From NCBI GenBank assembly GCA_903813345.2, contig CAIIXF020000001.1, forward strand, positions 13,473,915 through 13,537,914: a stretch of 64,000 bases of DNA. Direction: 5' to 3'. The translations under genes were made by a program, and so were the position numbers. Below, one piece after another: positions 1 to 64,000 of the stretch. This DNA is from Owenia fusiformis. Its lineage: Eukaryota; Annelida; Polychaeta; Sabellida; Oweniidae. The notes beneath the pieces are model-generated. The model had not been told where the DNA came from, did not search any database, and was given only the letters and a program-made list of their open reading frames with translations. The stretch's first letter is position 1. Each line of letters begins with the position of its first letter.

Positions 1-3000
1 GATTTAATTCTTAAAACATCACATCAAACATTTTGCTTTTTAATGCTACAAGAAAACTTAACGATAATAAATGAATGTCTGTTTAGAGATGGTCTATCAC
101 TCACTATATTCTGCAAATTTATTTTTTGCAATATTTGTGGTTTTCATACTTTTTATGTTGAAAATCATAACATTAGTTTTAGTATTCTATCTTTTAAGTG
201 TTTTAATGGTTTTTATGAAGTTTTTAATAGATTGACCTTGTGTGTTACCTGGTATGTTTAAACATGGACTTGACGAAAAATGATTTTAGGCATACATCTT
301 TTTATAAGAGCTTTTCATAATAAAAGGGAAAATATCAAAAAAGAACATAAGCCATGTTTTATTAAACACACATAAAGTTTGGAAGAGCAGTTTGTGTTAC
401 AAATAATCGTAAAAATGTAAATTCGTAAGGAAATACAGGCTGTTAGATTCAATAAAATACTGTTAAGATAATGTTTAATAGAATGATAGAATTATTCATA
501 TCTTCTGCAGTGAGATTACACCACTTTTTGCTCCTATCTTTACTTTATAAATTATTAACCTCCATTTGTGAAAATACACTTTGTATAAATGATTTCATGA
601 ATATTATGGAAAATTGTTTTTTTATTTTATGAAATTACATTTGGGTTGTGCTTGGAATGAAGCATGATCTTTAGGTTTTCTATCAAGTTTTCTTTTACAT
701 CCACAGAGTAAGAATTTTGTGAGACAAAGTAAAAAATATATCAGTTTTGTAGATCATGTTGAAAAGATCAAGAAGGATGGTACTTTTAATCGTGTTTTTA
801 TTTTGATGAGACATGACCAAATGAATTACTTTCAGAGATAACAAATAATTCAGCATCATATTCAAAAGATCATTTTATGACTTTCTTCTTTACAACATTG
901 CATGACTATCTACATTTAATCTTTTGTTTTTCTATCAATTCATTCACAATAGGTAGAATTATGACTTACTTTATCATAAAACATCTTTGATCTTTTTGTT
1001 TTTCCATGAAAGAACACTCAAGGTAATCATAGTGGACTGAATTATATTTTTTCTTGTTGATTTTAATTATGAGTGTCTGAAGGGATCAAAGGGCAGATGT
1101 GCCTCTTAGAGTGGTGCCCATGTAAGGGTCAAACCAACTTCCAGAATTGGAGACCCTTAGGATCAGGGGTCACCCATAATGTTGCATTCATTCAGACTAT
1201 CCAGGTGCAAATGCCCATAATAGTATATAATCAGCCAGGGCGACCACTCATTCAACTTCATAGACCGTTAATGAATAAAAAACATTTCTATTTTCCTTTC
1301 TTCATTCACTCTGAATGGCCAAGCCAAGGCTTGAATGGGTAGGCATAAAAGGCAAAAGCAATTATCATATATCTTTTATTGCTAAGGACAGAAACTCTAT
1401 ACTAAGGGAACAAAAACCTGGTGTTTGCTAGGCAGAGAAATCTGACTGGGTGAATAGACTGACCCATTAATGGCCGACTTGCGCTCCCTTGGTTGCATGA
1501 TCTATAGAGCGATGACACAAAAGGCAAGCATGTTTGGTCATTAAAAGAGACACTAATTAATTAAGGGGGCCAGTTTCAAAGCACCGTAAAACCAGGTGAT
1601 CAAGCAAGACAAAAACCATGCCATACCGTTAAAGTAAAACAATCAAATCATAGATGATTTTTCATGTCCACACAATTAGCCCTTTGAAAGACCTTAGAAC
1701 TCAAGGCTATCCCCATAATGGAATAATGATGACCACTATAATTGTATTTTAATATAAAGTCTTGTCAAGTTGATTTTTCATGTATTGACAGGCAATTGCT
1801 AATCAGCATTATCATTTCCCCTCCCAGTTGCTCTTAATTGTTCTTTAACGAAGAATTCAAAAAACCAAAATGTCAGAGATTGCATGAAGGATGCATTGGA
1901 GACAACGTTTGACAGTAGAGATGCTAATAAACTCTCTATAGAAAACTTTGTTCATTGAGGCTTTTGAAATCACTTGGCATTTTGACATAAGAAATCTGGT
2001 TTAGGTTAGAACTGCATGTCACTTAATAAACAATTTTTGAACTTTTTCAAAGGGTTTCTGAGTTAAAGTGTTTTAATGTGACCACAGGATACAGGAAAGT
2101 TTCATGACCATGCAATGCCAGAATTAAATTTTCACCTGCAAAAATGCACTGGTCACACCCTGCTCAAATATTCTAAAGGGAAAGCACACATTTCCACATG
2201 CTCACATATTTTACATGTTTTATGCACATTTCACTGAAGAAACCTTACTGAGTTAAGAATTATTATTCCGATACCAAGACTCCATTGAGCTCTCAAGGAT
2301 ATACTCGACCCTTCATATGGTGTAAAATTCTCATTTTTACCTGAGACTAACATAAAAAAAAATTTTTTATGTTGGTCTCAGTTTTTACCAATTCTGTCCA
2401 AGGTTTGTCCAAATTAGTTATTAGAATGTTACGATTCTTTGTATACTTAAACTGGTTCAAGGGGCTTTCAACATCAGATGTGAATAAGTTAATGCCTTAT
2501 TGTAGTTCTATATTTGAAAGTGTGTTGGGGTCTGACACTATTGTAGTCAATCAAAGAAATATTAAGTTTTTTTCTATTTTCAACTGAATGCAAACCCCTA
2601 TTGCCTGAATGTTAAAAGACCACTGAATGCCCTAGTAACTTGATATTCTAAGCAATTGGGTTATATGAGTACTTCTTGCACTAGTTAAACACACAACAGC
2701 CTTATCACATAGTCTTTTGTATAACTAACAAGTCTGCAGAAATCCTGGTCTGTTTTCAGTTCAAAGATGAACACCCTAGGACACCTTTCAGCAGCCTCTG
2801 TTAAGCAACACCAGATCTGTATTAGAGTGTTGATTTACATCTACATGTGTTTTAGATGACTCCAGTATGTGTTTTATTTCTGCCACTTGACTCAGCTGGG
2901 AGTTAACCTTACATATATTATTTTGAGTGTCACATGGGCTCAGTTTATGCCACTCTATCAGATGGGTATGGGGCTGGCTACTAAAAGGCAAAGCACAAGT

Positions 3001-4606
3001 GGCAACTTAAGGAAAACACAAAACAACTCCTAAAAACCATAGCAATATTCTAATACAAAGCAAAACATAAAGCATGATACACATGATTAATTTGACAGCA
3101 TACATGGTAAAGAGTATTAAGAAACCTCAGAAATACCTAAATTAGAATTAGTAAGAGCAAGCCACAAAACTCTAATTCAAACTGCTAATAAATCTGGATT
3201 TCTTTATGTTCTTCAAGCAAAGCAAACATAGTCATCATATGCCTGTAATAATGCCTTCTACTCTATCAAGTTACAGATCCTTTCCTATTCTTTCTGTGTC
3301 ATATTCTACTTCAAGCACTATGTATCACTCTAGAATTCGTAATGTCCTTTATATTCCATCTTAAGTAGGACGACCATGTTATAACTTGATCTGTAAACTT
3401 TCTAGAATGTTTATTCTTACAGGTGGTATATTCTCTGTGGTATATAATTTTTTAAAGGATGTTAGATCAAGAGCAGCTAGTAAGGTCATGTTTCAGTACA
3501 TTCTGTCATATTTGGTGATAAGTGGTTGTTTTTCAGTATGAAATTGTAGAGATGTCTCCCATGCATATTATGGGTTTATGGGTCCATAATGATGACATAC
3601 CTCAAATATGGCATATCTGTTGATACTGGTACACAGGGGAAGGGGGGGGGGGGGACAGGAGTTTCAAGGTAATATCTTTAGGGCTGCTTCCTTTGTCAAC
3701 TTCATCTCTGCCCTTTACTGAGATAAGGTATAGGAGTCTCGTAAAATGGTATGGGATAAAAAAGACACCATAATAGTACATCACATGATAACACACCTGA
3801 CACACCCGCTATATAAATGTAGTCCAAACTAATATTATTTATGATCTACATATTAAATTCCATACTTGATCTGTCCTTTATATTGATAGAGGATATCATG
3901 CAAGTGTCATATTTTAATAAGATATATGCTTTCAATGAGTGATTTCTATCTTTAATATCAGTTATCTGTTCACAGGATATTTTACATTTAAGGTGTGGAT
4001 CATGTTCATCAATCTACTAATTATTACTAATACATTTAGTTTGTTGATTAAAAGGCACCGCAAAATAAATAATTTTAGATTATATAAAGTATTCATGTAG
4101 TGTTCATTTAAAGTTAGAAAATTCCATTGGTTGCTGGTTTGGGAAAGCTGTTTCAAGAATTTTGAACTTCTCAATCTTCACAATAGCGAAACGAAAAATA
4201 TTCAATCTGCCACCTTATAATATACAACGTACCCATACGAAGAGTCACTCGTAAAATGAACAAAATGGATGAAGGAGGATCCTTTGATTTTTGCAAGAAA
4301 ATTGTAGATCTTGACTGCTTGATACATTTTTGTGTACTGGTGATGTTAAAATTTCCAATAGATTCCATGCTTTAGTACCATATACAAAGGCTGACATAGT
4401 TTACTATACCATGGGCATTCATTGAGTGATTTATTTAACTTGTTTTAGGAAAGGCTGGTCACTAAGAGCATTTTCATATTAGCATGTTCATTAACTAATG
4501 ACAAAAAATCATTTGTAGTATTATATTATAAATGGATTTTGGGTGGGTCAGGTATATTGCATGTGGCGAAGGCGTTAATCATTATGAAAATGTTTTTTGC
4601 TTCCAG
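1..4606. other. Upstream of first visible exon of gene A; no exon recognised
   Basis: This stretch precedes the first recognisable exon of the rotund-like gene A and is probably intron or upstream sequence. I found no exon with both good splice sites and protein similarity. Open frames here (for example 1073-1342 and 2369-2587) are short, lack recognisable domains and sit in AT-rich DNA. There is a poly-G run near 3641-3655. No promoter could be assigned. Confidence 0.5.
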
Positions 4607-4833
4607 TGCCACTAAATCGGTTGAATGAGCATCATGGCCGCCACTTACCTCCAGTGCCACAAAATGCCATGGAGAGCTCACCTAGCCAACCTCACGGTGC
4701 TGACCTCTATCAGGGCCCATCCTCAACTACCTCAAATCTTGTATCTCAGACATCACAGTTGGTTGTGCCTCAGCCACTGAAGGTGCACAAACTGCAAGCT
4801 GCAAGAAGTTACCAATGCAAGATGTGTGAACAG
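4607..4833 (+). CDS. Gene A exon: disordered N-terminal region and first half of zinc finger 1
   Basis: The acceptor is ttgcttccag at 4597-4606 and the donor is cag|gtaagg at 4833/4834. The exon starts one base into a codon (phase 1), so an upstream coding exon must exist; no in-frame ATG precedes it here. It encodes a Pro/Ser/Gln-rich stretch that ends ...RSYQCKMCEQ, the two cysteines of finger 1. The exon ends in phase 0 and joins the ATG (Met) codon at 9619. Confidence 0.85.
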
Positions 4834-7800
4834 GTAAGGAGACAATCTGTTAAGAATAAACACAGTAGATGGACCTATTGTTGAGCTACAGTATATGAGC
4901 CTATTGTTGAACCACAGTATATGAACCTGTTATTTAACTCCAGTATTTGAGCCTATTGTTGAACCACAGTATATGAACCTGTTATTTAACTCCAGTGTAT
5001 GAGCCTATTGTTGAACCACAGTATATGAATCTGTTATTTAACCACAGTATATCAACCTATTGTTTAACTACAGTATAAGAACCTAATATTTAACTGCAGT
5101 ATAAGAACCTAATGTTTAACTGCAGTATAAGAACCTAATGTTTAACTGCAGTATATGAACCTGTTGTCTAACTACAGTATATGAACCTGTTATTTAACTA
5201 CAGTATATGAACCTGTTATTTAACTACAGTATATCAACCTAATGTTTAACTACAGTATAAGAACCTAATGTTTAACTGCAGTATAAGAACCTAATGTTTA
5301 ACTGCAGTATATGAACCTGTTGTCTAACTACAGTATATCAACCTAATGTTTAACTACAGTATAAGAACCTAATGTTTAACTGCAGTATTAACTATTGTAT
5401 ATGGACCTATTGTATAAATACTGTCTAAGGATGGACTTTTTAATTACAGTATTTATAGGATTAGGAACGTCTTATTAACTACATTATAAACCTGTGAATT
5501 TACTTGAACTTACACTTATACCTACATTTTACACTTACTACCCAAAACACAGGAAGTGATATTAGTGAAGTTATTAAAAATTCATAAAATAAATACATAT
5601 TTTTTTATTTAAAAAATATTAATTCCCTAAATTTAAGATTTCATACATTGCTAACATTTGACACTTAAATAAATCTAAAAGTTATCATAGAGTTACACGG
5701 AATGATATGAGCTTAAGAGAATCTAGGATTGAGACACTTTGGAATAGATCATTTTATCCCATACTTGGACGTGTTACAGGTACATAAAGCCGGTTTGTAA
5801 AAACTTATATTTTCATCAGCGGGCAGATATAGCTTTACGTCCCGCTCCGAGCGGGCAGATATAGTATATCTGCCTGCTACGTCATAATCGCTGTTCCCGT
5901 ATTGATTCTTTTTTTGTAACGTTCTCATACTGTAAACGACAATGGAGAAAAACGCAGACAATCGCAATCTGTTTGATGCTTTTAAGAAGGGAAGGAGCAG
6001 TATGCCCCATTAATAATCAAAGATTTGAACAGGAAAATCCGGCTACGGACAATAATACAAAACTGGACATGAATATTTTAGAATAATTCCACGGTTGGTT
6101 GCAAAGTTTCTGAACTGTGGCCAATTGAACAATGTGATTGGTATGGGATAAACAGATCATCCTATAGTCGGTTCAGGATATTGGGATTATCCTTTGGCCA
6201 ATATAACATATCTACCCTCGGGACCTACGGCCCTCGGGCAGATATATTATATTGGCCTCGGGATAATCCAAATATCCTGATCCTCATATAGGATAATCTC
6301 TATTTATCCCATACTTGGACGTGTTACAGGTACATAAAGCCGGTTTGTAAAAACTTATATTTTCATCAGCGGGCAGATATAGCTTTACGTCCCGCTCTGA
6401 GCGGGCAGATATAGTATATCTGCCCGCTACGTCATAATCGCCGCTCGCATATTTGTTCATAATTTGTAACGTTCGCGTAATGACTGTAAACGACAACGGC
6501 GATCTGTTTGATGGTTTAAAAAATGGAAGGAGCATTCACTTAAAAAATTCGAGAAAATAAATGTGGGAATATTTGAGAGAACAAAAAAATCCGCCCACGG
6601 CCAAGAAAACAAAACTGGACATGACTATTCTAGAATATTTCCACGATTGAACAATGTGAACCAGATGACCAAGATTGGTATGGGATAAACATATTATCCT
6701 ATAGTCGGTTCAGGATATTCGGATTATCCCTTGGCCAATATAATATATTTTCCCTCGGGACCTGCGGCCCTCGGGCAAATATATTATATTAGCCTCGGGA
6801 TAATCCCAATATCCTGAACCTCATATAGGATAATCTCTATATATCTAATTTACCCTGTGCGCACAGTCTAGTTACCCTCTGCCTTATATAGACAATATTT
6901 ACAGCCCCGTCCCAAAGATTGGTGACTGTGACAGCCCGGGTTATAAATCATTTCAAATATACCATGTTGACCCTTTCTCAACCAATCAGCGAAGTGGAAG
7001 GAACACATGCTAAATAAGTTCTCATTAACTATGCAGTGATGTCAGAGGTAATGACCACATAGAAAGTTGTCCGTATTTCGACGACGAACTCTGATTGGCT
7101 CTGTGAGATCAGAGATTTATTGTAAACTGAAAGAGTGAAGACGAAGCTCTCTTTTAATAAGTGAAGTCAAATGAATGCAAAGGGTGTATCCAATTCTGGC
7201 TTTTAATTCCAGAAATTGATTCCAGGAACAGAAGGTTAGCATCTTTAAGATCATCAATAAATCACAAGTTGAACGTACTGTACCTGAAGATAAGAGAAAT
7301 GCTTCTAGGAACTAATAACTATAGATTACCAAGAAATAATGCCACATATTTCCAATGAATATGCAATGACTCGGCTACACCTCACTAACTTGCATAATTT
7401 TCTTCCTAAATGTGATCAAAATCAACTTTATTGATTTTTAAACAATATATTATTTAGACGTTGCCATGGCAATTATGTGGTCAGCTGAACACATCTAAGC
7501 AAATATCTCTTTCTCTCTCTTTGAATCATATTTTCCTTTATCTCAAATACAGTCTATAAATGACATTCCATTTTCCATGTAGGAAGAACAGTTAGAAACC
7601 AACAATGAAGTAGACTAAAGGGCAAAACAGCTTTTTTATTTAGATTATTACTCAAATTATTGTAACATGAATTACCTTAAAGAAACACTGTTTACATAAA
7701 GAGTTTTTTTATTTGAGTTTTTTCAAACATTTATGATTTGATATAAAAATAAAAAATTGATGTATAACACATCAGAATTGGTTGATAAAATAAACAACAA

Positions 7801-10800
7801 AATTAAAACCCAAACAATATGATATTATTAAGCATAGAACTATTGTTTATTTCCAATTATATATTGTCATATTTGTACATCATTACATTATTAAGTAAAA
7901 TAGTACATGTATTAGAATAATATGTGTCACCAATATGTCATTTTATTAAATCAGAGAGTCGATATAATGTCCAACTTTCAGTAACATGTGTGAATAATAT
8001 AACATCAGAGGACAATGAAATGCAACAGGTAAATGTACCTTTATTGAAAAACAGGTATTAACAATAAAATTGATCTATTTCCAAAGGAGACGGAAATAAT
8101 ATGCACAAAAGGTCTTTAAATTCAGACAGAAATTTTGAAAAGGTTGCTCTCTGTGTGATCAACCTTTTAATTTAATATGTTTTATTAAATGGTTTTGTTT
8201 TCTTGAATGAGTTTGAATTAAGATGATTTCCCTGCATCATTTACCATCAGAATTATGATTGATGAGTTTTTGATAACATTTGTAGAATTTTAATATTAGC
8301 TATTTAATTTAAAGATAATCTGGTATGGAGACAAAGTACTTCTATATGCATATACAGTAGAAACTGTCGAATTTGAACGCCATTGGAACTGGCAAAAAGC
8401 ATTGAAATTAGCAGGTGTTCACATTTCAAGGTTTTCTAAATATGGGAGTCAATGGGAGACAACAAATTTGGAACCAAGAAAAAGTGTTCACATTGAGAGG
8501 CGTTCGGATTAGAGACTTGTTCAGATGTACAGGTTTCACTGTATTGAACTTTATAAGAATAATAGATAAACCACAATGTGTATTACCAGATAGCATCAAA
8601 ACAATTATTTTTTATAAGATGTTTTTTTGTTGTTGTAGCGTTTAATAATTCATGACATCATCATAACATTACAATAAATATACAATAAATGTACAATATA
8701 TCATGGCCATTCGCCTTCCAATTGTAGGGCTATGAAATTCACAATAGCATATCTTTTTCTTTTATGGATGTTAGAGAACCTGTACTGCAACCATGCATTC
8801 GATGGATGATTTACTTCATAATTCTAATTGCTTAATACAATAATATTTTGTCAATTTTGCCATTTTCTGTAGTATTGTGAGTATAACCTCCCAAAATCTT
8901 GTTGATCAGATCTCAAAATTACATTCTTTATGAACAGAGATCGAACAGCATTTCCCTTGACTTGAATGTTGTCATATACACAATTAATCCCACAAAGATT
9001 GATCTTTATCAATACAAAAATGTTGAAACAGCTAGATGCTGTATTAATTGCATATACCGTACATATAAGTTTATGTGGGTAGAGTTTTACCACCAACTGT
9101 TCAGTTCTGCATTTGAATAAGATTAAGCCACCATGACAGGCTGTGTTAAAAAATGAGGGTGCCTCGACATTCAACAGACACAAGTCAATAGTTATTTTGT
9201 TTTTGGAATAAAGAATTGTAATAACAGGATGGATATTTCAGATTATGGTTGAATAATTGCATTAATGGAAAGATCATTGTCAATAAAGAAGTTTGTTAGA
9301 CATGGATGATCAATTTAAGACTTAATTACTTTATAATTACATATAAGTGCAATATATATTAAAAATATACTTAAGAATCCGATCAACAATTCCAAAATAC
9401 CTCCTTAAATGATTCATAATTCACCTCTGAATTGAAAGCATATGGACCTCTTTTTCCCATGTCAGGTATAAATCAAACATGACTGCTCATCATAACATGT
9501 TGTAACAAATAGATTGAAAAGATTTTGAGGATGATATATAAGATGTTCACACTGATGATTTCAACATGATGGAAAATATTTATTTCAGTTTATTTATGCT
9601 AAATTTGACATGTTTCAGATGTTTGACACAAAGGCGGACATGATGCTCCACAGTCAGCACGTTCACAAGCAAGACCCAAGACCATACAAGTGTCAAACAT
9701 GCACAAAAAGTTTCGCAAATTCCTCCTATCTCTCCCAACACAATCGTATTCATCTGGGTATTAAGCCATATGGCTGTCGAATCTGTGACCGCAAGTTCAC
9801 GCAGCTATCACACATGCAGCAGCATCTTCGGACCCACACAGGGGAGAAGCCGTACAAATGCCAACATCCAGGCTGTGTGAAATCCTTCTCTCAGCTTTCT
9901 AATTTACAATCACATTCACGCTCTCATATGACGGATAAGCCATACCGTTGTAATTCTTGTTACAAGTGCTTTACTGATGAGGTTGGCCTAAGAGAACACA
10001 TCCCAAAGCATGCCAACACCAAGCTCCTAAAGACTCATATTTGCCAGGTCTGTGGGAAATCATATACCCAGGCTATATTTCTGGAGCGACACATGCAGAA
10101 ACATTCATTTGGTAGCAATGGCCCTCGAAGGAATAGTGCCCCTCCACAAGGAACCCCTCTTCAGGAACATCACCAAGAGAATCATCCTGAGCATCATCAG
10201 GAGCAACAACATCATCAGGATCCACATCAAGAGCAGCAGCCGTCACATCTTGATCCTAATCACCATCAGTCCCAGGGGCTCATCAAGCAAGAGTCATTTG
10301 ACTCTGGGAAGTCCGACGCCAGTAATGGTGGTGCACATACAAGCCCTAAACATTCGGCATTCAATTCTGTGCAGCCCCAGCAACAATACTCACATGTACC
10401 TCATATACCTAACACAACTGCGCATACTGCATATACCTCATTTGGCCTCCCACCACCTCGTGTGCCTCACACAAATACCTCAATGAATCCCTCAGCCCTG
10501 CCAAACATCTCCTCCCTTGCAGGTGCCATGCCTTATTTCCCTTATGACCCAACTGGTTTCCGCCCGATGGAGCCAGAGCGCCCTCTAGTGACCAGGGAGA
10601 GCATGCTCGCTAGCACTCTACTCCGACAAAATCCAGAGCCACTGAGAAATGACCACCTCAATTCCCGCGAGGGGATGATAGCCAGTAGTTTGCTGCGCCT
10701 ACATGACATCAAGAACTATACAAGCCATCACATCCCTAGTATGATGGCACATGCCCATCCTGATTCACACTCACCGATACCTAATAACAAAGATCTCGGA

Positions 10801-10821
10801 AAACGTGAAGAGTACCACTAA
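4607..10821 (+). CDS. Gene A: C2H2 zinc-finger transcription factor, rotund/lin-29/ZNF362-ZNF384 type (5' partial, two exons visible)
   Basis: Likely a nuclear DNA-binding transcription factor. The visible coding sequence joins 4607-4833 to 9619-10821 in phase 0, giving about 475 residues after an unseen 5' part. Six C2H2 fingers follow one another. Finger 1 (YQCKMC...HSQHVH) is split by the intron, and its C-x2-C-x12-H-x4-H pattern is complete only after splicing, which confirms the junction. Finger 4 has the C-x4-C spacing (CQHPGC) and finger 5 reads YRCNSCYKCF, both characteristic of the rotund/squeeze/lin-29 and ZNF362/ZNF384 family. A His/Gln-rich linker, an IKQE sumoylation-type site and a Ser/Pro-rich C-terminus follow. 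The family call is recognition by eye and fairly sure; the exact orthologue is not resolved. Confidence 0.85.
4872..5397. repeat. 26-bp minisatellite in gene A intron, starting ~39 bp after the exon donor
   Basis: About 20 tandem copies of a 26-bp unit containing CAGTATATGAACCT and TGTTATTTAACTA variants. It begins about 39 bases after the 5' splice site at 4834. Variant units alternate (gagcctattgttgaaccacagt versus gaacctgttatttaact), showing patchy homogenisation. Confidence 0.9.
5398..5752. other. Gene A intron, AT-rich, nothing recognised
   Basis: Intron sequence between the 26-bp array and the 550-bp tandem duplication. It contains degenerate array remnants at its left edge and AT-rich runs. 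I see no gene or structured element. Confidence 0.5.
5753..6843. mobile_element. Tandem pair of ~550-bp palindrome-rich elements (5753-6302 and 6303-6843)
   Basis: The sequence starting TTTATCCCATACTTGGACG at 5753 recurs at 6303, an offset of 550 bp. Each copy holds two self-complementary blocks: one around GGGCAGATATA...TATATCTGCC, and one around the CTCGGGACC(T)GCGGCCCTCGGG core flanked by AATATAA/TTATATT arms. Both copies end in CATATAGGATAATCTCTAT. This is a non-autonomous DNA element duplicated in tandem. Nearly the same minus-strand reading frame (DYDVAGRYTISARSERDVK...) appears in both copies, but the recent duplication explains that without coding function. Confidence 0.75.
6900..7160 (+). 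promoter_or_regulatory. CCAAT-containing GC-richer segment inside gene A intron (possible internal promoter)
   Basis: This stretch has more CpG and GC than its surroundings. It carries a CCAAT box in AACCAATCAGCG (CCAAT 6982-6986) and an inverted CCAAT (CTGATTGGCT, ATTGG 7094-7098), which is the NF-Y type spacing seen in promoters. It could be an alternative start site for a short gene A isoform, or part of the adjacent transposon. No transcript evidence is visible. Confidence 0.25.
7161..8352. other. Gene A intron, no gene recognised; RFX X-box-like site at 7460
   Basis: AT-rich intron. The only distinctive motif is GTTGCCATGGCAAT at 7460-7473, one base from the palindromic RFX X-box. No exon or transposon ends were recognised. 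Confidence 0.4.
8353..8543. mobile_element. MITE with TACAGTRRAACCTGT termini (mariner-like), older copy
   Basis: The left end is TACAGTAGAAACTGT and the right end ACAGGTTTCACTGTA, imperfect inverted repeats with terminal TA dinucleotides. The inside resembles the 19488-19665 copy (…GTTCACATT.GAGAGGCGTTC…). TA target sites suggest mobilisation by a Tc1/mariner-type transposase. Confidence 0.7.
8544..9618. other. Gene A intron 3' part, nothing recognised
   Basis: AT-rich intron that ends at the acceptor of the terminal exon. Overlapping frames at 8851-9183 (-) and 8899-9120 (+) are opposite-strand shadows of each other without domains. Confidence 0.4.
9619..10821 (+). CDS. Gene A terminal exon: zinc fingers 1b-6 and C-terminal domain
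   Basis: The acceptor is gacatgtttcag at 9607-9618. The exon encodes 400 residues and ends at TAA 10819-10821. The first ~165 residues hold the histidine half of finger 1 and fingers 2-6 (KCQTC, GCRIC, KCQHPGC, RCNSC, ICQVC), linked by HTGEKPY-type linkers between fingers 3 and 4. A His/Gln/Glu-rich tract follows, then IKQES (about 10279-10293), and near the end a duplicated motif RESMLASTLLR / REGMIASSLLR. The downstream region to about 12.4 kb is probably 3' UTR; I could not place a confident poly(A) signal. Confidence 0.92.
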   Translation: MFDTKADMMLHSQHVHKQDPRPYKCQTCTKSFANSSYLSQHNRIHLGIKPYGCRICDRKFTQLSHMQQHLRTHTGEKPYKCQHPGCVKSFSQLSNLQSHSRSHMTDKPYRCNSCYKCFTDEVGLREHIPKHANTKLLKTHICQVCGKSYTQAIFLERHMQKHSFGSNGPRRNSAPPQGTPLQEHHQENHPEHHQEQQHHQDPHQEQQPSHLDPNHHQSQGLIKQESFDSGKSDASNGGAHTSPKHSAFNSVQPQQQYSHVPHIPNTTAHTAYTSFGLPPPRVPHTNTSMNPSALPNISSLAGAMPYFPYDPTGFRPMEPERPLVTRESMLASTLLRQNPEPLRNDHLNSREGMIASSLLRLHDIKNYTSHHIPSMMAHAHPDSHSPIPNNKDLGKREEYH

Positions 10822-13800
10822 GTATACAAGTAATGAAGTATGACAGGCTTAGCATAATCAATATTGAAGCATAATTCCATGCTTATTTTTTCTTTTTATT
10901 CTTCTTTTGACATTTTTCAGTAATTGTTTTGAATATCATATTGACACCCATGTTTTGGGACTTCTTTTTGTGAACATTATCAATGTGAACTCTTACCTCA
11001 TTCTAGGAGTGTTCATTTAAGAAGATCTTATAACAGACTATTATGTTACTAGGTCCCATACAGGAGATTCTTCGATGTATGAATTATTAAATAATGAAAT
11101 AGTATTAAGATAATGACGTTTGATGCAAAGGACTTGCTCACTTATTGTGGTAAAGATAAATGTTGACATGTATATTAGATCATCATGTATTATATTCGAC
11201 ATTACACTGGTGTATATAAAATTAAAATCTGCAAAGATGGATTAAGAAATTGGAATGGGTTATCATAAGAGTTAGAGTGATCCAATCCATGGTTCCAAAA
11301 TCCCAATACGCATTTTATGTGCTACTTTATGTAAAGTACAATTTCTTTATTATATGTACAGTGTACATGTTTATGTATTAATGTTGACATTTTCGTTGTC
11401 ATATTTTTCTCTGCTAAAAATCTCAGGTAATTAATATTTTAGGTATTTGGGTTTACAAATATTTTCAGTTGGATTTTTCCTGCAAAACTGAATATTTTCT
11501 GGTTATAACAACACACTAATGTGTAAAATGTAAATGTTTTGTATCCATACAGGGTGCTTCATTATTAGCGGACACCAGCTCACAATGTTATGCATTCAAT
11601 TAAATATTAAAAAAATTACAGTAGCTTAATTTAGAATTTGACTTCTCAAAATTTATAAAATATTTTTCAAGAAAGTGTAAAGATGTAAAATAGATATATA
11701 TGAATACTGAACAGTTTAGATATGCACATATATTTTGACCTATTTTGTGCATTTTGAATTTAACTAGAAAAGATTAGCTTGGAACATTTTGATGTATTAA
11801 CGCAAGAAGGAAGTGTTTTGTATATAGTAAAATTCACTTGTTATGTATCTATATAATATCATATATATGTAACAGTATTTTTGTAATGTTTATATTGATA
11901 CCATATGTGATATGGTCATGTTCTGATATTGACTGTACCATATGCAATAGTAACAGTAGTTGGTATAAATATGTTAGATATTAGAACTGAGTTGACTGTG
12001 CCATATTTTAAGGAACGTATGAATTTATTCAACTTAATATTTGCCAATAGGATATACACTTTTTGGCAGTTTTATTCTGATTTTAGTTTTCATTATAGAA
12101 ATATAGCCAAAATGATGAAGCCATATTTTTGCATATGTGAATAGGGCATCTAGCCTTGATGTAAAATGTGCCATGGGAAATAGTTGACTTTATCAAACGT
12201 CACACATTTATTGTTTGATATATTTAAAAAGGATTTAATTGCCAAAAATGAAATGTGCCATTTCAACAAAATGGAGCACAGGTATATATATAGTTCTAAG
12301 CTATTATGATATTTACTCATTTATGCTATTTTTAACTCTGTAACACCTGTGCCCCACCCTGTACATTTACTTGCAATATTGCATTTTGTGAATTATGAAC
12401 TTACAACATTATTTTGAAGTTAGTTGAAGTGTACATATTCAGTGACATATGCATACCAGAATACAACCCTGTATTGGAATACAACTGCATATGGAAATAC
12501 AACAGTGTGAGTTTATGCATGTAGATTGAAATACAATGGTATAAAATTATACATATCGGAATACAGGGTACATATGAATTCCATAGATATAACATAGAAA
12601 TAGTTTGCTAACAGAAGTATTTCCATTGGCTTGATCAGTCTTAGAATGAACATAGATTTTGATACTTATTTGTGAAAACCAAGCCATATTTTATGAAACA
12701 AAAACATCTCTAATCCATTTTTCATGAAGATGAACACTTCTAATAAAAACACTATAAGTACATTCTTCATCCTTCAAGACAACAACATATACATATGTTT
12801 GAGGTAGTTTTGCATTGGTGCAATAAATACAGTAAAACCTGTGAAAGTGGACCATATTTGGTACCTGCAATGCAATTTCCTTTTACATTGTATATTAATT
12901 ATAACATGTATGATATGCTGTGTCATGTAACATTGGATTGCTTTAACACAAAAATGCTTAATATATTATTAAAGTGTATTTGTGTCAAAGATGTTACTAG
13001 TAAGTCTGATTGGTGTTACTAAAATGAAATAACTACATGATCAACTTAACTTGGCAATGTTTATATTAAAATATGAGATATAATCATATAACATTCAACT
13101 AAGAGTGAGATCTGAACATATAAGAATCTCCCTCCTTTTCCCCATTTTGGGAATATACTATTAGGTACCAAAAGAAAATGCTTTTACAGCATAACCATAG
13201 TAACATCTGATGCATAATAACAAATGTATGTCTAGCACATGAGCTCAAGAAAACATGGACAAATATGTAACTGATTTGATTCCTTATATTCTAAAGCTGT
13301 GGCTGTAAAGAATGACTGTAGAGCCTCCAATTCAATACTATTCAGCAGTAGATTTACTGAACTGATTTTGTATGTTTGTATGCAATTTCCAACTTTAGTT
13401 TTACTTATTTCCAAATGTGGCTTAAGCAGTCTAGGACACAGTTGCAAGGAATGCCTCATCTTGATGATCCATGCTTGATGATTTCTTGAAGATATGTCAT
13501 AGACTGTACCCAATCTACCTCAAGTTACACAACTCTCTACAATGGATTTCAAAGGACATTTTCCCCAAAAATTTGGTTTTTAATCTTTTATTTAAAAGGT
13601 GCCACTTCAATTATTGCTTTATTACTTTATTTTACTTTACTATATACATTTTAATATAATCTTTATGTGCATTTATTTGCTTCATATAAAAATGTATTAT
13701 TTTGAATTTAAACTACAAATGAATTGTTCATTTGAGTGAAATAGTGTCTGATCTGAATGACTTTTCAACAGAACTTAAAAGGTTTCTTCAATTGTCATCT

Positions 13801-13909
13801 TAATTGTCACCTTTTATTTAAGGTCCTTATTTATAATGAGATTTTTGTCAAATTATATATATCTTTCACTGCTTGCCTTATATTTTTCTATTTGTAAACC
13901 ATATCTTAA
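10822..13909 (+). other. Probable gene A 3' UTR, then AT-rich intergenic DNA
   Basis: It follows the TAA of gene A. The first 1-1.5 kb is AT-rich, unstructured sequence typical of a long 3' UTR. At 12829 an isolated TACAGTAAAACCTGTG end belongs to the same MITE family as 19488-19665, with no partner end seen. Short open frames (11929-12144, 12795-13022 and others) show no domain. Confidence 0.4.
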
Positions 13910-13910
13910 G

Positions 13911-13980
13911 GTGGGAAACAAATGTGGGACCTATTTGTGAGTTACGAGTTCATATGGGTGATTATTTGACCCACCTTAAG
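13911..13980. mobile_element. Very short TTAA-flanked inverted-repeat element
   Basis: About 70 bp bounded by TTAAGGTGGG and CCCACCTTAA. The ends are reverse complements and TTAA is present at both sides, as expected for piggyBac-type target sites. The interior is only partly symmetrical. The terminus TTAAGGTG is shared with the larger element at 35502. Confidence 0.5.
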
Positions 13981-15289
13981 TTTCATAAATTGTTTAGTAT
14001 ATTATCATGATTGTTGTAATACAAGGACATCAAATAGATGGCATAACACTCAGTGATTGTAAACAAAAAGTATTAATCTTATCTAAAAAATATCAAGGAT
14101 TTAGGAAATGATTAACATGTAAGAACAGAATTATGAAGAGAAAATAGTTATTGGTTCAATTAATGTTCGGAGTAATTAGTTAAAGCAGAATACAGAAAAT
14201 GGGACGAGTGATGTGCCGTCTATAGGGATCATCCTCAATAAGCTTTTCTGCTTGATTCATCATTTGTACTTTTACTTGTATCTACTGTTTTATAACATTC
14301 ATCAATTTTATTGTTATTAGAAACTAAAATACTACACTGTGCCTTTGTATCGAAATATCTCCATGACAATTTTAAAGTACTAATCTTATAAGAAATGTTG
14401 TTAATGTTCTGATGTTGATTACATTCTACATTTTCATAATAAATTAACTGTAAATAAAATGAATACTCCATGAATAGATAATTCAAGAAGATGTGGAGTA
14501 TAACTGAAAAAAAATTGTTGTATCCTTGTATTTTAAGCTCACATATTATATCACAAGTTTATGTATAAAACTTATTTTTCTTTACATGTATCATATATAT
14601 AAAGAGCTGTATATTTTGCTTGAACACTTATTCTCCCAGCACGATTATTGTAAAAGAGGTGCTCTTAGGGATATATGGTATACTTTAACATTGCAATAAA
14701 TATAATAGATTTAATATCTTAGAATTGGAGTTAGTATTTGAATTTATTACATTCCATATAATAATAGGATTTATTAGTACCGATGCCCTTTTAGTGAAGC
14801 GATTGCATTAAGAAGTGTGGTAGTGATCTACAGGCTTATATTGATTCTTAATATGGTAATGTTTTCAATATTCCAATGTCTTCAATTGACCATTTTCTTT
14901 ATAGATATATAGAGATGGATTAATACGTAGATCTGTGAGTGTTGGTAGAGCTAGAATACCATTACAAGGATACAGAGAAGTAGCAGAAAATCAAATATTT
15001 CCATTTGGATTCATGTGAAACTCAATTGGCATGTAACTATGTGATCTTATTGACATGTGGATTTTGATTTAACATTAAAATTATGACCCTTGAAAGAGTA
15101 AATGGATATTTTAAACTCTCAACATTGGGTTAATGGGGATTTAGCCCGACCTTTTTCAGAAAACTTGAAAATCCTGGAAGTTTGAATAAAGGTAAATAAC
15201 TGTGCAAATCAAAGTTGTTTATTTGTCCTATCCATAAGGTAGTAATCACTAGTATGGCTAACAGTATTCAATATTTGATACCACAGCGA
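13981..15289. other. Intergenic, AT-rich, nothing recognised
   Basis: I see no exon, RNA gene or transposon end here. The minus-strand frame at 14235-14486 has low-complexity composition. Confidence 0.4.
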
Positions 15290-16590
15290 ATGATCCATTC
15301 TCAAACCATTGGAAATAAGCATTCCAAATACCATAGGAAATGATGATTTTCAGTTCTTCTATGAATGGCAATTACCAATACAACATTGAATGACAATTTC
15401 TAATAGTACTATGAGTGACAATTACCAATACCACTTTAAATGACCATTCCCAATACCACTCTGAATCACAATTACCGATGCTACTTTAAATGACCATTCC
15501 CAATACCATTATGAATGACAATTACCAATGTCACTTTAAATGACCATTCCCAATACCATTATGAATGACAATTACCAATGTCACTTTAAATGACCATTCC
15601 CAATACCACTATGAATGACAATTTCCAATACCACTTTAAATGACCATTCCCAATACCACTGTGAATGACAATTACCAATACCACTTTAAATGAACAATTT
15701 CACTCTGAATCACAATTACCAATGTCACTTTAAATGACCATTCCCAATACCACTATGAATGACAATTACCAATGCCACTTTAAATGACCATTCCCAATAC
15801 CACTATGAATGACAATTACCAATGCCACTTTAAATGACCATTCCTAATACCATTATGAATGGCAATTACCAATGCCACTTTAAATGACCATTCCCAATAC
15901 CACTATGAATGACAATTACCAATGCCACTCTGAATAAAAATTATCAATATAAAGGACAATTTCAAATACCACTATGAATTACAATTCCGAATAGCACTCT
16001 GAAATGTCAATTGCTAATGCCACTATGAATGACAATCACACCACCTTGAGGGGCTATTCTCAATACCAACCTGAATGAAAATTATTAATACCAGCGTGAA
16101 TAACAATTACCAATACCGCTCTGAATTACAATAACTCCACTATGAGGGGCAATTACCAATACCGCTTTAAGTGACAATCACCAATACCATGAATGACAAT
16201 TACCTATACCTCTCTGAATGACAATTACCAATACCTGACAAGTTGCAATACCACTATGAATTGCAATTCTGAATATCACTCTGAATGACAATCACACCAC
16301 CACTCTGAGAAGCGATTCCCAATACCACTTCATGTGAGAATTACCGTACCAATACCACTATGAATGACAATTACCAATACCACTCTGAATGACAATTTCA
16401 AATATCAGTCTGACCAATACAACATTGAATAACAATTCTCAATACCACTCTGAACGACCAACACGGCAATTACCCACTATGAACACAGATGACAGAATTT
16501 TTCTTGGAAAATACCTCCTAAAGATTCTGATATCCAAATTCTGATATCTGTGAATGAATACCAATTCCCAATACCACTTTGAATGACAAT
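15290..16590. repeat. 50-bp higher-order minisatellite (two ~25-bp half-units)
   Basis: The repeated pair is (ATGAATGACAATTACCAATR)CCACTT + (TAAATGACCATTCCCAATAC)CA. TGACCATTCC recurs at 15491, 15541 and 15591, giving an exact 50-bp period built from two diverged 25-bp halves. The core (15.49-15.95 kb) is regular; the flanks to 15.29 and 16.59 kb are degenerate and mixed. It lies between genes A and B. Confidence 0.9.
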
Positions 16591-16962
16591 ATAATTTACG
16601 CCCTGTGATATCAAATAAAACGTGTCTACCTTTTCTACTACCTTTTTACATTGGTACACGGGCGATTAGAAGATTAGGGTATATTTTTGACACATACGAA
16701 AATAAAGATAAACAAATGAACGCCATATCAATTACATGTGCTGCCATCTAGGGAGAAGAGTTGCTCATGAAAAAGGTAAAAATAAATAATTACTTTTTCA
16801 CCTCTCAAATATCGAATGATTCCCTATTTACAGTAGCCCAAAAAGGATAACATAAACATATTGAATTATTTCAAAAGATATAGTTATTTTGGTATTTCCA
16901 TGATAGTAAATTGGCATATCTAATATGCAGATAAAAAATTATAATTTTTCAATGAGCTCTAC

Positions 16963-19072
16963 AGGGGGACATATAAAGAATTGCTATAGCTATGAAAATT
17001 ACATACTGTCGCACATGTAATAAATTCTTAGCTCAGTGTATTCAGTGCTCTATTTTCTCTGTCCTAGTAAGTCCAAATGTAGTGGTATTTGTGTCCTAAT
17101 GACAAATAAGAACTTAAAAAGTTGAAGTGGATGTTCACATGTTAATGCCGACTCTTCAAATGTTGAGGTGATTTTGGAACCCGATTACGCTGCAAGGGAG
17201 GATATACTCCCACAATGCTGATCCGCCATTTTGAAACCTGTCACGAGTAAATAAGGTAACTGATGTTGCATTGTGGGAGTCAATCGAGACCCTATCTGTT
17301 GCAAGACTAACGCCTGGCGTAACCGTCACCATGTTATTCAGTGTTTTTTAAGTAGCGCAAGGATCCTGCCATGACCGTGGTAATGTTATCGTGAAAGCCT
17401 GGTATAACCGCGACAATGCAGTATTATATTGCAATGCCTGCCATGACCGTGACAATGTAATATAGTTCTGCAAGGCTTGGTATGACCGTAACAATGTAAT
17501 ATAGTACTGCAAAGCCTGGCATGACCGTGACAATGTAATATAGTATTGCAAGTTCAGGTATGAGAGTGGTAAAGTAGAAATTTACGATTAGGACTGCTAT
17601 AACCGTGACAATGTGTATTGCAAAGCCTGGCATGACCATGCCAATGTAATATAGTATTGCAAGGCTTAGTATGACCGCCATGGCAATGTGATATAGTATT
17701 CCAAGTTCGGGTATGAGAGTGGTGATGTAGAAATTTATGATTGCTATAATTGACCGTGACAATGTGTATTTGAAAACCTGGCATGACCATGACAATGTAT
17801 TATGGGATCGCAAAGCCTGGTATGACCGTGACAATGTAATATAGTATTGCAAGGCCAGGTATGAGGGTGGTAATGTAGAGATTTAGGCTTAGTTCTACTA
17901 TGACCGTTATAATGTATTGCAATGACTAGTAAATATGTATGACATTAATGCCAGGCATATCCTTAACAATTTTAAGTGATCCTCATTACAATTCAACAGT
18001 TTAATACTATGATCATGGTGTTTAACTACCTTAATCATGTCAAAATCAAAATTACTACTATACATTAATATTCACATTCGGTTATAAACCACAATAAAGG
18101 CTACGGTCGCGCCAGGCTTCCACGATAACACTTCCAGGGTCATGACAGGCCTTGCAATAGAATACAACATTGTCACGGTTATACCAGCCTGTCACGGTTA
18201 TACCAGGCTTACACGATAACACTACCACGGTCATGGCAGGATCCTTGCGCTACTTAAAAAACACTGATTAACATGGTGACGGTTGTGGCAGGCGTAAGTC
18301 TTGCAATAGATAGCATGTGAGTCAATCCTCCTTTGATCACAAACATGGCGATTCATATAAACATTCGTTTGCTTTGGTAGGGATTTATCCATCATTTGCA
18401 GGTATGGAGCTTTGGATTCATTTATTGTGCTACTTAAAGTAGTGAACGGGAATTATTTTTCTACCGCTTGGCAGAGGTTGAGGTTTAGTTTTGTACCCCA
18501 CTTTATAAAGCCTTCTAAAGTGGGGACAAAAGATAAACCTCAACCATCAAAAGTTGTCACAATGAGCTAAATTCTAAGTTTCGTGTCTCAAACTCTCCCA
18601 AGCAGTAGAAAAATAATTCCCTAGCACAATATATAAATCCAAAGCTCCATACCTGCAAATGATGGATAAATCCCTACCAAATCGAACAAAATGTTTTCAT
18701 GAATCGCCATGTTTGAGAGGATTGACTCCCAGAATGCAACATCAGTTAATCTTATTTACTCGTGACAGATTTCAAAATGGTGGAACAGCATTTTGAAAGC
18801 TGGCATGTGTCATGTTGCATTCTGGGAGCCAATCTACATTGCGGCGTAATCAGGCTCCAAAATCACCTCAACATTTGAAAAGTCGGCATTAACATGTGGA
18901 TATCCACTTCAAAGTTCTTATTTGTCATTATGGACACAAATTCCACTATATCTGGACTTACTGGGATGGAGAAAATAGAGCACTGAATACACAGAGGTAA
19001 GAATTTATTACATGTATGACAGCATGTAATTTTCATAGCTTTTGTAATTCTTTATCTCCCCCACTGTAGAAG
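16963..19072. mobile_element. Large foldback element (~2.1 kb) with internal minisatellite and a second palindrome nested in its right arm
   Basis: The left end CTACAGGGGGACATA (about 16970) pairs with TCCCCCACTGTAG (about 19058-19070). The left arm 16.97-17.42 kb is matched in inverse order on the right side, for example 'CTCTATTTTCTCTGTCC' near 17050 against the complement near 18970, and the segment with GCGCAAGGATCCTGCC at about 17356 against GGCAGGATCCTTGCGC at about 18235. Between the arms is a ~37-bp tandem array. Inside the right arm, about 18.32-18.74 kb is an extra palindrome: TATGGAGCTTTGGATT at about 18404 and AATCCAAAGCTCCATA at about 18636. A nested insertion explains the unequal arms. 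Confidence 0.8.
17365..17905. repeat. ~37-bp tandem array inside the foldback element
   Basis: Units carry ATGACCGTGACAATGTAATA and TAGTATTGCAAGGC, at about 37-38 bp spacing (for example 17446, 17483, 17521), with interspersed longer variants. The minus-strand open frames here (17348-17852) arise from the repetitive composition. Confidence 0.85.
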
Positions 19073-19487
19073 ATCGACAATGTGGTTTGTAAGTCAGTTA
19101 GATAAAATTGCCTGTGCTGGACAACAGCATTGATGTCAAGGAAGGATCTACATGTACAGTATCAGAGGCAGTGAAAATAAAGCAAGACACCACTGTACAG
19201 AAAAATATTCATATTTCCGATGCAATTATTTTTGGATTGCTTGTTATTTGGGTAACCATGGGCTGTCTCTTGAAACCCAATGAGTTAGCAAATGTGTAGC
19301 AAATGTGTGGCATGCGGCCCCGAGGGGTTCACTCTTCACAAAATATGACAGGGGTGTAGGCTGAACCCTCGGATATCAATATGTTCCCATACCAATCTGC
19401 CAAATTTCAATGTGTTCCCATATTAATGTGAACATTTTTTGAAAGAATATTAGATAAGAGTCAATTGCCCAACAGTATACAGTAAAA

Positions 19488-19665
19488 CCTGTGTAAATTG
19501 AACATTTTTGCCATTTGCCAAGCAAAAATGTTCAATGTTGATAGGTGTTCACTACAGAGAGGGTAATAAATAGTATACAGAAGTTGGTAGTATGTGCCGA
19601 AGAAGGGTGTTCACTAGAGACAGGCGTTTACTTGAGAGGTGTTCACTAAGACAGGTTTTACTGTA
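19488..19665. mobile_element. MITE with perfect TACAGTAAAACCTGT terminal inverted repeats
   Basis: The left end TACAGTAAAACCTGT (19488-19502) is the exact reverse complement of ACAGGTTTTACTGTA (19651-19665). The length is 178 bp. Outer TA bases fit a mariner/Tc1 target site. Family members or fragments occur at 8353, 12829, 22574 and 36730. Confidence 0.85.
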
Positions 19666-22241
19666 CTTATTACTTAAGGATTTAAGCCAGCCAGTGCAAT
19701 GTCAAATGACCATTCCTTGAAGATGGTGCTTTCCAAAATTTACATGAGATGCATCGAGTGTTAATTTTAGGAAACAATGCCTGAAAGGAATGGTCATTCC
19801 ACAATGCATTGAACCTCGGGCTTAAAGTCTTTTCACACATTGCAAAATATTCTCTGCCAGGTCACTTAAAAGATACAAAATCACTTAAAGAACATATTTT
19901 CAATGAAACTTTTTGTCGAGTTGGCAAACCATCAATTTTATTCTGTAGAGTCAAGCTATCACCTTGACAACCACAGTAGGAGTAACCTTGGATGTGGTGA
20001 TTGGTGATATAATGCACTGCAGATATATGAAATACTGTGATTGACTGGAATTGACTCGCCTAGCTATGTATGAAATGAGCATCTTTTTAAAACTAGTTGA
20101 CCTTATTTATAAATCAGTGTTGACTTGTTGGTTTGCAAGATTTAACATCCATTCTTTTCTGTCTTTGTAGCAACTGACATAAAAATCATGCAGTGATTAT
20201 AGTAAAAATCTTTCTTATCATACTTGTATTTAAGTACATTCTGCTAATTAAGGTTTTGGTAGTTTTTGTTTTGTGTATTATACACTATAGTTACCAATAC
20301 ATATATAACATACTTAAGTTGCACTATTGTTACCAATACATATATAACATACCCAAGTTGCACTATAGTTACCAATATATATATATGTATATATATATAT
20401 ATTATACACTATAGTTACCAATATGTAATTGTAATAATAAATAAAGTTTCCTCTTAATATAAACAGTAAATCAATTCTTGTTATCACCTATCGTAATGAG
20501 TGTTTATAATTGTTTGATGAAATTGAGCCATCGGCACGTGAGGTTAATCAAAATTAGTGAGAGGTGCAGATGACTTTATTTTGTCTTAAATCTTTCCCCA
20601 TGTATTATTGTTACAACTAAATGTGACTGAATTTTTTTCACATATATAAGTTAATAGCACATATTCATAGAGAGATTGACAATCATATTTTGCCAAGTAA
20701 CATTACATAGATGTTCTAGCTAGGACAAGTATTACTACATCCAAAAGACCAATCCATATTTCCAGCCATTTGAAACTGACACCCATTGTTCAGGATTTTC
20801 AGTTATCTGGACAAAGATCCAAAAACTTTCCATAAGGAAAAACTCTACAAATTTCTTTATGGGACATTGTATCCTCAAAACAAAACCTCATCAAGTTTGA
20901 TAAGGAGTGGCATCAACATGCTATAGGGAAGTTCATTTCATTATTGGCTTTTCCCTACCTTCTTTAATGTTACTAAATTTAAGAATGGTGTAATTTACAA
21001 GACTTTTTGTAATTCAGATTCAGTCCTAATTACTTCAAAAAATACTTTGATTGTATTCAAAATGCTGTTATTTGCCTCTAGACTAGATAACTGATCTCGT
21101 ACAGCCATAATGGTTGCAGGATTCTCACTATAAACAAATTAGAATATGACTTAATAGAATAAAATTAATTCAATATGATGTAAGTTCATAACTGGGCTGA
21201 CTGGATGAACTTCATTGTGGTTAAATCATGGTTTCCTTCAAATTAGATTGTTATCTTATGAATTTTTCACATTGTGTCAATGGGAAATCTAGCCCTACTT
21301 TTCAGATTTTTATATGAATCTTTTTTTACTGATCAAGTCAATGCCAAGTTGTTGATTTTATAGCAAATTTAATATTTAGCTGGATGGTAAAAAACTCATT
21401 AAAAGTACTTTATTCAATTGGTATTCAGGTTTGATATGATAGGTACATGTATTTTGAAAAGACATTAGTAGGCAAATATGTTCCTGTTGCATTCAGATGT
21501 ATTTTGTAATTCTTGTTAAATCCTTTTACCTTTGTTTTTGATTAATGTCTGCACAAAAGAATTATGGTAAATTATTCAAAGGCTAAACTAAACTCCAATG
21601 ATAGAAAACTATAATCATGAAAAAAATCCATATTTCCATCTTTTGTATTGATAGTAGCTAAGGTTCTTGTTTTTTTTAAATTATATTTTTTCATGGGAAT
21701 ATTGGATTTTCAGTCCAGCTCATTTTTTGTTATTTTCATTTGCTTCAGTAAAAATGAGTGGATCAATCATTTTTAATTAAAAAAAATGTTTTTGAAAGAA
21801 ATAAAAGTTTGACCCTATTTTTTTATTTACACATCTGAATCTTATTTGAAAACAGTTTTTTTATTGCTTGTGTTCAAATACTTTGGTATTCATTACACTT
21901 TTTTTTATTAGATTTTTTTTCTCATAAGCAGTTGAAGGCTTGGCCTGCATATAACCTTTAGTTGAGAAACAGCCTTGGTTAAAGGAAGACGTTTGAAGCA
22001 TAGTATGTATCATTGGTTTTTGAGGTATGTTTAATGCTTTAGGAAGAAATATCTTCAATATTGTTCAATTGTTATTGAGTAATAAAAGGACAGGCAAGGA
22101 AAATTCGCATTTGGGTACTATCTAGCTTGTTGTTTTATGACTATATGCTAACGAAAAAAGACTATCGCAATAGTAGTATTTCCGAGATTCATGTACAAAT
22201 ACCATATTGCAGATGAAAAAACTTATTTATTTATGTTTCAG
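19666..22241. other. Intergenic or gene B upstream/intron region; small repeat at 20281-20430
   Basis: Mostly AT-rich and featureless. At 20281-20430 a ~39-bp unit (CACTATAGTTACCAATA + CATATATAACATAC) is repeated about four times, with a (TA)n stretch. The 5' UTR or upstream coding exon of gene B may lie here or further left, but I could not place it. Confidence 0.4.
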
Positions 22242-22558
22242 GGCACAAATGATTAAGATGGAACCGTACCCTATTGGGGAGCCTTCGCCCGTCATATCAC
22301 ATGACAACGAGCCTCAGCCGTCATCTTCTCAGCTGTCCCCAAGATCTGTAGGCCCTGGACGCCCACCTAAGGGACAAGAGCTTGACTACTCCACCAAGAG
22401 CCACAAGTGTGAAGTTTGCGGCAAGCTGTTTCCTAATTCGCAACAGTTAGGCCAGCATCACTTAGTCCACAGTGGCTTGCGTAAATATCGCTGCTCATTC
22501 TGCGATAAAACATTCAAGCAACTTTCCCACATACAGCAACACAACAGAATGCACACGG
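22242..22558 (+). CDS. Gene B exon 1 visible: start region and zinc fingers 1-2
   Basis: The acceptor is tttatgtttcag (ending 22241); the donor is cacgg|gtaagc at 22558/22559, leaving phase 1. ATG at 22249 begins MIKMEPYPIGEPSP; the frame is also open upstream through the acceptor in phase 2, so an earlier coding exon is possible. Joining gene A's phase-0 exon (4607-4833) here would hit TAA within five codons, so the two loci are not simple alternative 3' ends of one transcript. Confidence 0.8.
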
Positions 22559-25500
22559 GTAAGCTTCTCCTTAGTACAGTAAAACCCATCTAAGTCAAAC
22601 AAATCTATATATTTATCTTTTTCACTAATATGGCCAGAAACACGAACATGTGTGTAACCCTTGTTTTAAAAGGTTCGGGATATTGGGATTATCCTTAGAG
22701 AAATATATCTGCTGGATATTCCAAGAACAATCTGTCAAATGATATCCTATTACAATTTACATGTTTTGGTAAAATCGTTGAACAAGATTTCTTGGTGCTC
22801 TTCTTCATCTTTTAATACATCATAAATGGCTAAAAGAGAATACGAATGGGGATAAAGAACAATTCTGTTTCAATCATAAAAATTAGGACACCACAAGAGA
22901 GTGAAAGTACCAAAACAAACACCTCTATATGCCTCATGTAACATAAGCCAAATCTTTCCTTGAATTACCATTTCCCATTGTTTCAAAAATTGCATAATAA
23001 CAGAAAATGTTAGAAATCTCCCGAAGTGTTAGTTAAGTTTTTTCTGAGAAATTTTACAAAATAGGCAAAAATGTGTTTTTTATGTCACCACCAAAATTGG
23101 CGACATATTGCTATAGTTTCCAACTTTTTTGTGGACACTTGACAGTCAGTCAATCTGTAACAATTTCTTATAACAGAGCTTAGGCGTTTGTAACAATTTC
23201 TTAATTAAGTCTACACCTACAGGTTAATTTTCAGTCTAGTTTAGGTCTACGCATACAATGTACAGGTTAACTTTCAGTTTAATAGCTACAGTTTAAAGGG
23301 GCAACAAAGACTGAAGAGAGAAAATTCAAAAAATTTTCCTTTTTCTGAGCTATCAAGGCATCTTCTTTGACATACCTATTTTCTTAAAGTGTATGGATAA
23401 ACTAATCAATTTCAGCATTAAGAAGTGTAAATTCAGTTCAAAGCTTCTATAAAGGGAGTCCCACTTATAGATTTTTACGATCCACCACTTTTCAATAGGA
23501 ATATCAGCTGATGTAATGTTCATCCAGGGCCTAGGGGGTTTCTTTGTGTATAATAAAAATATATGTTAGTCTTGATGAAGTATCCAAACTTCAACATATT
23601 TTGACACTGGTCGATGATCGTTGAATGACCCTCTGCACTAATTGTTGCTGTTTACTTTAGATTTGACCTTCGATGATCTTCTCAAGGTCAAAAAAGGACA
23701 AAAAGGTATTTTTTCAACTTGCTTCAAACCAATTGTTTTCAAGAACCATTTTTTTCAAAATCATGTACAAGTTGTCAGGAGTTCAAATTTAACTTAAAGG
23801 AATATTCCTTGCCATACCCTTTCTCTCTTGATATGGTAGCTATAATCATATATATAGTTTCCATATTTAGCAAAACATGGGAAAATGTTTTAATACGGTC
23901 AATATTGATTATTTAAAAATCTAGTGCTTATTTCCAGTGAGCTGCCATCTTTTAAGATTTCTTGCTGGAAGTGATGTCATCAACTCTCAACCAGGGCACG
24001 CCTTAAGCGTCGGACTTGTCCGGTAGAATATTGATGGGACCGGTTAAAAATTAAAAACTGTCGGCCATACTGACCGATACATACTAGTCAACTGGAAATA
24101 CGGCCTGGATATTTTGTCCGATACCTTGACACGACCCCTAAACTTAGCTGGGAGTGTGGCTGTTCATTCATCTTTACACGCCCCTTATATTTAATTTAAT
24201 ATTAATTAATGGAGCCTACGTTTGTTAACTGTTCGACGATGATCCACAGGGGTCAGTGTCATTAATAGATCAGCCCTTACGTCACTGCATACATAATTAA
24301 TCAACCCTTACGTCACTGCATGCATAATTAATCAGTATCACGTGAATATACGAATATATCCAAATATAGGTAACGGAAAGTAGCGAATGCTAATTTTACC
24401 CTAATTCAGGAACTATTTCTTTTTCCGGTCAAGTTCGATGCATTTGCAAAATCTGCGGGTTGAATCATTCCGGCCAAACCTGGCGTCAAGGTATGCAGAA
24501 TAGCTAGAAAGATTACTCAGTAATCCTAGATCATCTAGAACTATAATTTATGTCCCTTTTAAGCCATAAATTGCCGCAAAATGATAATTTCCAGTTCAAT
24601 TTTTAAAAATGGCGGTTGAAAAAGTTTCGTAATGAGTGCTTAGGTTATAAGTTCATCACTCATTATATAGATCCATGCGCCATGATGACTATGAATGAGT
24701 TTTACTACGATCAAATAATTTTTACTACGATGTGATGTTTTTGTTTTTTTCTGATTTATTTTCATTGACCAGCTAAATCTCTCAATGACCAGCAGGTTTT
24801 GGAGTGCTGCTGGTCATTGTGACCAGCTGATTCTACAGTTGACCACCTCGAATTTTAATACTGCTGGTCATGATGACCAGCAGGGAAATTTGGCTTAAGG
24901 CATGCCCTGCTCTCAACTTCTATAACCTTGCCCATAACAGTATAGGAAAGTAGCACAAAATCACTTCTAGACAAGTGATCATTACTTTCTGTGCAAAAAT
25001 ATTTTCAGGGCTTGTCAACTTAGAATAAAAGAAGAGATTTTCAGAAGGATTAAATAAGATACAAAGTTGAAAAATATATTTAGAATATTTAGTTGGTTTT
25101 GTAATTCTTAATAGCTCCTCACCTAATGCTATATGCAAAGTTGAGAGTCAATGACATCACTTCCTGTGTGAAATTTTAAAAGATGGCAGCTTACTGGAAT
25201 TGAACATCACATTTCTAAGTGATCAAATTTGACCATATCAAAACATTTTTGCGTGTTTTGCTAAACATGGCAAGCATATATATTGTTATAGCTACCATAT
25301 GAGGAGAGAGATGGTTTGGCAAGGAATATTCCTTTAAGATTTGACCTTCAATGAGCTTCTCCAAGCGAAGGCCGTTTCAACTTCAAAATTACCAATTTTC
25401 TTTTGCATTTAATCATCTACAAGTTCTCAGAAGTTCAAATCAGACTTCAGATTTGAACTCACAATATTGTGATCAACTAGGTGGTGACAATTTTCCATGT

Positions 25501-28500
25501 GTAATGTCTTGTCTATAGCCTTAGTGTTAATATCAAGTAGACTAATACATGTATAAACTTTATTAAGTCACCACCACAAGTGGTAACATACTGTTATAGT
25601 CTCCAACGTTTTTATGTCACCACCACAAATGTTGACATAATGATTATCAAAGGAATGACACTATTTGTCCCAGCCTTGAATATACCATTAGAAAGGGCAA
25701 ATTGTAAGGAATAAGGATTTACATGAAAGAACTCCTCTAGTTTTAGTAGCTTATGGACATTAGGAGCAATTTTAACATTCTTGAAGTTTAAATACAATAC
25801 AATATTTAATGTACTGAAGTGACCAAGTTAATATATAGTGACCAAAAAAAGAATGATTTTGTCATTTGACCTTTAATGCCACATTATTTTACCATTTTTT
25901 CACCTATCAAACTGAAACAATTCCAAGCTCGGGAATGTAGAATGTAACATGAAATACTGTGTTAAATGTAAATTTAAAAAGTGCAATGACAAAAAATATG
26001 ACCTATAACTTGAAATGCCACAATCAATTTTCTACTTGGCATATTTTTGTCACATTCAGTAAATGCCATTATCTCAGGTATGAAAGTAATGAACTATGAG
26101 GCAAATTCAATTAACAATTTGTATTGTACTTTGGAAATTTTGTACCATGAATGTAATTCCAAGAACCAACTTCTTTACATTAACAGAACATCCCAACAAA
26201 AGTATGGGTAGTGAATTTTTTTACAAATAGCATCTGAGGAGGTTTGCACACTTATTGTTACAATTTTGAGAAACATTTTCACTTTCATTCAAAGTAGTAA
26301 TCAGGTAGTAATTTCAAATATATCATTTTTAAATACAGATTTAGTTTGACACTTATTTTTTCTTCATGTACATGTACAAGAATAAAGTTAAAATCATGCA
26401 TTCAGTTATTCATCAAAAATCAAAAATGTGACGTTTGAAAAAACTGTTTTCTCATATTCCGAATTTTTCGAACCATTTATTATGAAACGAAATCAATAAA
26501 TATATGTTTAGATATTGAAAATATATCCTGTTAGAATTATTTTATATATGAAAAATATAACTGATTCATAATTGTTTTTATATATTTCATACCGTCTCAT
26601 CTTTAACTACCACTTAAAATATTTTGATGTATGACAATTTCGTTTCTTGCTAATTTGACATTCACAAAAACTTTATGGCGGACGATAATAATTTGAGTAT
26701 GAAATCGTGAGAAAAAGTCTCTAGCTCGGACTTTCTGGGCTCATTCTATTGCTAACAATAAGACCGATAAGTTTTAAGAAATTCTTCTTTTGAATATTCT
26801 TTCTAAGATTCCTCAGATATAGTATCATCCATGGGCTTATCCCAAAGGGCAGTAACCTCAATGCTTAATCTGCTTCCTCTCAGTCCTTGATATAAGCCAT
26901 GAGCTTTCGATATATTTCAATTCTATTGAAAGCCCATGTATAAACATGATACATGTTAACTTATTTCTCTGTGTTGTACCCTAGCCTAGTTGCAGCTTGC
27001 AATGACAACTTGAAGAAACATTGTATCTTAGTAAGCCAATTAGGTCCGAAATTCCGAAAGTTCTGAATTCTGAAAACAGGTTCCGAAATCCGTTCCATTC
27101 CAATTCCGTTCTGTGACAGCCTTAGTGATATGCATATCTTAGAGGGCTATCTTGGAGAAAAATTAATTAAATATGGTGGTCTCCAAACTCGCTGCACCCT
27201 AATTCAAAAGCCGAAGTTGAATTCAACTCAACTTTTGTGCCTCAAATAGTAAATAGCATACATTCACAATTTAATATAACTGGATATGATATGATGTCAT
27301 TCAGGTGGTAAAATAATTTTTCAAGGATTTTCAATTATCTTCTAGTACAAATATTTTCTAAATATGCTAAGCGATCAAATGAAGCAATATTGTTGGCCTT
27401 CTAGGTTGAAAATAAGTTTTTCTCATGTTTCAGATAATTAGTGTCATCAAAGAGAGAACGAAAATTTTAAAATGCTTTTTTTCTATGAACCACTTTTCTG
27501 CAGTTAATTTCTTGCTACCAATTTTCTTATTTTTTCAAAATGGAAAAAGTTAGGATGTATGTTATGCGTTGGTTTAAATTACTGGTGATCATTTAATTTA
27601 AATTTGATTTGAACTAAATTCACATTTTTTTGAAGAAAAAGTCCTTCAAAATTAAATAGAAAAATTTCACCTTTGATAACATTAGGTTAGAATATAATAT
27701 AAGCCAGTGTCTTAAATTTTATATCGGTCCTTTAAGGCTGACACTCTCACCTAGGGTGTTCCAGAATATGGCTTTTTCATGCTAGCAAGATGCAGTTCAG
27801 CCCAGATGGGCTCTTGATAGTAAAGTTTAAGCTGAAAAAAATTCGGTTCCTAAAATCGACGTTTCACCCCCCCCCTACCGACATTTTTGCGAAAACTGGT
27901 AAAAAACGGCAAAAAACGTCATTTTCTAGCCTTACAAGGTAAAATATGAAGGATGGATGTCAGAAACCTTGTCAAAATCATTAGGTTATGGTCATACAGT
28001 TGAAAACATAGTATACCTTGTTCATTAATTATTTAACAGTCTCACCTTTGAAATGGTGAACTTTTTCAATTGATTTTATTTTCAGCAAATAATGCTCAGA
28101 TATTCTTTTTGTTGAAATAATTACATTTTCAGTTTGCTTCAGCTTCTTAATGTCCTGGATGTTAGGTCCTTAATTTTGTACAAAATGGTTTTAGTACTAT
28201 AATTACCAGGATTCTATAGACCAATAGATGTACTTAATGGCAGAAAACTTCTGATTATTTCAATTTCTGTATTTGACTATAATGCCATTGGATTGATTCT
28301 CAACGGGTATTTTATATGAAAATATTGTATAATTACAGGTGAACGCCCATTTAAGTGTGGTGTGGAGAATTGTGGGAAGGGGTTCACGCAGCTCGCCAAT
28401 TTACGTCATCATATGACTGTACACGAGAAACACCTTGGCTTGTACGAGAGAAAACAGTATCAGTGTACAGAGTGTAACAAAACATTTGTTACACAGTCGA

Positions 28501-31500
28501 GCCTTCAAACACACAAAAATAAGGTACACCATATAAAGGAAAAATCTCAAAAGTTTAAACTAAAACTCATTCGTCTATTAAAAGTATTTTCTAATAGGAC
28601 TTTGAAGGAGCACTATATTGTTATCTTGTGCTTTTGGGCGGTTGAATAGGTGCCACATACATCTTTTCATTAAAATCCCAGGAAAACCACTTACGGTATC
28701 TGTTAAACTTCAAATTTTTACAAATGCAACTAACAGACTCATGTCAAGTTCTGATTAGGTTTTGGGCCAGGTTTTGGGCATGCTGGGAAAATTTCATGGT
28801 GGCCATTTACAATGTAGATCTACATCACTTCTCTCAATGACTTATTTAAAATTAATGATAAAGATAATTGCAACTATGGTGAAAAGAATAAAGTAGTTAA
28901 TGATATTTAATTATTTTTGTTTTTCAGCAACATAATGGTGAAGGAAACACGGATACAATTCCCTGTCCATATTGCCGAAAGAGCTATACAAGTGAGGTTG
29001 CCTTGGCAACGCATGTTTATCACAATCATACAAGTTTCTGGTCCCAGTTTGCAAGTAAGTCTACATGTATTTGTATATAATTCAGGGAGAATTATCATAA
29101 ACTTGTAAAACTAAATTAAATTCAGAGGTTCCTGGATTTTTCAAAACTAGTATTTGAAAGATTGTTTGTTCTTTACGGAAGATTCTTCATTTGAAGCTTT
29201 TATATTTGTGTTGGTGGAATAACACCAATTTCTGGTCACTAATGCACAATAGGTATAACAGTAATATTATTAAATCACATCACACTTCAAGTAAATAGAT
29301 ATATGGGATTCGGGAATACATATTCCACAACAGGTCAATGGGATTTTGTTTTCCAAGAAAGATGATTTAGATTTTTTTGAAGTGCTGTTTGTTTTAGGCA
29401 TGTCTTGCTTCTAGATTTTTACATCTGCCAACAAAGAATTGACTTTAAGTGAAGATATAATGCAATGATGTATTTGCTTGTATATGAACGGTATATATAA
29501 CAGTCTTTTTACAGCATTCTCTGGGAAAAAATCATTACATGATTTTCTCCCAACTGGCAAACCCGTATCTGCAGCATCTATTCCACAGCGATTTGAATGC
29601 CAGATTTGCCACAAGAAATATAGCCATGAGTCTGGGCTTCTAAAACACATGGTTATACATCCTAGCCTGGTCAGCAATCCAGATATAAAGGTCTACCCCT
29701 GCAAGGTGAGTGGAAAATAATGTTTTATGATGTGCAACTTTGGATTTCGATTTGGGGAAAATGTCATATATAATATTGACTGATGTAGGATCCAATTTTG
29801 AATTTTTTTATTCTGATTGAAAGTGGTTGGCGGTCAGTGTCTGTAACAAATAGCAGGTAGTGACATTTTTCATGTTAATGCCTTGTTTAAATTTGTTTTC
29901 ACACACCATTACCAGAAGTACTACCTATTTGTTGCATTCAGTATTACGTTACGTTTGGTATTTTAGAACAATTATCTAAAAAAAAGATTTTCCAACTCTT
30001 TTCCGATGATGGCACTTGCACTATTTAAAATGTAGTCTGTGTAGTCTGTATTTGAAATAAACAAGAAGAAAACAATGAAAACAGTGAGTCTGTAATGCAT
30101 AATTTCCTGTTTTGTTATTTATTTGTTTTTTGTTTTTTTATTGTTTTTGAATGATAAGGACAATGAATCTATCTAATCTAATTTCCTGTTTTGGTCTTAT
30201 TATTGTTATAATTGAGAATGCCTTCATATTTCTATTAAAAGTACAGTGTTGTAGACACAAACTTTGCACAGATCTTATTGATGGATATGCAGAAGTCACT
30301 TCTGTAACTCTTCCTAAAATTGGATAAATAAATCTTCAGAGGGTTCTGGATAAGAAAGGTTAAAAGACCAGGGTGTTGTTGGAATATTCTAGTCAAGAGA
30401 ACTGCATTTTCTGCATAGCTTATGTTCCACTTTTGGATATTATACTCAAACAACCACATTTGAGACAAAGTTCATAAGAACAAGATTAATGAACACTTCA
30501 GGGATAATAGAGCATGTAATGCATAACTTAAGCTCTTCAATAGATGGATGAACCTTACAATGGGAAAAATGTTCAGTAGAATGGGAAATTGGAAAGAATG
30601 GGTGGTTGCATGACATACTTAACTGTAAATTGTCAGTCCATCTTTGTCCATCCTCCAGCCAACTATTTGTCTGTCTGAAAAATATTCTGTCTCTAAAAGA
30701 TACGGGGTCACATAAACCTTGGCTTCTTTGGAGAGATACATACAAGTATGTACATGTATGTATGCCAGTAAAGTGTGGTGCTCAAGATCTGCTGTTGGTG
30801 AACCATATGTCAAATAATAAATTTTTGTATTACAGTTCTTTCACAAATATGCCTAATAATGATAATAATTCCTAATGACATGATATTAGTAATGCATTAA
30901 TAATAATAATAACATTTCTTAATGTTTCAGTTCTGTGAAAAGATATTTGCCCAGGAGATCCACCTTATACGTCATGTCCAGATGAAAAATGATGATCTTC
31001 ACAGAGAGGCCGCTCAGAAGTTTGGAAATACACTTGGATTGAGCTGTTTTGATATAAGTAAACGAGAAGCCATAAGTGAGACTGGCAGAGACAGAGAATC
31101 TCTGAGTCCTGAACCAGGCAGCTCTCATTCAGAAATTTCAAGGTCTGAGCGATTGACCAGAGACATCTATGAAGAGAATTTGGAGGAGCCTCACAACCGA
31201 CTTGTTATCGATATGAATTTTGGGAAAAAGCGCAAATTGGATGAGCTTGTTAGAATGGATAGGACTGAGACTGAACAAGTTCAGCGAGACTATAGTGACG
31301 TTGATGAAAGGAGGAGTCCATCTGTGTCTCCAAGGAGTCCGCCAATTTCCCCACCTTTCAAACAGTCTATACCAGATATTCGTCACTTCAGTCACGCCAG
31401 TCATCGTACATTCTTCGCTTCTAGTAATGTTATTGTACAGAGCCAACCTGAGGCTGATCAAATCTCACCAATCAATCTCAGCACTAATGCAACTGTTACC

Positions 31501-31725
31501 CATAATACATTGTACCAGCAGACGTCACCTATCAAAGATTCACAGCAGCCAGAAGACTCTGACAGTTTTTCTAATAATCGATCATACTCTACTAAAGATC
31601 CTATTGCATCGAATGAGTTTGTGGATCAAATATTATCGCTTACTCAAAAGGAAGGCATGGTACCTCATAATCGGCACCTAGAAAATCAGCAGACATCTGA
31701 ACAATACAATGAATACATGCCCTGA
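22249..31725 (+). CDS. Gene B: multi-exon C2H2 zinc-finger protein, rotund/ZNF362-like (possible tandem paralogue of gene A)
   Basis: Five exons (22242-22558, 28339-28523, 28928-29054, 29515-29705, 30931-31725) join without a frame break. From ATG 22249 they total 1608 bases, i.e. 535 residues plus stop. Six good C2H2 fingers are present: HKCEVC, YRCSFC, FKCGVENC (C-x4-C), YQCTEC, IPCPYC and FECQIC. A seventh (YPCKFC...HVQMKNDDLH) has a wrong His-His spacing. Fingers 2-3 match gene A fingers 3-4 in order and in QLSH[IM]QQH and QL[AS]NL signatures. Finger 4 and finger 7 are each assembled across an intron, which supports the model. An IKME sumoylation-type site, a GRPPK basic patch, a Ser/Pro-rich tail and a PINLS (CtBP-like) motif suggest a nuclear regulator. 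Confidence 0.85.
23798..25333. mobile_element. TTAA-flanked foldback element, interrupted by a hAT element
   Basis: TTAA at 23794-23797 and 25334-25337 flank ends AGGAATATTCCTTGCC and GGCAAGGAATATTCCT. Long internal arms pair (for example GAGCTGCCATCTTTTAAGAT near 23940 against the complement near 25185). Without the insertion the element is about 610 bp. A second copy at 62748 lacks the insertion. TTAA target sites are typical of piggyBac-type transposases. Confidence 0.85.
23992..24909. mobile_element. hAT-type non-autonomous element, 918 bp, with 8-bp TSD
   Basis: Terminal inverted repeats CAGGGCACGCCTTAAGC / GGCTTAAGGCATGCCCTG. CTCTCAAC is duplicated at 23984-23991 and 24910-24917. The uninterrupted sister locus at 62934-62941 reads CTCTCCAC, an empty site that confirms both boundaries. 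An 8-bp TSD and CAGGG-type ends indicate the hAT superfamily. The interior has GACCAGC-rich repeats at 24770-24885 and no long ORF, so it depended on a transposase elsewhere. Confidence 0.9.
28339..28523 (+). CDS. Gene B exon 2: zinc fingers 3 and 4a
   Basis: The acceptor is ataattacag ending 28338; the donor is aag|gtacac at 28523/28524, phase 0. It encodes GERPFKC...NKTFVTQSSLQTHKNK. With the next exon's QH the H-x4-H pair of finger 4 is completed, whereas reading through the donor gives no finger. Confidence 0.88.
28524..28927. other. Gene B intron 2
   Basis: A 404-bp intron with GTACAC donor and TTTTTCAG acceptor. Nothing else was recognised. Confidence 0.7.
28928..29054 (+). CDS. Gene B exon 3: end of finger 4 and finger 5
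   Basis: The acceptor is gtttttcag ending 28927; the donor is gcaa|gtaagt at 29054/29055 (phase 1). It encodes QHNGEGNTDTIPCPYC...HVYHNH. The exon contains GTTGCCTTGGCAAC (28997-29010), by chance or otherwise a perfect X-box palindrome. Confidence 0.88.
29055..29514. other. Gene B intron 3
   Basis: A 460-bp AT-rich intron with no feature recognised. Confidence 0.7.
29515..29705 (+). CDS. Gene B exon 4: linker, finger 6 and start of finger 7
   Basis: The acceptor is ctttttacag ending 29514; the donor is gcaag|gtgagt at 29705/29706, phase 0. The frame is FSGKKSLHDFLPTGKP then RFECQICHKKYSHESGLLKH and ...VYPCK. Confidence 0.88.
29706..30930. other. Gene B intron 4
   Basis: It contains a relic of the TGTCACCACC repeat family at 29820-29885 (GGTTGGCGGTCAGTGTCTGT) and an AT-rich (TAATAA)n tract at 30850-30915. 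Overlapping open frames at 30446-30875 on both strands lack domains. Confidence 0.6.
30931..31725 (+). CDS. Gene B terminal exon: degenerate finger 7, Ser/Pro-rich tail, stop inside the first minisatellite unit
   Basis: The acceptor is aatgtttcag ending 30930. The exon begins FCEKIFAQEIHLIRH. The tail is rich in S, P, E and R and contains the repetitive SPSVSPRSPPISPP and SPINLS (PINLS 31468-31482). The last residues QQTSEQYNEYMP and the TGA at 31723-31725 are encoded by the first copy of the 39-bp repeat that fills the 3' UTR, so the present C-terminus and the array share sequence. Confidence 0.88.
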   Translation, partial: FCEKIFAQEIHLIRHVQMKNDDLHREAAQKFGNTLGLSCFDISKREAISETGRDRESLSPEPGSSHSEISRSERLTRDIYEENLEEPHNRLVIDMNFGKKRKLDELVRMDRTETEQVQRDYSDVDERRSPSVSPRSPPISPPFKQSIPDIRHFSHASHRTFFASSNVIVQSQPEADQISPINLSTNATVTHNTLYQQTSPIKDSQQPEDSDSFSNNRSYSTKDPIASNEFVDQILSLTQKEGMVPHNRHLENQQTSEQYNEYMP

Positions 31726-32351
31726 AGGCAAACATCTGGACAATACAATGAATACATGCCCTGAAGGCAGACATCTGGAAAATACAATAAATATGTGCCC
31801 TGAAGGCAGATATCTGGACAATACAATTAATACATGCCCTGAAGGCAGACTTCTGAACAATACAATGAATAAGTGCCCTGAAGGCAGACATCTAGACAAT
31901 TCAATGAATACATGCCCTGAAGGCAGACATCTGAACAATACAATGAATAAGTGCCCTGAAGGCAGACATCAGAACAATACAATGAATATGTGCCCTGAAG
32001 GGAGACATCTAGACAATTCAATGAAAACATGCTCGGAAGGCAGACATCTGGACAATACAATGAATACATGCCCTGAAGGCAGACATCAGAACAATACAAT
32101 GAATACGTGCCATGAAGGCAGACATCTGGACAATGCAATGAATACATGCCCTGAAGGCAGACATCTGAACAATACAATGAATATGTGCCCTGAAGGCAGA
32201 CATCTGGACAATACAATGAATACATGCCCTGAAGGCAGACATCTGAGCAATACAATGAATACATGCCCTGAAGGCAGACATCTGGGCAATACGTAACAAT
32301 GAATACATGCCCTGAAGGCAGTCATCTGAACAATACAATGAATACATGCCC
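31689..32351 (+). repeat. 39-bp coding-phase minisatellite (~17 copies) overlapping the gene B stop codon
   Basis: The unit contains AGACATCTGAACAATACAAT and GAATACATGCCCTGAAGGC. The length is a multiple of three. In the frame of gene B every unit has TGA; in the +1 frame it reads MNTCPEGRHLDNT about 15 times without a stop from 31709 to 32296, and all three minus-strand frames are partly open. A 5-base insertion near 32289 breaks the phase close to the end. Most likely it is a noncoding 3' UTR array born from the terminal codons. Confidence 0.9.
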
Positions 32352-32613
32352 CAAATTAAGGTGCAACAATTGGGCAGTGAACTCCATACTGAAGGATTAA
32401 TTAGCTTGGAAAAGCATTTATGTTCATGTAGAGTATAAATATGGCCGTGAGAGTCGTACATGTAAAATTATTAATATAAAATTAATACAAAAATTAACAA
32501 TTAACACAAAAACACAATACCTAGGAAATTAATGGCTAATTTAAGTTAATTAGCTACAAGAGTTTACAATTTGACATAAGTGTTAATTAGCTCAATTGGA
32601 TATATTATAATAC

Positions 32614-32791
32614 CAGGCCCGTAGCCAGGGGGGTTCGCAGGGTTCGGGCGAAAAATCATGCAGTTTTTCACCATTTTGAGCACTTCTCAAGTGATTTTAG
32701 CCATATTTGGGCCAAAATTGTCAAATGTGAACCCCCCCTGGAAATTTTTGAAAAATGAACCCCCCCTTGGCAAATCCTGGCTACGGGCCTG
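32614..32791. mobile_element. 178-bp MITE with perfect 16-bp TIR CAGGCCCGTAGCCAGG
   Basis: CAGGCCCGTAGCCAGG (32614-32629) is exactly complementary to CCTGGCTACGGGCCTG (32776-32791). AATAC(C) on both sides suggests a decayed 6-8-bp target duplication, so hAT-like is likely. The interior has G- and C-runs. The termini resemble those of the element at 34260. Confidence 0.85.
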
Positions 32792-34259
32792 CAATACCAT
32801 CTCCAACTCATCTTCTGGGGCGAAAATAAATCTCCAACTGGTGTAAGCTGGGGAAGGAGGTGAGGGAAAAGAATCGAAATGTATAACTTACATTGATGTT
32901 AATGGATTTTGTAAGCACCTAGGGAGAAAACCCTCCAACTCCATATATCGATATCACGTCTGAAGTCTCATCTCGTACTCTCGAGATCTGAAGCATGATG
33001 TTTTGTTCAGTGTAACTTACCAGAAACATTTACCTGGGATAACCGGGAATGGTCTTCTCAGGGCTTGTTCATACCTAAACCTTAACCGACTCTCACATTG
33101 CCATCAATGAAATTATTGTCAATAATTTGAATATAGTGTAGATATGAATGTATAGTTTTAGAGGATATTGAATCTGTAGCATGAATGTTTAACAAATGTA
33201 TTTGTAATTTATATCTACTAGTTTAAGAAATATATACTGTACTAGTACAAGCCTAATAAGGGCATTCCTAGCTTTAGCGGCAATATAAGGTTTCAAATTG
33301 ACAAAAAATGTTGCATTTGAAAAGGTGCTTGGATTTAACATATTATTGATAATGATAGACCTCCTTTGTTATGAGTATAATTTCTAATAAGTGAATATTT
33401 ACATTTAGTATTTAGAAATATTTATTGAAGAATCAGTCACTGATGCTAAACAGTGGATGTTAAATGCTATTTTCCACACAGGTATTTGGCTCCTTTTGGC
33501 CACATTCATCTTTTAGCTTTTAGTATACAGCTCTTGACATCCTGTTTAACATAATATTTGATTTGTTATGTGCTAACAGAATAATCTTGGTATAATAAAC
33601 GTAACATGTACATGTACAAAAAGTTAATACTGAAACATTGAATATATCTTCTCTGCATTTCTCTTCCTAGAAAAGATATAGGTCTCTCAAAAATAGCGCC
33701 ATGAGAGATCTTAGCCTTCTATCTGTTCATTTCTTGAAATGAAAAACATGTGACAGTGGTCTCCCAAGGCGCCCACTTAATTTAATGTTAGGGAGATCAC
33801 TGTGTGATACATGGTATGTTATGACAAATAATTGTTTGTATGCACAATGCATGATATATTTAGAATGTAGTAGATTTTTATATACAGTTATTAGCTAAAA
33901 GGGTATATGTGTTAAATTACGTTAATAAATGAAGTTGATAAATATTTTGTGTGGTAACTAGAAAAGGACATGAGTTAATTGAATTCAGACCACCACATAG
34001 GTACTACGTCATTTTTGATGACTATTTATATCAAATCATTGTAGGTCTCATAAACGGAAATAGAATAATATTGATAATTATGAAACTAACGAGGATGTGT
34101 CTGTGTCTCTATTTTCACCCACCTGAGACTTTTTTTTAGATAGAAAGGTGCATTGACAAAGGTCATAAGAGAAATATTAAATGCTGCAAAAATTGCCCCC
34201 TCCCTAACATGACAGTGTATACTTAACATTTAACATTCTTAACATTTTTTTATATTAAC
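32792..34259. other. Intergenic downstream of gene B, nothing recognised
   Basis: AT-rich sequence with scattered short repeats (GTGACAGTGGTCTCCCA near 33753). No exon was found. Confidence 0.4.
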
Positions 34260-35192
34260 CAGGGGCGTAGCCAGCTTTCAGTCAGAGGGGTGCAATTGCC
34301 AAAAAATTTTCAGTTTCCAGTCAGGGGGGTGCGATTGTGGCATAAACAAGCCAAAAAATTAAGATTTATCTTAAAGGAGGAGGGAAATTAGCGCAACAGA
34401 TTTTGGACCGTCATAATGTTGGATTTTGGCCATTTTCTGAGGATTTAACCAATTGCATATGTTAGGCCAATGCATTACCTCCAGGTAAAGCACTTCTAGA
34501 GATGATAAAATAATTTCGACTTTTAGACAGGGTAGATGCAAACAACCCACCCAAATGTTTTTTCTGAAATGTTTTCCTAATTTTCGACCCCTTCCATCCC
34601 TGCTTTTTTAATTTTTTTGCATCAATATGTTGCGTTTTGACACATAGTTAATCACTTTAAGGGAATAAGTGATTCCTTCAGGGGTTTTAAAGATACCCAT
34701 TATAGGTGACCAAACTTAGCTGAAAGCAATGATTTTCCCTATGGGAAAATAACATGGGAAATATTGTTTTCCACTTTATCATTTATTTATTCCTTTTAAG
34801 GGATTAACTGTGTGTCAAAACGCAACATATTGATGCAAGAAAAATTAAAAAAGAAGGGATGGAAGGGGTTGAAAATCAGGAAAACATTTCAGAAAAAACG
34901 TGTGGGTGGGTTGTTTGCATCTACCCTGTCTCAAAGTCGAAATTATTTTATCATCTCTAGAAGTGATTTTCCTGGAGATAATGCATTGGCCTAACATATG
35001 CACCTGTTTAAATCCCCAGGAAATGGCCAAAATCAAACATATGACAGTCCAAAATCTGTTGCGCTAATTTCCCTCCTCCTTTTACAAAAATTGATACAAC
35101 TTCCTTCAAAATTGAGCTAGAAGCTTCAATCAAAAAGCATTTTAAAGCTCTTTTTGCACCAATTGCCCCCCCCCCCCCTGGCTACGCCTATG
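34260..35192. mobile_element. Foldback element with (CA)GGGGCGTAGCCAG ends, ~930 bp
   Basis: The left end CAGGGGCGTAGCCAG and right end CTGGCTACGCCTATG form near-perfect TIRs. Long inner arms 34.38-34.61 kb and 34.84-35.08 kb are inverted copies (GCGCAACAGATTTTGGAC near 34391 against GTCCAAAATCTGTTGCGC near 35047). A poly-C run of about 14 lies just inside the right end. No clean TSD was seen. Frames at 34812-35036 lie in the arms. Confidence 0.8.
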
Positions 35193-35505
35193 TTTACAAT
35201 AAACATTGACCTAATTATTTAAAGGGTCAACCCCACAACTTATATTTTGGCCAAATGACCTAATTATTATATTTAATAAAATAATAATTGTATTTTCCCT
35301 ACTGTTTGCTTGGAACTGTAACAATCCAATGAATTGCTGCTGGTTAAATTGTATGACAACACTACACCTTCTCAACAGGGTGGCATGTAAATGCCAAATT
35401 TTAACAGGGTGAAGAACCTAGCCACTCTAATGGTGGGAGATCACTGTATTGCATTGTATTGCAAAATGATTCTGCTTAGGTTGTAAATAGAGTTTATTTG
35501 ATTAA

Positions 35506-36263
35506 GGTGCTATGGAAGTTAACAGGAAATGACAAAACAGGAAGTGACAATTTTTTTTGCATTTTTAGATATTTTTTGAATAAAGATAACAGAGTTCTGG
35601 TTTGACCTCCAGTCAATTTAACTATTTCCACATATCATTTACATGACCAGAATCACAATGTGCATGGTCAGAATGACCCTAAACATGATGAAATAACCTT
35701 TTTAGCCATTTGATAGTGTGACTGAAAAAAAGCTAAAAGTAGGAGCGTAGGGAAGGTCACTGAACAGAATCTTTTGAATTTTTCGTAAAATGTGCCCAAT
35801 ATATTGCTCTAAATGATACAATCTTTGAAAATTTGATATCATTCATAGAAAAAGAAAAAAAAATGAAAAAACTGATTTGAAGAGCGATCTATTTTCCTTT
35901 TTATGACCGCCATTTTTGTTTCGGACAATTTTCTAAAATTTCAAAGATTGTACTAGTTAGAGCATTATATTGGGCACATTTTCTGAAAAATTCAAAAGAT
36001 TCTGTTCAGTGACTATCCCTACGCTCCTACTTTTAGCTTTTTTTCAGTCACACTTTCAAAGGGCTAAAAAGGTTATTTCATCATGTTTAGGGTCATTCTG
36101 ACCATGCACATTGTGATCCTGGTCATGTAAATGATATGTGGAAATAGTTAAATTGACTGGAGGTCAAACCAGAACTCTGTTATCTTTATTCAAAAAATAT
36201 CTAAAAATGCAAAAAAAATTGTCACTTCCTGTTTTGTCATTTCCTGTTAACTTCCATAGCACC
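35506..36263. mobile_element. TTAA-flanked near-perfect palindromic element, 758 bp
   Basis: TTAA at 35502-35505 and 36264-36267. The ends GGTGCTATGGAAGTTAACAG and CTGTTAACTTCCATAGCACC are exact reverse complements. The arms run almost to the centre near 35885, with few mismatches, so a transcript or single strand would form a hairpin of about 370 bp. Copying or hairpin formation must be recent, as the arms are little diverged. Confidence 0.88.
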
Positions 36264-36267
36264 TTAA

Positions 36268-38930
36268 GATAGATGGAAGGCTTGGAGTTGGAAGTACATG
36301 GATTTATTCTTGGTACAATAAACCAGACACTAATAGAGGCATTATAATTGACAATCATACAGATTTGCTTGCTGAAAAGATGCAATATATAGATTCTGGG
36401 AAAAAAACAATTTTGGATTCAGTCTTACATGTATTTAGTGAGTATAACTTTTTCTCACGACTACTTGTGTGCATCATGTTAAATGAATAAGAAGGGGGAT
36501 CTTTGCGAGCCAATCTATTCCAAGGAGGATTGGCTCCAAGGGGTAAAACTCGATATTATCCAACAGTGAAAACATCAAAATGTCGTTATTTTCTGAAATT
36601 ACTCGTCACACCAATATCTCAATAATTTCTTGTGAGTTTTGGAATAAGAATTTTAACAGAGTCAATGGGGCAAAACAGTTTGCCTGAGGAAGACAACGAG
36701 AACAAAGAGAGATAGCCAATAACGCAGGTTTTACTGTAGATCTAATACATCAAATAGTCATGTAAAAACCTATTATTCAATTACTGTAGTAGGCTAGTTT
36801 TATTTCAAAATGCAAAAAAACATTATCTCTGGAATGAAGCTTGGCATAGACAGCTAACATTTTTCAATAACATTTTAGATTGCATAGAGATAGGCTAATC
36901 ATAAAATGTATGAAATTTTTCAATAATGATATTGCTTTAATAGAATATGTAACTATGGCCACAAAGGCAAGTAAGAATATAACATATTAAGACATTTCAG
37001 ATGATTGAGATGGAGGAATAACTAAACAGGAAAACGTTTAGACAATTGTCATTATGTAAGATGCTTCCTTAATAATATAAACCATTTTCTCCCATTTCTT
37101 CTCATTTCTCAATTTTTATAATAGGCTAGTAAATAAGAGACTATAGTATGTACCATAAAAGCAACATACTCTGTTCCTTTCTTACACTCATGCCTTTTAT
37201 GGGATTCTTCGAATTAATCAATTAAAATTAGATGAAATAAAACTATTTATAGTTAACTGAATCAATGATGCACAGCTGTGTCTTTATATGTATATACTCC
37301 TTGTTGAACTGTATAAATGCTAACTATGAAATAACTAAATCTCTGATCTAAAAATCAATATTTATTTGTTTTGATCTAGTTGGATTAGATTGTATCATGT
37401 TTATATGCTTGACCCTATCTCATGGATTAATCTGATCAGATAGTATGGTGTGGTATGTATGATTTTACTAGGGAAAAATGAACAGCATAATACGCATACT
37501 GTATAGTGGGGACTTAAATATGATGGAGTAAACCAGATGGATATAGAGATGTAGAGACTATTAACAAACTTTAAAGTAAGTCAATATGGTAATGGAAATC
37601 AATATGGATTTTTTATGTTGTCACTTGTCATGAATGGTCAAGGTCACACTTTTAGGTCAAGGTCATCTGAGAGGTATCAGGAGCTCATACTCCTGTTATC
37701 TGAAATGTGGCAATAGCATTTGTGCTATATTCAAATTGGAAAAGTGCATATATGTAGCACATTATGCTTACGCCATTGATGCATTTGTATTCAGGTTGGT
37801 TTTCACTCTGAAATAATGAAACTGGTGCATCTCCCTCATATATAGGTTCAATAAACTATAATACCTGCTTCAATAAAACACTTGAGCAGTTTTAAAAATA
37901 GCATTGCAGCTTATATTCTGTTTTTTTTCATGCAATAAAACTTGCAATATGTCCTATGTGGGATAAGTAATTACCTTGTAGTACAAGTTTTAATGCTATT
38001 TCTCCAATCTTATACAGGAGTACTATTTTCTATTCAATCTAGTTTTATTACACATTAATCATAAAAAGAAGCATTGAATTGACTTTCAAGGCCTTTCAAA
38101 TGGCTAAAACCATGTTGCATGAATGAAAAAAAAATAAAGCAGTCATCTTTTGATAATATTTGTAACAAAAACACAAAGTTTGGTTTTTTGGTGCAACCTA
38201 GTTGAACAGCTCGTATTTAAAACACTTAAAAATTCAAGTGTTGATAACTGGATAGACTCAATGTGTTACTGAGCATTTGTTTTAGCTGTAAAAATCAATG
38301 TAAATGTAAACATGATCGACCTCACTGTTAGGTGGCATTATGACTATTGAACACAGTAGTACAATGCATGTATTTTTAAGTGCAACTTCAACAGTTAAGT
38401 TTTGATAGATTTAAGATCTGAAAATGATCGACGATGGACAATTTGGATTAATACTTTTGAAATAGATGGATATTTGCCACGATGAAATTTAGACAGTGAA
38501 TAAATGGAGTCGTTTAAATTAGGGTAAGTTATTGTTAACATTTTGAGGTTATCTCAATTTAAATAAACTTTGTGAAACTGTTTGTTTTTTGTTGTAAAAC
38601 TTTTGGATTATTTAGATTTTGGTTCATATCATCTTCTCTTGCTACAGAATGGAAGGGATGCATAATATCAATCACTTTGTGAGGTCATGAGTAAAGGCAT
38701 CAATAGTGTTATGATGTGATATATAGATAGCCAAACTGGGACTTAAGGCAATGGAAACAATATGTGTACCTTGAGCAATGCATTGACTCAACAAACATCC
38801 AAACAAACAAAACAAACAAACAACAGAAAATAAACATAAAAGAACAGAATAAAATTAACAGCTTTTATCAGTTTCAGATATCAGTCCAGTTACTATGACA
38901 CAATGGTGAGCTTGAGGGTATAAATATAAG
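36268..38930. other. Upstream region of gene C
   Basis: It includes a MITE end GCAGGTTTTACTGTA near 36725-36738, an AAGGTCA-type repeat at 37640-37670 and a (CAAA)n tract at 38795-38825. An acceptor-like TTTCAG ends at 38877, after which all frames stop before the gene C ATG, so this part could be 5' UTR exon. No promoter could be assigned. Confidence 0.4.
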
Positions 38931-39061
38931 ATGGACGAGTGCATCATTGGTAGTGAATGGGTGGAGAGATACATGGGGCAATGCATACACAATGATATAC
39001 AACTTGCAGGCTTTATATGTGGAGTTGTTGCAGTTCCACTATGGATGGTTGCTCACATCGT
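38931..39061 (+). CDS. Gene C exon 1: N-terminus and TM1 with altered first PQ motif
   Basis: ATG 38931 follows an in-frame TGA at 38913. It encodes MDECIIGSEWVERYMGQCIH then the membrane segment AGFICGVVAVPLWMVAHIV. The donor gt|gttagt leaves phase 2. The position of the family's PQ pair is occupied by AH. Confidence 0.7.
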
Positions 39062-42000
39062 GTTAGTATAGTATAAAACATTGATTTTTTGATTGATTAC
39101 AGATGTAAATGTAACAATGATTGACTTATAAAATTGTACTGTAGAACATGCTATATTTTCTCGTGGAGTTTATGTGTGTAAATTCATCAATTTGATTCAT
39201 TATATATTTCACAAATTAGTGTATCAAGTTTTTTATGTCACCATCACAAGTGGTGACATGTTGTTATGGCCTCCTTTTTCTTAATGATGTTCAGTATTCA
39301 GCGGTTGGTGTTTGGCATCTGTAACAAATAGCTGGTGGTGGCATTTTGCATGTTAATGCATTATCTTAATTTACTCATTGACTATATTTAGTTTATTGAG
39401 GATCAATCACTGGGAATACAAACAAAGTAAAGAGGTGTCCTTAATGCCCATCCTCCACTTAGTCTTGGCAGATACCGTAAATGTCATGGGGGCATACATG
39501 GCAAGCCAGCTGGGCACACAGGTAGGACTGCATAGATATATATATATTATAGTACATGTATGTCTATATATCTGTGTGTATTTTTTTGTATTGATCATGA
39601 TATAGATGAGTTGACAGTCAATCAACCAATTACATTTTTTCATCATTACCTGTACCTACCCTACAGTTTCAAGTTATCCAATTTATTAAAGATTTATTGG
39701 CCTTTATCCCAAGATTTATGCTTTAAAATATCACAAAAATAAATATTATTACCAAATTGTAATACTGAAAGTGGTTGCAATAGATAGAGCGTAAAATGTT
39801 GATTGTGAATGGTCTCCTGGCACAAGAGTAAATCTAATTAGTCCTTTTCAAAAACGTTTACATAGTACCAGGCAATATCTTATTCCATGGTAGCATGGTT
39901 TGTCATAAAAATAAAAGAATCCACCCCCAATTTACTAATATGGTGCATTGAGCCTTTAATGTAACTCTCCTTGGAGTCTTCATCTGTTCATAATTAATGA
40001 TAATCAACAATCACAGGATTTTTTATGTTTTGTTTTTCTCATGTTTGTCGTGATGAATATGTTTATCACATTAAACACTGTGTATTTATTTGTTTCAGAT
40101 ACTTATTGGTTTATATTTTCTCTTGGCTGACATAGCTTTATGTTCCCACTATATTATATGCAATGTTCCTCTAACTTGGAGACCACAAATCATCTACAAT
40201 GCCCTCAAATGTAAGTTCTTTCATTCATTTTATTTCTCCGGGTACATTTTGAAACTGATATGCAGCCAGAATATAAGGTCCTACCAAAGATGCACAAACA
40301 TTTATTTTATCTGACAAAGTTGTACAAGTCATGAAATTTTTTTTCTTACCCAAAAGATTTTTCCTTCATAGTTACAGTATACTGTAAAACTTTGAATGCA
40401 TTTTTATACTTTGAATGCATTGTTATACTCTGAATGGATTGATTTCAATGAATGTATTGTTATGCTTTGAATGCATTATTATACTCTGAATGCATTGTGA
40501 TACTTTGAATGCATTGTTATACTTTGCATGCATTGTTATACTCTGAATGCATTGTTATACTTTGAATGCATTGTTATACTTTGCATGCATTGTTATACTC
40601 TGAATGCATTGCTAAACTTTGAATGTGTTATTATACTCTGAATGCATTGCTATACTCTGAATGCATTGCTATACTTTGAATGTGTTGTTATACTCTGAAT
40701 GCATTGTTATACTCTGAATGCAATGCTATACTTTGAATTTATTGTTATGCTTTGAATGCATTATTGTACTCTGAATGCATTGTGATACTCTGAATGCATT
40801 GTTATACTTTGCATGCATTGTTATACTCTGAATGCATTGTTATACTTTGAATGCATTGTTATACTTTGCATGCATTGTTATACTCTGAATGCATTGCTAA
40901 ACTTTGAATGTGTTATTATACTCTGAATGAATTGCTATACTTTGAATGTGTTGTTATACTCTGAATGCATTGTTATACTCTGAATGTATTGCTATACTTT
41001 GAATGTATTGTTATGCTTTGAATGCATTATTATACTCTGAATGCATTGTGATACTTTGAATGCATTGTTATACTCTGAATGCATTGTTATACTTTGAATG
41101 CATTGTTATACTCTGAATGCATTGTTATACTTTGCATGCATTGTTATACTCTGAATGCATTGTTATACTTTGAATGCATTGTTATACTCTGAATGTATTG
41201 TTATACTCTGAATGCATTGTTATACTTTGCATGCATTGTTATACTCTGAATGCATTGTTATACTCTGAATGCATTGTTATACTTTGAATGCATTGTTATA
41301 CTCTGAATGGATTGTTATACTTTGAATGCATTGTTATACTCTGAATGCATTGTTATACTCTGAATGCATTGTTATACTTTGCATGCATTGTTATACTCTG
41401 AATGTATTGTTATACTTTCTGTGCATTGTTATACTTACAATGCATTGCTTTACTTTCAGTGCATTGCTGGAAAAGAAAGTCTGGTGTCAGTGTTCTACTC
41501 CTGCCATGGGCTTTAACTGGGTTGTATACAAGCTACAGGTTGATCTATAATACTTCCATATCCACATATTCTTTACAATCTAATAGCAATAGGATCTTGT
41601 TGGGAGTCAACAATCAGGTAACTATGGGGATATAAAGTATTTTGTTTGTTTTGTTTCTTAATTTGTTATTATTTGATGTTGTCATGCAGTTGTTACATAT
41701 AGTCATTTATACACTAATGATTTTGAAGTTGTATTTTTCACTTGATTTTTCTCATTTTGCAAATTCTTTTGTTAAATAGTTCCATTTTCAACCTTCAATA
41801 TTTCACTCAAAGTTCCTTAACCATTCAGCTATTTCAGAATTTCCCTGACTCTCTTCTCTGAATTTTCCTTGATCGTGGTAACCCTGCATCAAACAATTGT
41901 TTCAGTAAAAGTCATAAGAAGGATTCCTCAATAAAGCCCACATTAATTCCTCTTATGAAATAACTTAAAATACTACACCATACCATATACCATACCATAC

Positions 42001-45000
42001 CATACCATACCATACCAAACCATATCATACCATACCACACCTTATCATACCACACCACACCATACCGTACCACACCAAATCATACCACACCTCACCATAC
42101 CATATTGTGTATCATACTTTTAGTCTGAAAAATGGTCCACTTTGATAGTCACAGTGGGTTATCTGTGTGGAGTAATCTCAACACTTCTTTACTGGGTTGC
42201 ATGTCTACCAAGAATCTGCAGAGTGGTAAGAATTACATATTAATGTCATATTATTTGTTTTGAAATATACACCATTCCTGGGGGTCAGTGGAAGAATTTA
42301 TTGACTGCTTTTACTCATTCAGTGTCCTATGTTGTGATTTACTGAGTTTCACTCATTGTTTATTATTTCATTATTTGTAATGTCATTATTTCTGTTTCCA
42401 GTTCCAAGAGAAAACATTCTCGCAGCGACAATGTACATTTTACCTGCTTTCTATCCCAGCCAATCTGTTCTACCTAATAGGAGTATTTACTCAGGCCACC
42501 TCTCATACCCTCATTTTACATACACTACCTTGGACTGTAGGGAGGTAAGTTTATTTACTCAGGCCACCTCCCACACCCTCGTTTTACATACTCACCTTGG
42601 ACTGTAGGGAGGTAAGTCCATTTACTCAGGCCACCTCCCACACCCTCGTTTTACATACTCACCTTGGACTGTAGGGAGGTAAGTCCATTTACTCAGGCCA
42701 CCTCCCACACCCTCGTTTTACATACTCACCTTGGACTGTAGGGAGGTAAGTGTTTTTACTCAGGCCACCTCCCACACCCTCGTTTTACATACTCACCTTG
42801 GACTGTAGGGAGGTAAGTTTATTTACTCAGGCCACCTCCCACACCCTCGTTTTACATACCAACCTTGGACTGTAGGGAGGTAAGTTTATTTACTCAGGCC
42901 ACCTCCCACACCCTCTTTTTACATACACTTCCTTGGACTGTATGAAGGTAAGTGTTTTTACTCAGGCCACCTCCCACACCATCATTTTACATACCCACCT
43001 TGGATTGTATGAAGGTAAGTCCATTTACTCAGGCCACCTCCCACACCCTCGTTTTACATACCCACCTTGGACTGTAGGGAGGTAAGTTTATTTACTCAGG
43101 CCACCTCCCACACCCTCGTTTTACATACTCACCTTGGACTGTAGGGAGGTAAGTTTATTTACTCAGGCCACCTCCCACATCCTCGTTTTACATACTCACC
43201 TTGGACTGTAGGGAGGTAAGTTTATTACTCAGGCCACCTCCCACACCCTCGTTTTACATACTCACCTTGGACTGTAGGGAGGTAAGTTTATTTACTCAGG
43301 CCACCTCCCACACCCTCGTTTTACATACTCACCTTGGACTGTAGGGAGGTAAGTCCATTTACTCAGGCCACCTCCCACACCTTCGTTTTACATACTCACC
43401 TTGGACTGTAGGGAGGTAAGTCCATTTACTCAGGCCACCTCCCACACCCTCGTTTTACATACCCCCCTTGGACTGTAGGGAGGTAAGTTTATTTACTCAG
43501 GCCACCTCCCACACCCTCGTTTTACATACCCCCTTGGACTGTAGGGAGGTAAGTTTATTTACTCAGGCCACCTCCCACACCCTCGTTTTACATACACTTC
43601 CTTGGACTGTATGAAGGTAAGTGTTTTTACTCAGGCCACCTCCCACACCCTCATTTTACATACCCACCTTGGATTGTATGAAGGTAAGTCCATTTACTCA
43701 GGCCACCTCCCACACCCTCGTTTTACATACTCACCTTGGACTGTAGGGAGGTAAGTCCATTTACTCAGGCCACCTCCCACACCCTCGTTTTACATACCCC
43801 CCTTGGACTGTAGGGAGGTAAGTTTATTTACTCAGGCCACCTCCCACACCCTCGTTCTACATACCCACCTTGGACTGTAGGGAGGTAAGTTTATTTACTC
43901 AGGCCACCTCCCACACCCTCGTTTTACATACTCACCTTGGACTGTAGGGAGGTAAGTCCATTTACTCAGGCCACCTCCCACACCCTCATTTTACATACTC
44001 ACCTTGGATTGTAGGGAGGTAAGTCCATTTACTCAGGCCACCTCCCACACCCTCGTTCTACATACTCACATTGGACTGTAGGGAGGTAAGTCCATTTACT
44101 CAGGCCACCTCCCACACCCTCGTTTTACATACTCACCTTGGACTGTAGGGAGGTATGTTTATTTACTCAGGCCACCTCCCACACCCTCGTTCTACATACC
44201 CACCTTGGACTGTAGGGAGGTAAGTTTATTTACTCAGGCCACCTCCAACACCCTCTTTTTACATACTCACCTTGGACTGTAGGGAGGTAAGTCCATTTAC
44301 TCAGGCCACCTCCCACACCCTCCTTCTACATACCCCCCTTGGACTGTAGGGAGGTAAGTTTATTTACTCAGGCCACCTCCCACACCCTCATTTTACATAC
44401 ACTACCTTGGATTGTATGGAGGTAGGTCCGTTTACTCAGGCCACCTCCCACACCCTCGTTTTACATACTCACCTTGGACTGTAGGGAGGTAAGTTTATTT
44501 ACTCAGGCCACCTCCCACACCCTCGTTCTACATACCCACCTTGGACTGTAGGAGGTACGTTTATTTACTCAGGACACCTCCCACACCCTTGTTTTACATA
44601 CTCACCTTGGACTGTAGGGAGGTACGTTTATTTACTCAGGACACCTCCCACACCCTCGTTTTACATACTCACCTTTGACTGTAGGGAGGTAAGTTTATTT
44701 ACTCAGGCCACCTCCCACACCCTCATTTTACATACACTACCTTGGATTGTATGGAGGTAGGTCCGTTTACTCAGGCCACCTCCCACACCCTCGTTTTACA
44801 TACTCACCTTGGACTGTAGGGAGGTAAGTTTATTTACTCAGGCCACCTCCCACACCCTCATTTTACATACACTACCTTGGATTGTATGGAGGTAGGTCCG
44901 TTTACTCAGGCCACCTCCCACACCCTCGTTTTACATACTCACCTTGGACTGTAGGGAGGTAAGTTTATTTACTCAGGCCACCTCCCACACCCTCGTTCTA

Positions 45001-48000
45001 CATACCCACCTTGGACTGTAGGAGGTACGTTTATTTACTCAGGACACCTCCCACACCCTCGTTTTACATACACTACCTTGGATTGTATGGAGGTAGGTCC
45101 GTTTACTCAGGCCATCTCCCACACCCTCGTTTTACATACTCACCTTGGACTGTAGGGAGGTAAGTTTATTTACTCAGGCCACCTCCCACACCCTCGTTTT
45201 ACATACTCACCTTGGACTGTAGGGAGGAAAGTTTATTTACTCAGGCCATTTCCCACACCCTCGTTTTACATACTCACCTTGGACTGTAGGGAGGTAAGTT
45301 TATTTACTCAGGCCACCTCCCACACCCTCATTTTACATACTCCCCTTGGACTGTAGGGAGGTAAGTTTATTTACTCAGGCCACCTCCCACACACTCTTTC
45401 ATATCCTTTGTATATTTCTGTTTAAAGCTAAACACAGAGTAATTCCTCTTTGTATCCACTCCAGTTTTTAAACAGTGCAATTATTATATACTTGGACATA
45501 GAGTGATGCATCAGGTTTTTAAGATGGGCAGAGCAGATACATTTTTGGATTTACATGTGTATTGTTATATCATTGTTATAGGCTTGGTCTCATTGGTATT
45601 GACATTGGAATGTTGCTACAGATTCTACAGAATCGTAGAAAACAAGATGGCTGGCATGAGATTGATGAGAGTGTTGTCTCATTACTCAGGTACTTATGAT
45701 AAATACTCGGTCAATATGATGTTTTTCTTGGCCAATATCATAAAATTCATATTCCACCCCTCCCATTAAATAAACTGTATTTGCGTGTTTCTTATGTGGA
45801 GAAAATTAGATCGCATGAAAGATTTTTGAATGATCCATGAATCATGACATAAAAATGATTTGTTTATGTAGTACGATTTTAGGACAAAAGGTGCTGCACC
45901 ATGTTTTAGAAAATCAGAAAATTAAATGCCACCCTGTCGAAAATCTGCATGCATCCTGTAAAAATTGTAAACTTCTGTAATGAGATAATTTGACAAGAAT
46001 CCTTTTGTACATTTGGAGATCACTGCATATAGTGACATTCAGATTTATAATTAAGTTTTTACATTTATTTTTTGACCATCAGTCTGTCAAAATAGCCTTA
46101 CCGTACTAAAAAAACATTGCTATCAGAGGGTATCAAGACGTTTCACCCCCTGGACGTGTTTCACCCCTAGACTGTTCACCCTTTAGACTTTCCACCCCCT
46201 GGACATTTCACTCCCCGTAGACATTTCATCCCCTGGAAGTTTCCCCCTGGACATTTCACCCCCTAGACATTTCACCCCTAGACTTTTCATCCCTTAGACA
46301 TTTCACCCCTAGACATTTCACCCATTAGACATTTCACCCCCTAGACATTTCACCCCTTAGAAATTTCGCCCCTTAGACGTTTCACCCCAATATACAGTTT
46401 GTGTACATGTACAATGTCATGGTTTGGGTTATTAGTGAATTTTTACTGAATTAACATGAGTATACTGATTTCTTTTCTAAGTAACATTGACTGGAAAAGG
46501 TCATAGAAAATAAAACCACAAATATTGGTACAAATAAGTGTAAAAAATTTGCACTTTGCACTGATTAAACATGCTAGCCTCTAATTGCCTAGATAATCCA
46601 TTCCCTTGTTATCAATTGCATTATTAAAAAGCGACTGATTCATTATTATTTTTTAGATTTAGAAAATTAATCCTGTTTATATTTCTCATAAATTTTTTCT
46701 AGTAAACTAATGATCGGAAACTGGACGCAATTATTAGTTGTTGCCTAACGGGAGTTTAAATCTTCTGCGCCGTTTCACTACTTACTAGAAACTCTTAAGC
46801 CCATAAAGCTGGAAAAGACTTGCATAAGCATATGACAGAATTAATCTCTTTATGGTAATTGTCATATAGTTTAGGTGGGGCTTTATAAAAAATGCCCCAG
46901 CTGCTAAGGAGGTAGCAAGGGGAGGAGGTGGGAAAGTAAAGCTTACTTACTTGTAATCAGCTTAATAACAATGTAAATCCAGGAAAGAACAGCGGAGCTT
47001 TCAGCGGAAAGTACGGAGGTTCAGGTGACGCTATTATAATTACCCTTCTTCCTGGCTTCTGATTGGTTGACCTACTTTGAAGAGTTTTGGCGGTCAGTTT
47101 GAAAAACTGGCGCAGAAGACAACTCCTTAACAAATTTTCTCTATATAAACCCATTATAAATTATAATGGTTATTTATATTTCTCATAAATTTTTTCTAGT
47201 AAACTAATGATCGGAAACTGGACGCAATTATTAGTTGTTGCCTAACGGGAGTTTAAATCTTCTGCGCCGTTTCACTACTTACTAGAAACTCTTAAGCCCA
47301 TAAAGCTGGAAAAGACTTGCATAAGCATATGACAGAATTAATCTCTTTATGGTAATTGTCATATAGTTTAGGTGGGGCTTTATAAAAAATGCCACAAAAA
47401 CATTATGATGGTAATCAGAATGTTGCATTAGTCTTATGGGAAACAATTAGAATAATAAGATTTTTGGTTGCACATTTCCTGATGACCTGATTTAATCAAT
47501 AAGCTGTAATTTAGGTTATGATGTGTGATTATTTAGATTATTTGTGAGCAAGAGTTTAGAAGGATTCAAAACCTATGGAAACAGTATAAAGAAGATGAAC
47601 TTACAACTTCAAATCTTCTGCGTTCATGCAGTAAACCCCACTGTTACCTCTAAACATTGGAACATAACTTGTTATTTGTTAAGTGCAACATGTTCAATAG
47701 ACACATTTCATAACTAATATGTATATGAAATCTTACAACCGGTATTTAAAATTCTTAGTACCTCAAGCTTTTGAATCTAAAGTTTCTGAAAATCGATGCA
47801 TATGTTTTTTTGCTTGTAATGTAAGGCCTATGATAAAAAACAGTAAGAATGATCTAAAACTTGTTTTTTGTATTAATAGCAGTTGTGTTTAATAACCAAT
47901 TCTTTGAAGAACTGAAATGGATAATGAATTGATTGGACCTCACTTCAAACCCTGAAAACTGTACATGGAAAAATAAGTGAATTACTAGTGACTTACAGTA

Positions 48001-51000
48001 CTTGTTATTTGAATATGCTATATGAAACACTTATGGTAATTAAATTCTGATTTTAATAAATCAAACCCACGTTAAACCCTATTACATAAAATCATCTAAC
48101 TGAGCAAAATGTGTCAATAGGAAATATGTACCATAATATATGCCATTTATACTTATACAGTTCTAACAAAGAGAAATACTTGAATGAGGTCTCCACCTAT
48201 AAGACCATCTGGCATGACAAGGTGTTGCAAAATTACTTACCAATATCCCAGATGCGAGTAGAAATAATCTTGATTTACATCATTAAAAATTCACTATTCA
48301 GTCAAACTGATGTCATATTTGGAATCTACATGTAAAATTACATTTAGATATGTGGTTTTGAAAAGAGTTTATCAACTTTGAAAATTTAATTTTCTTTGAA
48401 AATATGACTTCTTGGATTCCCCATAGACCCCATGTTGTAAAACCACAAAAAGTGAAATATCTTTTCTTGTGTTGGGCAGATAATATTTTCTTTTACTGGA
48501 CATATTTTAATTTGTATAACTATCAGATACATAAGGGTAATATGAAAAGTGAACCACTAAAACTGATGCATATTCAAATTTAGAGGAATTGTGTAATACC
48601 CCGCCATGTTAATTCCCCCGAATCAGCCACCTGGTGGCGAAAATGGTAACTACCTACTCGCATCTGAGTAATTGGTGATACATGGTCTGTAATCACAGCT
48701 GGAGATGTAGATTTTACTACACTTTCATGGTGGCAGAATGTTACCACTTATCTCTCTTTTCCACTGTAAAACCATGGCTGTAGTTGTTAATTGGCAATTC
48801 CTGTGTTACTTTCAGTAGGAGTGATGAGGAGAAGGAGCTATGCCCTGAGCTGGGGGATGAGGAGGCACTATGGGTCCCACTTAGGCCCCCCAATAATACA
48901 TATCTCAATAAAATGTCCAAGATTGCCAAAGATCTGAGCAGCTCTTCACAGGTGGGTGTAGGAGCATATTTTTCTGAGCATTGTTATGACTGATTTAGTG
49001 CCCTTTCCTCTAGTTGTATTCTGGTAAAAATTGTAAATTGTGCCTGCAAACTTTACATTTCTTTAAACCAGAGTTAAGAGTGATAAAAATCACATATTAA
49101 TGATTATTTATAGTTTGTGGAGACAGACCATTCGGATGAGTACTCAGAAGAGACAGTGCTGCCACCTAGCAAGGAAACAGAATTGTCCAAGACACAGACT
49201 AAATTGTCAGTGATCCCGACTATCAAGGCTGAGAGCATGACTGATACGAGTAGTGAGGGTGAAACAATGAAACAGTCAGATCTAGAGGTATAGTAAGAGA
49301 AAGGCTAGGGAGGTCAAGCTTTGCATTCACATTTTTAAGAGAAATTGTAAGTGCATGTGTAATGGTCTCGGGCTTTGCATAAAAAACCTCCTACCTCATA
49401 CCCACCTACCCTCGTACTTGGGACATGGTACAGTCTTTGAAGGGTTCAATTTTAAAGATCTTAGTTTATGCTGAATTATAGATGCATTTGTAACGGGCCT
49501 TGATAGCAAGTTGCTCCAGCTGGGTTCGATTTCCACTCGGGGCATCGAATTTAGCACACTTTCTTTCAATTTCTTTATCTGGCTTGTTGGACCTAGAGGT
49601 GTCAAGTATTAACCGGTTAACCGGTTAACCGCCGATAATGCCTTGACCGGTCTGAGTTTTTATGGGCGGTTAGTTGACCGTGTATAATTCTGTTATTTCC
49701 CGTGCTTATTTTGCATGCTAATCCGTTTGGTTTTATGGTGTCAGTTTCACGTAAGCTACTCATACATGTCATAAGTCCCATAACTCCTTACAAACATCCA
49801 ATCAGCAACTTTAATCCCTGCCGCATTGCTTTCCCGCGCTTACTTTGCATTTTAATCTGTTTGTTTTCAAGCGTCAGTTTCATGTGAGCTACTCATACAT
49901 GTGATAGGTCCGATAATTCCTTACAAACATCCAATCAGCAACTCTAATCCCTGCCACATTGCTTTCCCGCGCTTACTTACATAGAATAGCGTAAAGCTTG
50001 ACGAACGTAAAAAATAAACGCCGATATATCATTTTTCCAATTTTTTTCAACTTTCAAGATCGAAGATGAAGATTTCATTTGAAATTATAAGTTCAAATTT
50101 CCCGCCGGTTAACCGACTTTAACCGGTAAAAACCCCCGGTTAACCGGTTAATGCTCAAGCGGTTAATTGACACCACTAGTTGGACCTATGCTCGCAGTTG
50201 TTAGTTATTCCCCTGGGGCGCCCTCGGGTCATTACACATAAAAATGCATCCATATGCCTTTATTTATGGATCTGTCATCTGTCTCAAAGTCATAAAATAA
50301 AGCCGGAATTGAAGAAATGTTAATAATTTGAGCTATTTTGAGATTTAATAATCTTTAAAATTGAACCCTTCAATGACTTTATCATGTTCCACGTAGGTGG
50401 GTAGGTGGGTATGAGGTAGGAGGTTTTTTATACAAAGCCATGGTCTCGGGGAAATTGTTTGCCCCTTCATAGTACACACATTTACTTGCCTGATTGACTT
50501 GGTATTTGGAAAATAGTTAAATATTGCAATTAGTTTCTGGAAGAACTATTGATCCTCATTCCTTGGGGGTTGTAATACAAGTCCAGGAACAAGTTTTCTT
50601 AAAAATGAGTAGCTTGACTGCCCTACTCTCAGATCTTGGGAGACTTCAGGTTTTTACTCTCCACCAGAATAATGGAGTCAGAGATTTGTAACAGTGTCAT
50701 CCCATTGAGTTTTAGACAGAGTCAACACTTTTTAATAAATCATGAAATTAATGGCAGTCTGAACTATCCAAATCAAATAAAAATAACAAGTGCTGACATC
50801 TATTCTTTCAGCTTTTTCCATGGCTATATAGCAACTCTCTTATTGTCCCATGATCTTGTGGTTTTGGATTGCGAATTTGTGCCTCCGGTTTCTGAGTGGT
50901 GGAGGAGGGATGCTCTGTATTAATTTCCTCATGGCAAATTATACTCTTATTACAAATTGTTTCTCTTGTTTTTGTGTTTTGTAGTATAATGTTGTACACA

Positions 51001-52500
51001 ACAAATGTTAATTTACATGTTTGTTTGATATGCGTCATGAGTTAATTAGTGTACCATGGCCATAATAGGTGTATCTTTTAGGATGTGCGAGGGCGTGTTT
51101 TTCTGTTTTGTTTTCCAAAATTAATAACTGGTTTGTAAATCAATAACAATTTAGTTGCAATTGCAAGACTTTCACCTCTGTTTCGTTTTATGAGGTCATA
51201 CTTGCGTGGGATGGACATTTTAATAGACACCTATGACACATAAACAAAAGTAAACAACTCAATAATATATCATCTGATATTCAAATTTTATTTAAAAAAT
51301 AATCAAAATATGTGACAATAATCAATATAAAATATTCAAGAAAATTGTATTGCACAGTTTTGAAATCTTAAAAAGTAATACTGCTTCTAATATCATACAT
51401 ATTAATATCTATGATTGACCTGAGGAAGATTTAATTGTAAATTGAAATCTTCATTAAACTCAAATTTTTGCCTAAAATTTGGAACTGAAGAAAAAAAAAT
51501 TGTATTGCATTTTCCTGTTGAGTCAATGGACTTGCCCTGGCAGTTCTAAATGTAGCCCCATTGTTTATATTTGTTGTAATCTGCAAGATGTTAAATCAAC
51601 TCGCCATTTCCTGTCTGTGTGTCTGCGTTGGAGTAAGCTTCCCTATTCTGCTGGAATAACCTCATACGATTCTCCAAATACTCATGTGTCAAATTATGTC
51701 TTGTAATAATCCCAACTATCTGCAAATACAGATGAAACAGTCTGTTAAAACTATTTCAACAGTAAAGGATTAATAATATGCATTCACAGTATTAATTTTA
51801 CCCAGGGCTTAAGAATTACTTTATGATAAAGCTTCTAATCTAATTTCTATCTTGTATGAATACTAGATTAGTATCTACAACTAGTTTTGAGTATTGACTA
51901 TCAATTTTCAATTATTTTTCAATGTGTATTGTAATGACTTTGATATGAATGAAATGTCCCTTGGTGTTATGGTCTCGGATTGTGATATTGATATTCGAAG
52001 GGGGAGGGTGTTTTAGATACTGTTTCTTTTCACGTTGGATCATGACTCTGGATAGTTGGTTAGATAGTCTATTTCCCTCATGACTGTATTAAATGGTTGA
52101 ATTCTTAAAATAAATGTGAATTTAAATTTTTCAGTGGGATTTTGAATGGGGAAGTGGTGAACTGAGGCCTTTGAACAGTCATGATGTAATGGAGATATTA
52201 GCTGCTGAAGATGCAGCACAATCAATAGGAGGCAGCACAATTCAACACCACAGAAATAGCGGTGACATCTATATATATGATGAGGAAACATTACTTCATA
52301 GTGAACTTCAAAAACAAACATCTGTTAGTGATTCAGAAATAGAGAAACATAGTACATATAGAGGGCAGTACACTCTTCCAGAGAATCAATTACAGCGTGA
52401 CTTCTTCATGGATCCATTTAATGCCAATGGCGATGATAATCAAAATAACAATGTTGTACATTGGTTCAATGAGAGATCAATGGATGGTTTGAATAGCTGA
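38931..52500 (+). CDS. Gene C: PQ-loop transporter of the SLC66A1/PQLC2 type with long cytosolic tail
   Basis: Ten exons (38931-39061, 39392-39521, 40099-40210, 41460-41617, 42124-42225, 42402-42544, 45582-45689, 48816-48951, 49114-49287, 52135-52500) total 1560 bases with all phases compatible, i.e. 519 residues. The family is shown by two PQ-loop repeats: ADTVNVMGAYMASQLGTQ...LYFLLADIAL and GYLCGVISTLLYWVACLPRI, then the LPWTVGRLGLIGID block. Known relatives export lysine/arginine from lysosomes and have about 290 residues; here ~180 acidic residues are added. The PQ dipeptides are replaced (AH and PR). DEETLL in the tail fits an acidic dileucine lysosome signal. AATAAA at 52612 is a likely poly(A) signal. 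Confidence 0.83.
39392..39521 (+). CDS. Gene C exon 2: first PQ-loop repeat
   Basis: The acceptor is actatatttag ending 39391 and the donor acacag|gtagga. It encodes LLRINHWEYKQSKEVSLMPI and LHLVLADTVNVMGAYMASQL. It starts only 16 bases after a TGTCACCACC-type repeat (39233-39375). Confidence 0.85.
40099..40210 (+). CDS. Gene C exon 3: TM segment of PQ-loop 1
   Basis: The acceptor is ttgtttcag ending 40098; the donor is aaat|gtaagt, phase 1. It encodes ILIGLYFLLADIALCSHYII. Y-x3-x-AD matches the conserved YYVLAD block of PQLC2 proteins. Confidence 0.87.
40211..41459. other. Gene C intron 3, mostly filled by the 19-bp array
   Basis: The first ~170 bases are ordinary AT-rich intron; the remainder is the 19-bp minisatellite, which runs into the 3' splice site. 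Confidence 0.85.
40380..41478 (+). repeat. 19-bp minisatellite (~57 copies) whose last unit is the 3' splice site of exon 4
   Basis: The unit is TTATACTYTGAATGCATTG. The last units grade step by step: TATACTTACAATGCATTGC, then TTTACTTTCAGTGCATTGC, also 19 bp. This final unit contains the TTTCAG acceptor and the first eight exon bases (exon begins at 41460). The array thus shares its sequence with the splice junction. Higher-order blocks of several units are also duplicated (about 40.45-40.72 kb against about 40.74-41.0 kb). Confidence 0.92.
41460..41617 (+). CDS. Gene C exon 4: third TM segment and luminal loop
   Basis: It encodes HCWKRKSGVSVLLLPWALTG and a loop ending RILLGVNNQ. Human PQLC2 has the comparable RALLSVESGS stretch before its second PQ-loop. 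The donor is caatcag|gtaact, phase 0. Confidence 0.8.
41966..42110. repeat. (CATAC)n microsatellite just upstream of exon 5
   Basis: An imperfect CATAC/CACAC pentamer run. It ends about 14 bases before the exon 5 acceptor (gtatcatacttttag). Confidence 0.9.
42124..42225 (+). CDS. Gene C exon 5: second PQ-loop with PQ changed to PR
   Basis: The acceptor is atacttttag ending 42123; the donor is gagtg|gtaaga. It encodes SEKWSTLIVTVGYLCGVIST and LLYWVACLPRICRV. In relatives LPQI stands where LPRI is seen. Confidence 0.85.
42402..42544 (+). CDS. Gene C exon 6: TM5-6 block, seed of the 67-bp array
   Basis: The acceptor is tctgtttccag ending 42401; the donor is gggag|gtaagt at 42544/42545, phase 2. 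It encodes FQEKTFSQRQCTFYLLSIPA, NLFYLIGVFTQATSHT and HTLPWTVG. Its last 59 bases plus the donor are the founder of the downstream array. Which of the ~43 near-identical donors is used cannot be told from sequence alone. Confidence 0.85.
42486..45398 (+). repeat. 67-bp minisatellite (~43 copies), each unit = end of exon 6 + GTAAGT donor
   Basis: Each unit reads from TTTACTCAGGCCACCTCCCA through TTGGACTGTAGGGAG to GTAAGT. Exact spacing is 67 bp (donors at 42545 and 42612); the exon founder is 68 bp. Nearly all units keep GTAAGT; exceptions are GTATGT, GTACGT, GTAGGT and GAAAGT. Units also keep a TTTATTTACTCAG acceptor-like end, so each is a potential 49-base pseudo-exon. 67 is not divisible by three, so inclusion would shift the frame. 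Variant sub-types recur in blocks. Confidence 0.93.
45582..45689 (+). CDS. Gene C exon 7: last TM segment and start of cytosolic tail
   Basis: The acceptor is cattgttatag ending 45581; the donor is ctcag|gtactt. It encodes LGLIGIDIGMLLQILQNRRK then QDGWHEIDESVVSLLR. It joins exon 6 in phase 2 to give LPWTVGRLGLIGID, the conserved block of PQLC2 proteins. Confidence 0.85.
46130..46390. repeat. Irregular 15-18-bp C-rich tandem repeat
   Basis: Units GACATTTCACCCCYTA, with variable length and one or two C-run slips per unit. About 16 copies. Confidence 0.85.
46676..47393. repeat. Two identical 221-bp direct repeats flanking 276 bp
   Basis: TTTATATTTCTCATAAATTT at 46676 recurs at 47173, and identity continues to AAAAAATGCC (46896 / 47393). 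No base difference was seen by eye. It may be a young duplication, a terminal-repeat mini-element, or an assembly artefact. Confidence 0.85.
48816..48951 (+). CDS. Gene C exon 8: acidic cytosolic tail
   Basis: The acceptor is ttactttcag ending 48815; the donor is cacag|gtgggt. It encodes SRSDEEKELCPELGDEEALW and a Ser-rich end. Not homologous to anything I recognise. Confidence 0.75.
49114..49287 (+). CDS. Gene C exon 9: acidic Ser/Thr-rich tail
   Basis: The acceptor is ttatttatag ending 49113; the donor is gag|gtatag. The donor is weak; read-through gives V then TAG at 49291, so a shorter isoform ending here is possible. Confidence 0.65.
49371..50439. mobile_element. Mutator-like element (1069 bp) with 9-bp TSD in gene C intron 9
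   Basis: ATGGTCTCG is duplicated at 49362-49370 and 50440-50448. TIRs begin GGCTTTGCATAAAAAACCTC and extend about 90 bp (...CAATTTTAAAGAT) with a few mismatches. A 9-bp target duplication and long TIRs fit MULE-type transposases. No transposase ORF is present. Confidence 0.8.
49594..50178. mobile_element. hAT-type element (585 bp) nested inside the Mutator-like element
   Basis: GTTGGACC is duplicated at 49586-49593 and 50179-50186. The ends are TAGAGGTGTCAAG and TTGACACCACTA, followed by AACCGGTTAACCGG-rich subterminal palindromes. A ~140-bp internal direct repeat (TTTGCAT...CATCCAATCAGCAACT) is present twice. Confidence 0.88.
50450..52134. other. Gene C intron 9, right part
   Basis: AT-rich sequence; no exon on either strand was confirmed. 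The open frame 50636-50923 (+) has no recognisable domain or convincing splice acceptor. The last exons of the ClC-6 gene, expected to the left of 52728 on the minus strand, were searched for here and not found. Confidence 0.45.
52135..52500 (+). CDS. Gene C terminal exon: tail with dileucine signal
   Basis: The acceptor is aatttttcag ending 52134; the TGA is at 52498-52500. It encodes WDFEWGSGELRPLNSHDVME...IYDEETLLHSELQ...DGLNS. DEETLL matches [DE]xxxL[LI], as does ELEPLL in the human protein's C-terminus. Confidence 0.78.
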   Translation, partial: WDFEWGSGELRPLNSHDVMEILAAEDAAQSIGGSTIQHHRNSGDIYIYDEETLLHSELQKQTSVSDSEIEKHSTYRGQYTLPENQLQRDFFMDPFNANGDDNQNNNVVHWFNERSMDGLNS

Positions 52501-52611
52501 TACAAAGTTGCCTCAGAGGGGCAGTAGAACCTGAGCTATAAACAACTGTTATACAAAACAGTGAAGTGAAGTGAATATCTAAGCACGAGTGCCAGAAGAC
52601 ACTTTACAACA

Positions 52612-52617
52612 AATAAA
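52612..52617 (+). terminator. Poly(A) signal AATAAA for gene C
   Basis: It lies 112 bases after the gene C stop; another AATAAA-like site lies near 52688. The short 3' UTR ends close to the ClC-6 exon on the other strand. Confidence 0.5.
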
Positions 52618-52727
52618 TTATTATGATGAGAATGAGAAAATGTGCAATTGGATTAAACAAAAAAAGAAAATTATGAGTATCAAAAAAATAAATAATGACT
52701 ATATTTTATAAAATGATAGCATATTAC

Positions 52728-52853
52728 CTCTCCGTTGTTATTGATTATTGGTAAATGTCTAAGTCCCATGCTGCGAAAGAGGTTGAAGATTTGAGTGACA
52801 GGTGTATGTGGGGATGCCATATAAGGACATGGGTTCATATAGGGTGTCACATC
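52728..52853 (-). CDS. CLCN6: Gene D exon: CBS2 core
   Basis: On the minus strand the acceptor is ttttttttcag and the donor GGAGAG|gtaata. It encodes DVTPYMNPCPYMASPHTPVT, FNLFRSMGLRHLPIINNN. Reading past the donor gives no similarity, so splicing is likely. Confidence 0.9.
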
Positions 52854-55800
52854 CTGAAAAAAAATATCATAATATATACATGCATGAATCAATCACTTAA
52901 ATTATTTGTACATAAAACAATTCATAGTAACCTTGTTATTATCTATGGAGCCACTCAGTAAAATTACAATTTCTCTGCACCATGATGTCCAATCAAGATC
53001 ATTTGTATTCCTGAGACATTTGGGCATCCAGGAATGACAATGTCGACCCAAAGATTCCAAACTATATTGACATAATTTATGAATGAAATCAGGAAGAATT
53101 GGATGTCATGCATGAATGTCTTTGTAAATTATTATAAATTCAGATTCCGTTGTCATTGATGATATTGAAGACGCTATATTGTGGTGATTCACGACCCCAT
53201 TTGATAGAAATTTCATATAATACATCATCGCACGAGCTTAACGCATGCACGGAATTAGCAACAATAAAGTCCCATGAAACGAGCACCAAGTGATAAAAGA
53301 GTTGAAGCGACAGTTATGTCCGCCATTTGTGACAACGGTATCTGACTTTACCGTTGTCAGGCTATCCCGCTGTGAGGTAGCAGGAAATATAAAATATTGG
53401 ATTGATCTGATACACAAGAAAGAGTCATGACTTCAAGTTTATAACAGACATGATCCTTCATGTGGCATAACCCAAAGCCATTCATGTTCATAGCTGAAGT
53501 ATCATTTTGAAAAGCAAATTATTACAAGGTATTGATTATATTTCTTTGTCTTGTTTATATTCTAAAAGGAAAAGGGGAGAGGAATATTGGGGGCTTGAAT
53601 TTTTCCTAAAAATCCTTTCTCAGAGTTCTTTTAATATATCTCAATAGACCCGTGGGCCAGGCTACATTTGAGCTGTTAAGATCTTATTATCACCATAACT
53701 ATGAAATAGAATCATCTGTAATAGCATTTGCATGTAAAGGAACCTGATTAAACTGAATCCCAGGCTCTAAAATCCGTTTGAAACCAGAGAATTTTTCATT
53801 TTTTGCCAGATTTTGAAATTTTACTAAATATACAGTATATACAGTATGCGATGCTCAGTTTAGTAAAATTAGTCAGCAGAGATCATTTCTACACGTTTTA
53901 AAACAAATTTTGTGTAAATTGGTTGAAAATTGTTTAAATAAGAGCAATTTTAGTGAAAAATTATGTGACAGATTATCTCATCGCACTGGGTTTCAAGGTC
54001 ATTTCTTAGGTGACAAGAAATCTTGCCACTCTGGGTAGTCAAGAGGCGGAGTAAATACACAGATTGCTGAAAATGGTGACCCTGTATAGAAGAAGCAGAA
54101 AAACACATGAATTGGTGAGCAGAAAATATGCTGATAAGGCCACAATTGTAGTTTATGTCTGAATCTTATTTCTTAAAACTACATTTTTTAAACACTTTGG
54201 ATACTACCTGGAACTAACAGAGAAGCACACTGAGACATTGTTCTACTTAATTAATTCCTATAAGACATTACTGTAGAAACTCATCACCCAGGATTAAGTT
54301 AATGATAAAAAGCTGTATGTATTTCAATCATTTTATTCTGAACTTTGCCACAATTCATTTTACTTATTGTAAGTAATACTGATTTTTTTGTTTTTGTGGT
54401 ATGTCAGTGAATGAAATAATAAAATTAATTGGGAAAATCAATTGAGGTTACTGCTAAGAATTATTTAAAGGGTTTGAAAATAATACTGTATGAAACTAAA
54501 AAAACACTTTAAGGCGCTATGCAAAGTAACTTATCTCAGGTAAACTGAGATAATTTAAATGCCTTGAATGCTTATCTATGGTACTGTAACCAAACTAGAA
54601 AAACAGCAACTCCACGGAGTAGCAAATCCCACCGAACAAAACATATTATGCTTATTATAGCTTGTGTAAGTGTTAAAATGTTTGTGCACTTTGTGATAGA
54701 AGCATGAAATTTGGCACAAAGTTAGTTTATACCATTGTGAACTAGGCATCATCATATAAAATTTGAACCAAATCCGTTCACTGGTATATGAGTTATCAAA
54801 GATTACGTTTTTTGCGAAAATTGGCCGCCATCTTGAAAATTATTTCTTGAACAGAGCTACTGTGTCCCTAGGCATAATCATATAAAATTTCAACCAAATC
54901 TGTTCACTGGTACTGTATTTGAGTTATCAAAGATTACGTTTTTACTAAGAATTGCCGCTATTTTGAAATTAAGCGGCCATCTTGAAAAATTTTTGTCGAA
55001 CATAGCTACTGTGTCCCTAAGCATCATCATATAAAATTTGAACCAAATCCGTTCACTGGTATTTGAGTCATCAAAGATTAAATATTTTTACGAAAAATGG
55101 CCGCCATTTTGAAATTAAGCGGCCATCTTGAAAATCTCATTTTTGTGCGAAACTCCTTTGTCCCTAGGCATCAGCGTATAAAATTTGAACCAAATCTGTT
55201 CACTGGTATATGAGTTATCAAAGATTACGTTTTTTACGAAAATTGGCGGCCATCTTGAAATTCAGCCACCATCTTGAAAATTATTTCTTGAACAGAGCTA
55301 CTGTGTCCCTAGGCATTATCATATAAAATTTCAACAAAATCTGTTCACTAGTATTTGAGTTATCAAAGATTACGTTTTTTACGAAAAATTGCCGCCATTT
55401 TGAAATAAAGCGGCCATCTTGAAATTTGTTGTCGAACATAGCAACTGTGTCCCTAAGCATCATCATATGAAATTTGAATCAAATCCGTTCACTGGTATTT
55501 GAGTTATCAAAGATTACATATTTTTACGAAAAATGGCCGCCATTTTGAAATTAAGCGGCCATCTTGAAAATCTCTTTTTGTGCGAAACTCCTTTGTCCCT
55601 AGGCATCAGTATATAAAATTTGAACCAAATCCGTCAACTTGTATTTGAGTTATTAAAGATTACATTTTTTACGAAAAATGGCGGCCATTTTGAATTCAGT
55701 GGCCATATTGAAAATTCCTTCTCGAGCAGAGGTCCTACACCCATAAGGCATAAGCCTATAAAATTTGAATCAAATCCGTGAAACGGTATTTGAGTTATCG

Positions 55801-56022
55801 CCCGGACAAACAGACGGACGGACGGACGGATGGACGGACGGCTTTCCTATATCCCTCTCGAACTTCGTTCGGTGGAATAATAACACCACAAATGTCATAC
55901 ATTATTGTGCTTACCATGATACTGGCAGGGTCCAACTCAGACAGATTGATGTCGTGAATGTTAGGGTAACGTGGATACAATCTTGTCAACTCCTCATAGC
56001 TGAGCCTCGTTTGATTGTTACC
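52728..56022 (-). CDS. CLCN6: Gene D: ClC-6-type endolysosomal chloride/proton exchanger, CBS region (partial)
   Basis: Two phase-0 exons on the minus strand, 56022-55915 (36 codons) and 52853-52728 (42 codons), join to ...LSYEELTRLYPRYPNIHDI...DPASIM|DVTPYMNPCPYMASPH...FNLFRSMGLRHLPIINNNGE. This is the CBS2 region of ClC-6: the family words RLSY, YPRYP-IHD, DVTPYMNP and VFNLFR-MGLRHLP are all there. ClC-7 differs (LSEFMNPSPY). Upstream channel exons are beyond the window or not recognised, and the last exon was not found. Confidence 0.88.
52854..54588. other. Gene D intron, with a foldback fragment at 53140-53400
   Basis: 53140-53400 is a diverged single-arm copy of the foldback family of 60.2-62.7 kb, including its hairpin core (53331-53358). 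The remainder is AT-rich and featureless. Confidence 0.6.
54589..55890. mobile_element. Repeat element with ~145-bp internal tandem units and a GGACG tract
   Basis: It starts AACAGCAACTCCACGGAGTA and has about eight units, each with GCATCATCATATAAAATTTG, TTTGAGTTATCAAAGATTAC and GGCCGCCATTTTGAAA, at about 54746, 54873, 55020, 55168, 55314, 55458, 55601 and 55745. It ends with (GGACG)n and CCTCTCGAACTTCGTTCGGT. This combination is common in molluscan and other invertebrate genomes as far as I recall. A second copy of its left end (CGGCAACTCCGCTGAGTAGC) begins at 56201. Confidence 0.75.
55915..56022 (-). CDS. CLCN6: Gene D exon: start of CBS2 region
   Basis: On the minus strand the acceptor is gattttgcag and the donor ATCATG|gtaagc. 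It encodes GNNQTRLSYEELTRLYPRYP, NIHDINLSELDPASIM. The intron downstream begins 35 bases from the GTTCGGTGG end of a transposon-like repeat. Confidence 0.9.
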
Positions 56023-57380
56023 CTGCAAAATCAAAATTTGAATGGATGAATAAATGAATAAAATCAGTTTGCATCCCATGTAATGATAATGAGTTTTTGG
56101 TTTCCAGATTACATAGGCCAGTTATGGTTAAGAAAAGATTGATAATCATCCATAATATCCTGAAAAATGAATAAATATATGAAAAATATTAACTAGATAA
56201 CGGCAACTCCGCTGAGTAGCAAATCCCAACGAACAAAATATCAATTAGCGAATTCCAATCAATTATACTCATTACTTTGGTTAAAATTGAAAAAATTAGA
56301 TTTTAGAATTGCGAATTCCTGCAAAGCAGCCATTTTGAATTTTCTGAGATACAAATCTGAAAAATAATACCATAATTGTGATCTACTCCAAAAGTCCTTC
56401 AATTTGAGTATAATATAGCCATACTTTGAAGGGATCGAAAAATTATTGCGAAATCGTACATTAGACGGCCATTTTGAATTTTACGAGGCTCGAATCATAA
56501 AAAAGATACAATATTTGCAATCTACTCTTAATTGCCTTTCATTTGAGTATAATAAAGCAGTATACTTTAGAAAGATCTAAAAATTAGCGAAAATTTCTGT
56601 TTTCCTGTCCCCCCATACACGGCCCCTGGGGGTCAGGATGAAAAACACGGAATATATGTGAAATAGATAAATGTTGTGAATATACTACCAAAATTTCAAA
56701 CAATAATATTAATTACTTTGGTTCAGAATGAAAAATTTATGATTTTTGCGAAAAAGTCCCGTCATTTTTAAAGCGTAAAACTATTCACCAATATACATCT
56801 TTCCACTAAATATGAAGAAAATCTTAGTCAGATTTGAATTTCTGAGAACTTGTAGATGATTTTGAAAAAAATTGGTCAATTTGAAGCAAGATGAAAAAAG
56901 ACCTTTTCGACCTTGAGAATGTCATTGAAGGTCAAATCTTTTTTGACCTTGAGAAGGTCATTGAAGGTCAAATAATAGTCAGATTTGAATGAGTGGTCAA
57001 TTTGAAGCAAGTTAAATAAAGACCTTTTTTACCTTGAGAAGGTCATTGAAGGTCAAATATCAAATCTAAAGTCAGATTTGAACTTCTGGTAATTTGTAGA
57101 TGATAATTGGTCAATTTGAAGCAAGTTGAAAAATACCTTTTTGACCTTTTTTGACCTTGAAAGGGTCATTAAAGGTCACATCTTAAATATAAAGTCAGAT
57201 AAAGTCAGATTTGAATTTCTGGAAACATGTAGATGATTCTGAAAAATTGAAGTCAGTCTAAACAGTATTTGTTCTGTTATTGGAAGTTGTAAGAATTTGT
57301 TACAGACGCCGATCGCCAACCACCAACCGCCGTCAAAAAAAACTGGACACATAACAATATGTCACCACTTTTTGGTGGTG
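56023..57380. mobile_element. Interspersed repeats upstream of the ClC-6 exon, including an inverted TGTCACCACC copy
   Basis: 56201-56600 is a second left-end copy of the 54.6-kb family. 56880-57250 holds AGGTCATTGAAGGTCAAAT tandem units of about 110 bp. 57360-57380 (ATGTCACCAC..GGTGGTGACAT) is the terminal hairpin of the 23-kb family, here in the opposite direction. Confidence 0.65.
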
Positions 57381-57460
57381 ACATAATAATAAACCATCAG
57401 AAATTACAGAATTACCAATATTTTTTTTAAATCTGACACATTTTTGAAATAAGATACATT

Positions 57461-57646
57461 TTAAATGACAATTTGCTTAAAGCACTCATAGAGTGCATAA
57501 ATTCCCCCATTTAGCATTTCGCAGGGGTCAAGGGCTTGATGTACTAATTCTTCAGCAACATTTTCAGTGCCTTTTTTGTGTTTAATCATGCCACAGCTTT
57601 CAATAATGTGATAATGATATCTCATTATATCTTTTCTATCAGGCAC
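57461..57646 (-). CDS. Unrecognised single open frame, 61 codons
   Basis: The minus-strand frame reads PDRKDIMRYHYHIIESCGMI... to NGGIYALYECFKQIVI and TAA. Composition looks protein-like (mixed charged and aromatic residues, no simple repeats). It starts with GTG directly after TGA; no ATG opens the frame, but an AG just upstream (…ttttgag|tg) could be an acceptor. I do not recognise the family. It could be a terminal exon of an unseen gene, a transposon relic, or chance. Confidence 0.3.
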   Translation of the reverse strand: MPDRKDIMRYHYHIIESCGMIKHKKGTENVAEELVHQALDPCEMLNGGIYALYECFKQIVI

Positions 57647-58027
57647 TCAAAACATTTCTGAAATTATCTGTAATGGAATCTTTACTATTCATTTACAATT
57701 TCAATTGCCAATAATGTTGTCCTGTCAACAATGGCAATTTGTATATATGTAACTGATTGATTTTTAGAAATAAATGTGAATTATGTAAAAAAACAAAAAA
57801 AACTATTCTTTTACATCACTAAGATAACTGGAGTGATTTGTGCTTCAAACATCAGCGGTGAAACCAGAATGAATATTTTAAAATCAACCCAATTTTTTTT
57901 TCTACATCGATTCAGAATTTTACCTGACAAGTGATATTTTTAATTATATTTGAATCAAAATATTTTCTTAATCTCATTCGATCCCTGATTTACCCTAGAA
58001 GGGTATATATTCCCCCAAACCCTAATC

Positions 58028-58589
58028 CACCCTATGCTTAGTGAGCGGAGCTAATTTCAAGGGTGATAGTAAGACGAGGCATGGCGCCCAAAAACCAAAG
58101 AATATTAGTACCATAATCTTTTAAGTCGTATTATTGCAGCATAAGGTGGTGATGTTGTGATATTTTATGCTGTTTTAGAAGTGTAAGATGTTAAACTATG
58201 CATACCGTTTGTTTTACATCCAATAAAACGAATATTTAAGATGAAACAGTCGTTTAAAGATACAATTTGAATTTACCGCAAGAAATTACAACCTAATATT
58301 GTCAATATGTCAATAATTCCTGATCGATGTCACATATAAAGATATATGTACCTAGATATGTTTTATTTTTTCATATATGCGAAATAAGGCGGTCTCTGGT
58401 TATGTACATCCAATACAAAATAAATGTTTACGAGAGTGTCTATTCGGCGATCAGAATTTCGATGACGAGCAATGGCGATGTAATTTGCGAAGAAAGCATC
58501 AGTGCACCTAGTTACAGGCCAGGTTTGGGCGCCATGCCTCGTCTTTACCATCACCCTTGAAATTAGCTCCGCTCACTAAGCATAGGGTG
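58028..58589. mobile_element. 562-bp element with CAC termini, ~60-bp TIRs and 5-bp TSD
   Basis: TAATC flanks both sides (58023-58027, 58590-58594). The ends CACCCTATGCTTAGTGAGCG and its reverse complement extend about 60 bp as TIR (...CAAGGGTGATAGTAAGACG, GGCATGGCGCC), with two or three mismatches. The CAC start and a 5-bp duplication are features of the Transib/RAG-like group; without a transposase the class is an inference. Confidence 0.75.
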
Positions 58590-59216
58590 TAATCCTACTG
58601 GCAAACTTGAAAATATTCCTCTTTTGTAAACGATCAGCTCTTAAATTATTGTTTAAATTGGCACACGTTTTTTAAATATCCTTAAGCATTGGTTGAACAT
58701 GTAAATATTAGAATTTTTATCTCATATTATACATTCAAGTCATTTGGTCAGATTTCTCTGTGATGATTACTTTAGTATGTTAATTCCAGAATTGAGCTAT
58801 CTACTTATCACTGGTATCAGCATTATATAGGAGGAATATATACTAATGTCTCCATGTTTGTATCTAAGGACTTCTCCTTGGCAATGTAGAGTTAAAGGGT
58901 GACGCATATCGTTTAGCAAATCGAACGCTCGTTTCTGGTGTTGCTCACCGTTTAGTATAAAAGGCCCGATCCCGGAATAATACTCAAGGGTTCACAGGTT
59001 CGAGATCGTTGTGTCAACACCTCTAACTGTTATATAGCATAAGTATATTATAGATCGTCACACATTTATAAAAGGGTGATTTTATTTTGACAAATCAATT
59101 CCACATTTATGGATGAAGTTTCAGGAATTTCTATTTGTGTATAATAAGGAAAAATTGGCATCTAAATTTCCCCATAACGTTATAGCACACAGCTTGGCAT
59201 ATGAAATATCCTACAA
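58590..59216. other. Intergenic or intronic, nothing firm
   Basis: 58898-59010 is GC-richer, with GGTTCACAGGTTCGAGATCG, which resembles a pol III B-box, but no tRNA fold or A-box could be built. Otherwise nothing is recognised. Confidence 0.35.
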
Positions 59217-59537
59217 ATGAAACAAAGCAAGACAAACCGGTTTCTAATACAAGGATTTATATTGGCTGTTGTACATGTATTCTTTGAACGCAATCACTCT
59301 TTGGATAACGTTTTCAAAATCACTATAAACGGATTACTTTATCTCAAAGACAATTTCAATAAACTGGATTTTACAGAACTCCCCTTATTTCTTAAAAATG
59401 GACTGATCCAGTTAATTCGCCTGGAGCCGCCATATTGTTTTTATACGGGATGCTCATCGGAACCCTTTAAGCATGGAGCCAATGACCTTTATTTATATAA
59501 CACATCAGAAATCACCCACATTATCCAACTAGAGTAA
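59217..59537 (+). CDS. Unrecognised open frame, 106 codons
   Basis: ATG-started frame MKQSKTNRFLIQGFILAVVH... ending HIIQLE. A hydrophobic first third and aromatic, charged remainder. No family recognised; it stops immediately before the 59.54-kb repeat. Could be a chance ORF, an exon, or a transposon remnant. Confidence 0.25.
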   Translation: MKQSKTNRFLIQGFILAVVHVFFERNHSLDNVFKITINGLLYLKDNFNKLDFTELPLFLKNGLIQLIRLEPPYCFYTGCSSEPFKHGANDLYLYNTSEITHIIQLE

Positions 59538-59542
59538 CATTA

Positions 59543-62500
59543 ACTGTGAGGTCAGAGTAGTAAGGGTCACAAGGTTATGGAAGGTCAAGGTCATTAACAG
59601 ATGAATTTCACCAAAAGGTCAAATGTGAGACATTGAAATTCTGATTTTCATATACTGTATCTTTCAACCTGTGTCATTTGTGAATCTACTTAGGTCAGAA
59701 AGGTGAAAGGACAAGTCTCGGTTTGGAGAACAGTCTCCTGGGCTAATCATTATTTTCATGAAAAATATAGAAACATCACCCAAATTAAATTATGATTATT
59801 TAAAAGAAGACATTTAAATCTACAAGATGTAAAATTATCAAAATTGTCCGAAGCAGGCATATTGTGTAGTAGACCGATTCAATAAAAGACAAGTCTTGAT
59901 TTGAAGAAAGAAGTTCATCAGTGTACTGCGCTAATATTTTTTTTGATGAAAAATATAGAAATATCATCCAAAATTAATAATGAATACTCAAAAGAGGACA
60001 TTTGAATCTACAATATGTAAAAATATCAAAATTGTCCAAAGCAGGCGTAACAGTGAGCAGACTGATGAACTTCATTCTCCAAACCGAGACTAGTATTTTA
60101 TAGGTAAAGATGAATGTTGAATATGACTTTAAGCTCCCTATGGTATCATGCTATCCTAATGGATAATATCCTAATACACCGGAATAGCCTGACAACGGTA
60201 AAGTCAGATACCGTTGTCACAAATGGCAGACATAACTGTCGTTTCGATTAGATTTTCATGAACTGCATGTTTAATAGAGCACCTAGACTAAATTCCTTTG
60301 GAACAACAATCAATCAAAGTGTCCTAATACTCATTGTACAGTTAATAATCTTCTACCATCGAAATAAAGTATTTAATTTAACCGATCAAAATGAGATACG
60401 GGACAATGGACACGGTAATTACCATATGCTGTTGTCTTTCTAAATTACTCAAATTCAGATTCCATTGTCATTGACAATATCAAAGACGCTATATTGTGGC
60501 GATTCATGACCCAATTTGATTGAAATTGGGATTTCATATGAAACATCATCACAAGAGCTTAATGCATGTACAGAATTAGCGACAATAAAATCCCATGAAA
60601 TGAGGACCAAGTGATTAAACAGTTGAATCGAAGGTTGTCACAGATGGCGAACATAACCGTCGCTTCAACTGTTTAATCACTTGGTCCTCAGTTCATGGGA
60701 TTTTAATGTCGCTAATTCTGTGAATGTATTAAGCTCTTGTGATGATGTTTCAAATGAAATCCCAATTTCAATCAAATTGGGTCATAAATCACCACAATAT
60801 AGCATCTTCGATATCATCAATGACAATGGAATCTGAATTTGAGTAATTTAGAAAGACAACAGCATATTGTATGTAATTACAGTGTCCGTTGTCCCGTATC
60901 TCATTTTGATCGGTTAAATTAAAGACTATATTTCGATGGTAGAACATTATTAACTGTACAATGAGTATTAAGACACTCTGATTGATTATTGTTCCAAAGG
61001 AATTTAGTCTAGGTGTTCTATTAAAGGACAACTGAAATAGCTTTTCTCAACTTGCAGCGACAAAAATGTGGTTTTCTCCATTGTAAGCCCAATGTAGAGT
61101 TCTTTAACTGTGAGGTCAGAGTAGTAAGGGTCACTAGGTTATCGAAGGTCATGGTCATTAACAGATGAATTTCACCAAAAGGTCAAATGTGAGACATTGA
61201 AATTCTGATTTTCATATACTGTATCTTTCAACCTGTGTCATTTGTGAATCTACTTAGGTCAGAAAGGTGAAAGGACAAGTCTCGGTTTGGAGAACAGTCT
61301 CCTGAGCTAATCATTATTTTCATGAAAAATATAGAAACATCACCCAAATTAAATTTTGATTATTCAAAAGAGGACATTTAAATCTACAAGATGTAAAATT
61401 TTCAAAATTGTCCGAAGCAGGCATATTGTGTAGTAGACCGATTCAATAAGACACAAGTCTTGATTTGAAGAAAGAAGTTCATCAGTGTACTGCGCTTATA
61501 TTTTTTTGATGAAAAATATAGAAATATCATCCAAAATAAATAACGAATATTCAAAAGAGGACATTTGAATCTACAATATGTAAAAATATCAAAATTGTCC
61601 AAAGCAGGCGTAACAGTGAGCAGACTGATGAACTTCATTCTCCAAACCGAGACTAATCTTTTATAGGTAAAGATGAATGTTGAATATGACTTTAAGCTCC
61701 CTATGGTATCATGCCATCCTAATGGGAGCTGGGACTTGTATAGATGAAAGTTCACTAATTTTCTCCACATATGTTGTTGTTTTTCTTCACATCTGTCCCA
61801 TTGGTTTATGTGTAAATATTGCAGTATTAAAACAATAGAATTGACATTTTCTCTTCAAATTATTCATAAGCATGTTTTAAAATTGAATATCATAAGGTTT
61901 GGATATTTTCATTGACATTTGTCTTGAGAGATTCAACCCACTAAATTGTCTGACAGTCTTTAAGTACACCGGAATAGCCTGACAACAGTAAAGTCAGATA
62001 CCGTTGTCACAAATGGCGGTTGGGAACAACAATCAATCAGAGTGTCTTAATACTCATTGTACAGTTAATAATCTTCTACCATCGAAATAAAGTCTTTAAT
62101 TTAACCTATCAAAATGAGATACGGGACAATGGACACGGTAATTACCATATGCTGTTGTCTTTCTAAATTACTCAAATTCAGATTCCATTGTCATTGACAA
62201 TATCAAAGACGCTATATTGTGGCGATTCATGACCCAATTTGATTGAAATTGGGATTTCATATGAAACATCATCACAAGAGCTTAATGCATGTACAGAATT
62301 AGCGACAATAAAATCCCATGAAATGAGGACCAAGTGATTAAACAGTTGAATCGAAGGTTGTCACAGATGGCGAACATAACCGTCGCTTCAACTGTTTAAT
62401 CACTTGGTCCTCAGTTCATGGGATTTTAATGTCGCTAATTCTGTGAATGTATTAAGCTCTTGTGATGATGTTTCAAATGAAATCCCAATTTCAATCAAAT

Positions 62501-62747
62501 TGGGTCATAAATCACCACAATATAGCATCTTCGATATCATCAATGACAATGGAATCTGAATTTGAGTAATTTAGAAAGACAACAGCATATTGTATGTAAT
62601 TACAGTGTCCGTTGTCCCGTATCTCATTTTGATCGGTTAATTTAAAGACTATATTTCGATGGTAGAACATTATTAACTGTACAATGAGTATTAAGACACT
62701 CTGATTGATTATTGTTCCAAAGGAATTTAGTCTAGGTGTTCTATTAA
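59543..62747. mobile_element. Tandem-duplicated foldback element (59543-61025 and 61107-62747)
   Basis: TAACTGTGAGGTCAGAGTAG at 59543 recurs at 61107 and the following ~620 bases match closely. Each half then has the hairpin core (10-bp arms GACAACGGTA / TACCGTTGTC at 60191-60218, 61981-62008) and a long palindrome: 60265-60630 against 60655-61025, and 62030-62345 against 62370-62747. A unique block (61735-61965) sits between. Almost identical minus-strand frames at 60789-61031 and 62512-62823 are products of the arms. Confidence 0.82.
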
Positions 62748-63296
62748 AGGAATATTCCTTGCCAGACCCTTTCTCTCTTGATATGGTAGCTATAATCATA
62801 TATATAGTTTCCATATTTAGCAAAACAAGGGAAAATGTTTTAATATGGTCAATATTGATTATATAAAAATCTAGTGCTTATTTCCAGTGAGCTGCCATCT
62901 TTTAAGATTTCTTGCAGGAAGTGATGTCATCAACTCTCCACTTCTATAACCATGCCCATAACAGTATAGGAAAGTAGCACAAAATCACTTCTAGACAAGT
63001 GATCATTAATTTCTGGGCAAAAATATTTTCAGGGCTTGTCAACTTAGAATAAAAGAAGAGATTTTCGGAAGGATTAAATAAGATACAAAGTTGAAAAAGA
63101 ATATTTAGCTGGTTTTGTAATTCTTAATAGCTCCTCACCTAATGCTATATGCAAAGTTGAGAGTCGATGACATCACTTCCTGTGTGAAATTTTAAAAGAT
63201 GGCAGCTTACTGGAATTGAGCATCACATTTCTAAGTGATCAAATTTGACCATATCAAAACATTTTTGCGTGTTTTGCTAAACATGGCAAGCATATA
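62748..63296. mobile_element. Second copy of the TTAA foldback element, right end replaced by a mariner insertion
   Basis: TTAA 62744-62747 then AGGAATATTCCTTGCC, matching 23798 onwards. This copy has the uninterrupted CTCTCCAC site. It breaks off at CATATA (63291-63296), where CAGGGTGTCTC starts. Confidence 0.85.
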
Positions 63297-64000
63297 CAGG
63301 GTGTCTCAAAAAAATGTACCCAAAAGTGTATCAAGAGCACAGATAAACCAATCAATATTTTCAGACATTTTTTGCATGGTCATGTAGCCAAAACATGAAA
63401 GTTTTCTCCCCAATACACCATTTTTATTTCAGTCTTGTCTTCTTGATGCTTTAACCCTTTACCTTTTACACCACAAAATTGATGTAACCTCATATTTCGA
63501 TGACAGCCTGTATCCTTACTGCTACATTGTTCATCACATTTGATAATAATTCCGGTGAAATGTTTTGGATTTCTCTTTGGATGTTGCCCTTAAGTTGTTC
63601 TCGGTCTTTTTGCTTCGAATGAGCATTAAAACACTCCTTTAAATAGCCACAGAGAAAGATGTTTGAGGATGACGATGGCAGAAAAAACACAGATATTCAG
63701 GTCAATTATCGGGAAATGATTCAGGAGCTACCTTCCAGAGTTAGGCAGGCTAGCCTGGAGACCAAATGAAAACACAGTGCTCTCAAATTGATACACACAA
63801 CAAAAGCTACACTAGAATCCCAACCAATGCAGTTTCTTGAACCTCTGACCTCTCTGTATAAGGGGGCTATAAGACATTGTGAGGGCCTCTCTATTCACCA
63901 TATTTGACGGCCCATACTTTTTTCTCTGAGGCTATTTGAAGGAGCATTTTTATGCTAAACCCAAGCTAAGAGACCTATAACAACTTAAGACCAGCATCCG
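63297..64000 (-). mobile_element. Decayed mariner/Tc1-type transposon, running off the window
   Basis: The end CAGGGTGTCTCAAAAAAATG after TA (63295-63296) is typical of mariner-like TIRs. On the minus strand the interior ends with the transposase C-terminus described separately. The other TIR lies beyond the window. Confidence 0.8.
63490..63690 (-). pseudogene. mariner/Tc1 transposase C-terminal fragment
   Basis: The frame reads SSNIFLCGYLKECFNAHSKQ...IQREIQNISPELLSNVMNNV AVRIQAVIEI. The FFLWGYLK-like word, a 'REI..I.PE.L..VM.N...R' block and a terminal 'QA.IE' are the end of mariner-type transposases. Upstream sequence (63700-64000) has no continuous frame and the SPDL/PLD part is degraded, so it is inactive. 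Confidence 0.72.

Follow-up and report, generated by a model that had tools for sequence, protein, structure and literature searches.

Canestro et al. are said to have described a mirage minisatellite in the amphioxus Adh3 gene in 2002, and Turri, Cuin and Porter reportedly found in 1995 that the minisatellite of human 6-16/IFI6 provides multiple splice donors. According to the accessible parts of two reports, the units of amphioxus mirages span exon-intron boundaries, both 5′ and 3′, and keep the AG or GT in many but not all copies; the genes named there are Adh3, the globins BflGb6 and BflGb9, PGBD5 and troponin C (PMC3087553, PMC3902484). To judge from Adh3 data and RT-PCR of globins, these mirages seem to leave splicing undisturbed (PMC3087553, in excerpt). 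Copy-number polymorphism and somatic instability are further traits of mirages. In 6-16/IFI6, splicing does use donors in downstream repeat units (PMC4526556, in excerpt), and thus the donors of a repeat are not always silent. Tandem duplication has also been linked to intron gain, as in the AGGT model and the potato RdRp case (PMC4974935, in excerpt), and variable boundary minisatellites in human segmental duplications can alter gene structure (PMC2812944, in excerpt). A literature search on Owenia minisatellites found no report, and the excerpts of PMC11371463 and PMC2206037 hold nothing on boundary arrays.

We analyzed a window of 64,000 nucleotides from the annelid Owenia fusiformis, which contains a TMEM44-like gene; all window features below lie on the + strand. 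Exon 6 of this gene (42402-42544, 143 nt, called from its splice sites and open frame) is followed by the donor GTAAGT (42545-42550, donor 1), and unit 1 of a tandem array takes in the final 59 nt of the exon (42486-42544). TRF placed the array at 42484-45396, with a period of 67 bp, 43.4 copies and 92% matches, and a score of 4846 at this level of matches indicates that the array did not arise by chance. Its units span the exon-intron boundary, with 59 nt of exon end and 8 nt of intron start, and in this structure the array matches the mirages. The outermost copy, the coding unit 1 at the 5′ edge, holds the authentic boundary, and the remaining units are intronic. Cutting the units at ACTCAG(G/A) for alignment, we obtained 43 complete units and a partial one. 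All 43 spacings were 66-68 nt, so the acceptor-like ACTCAG end is present in every unit; what looks like an acceptor is a normal coding stretch of the exon (..V F T Q..), which the duplication placed beside the donor. Among the complete units, the donor hexamer is GTAAGT in 34, GTAGGT in four, GTACGT in three and GTATGT in one, and a single dead donor, GAAAGT, is found in unit 41 (45227-45232). The GT is kept in 42 of the 43, and the 42 complete intronic copies (42557-45372) hold 33 GTAAGT and 41 GT. The first-pass annotation had noted about 43 copies of this exon end at 67-bp spacing, most with their own donor and each with an acceptor-like end, and the alignment bears this out.

Like the amphioxus mirages, this array has its units over an exon-intron boundary with AG/GT in many but not all copies, and in both animals 5′ and 3′ boundaries are affected. 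In contrast, we count 43 copies in the one assembly analyzed, against 6 and 3 in two BflGb6 haplotypes in the accessible text; the host is an annelid rather than a cephalochordate, recurrence is sampled genome-wide here, and splicing is read from the coding frame. The repeats of human segmental duplications also lie in tandem at exon-intron boundaries, but there gene structures were compared with transcripts, and our comparison uses genomic sequence alone.

Reading the frame, we find that only donor 1 leads into exon 7 in frame and with no stop. Exon 7 (45582-45689), called from its open frame and a protein match, carries on the reading frame from donor 1. In the protein, a match to human TMEM44 (E=3e-9) spans the junction of exons 6 and 7; it was obtained in a single comparison with what we take to be the human sequence. 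The window protein also showed a weak PQ-loop match (E=0.016, below the cut-off), and a search for a solved-structure relative of it found none (best E=0.022). Exons 5 to 10 form a single open frame. The end of exon 4 (41460-41617) is in phase 0, whereas the start of exon 5 (42155-42225) requires one base carried over; from this mismatch, a small exon between the two may have been overlooked, and the numbering of "exon 6" would then be affected. Past donor 1, the frame reads ..GGG AGG TAA and stops immediately, and a 49-nt pseudo-exon from the array would shift it. The first-pass claim that no donor but the first yields the protein is supported; inclusion does shift the frame, but for the later donors the damage goes beyond a shift, as the TAA follows at once. 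The coding frame favours donor 1. Judged by coding potential, the cell probably ignores all copies except the real exon end; partial use of intron-proximal donors could yield unproductive mRNA, which is invisible to coding evidence.

We consider it very probable that the array is a near-neutral mirage minisatellite, born of tandem duplication of the segment over the exon 6 donor and bypassed under exon definition. The copies would have expanded into the following intron by slippage or unequal exchange, with little effect on fitness. The acceptor of exon 6 (42402) would be paired with whichever donor is closest on the other side of the exon, so that the spliceosome passes over the 42 downstream copies and removes the array as intron. 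Under exon definition, the choice falls on the donor closest to the exon's own acceptor, and this would be why the array is tolerated. Within large introns, preference goes to the splice sites with the shortest distance across the exon (PMC9225289, in excerpt).

The intron after exon 6 is 3,037 nt long, and 2,852 of its bases (94%) are array. This large share, together with an AGGT duplication model established for other genes (PMC4974935, in excerpt), would suit a young intron born from tandem duplication. However, the 3′-most 185 bases of the intron, acceptor included, are non-array sequence, and exon 7 does not repeat the unit; we find such a birth quite unlikely. Both processes involve tandem duplication over a splice boundary, but in AGGT intron gain a single duplication creates a new intron, whereas here a long array lies within one. 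Long near-identical arrays are also error-prone in assembly, and either the copy number or the array itself could be misassembled. Against this, the 42 intronic copies comprise 28 distinct sequences and the same anatomy is seen at other loci, and we regard an artefact as extremely improbable. Unit 1, the edge copy that in a mirage would be left out of homogenization, differs from the copies in 7.4 columns on average, compared with 5.2 among the copies, and has two private columns; it ranks only 8th of 43 in mean distance, and other units are more divergent. A genome search with the 67-bp unit gave 43 matches, all at its own locus, and no dispersed or introner-like copies elsewhere, in a search that scores the best candidates only, so that a missing match is no proof of rarity.

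The first-pass annotation had also spoken of dozens of equal donors, and indeed 28 of the 42 copies share the predicted U1 pairing energy of donor 1 (-10.7 kcal/mol). It went on to propose a decoy, a pseudo-exon source or a splicing modifier. A decoy would titrate U1, or the exon and array would be retained under regulation, leading to a stop and decay; the shared pairing energy, the GT kept in nearly all copies and the immediate TAA, which makes any downstream choice unproductive, would all fit such a role. Comparing the donor hexamer with 63 six-column windows, we found somewhat fewer non-consensus cells (9 v a mean of 12.6), but 38 of the 63 windows had as few or fewer. Similarly, the copies show four distinct variants of the hexamer, and 46 of the 63 windows had as few or fewer. 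We rejected donor conservation as a functional sign, since this variation is unremarkable, and without any mark of donor maintenance the decoy role is unsupported. Moreover, arrays built in this way are found at unrelated genes, as tolerated duplications would be, which points to a general mutational process. A modifier or decoy is very unlikely in our view, and that proposal was not upheld.

The copies might instead supply alternative donors or pseudo-exons at an appreciable level, for which 6-16/IFI6 is the precedent, as there too a tandem repeat supplies several splice donors. Every unit of our array has ACTCAG, and 41 of the 42 complete copies have GT. However, two downstream units are used in 6-16/IFI6 and give isoforms, whereas downstream use here would truncate the protein at the immediate stop, and the pseudo-exon would break the frame. 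The periods of 30 arrays from this genome showed no preference for multiples of three either (12, 10, 8). We therefore hold appreciable use to be highly improbable and retain the bypassed, near-neutral mirage as the better reading.

To sample recurrence, we took 38 distinct clusters with three consecutive strong donors among the matches listed (13 + 10 + 15), a sample biased to low contig numbers in which the paralogues L016 and L017 are counted separately. A coding exon end starts the array in 27 of the 38, among the matches listed. Of these calls, 14 rest on homology at E<1e-3, one is our own locus compared with the putative human TMEM44 sequence, one is marginal and 11 come from reading only. 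The 14 are tetraspanin, Muted, NIF phosphatase, Cep192, MOV-10, AAA helicase, Doa10, KIAA0895-like, kringle, Il2rg-family, B56, Rab27, COR-B and VPS13, three of which (kringle, COR-B and Cep192_D1) fall below the Pfam curated cut-off. MBT and mTOR are further homology-supported exon-end arrays outside the sample. An exon end was absent or not evident in L011, L019, L027, L028, L030, L031, L034, L038, L039, L041 (whose 5′ array edge was not reached) and L042; the L027 array starts 87 bp past the real donor of a methyltransferase exon (E=3.6e-6). With the control word, none of eight clusters started at an exon end, by reading ORFs only, at all edges except the lower one of L070 and most of the upper one of L068. 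In the looser GGTAAGT list of 10 clusters, our locus, L005-L007, L008 and L010 are exon ends and L009 is not; C1:21621851, 36706481 and 48509898 were left out of the reading.

No Pfam family was found for the exons entered for L012, L013, L015, L016, L020, L021, L023, L026, L033, L035, L036, L040 and L043, only chance-level matches for L010, and E=0.0037 at best for L032; the scan covered L016, and L017 had no scan of its own. Solved-structure matches were obtained for L010, L015, L020 and L043, and none for L036. In this genome, many genes bear the marks of tandem duplication over exon ends, and what is new here is that mirage-type arrays form a recurring class, sampled over the genome. Their presence at many annelid genes suggests that mirages are a wider phenomenon beyond amphioxus, and boundary arrays are a warning for gene annotators.

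The frame could be read in 30 arrays. Of these, 22 meet a stop before donor 2, and in 25 a non-first donor would stop or shift the frame. The other five can be extended without either: L005 (tetraspanin), L018b (AAA helicase), L021 (an acidic protein), L025 (Il2rg-family) and L068 (ankyrin-like by eye). Within a genome-wide class of arrays, such open units in multiples of three might serve as donor ladders that add whole repeats of 14 to 21 residues, which we think unlikely. If so, the ladders would be a source of new exon sequence and of polymorphism in protein length, and the remaining arrays would be natural tests of exon definition. Each array is a natural version of the constructs that splicing laboratories build by hand, with near-identical donors in near-identical local context that differ in their distance from the exon acceptor and from the intron acceptor. 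A working gene would reveal which distance rule the spliceosome obeys.

Further generalisations were tried and dropped. GGTAAGT counts in arrays were 999+569 against 569+677, and a stricter donor word was more frequent than its reversed-word control (336 v 165, 194 v 128 and 115 v 105). The word counts are overlapping matches, so the enrichment is only modest, and we rejected a strong one. Units also appeared skewed to exon sequence, with a mean exon share of 0.62 (n=30; KS p=0.064); we make no such claim, since the ungapped script undercounts both L017 and our own unit, for which it gives 18 nt rather than 59. Another idea concerned acceptors. A 19-bp array in intron 3 (40389-41466, TRF) is the mirror-image case, its last unit comprising the acceptor and the first 7 nt of exon 4, which starts at 41460; the AG is kept in 0 of 55 copies. 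This had prompted the idea that donor arrays are tolerated and acceptor arrays are not, but L044 and L046 refute such a rule: in each, an array whose TTTTCAG copies are intact has an apparent exon start at its 3′ edge (VWA for L046, E=8.9e-4, below the cut-off; only DUF1697 for L044, E=0.0032). TTTTCAG was counted 788+720 v 142+106 times, the listed rows being mostly one dispersed repeat. Six of the seven other listed clusters were read: L044 and L046 are acceptor-born, L045 is donor-born and L047-L049 are neither; the seventh, C1:21946057, resembles L048 and was left out.

By chance, the control cluster L068 holds a donor-born array (GTGAGT, 60 bp). The window also contains a 39-bp array (31689-32351, TRF), whose unit 1 comprises about the last 11 codons and the TGA of an upstream zinc-finger gene, with the stop codon at 31723-31725.

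Performing a Tandem Repeats Finder analysis, we located the exon-end array at 42484-45396 on the plus strand (period 67, 43.4 copies, 92% matches), matching the first-pass annotation of about 43 copies of an exon end at 67-bp spacing. Exon 6, the coding exon 5′ of the array, spans 42402-42544 on the plus strand, between acceptor ttctgtttccag and a GTAAGT donor. It is followed on the same strand, at 45582-45689, by an exon read from the sequence (exon 7), and the intron holding the array is 3,037 nt long. The array unit comprises 59 nt of the exon 3′ end and 8 nt of the intron. GTAAGT is kept in 34 of the 43 complete units and GT in 42. When unit boundaries were set by cutting at ACTCAG(G/A), all 43 spacings were 66-68 nt, so that an acceptor-like end is present in every unit. 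The annotation, which had described mostly intact donors and an acceptor-like end in each copy, was accurate, and the feature is real and striking. The best-scoring candidates of a genome search held no such unit outside the locus. On the minus strand (42484-45396), the common unit read in reverse complement shows, on visual inspection, both a donor-like site, AAG/GTGAGTATG, and a sequence resembling an acceptor, CTTACCTCCCTACAG.

Ten exons were read in the host gene, with one open frame through exons 5-10. The exon 4-exon 5 junction is out of phase; therefore, a small exon between the two has probably been missed. Pfam gave only a weak PQ-loop match to the host protein, below the cut-off (E=0.016). 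A single pairwise comparison with human TMEM44 gave E=3e-9, and the alignment crosses the exon 6-exon 7 junction. On sequence likeness, the gene is called TMEM44-like.

With donor 1 (the GTAAGT at 42545), the frame runs on into exon 7. Reading the exon to any later donor gives ..TVG R stop, and a 49-nt unit taken as an exon would shift the frame. This upholds two earlier claims, that the first donor alone keeps the frame and that inclusion of the repeat shifts it, the latter being true for the 49-nt pseudo-exon while later donors meet a stop. The splicing machinery was also said to face dozens of equal donors, and indeed the predicted U1 pairing energy equals that of donor 1 in 28 of the 42 copies. 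Local donor strength therefore cannot explain a choice. Donor 1 is set apart by its position, being closest to the exon's own acceptor and most distant from the next acceptor. The same splice-site preference is reported in one study for alternative sites when the flanking introns are large (PMC9225289). We infer that donor 1 is the donor used; exon definition would make the donor copies harmless. Most likely, the array is a by-product of tandem duplication, tolerated and harmless through exon definition.

The array had alternatively been proposed to act as a donor decoy. At the donor hexamer, the 42 copies carry 4 distinct variants, a number not exceeded in 46 of 63 six-column windows. Its non-consensus cells number 9, compared with 12.6 for the average six-column window, and 38 of the 63 have no more than it does. 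The acceptor-like hexamer has 0 variants, but it served as the cutting motif; equally clean windows number 4 of 63. This simple six-column comparison across 42 copies gives no sign of selection for donors and therefore no support here for the decoy function.

Tandem repeats over exon-intron boundaries, termed mirages, are described in amphioxus at Adh3, two globins, and troponin C, with a less perfect one at PGBD5 (PMC3087553; PMC3902484). In these genes, either boundary type is affected, AG/GT is kept in many but not all copies, edge copies escape homogenization, copy number varies between haplotypes, and the Adh3 data and globin RT-PCR suggest undisturbed splicing (PMC3087553; PMC3902484). 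Three sequence-testable features of amphioxus mirages are found in the window array; as to an escape of the edge copy from homogenization, its unit 1 is only the 8th most distant of 43 units. Judged by sequence, mirages are the right family for this array. In the literature searched, covering a minority of subscription journals, mirages were described for amphioxus genes, a paper on nematode chromosomes also shared the terms, and no Owenia minisatellite report came up; as far as the searches show, our case extends mirages beyond cephalochordates. Unlike the mirages, the human 6-16/IFI6 minisatellite is reported to have active repeat donors (PMC4526556). Silence of the array copies therefore cannot be taken for granted.

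A genome search for runs of three copies of (C/G)AGGTAAGT, in three spacing ranges, had the word read backwards as its control. The strict and reversed words gave 336 versus 165 overlapping matches at 48-77 bp, 194 versus 128 at 78-107 bp, and 115 versus 105 at 18-47 bp. The matches listed form 38 distinct clusters, the window locus counted, and for the 37 others, all but L041, we read the 5′ edge. Of these 38 clusters among the matches listed, 27 have as their first unit the last part of an apparent coding exon, closed by the donor. These exons are preceded by an acceptor, or by what may be a start codon in L036. Homology at E<1e-3 to a known family or solved protein, with the exon alone or with its neighbour, backs 14 of the 27. 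These include tetraspanin (L005, E=6.5e-11), Muted (L006, E=5.9e-15), NIF phosphatase (L007, E=4.9e-6, exon alone), Doa10 (L015, E=5.6e-9, across the junction), KIAA0895-like (L020, E=1.6e-7), Rab27A (L024, E=3.1e-9), Il2rg-family (L025, E=3.2e-8), B56 (L029, E=4.7e-11), and VPS13A (L043, E=8.1e-5). Kringle (L022, E=6.6e-6), COR-B (L037, E=3.4e-4), and Cep192 domain 1 (L014, E=3.8e-5 in the exon; domain 2, E=5e-10 in the next exon) also match, the kringle, COR-B, and domain 1 scores lying below Pfam curated cut-offs, as those of short exons may. A single MOV10-like helicase gene at L018 (C5:1751800-1758800) holds two donor-born arrays, that is, arrays over a 5′ splice donor, with 72-bp and 63-bp units (MOV-10, E=5.9e-9; AAA, E=1.7e-8). 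The window gene is the fifteenth homology-backed case, through the TMEM44 comparison; OTCase (L032, E=0.0037) is marginal. Eleven exon ends were assigned by reading alone (L012, L013, L016, L017, L021, L023, L026, L033, L035, L036, and L040). A looser search added firm cases in MBT (L008, E=1e-32) and mTOR (L010, E=2.6e-16) genes. At the reversed-word clusters, ORF reading alone, with two edges unresolved, made no coding boundary evident in 8 of 8 listed. One control piece, L068, by chance contains a donor-born array with GTGAGT donors; the class is therefore wider than the strict word shows. The recurrence over an annelid genome is the new part, the kind itself being already known.

For reading frames, we took the 30 donor-born arrays in which the frame could be set (26 of the 27 exon-end arrays plus L008, L010, L045, and L068). 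A stop precedes donor 2 in 22 of them; of the remaining eight, five combine an open unit with a period that is a multiple of three, and the other three would bring about a frameshift. Periods modulo 3 fall 12, 10, and 8 among the 30. The coding copy is the exon-proximal one in each array, exons being sought only at the 5′ edge and the next exon seen for few. Two acceptor-born arrays (L044 and L046) are the mirror image, with the apparent exon at the 3′ edge. In L068 (C4:130100-132200, minus strand), an exon ending ..YHLFNL, ankyrin-like by eye, precedes an array of 60-bp units whose donors read GTGAGT. The frame remains open on read-through, so that the protein could grow 20 residues at a time depending on the donor chosen. 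L045 (C1:20246900-20248500) is built of 49-bp units that begin at an apparent coding exon end; every unit has a TTTTCAG acceptor, and most have a GTAGGC donor. A Pfam family search with this exon gave no match. L069 (C4:1164100-1166200) carries at 1600-2101 an open 63-bp (21-residue) repeat, LGPEMFRLPDDTPIKVNKTYS, which may be either a coding repeat or another boundary array.

The window is very rich in minisatellites, eleven array regions from the TRF list covering 8,488 of its 64,000 bases. In the TMEM44-like gene, a 19-bp array of 56.8 copies (40389-41466) runs up to exon 4 and takes in its acceptor and opening 7 nt; at that boundary, 15 of 19 positions agree with the copy consensus, and AG is kept in 0 of 55 copies. 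In a 39-bp array (13 codons, 31689-32351), the first unit encodes the C-terminus of the upstream zinc-finger gene and includes the TGA stop. The copies would lie in the 3′ untranslated region of that gene, and the array is a stop-codon version of the boundary-array theme. Elsewhere in the genome, Eryth_link_C, the annelid erythrocruorin linker family, gave three above-threshold matches, all within one cluster (C6:27033687-27048438) and one with an internal stop, against no match in 14 control genomes, which points to an annelid. Back in the window, a long inverted repeat at ~35480-36260 resembles a hairpin element; it was noticed by eye and from 15-bp TRF units that mirror each other at 35521 and 36219. 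A direct repeat of ~200 bp was seen by eye at ~46680-46900 and ~47170-47390.
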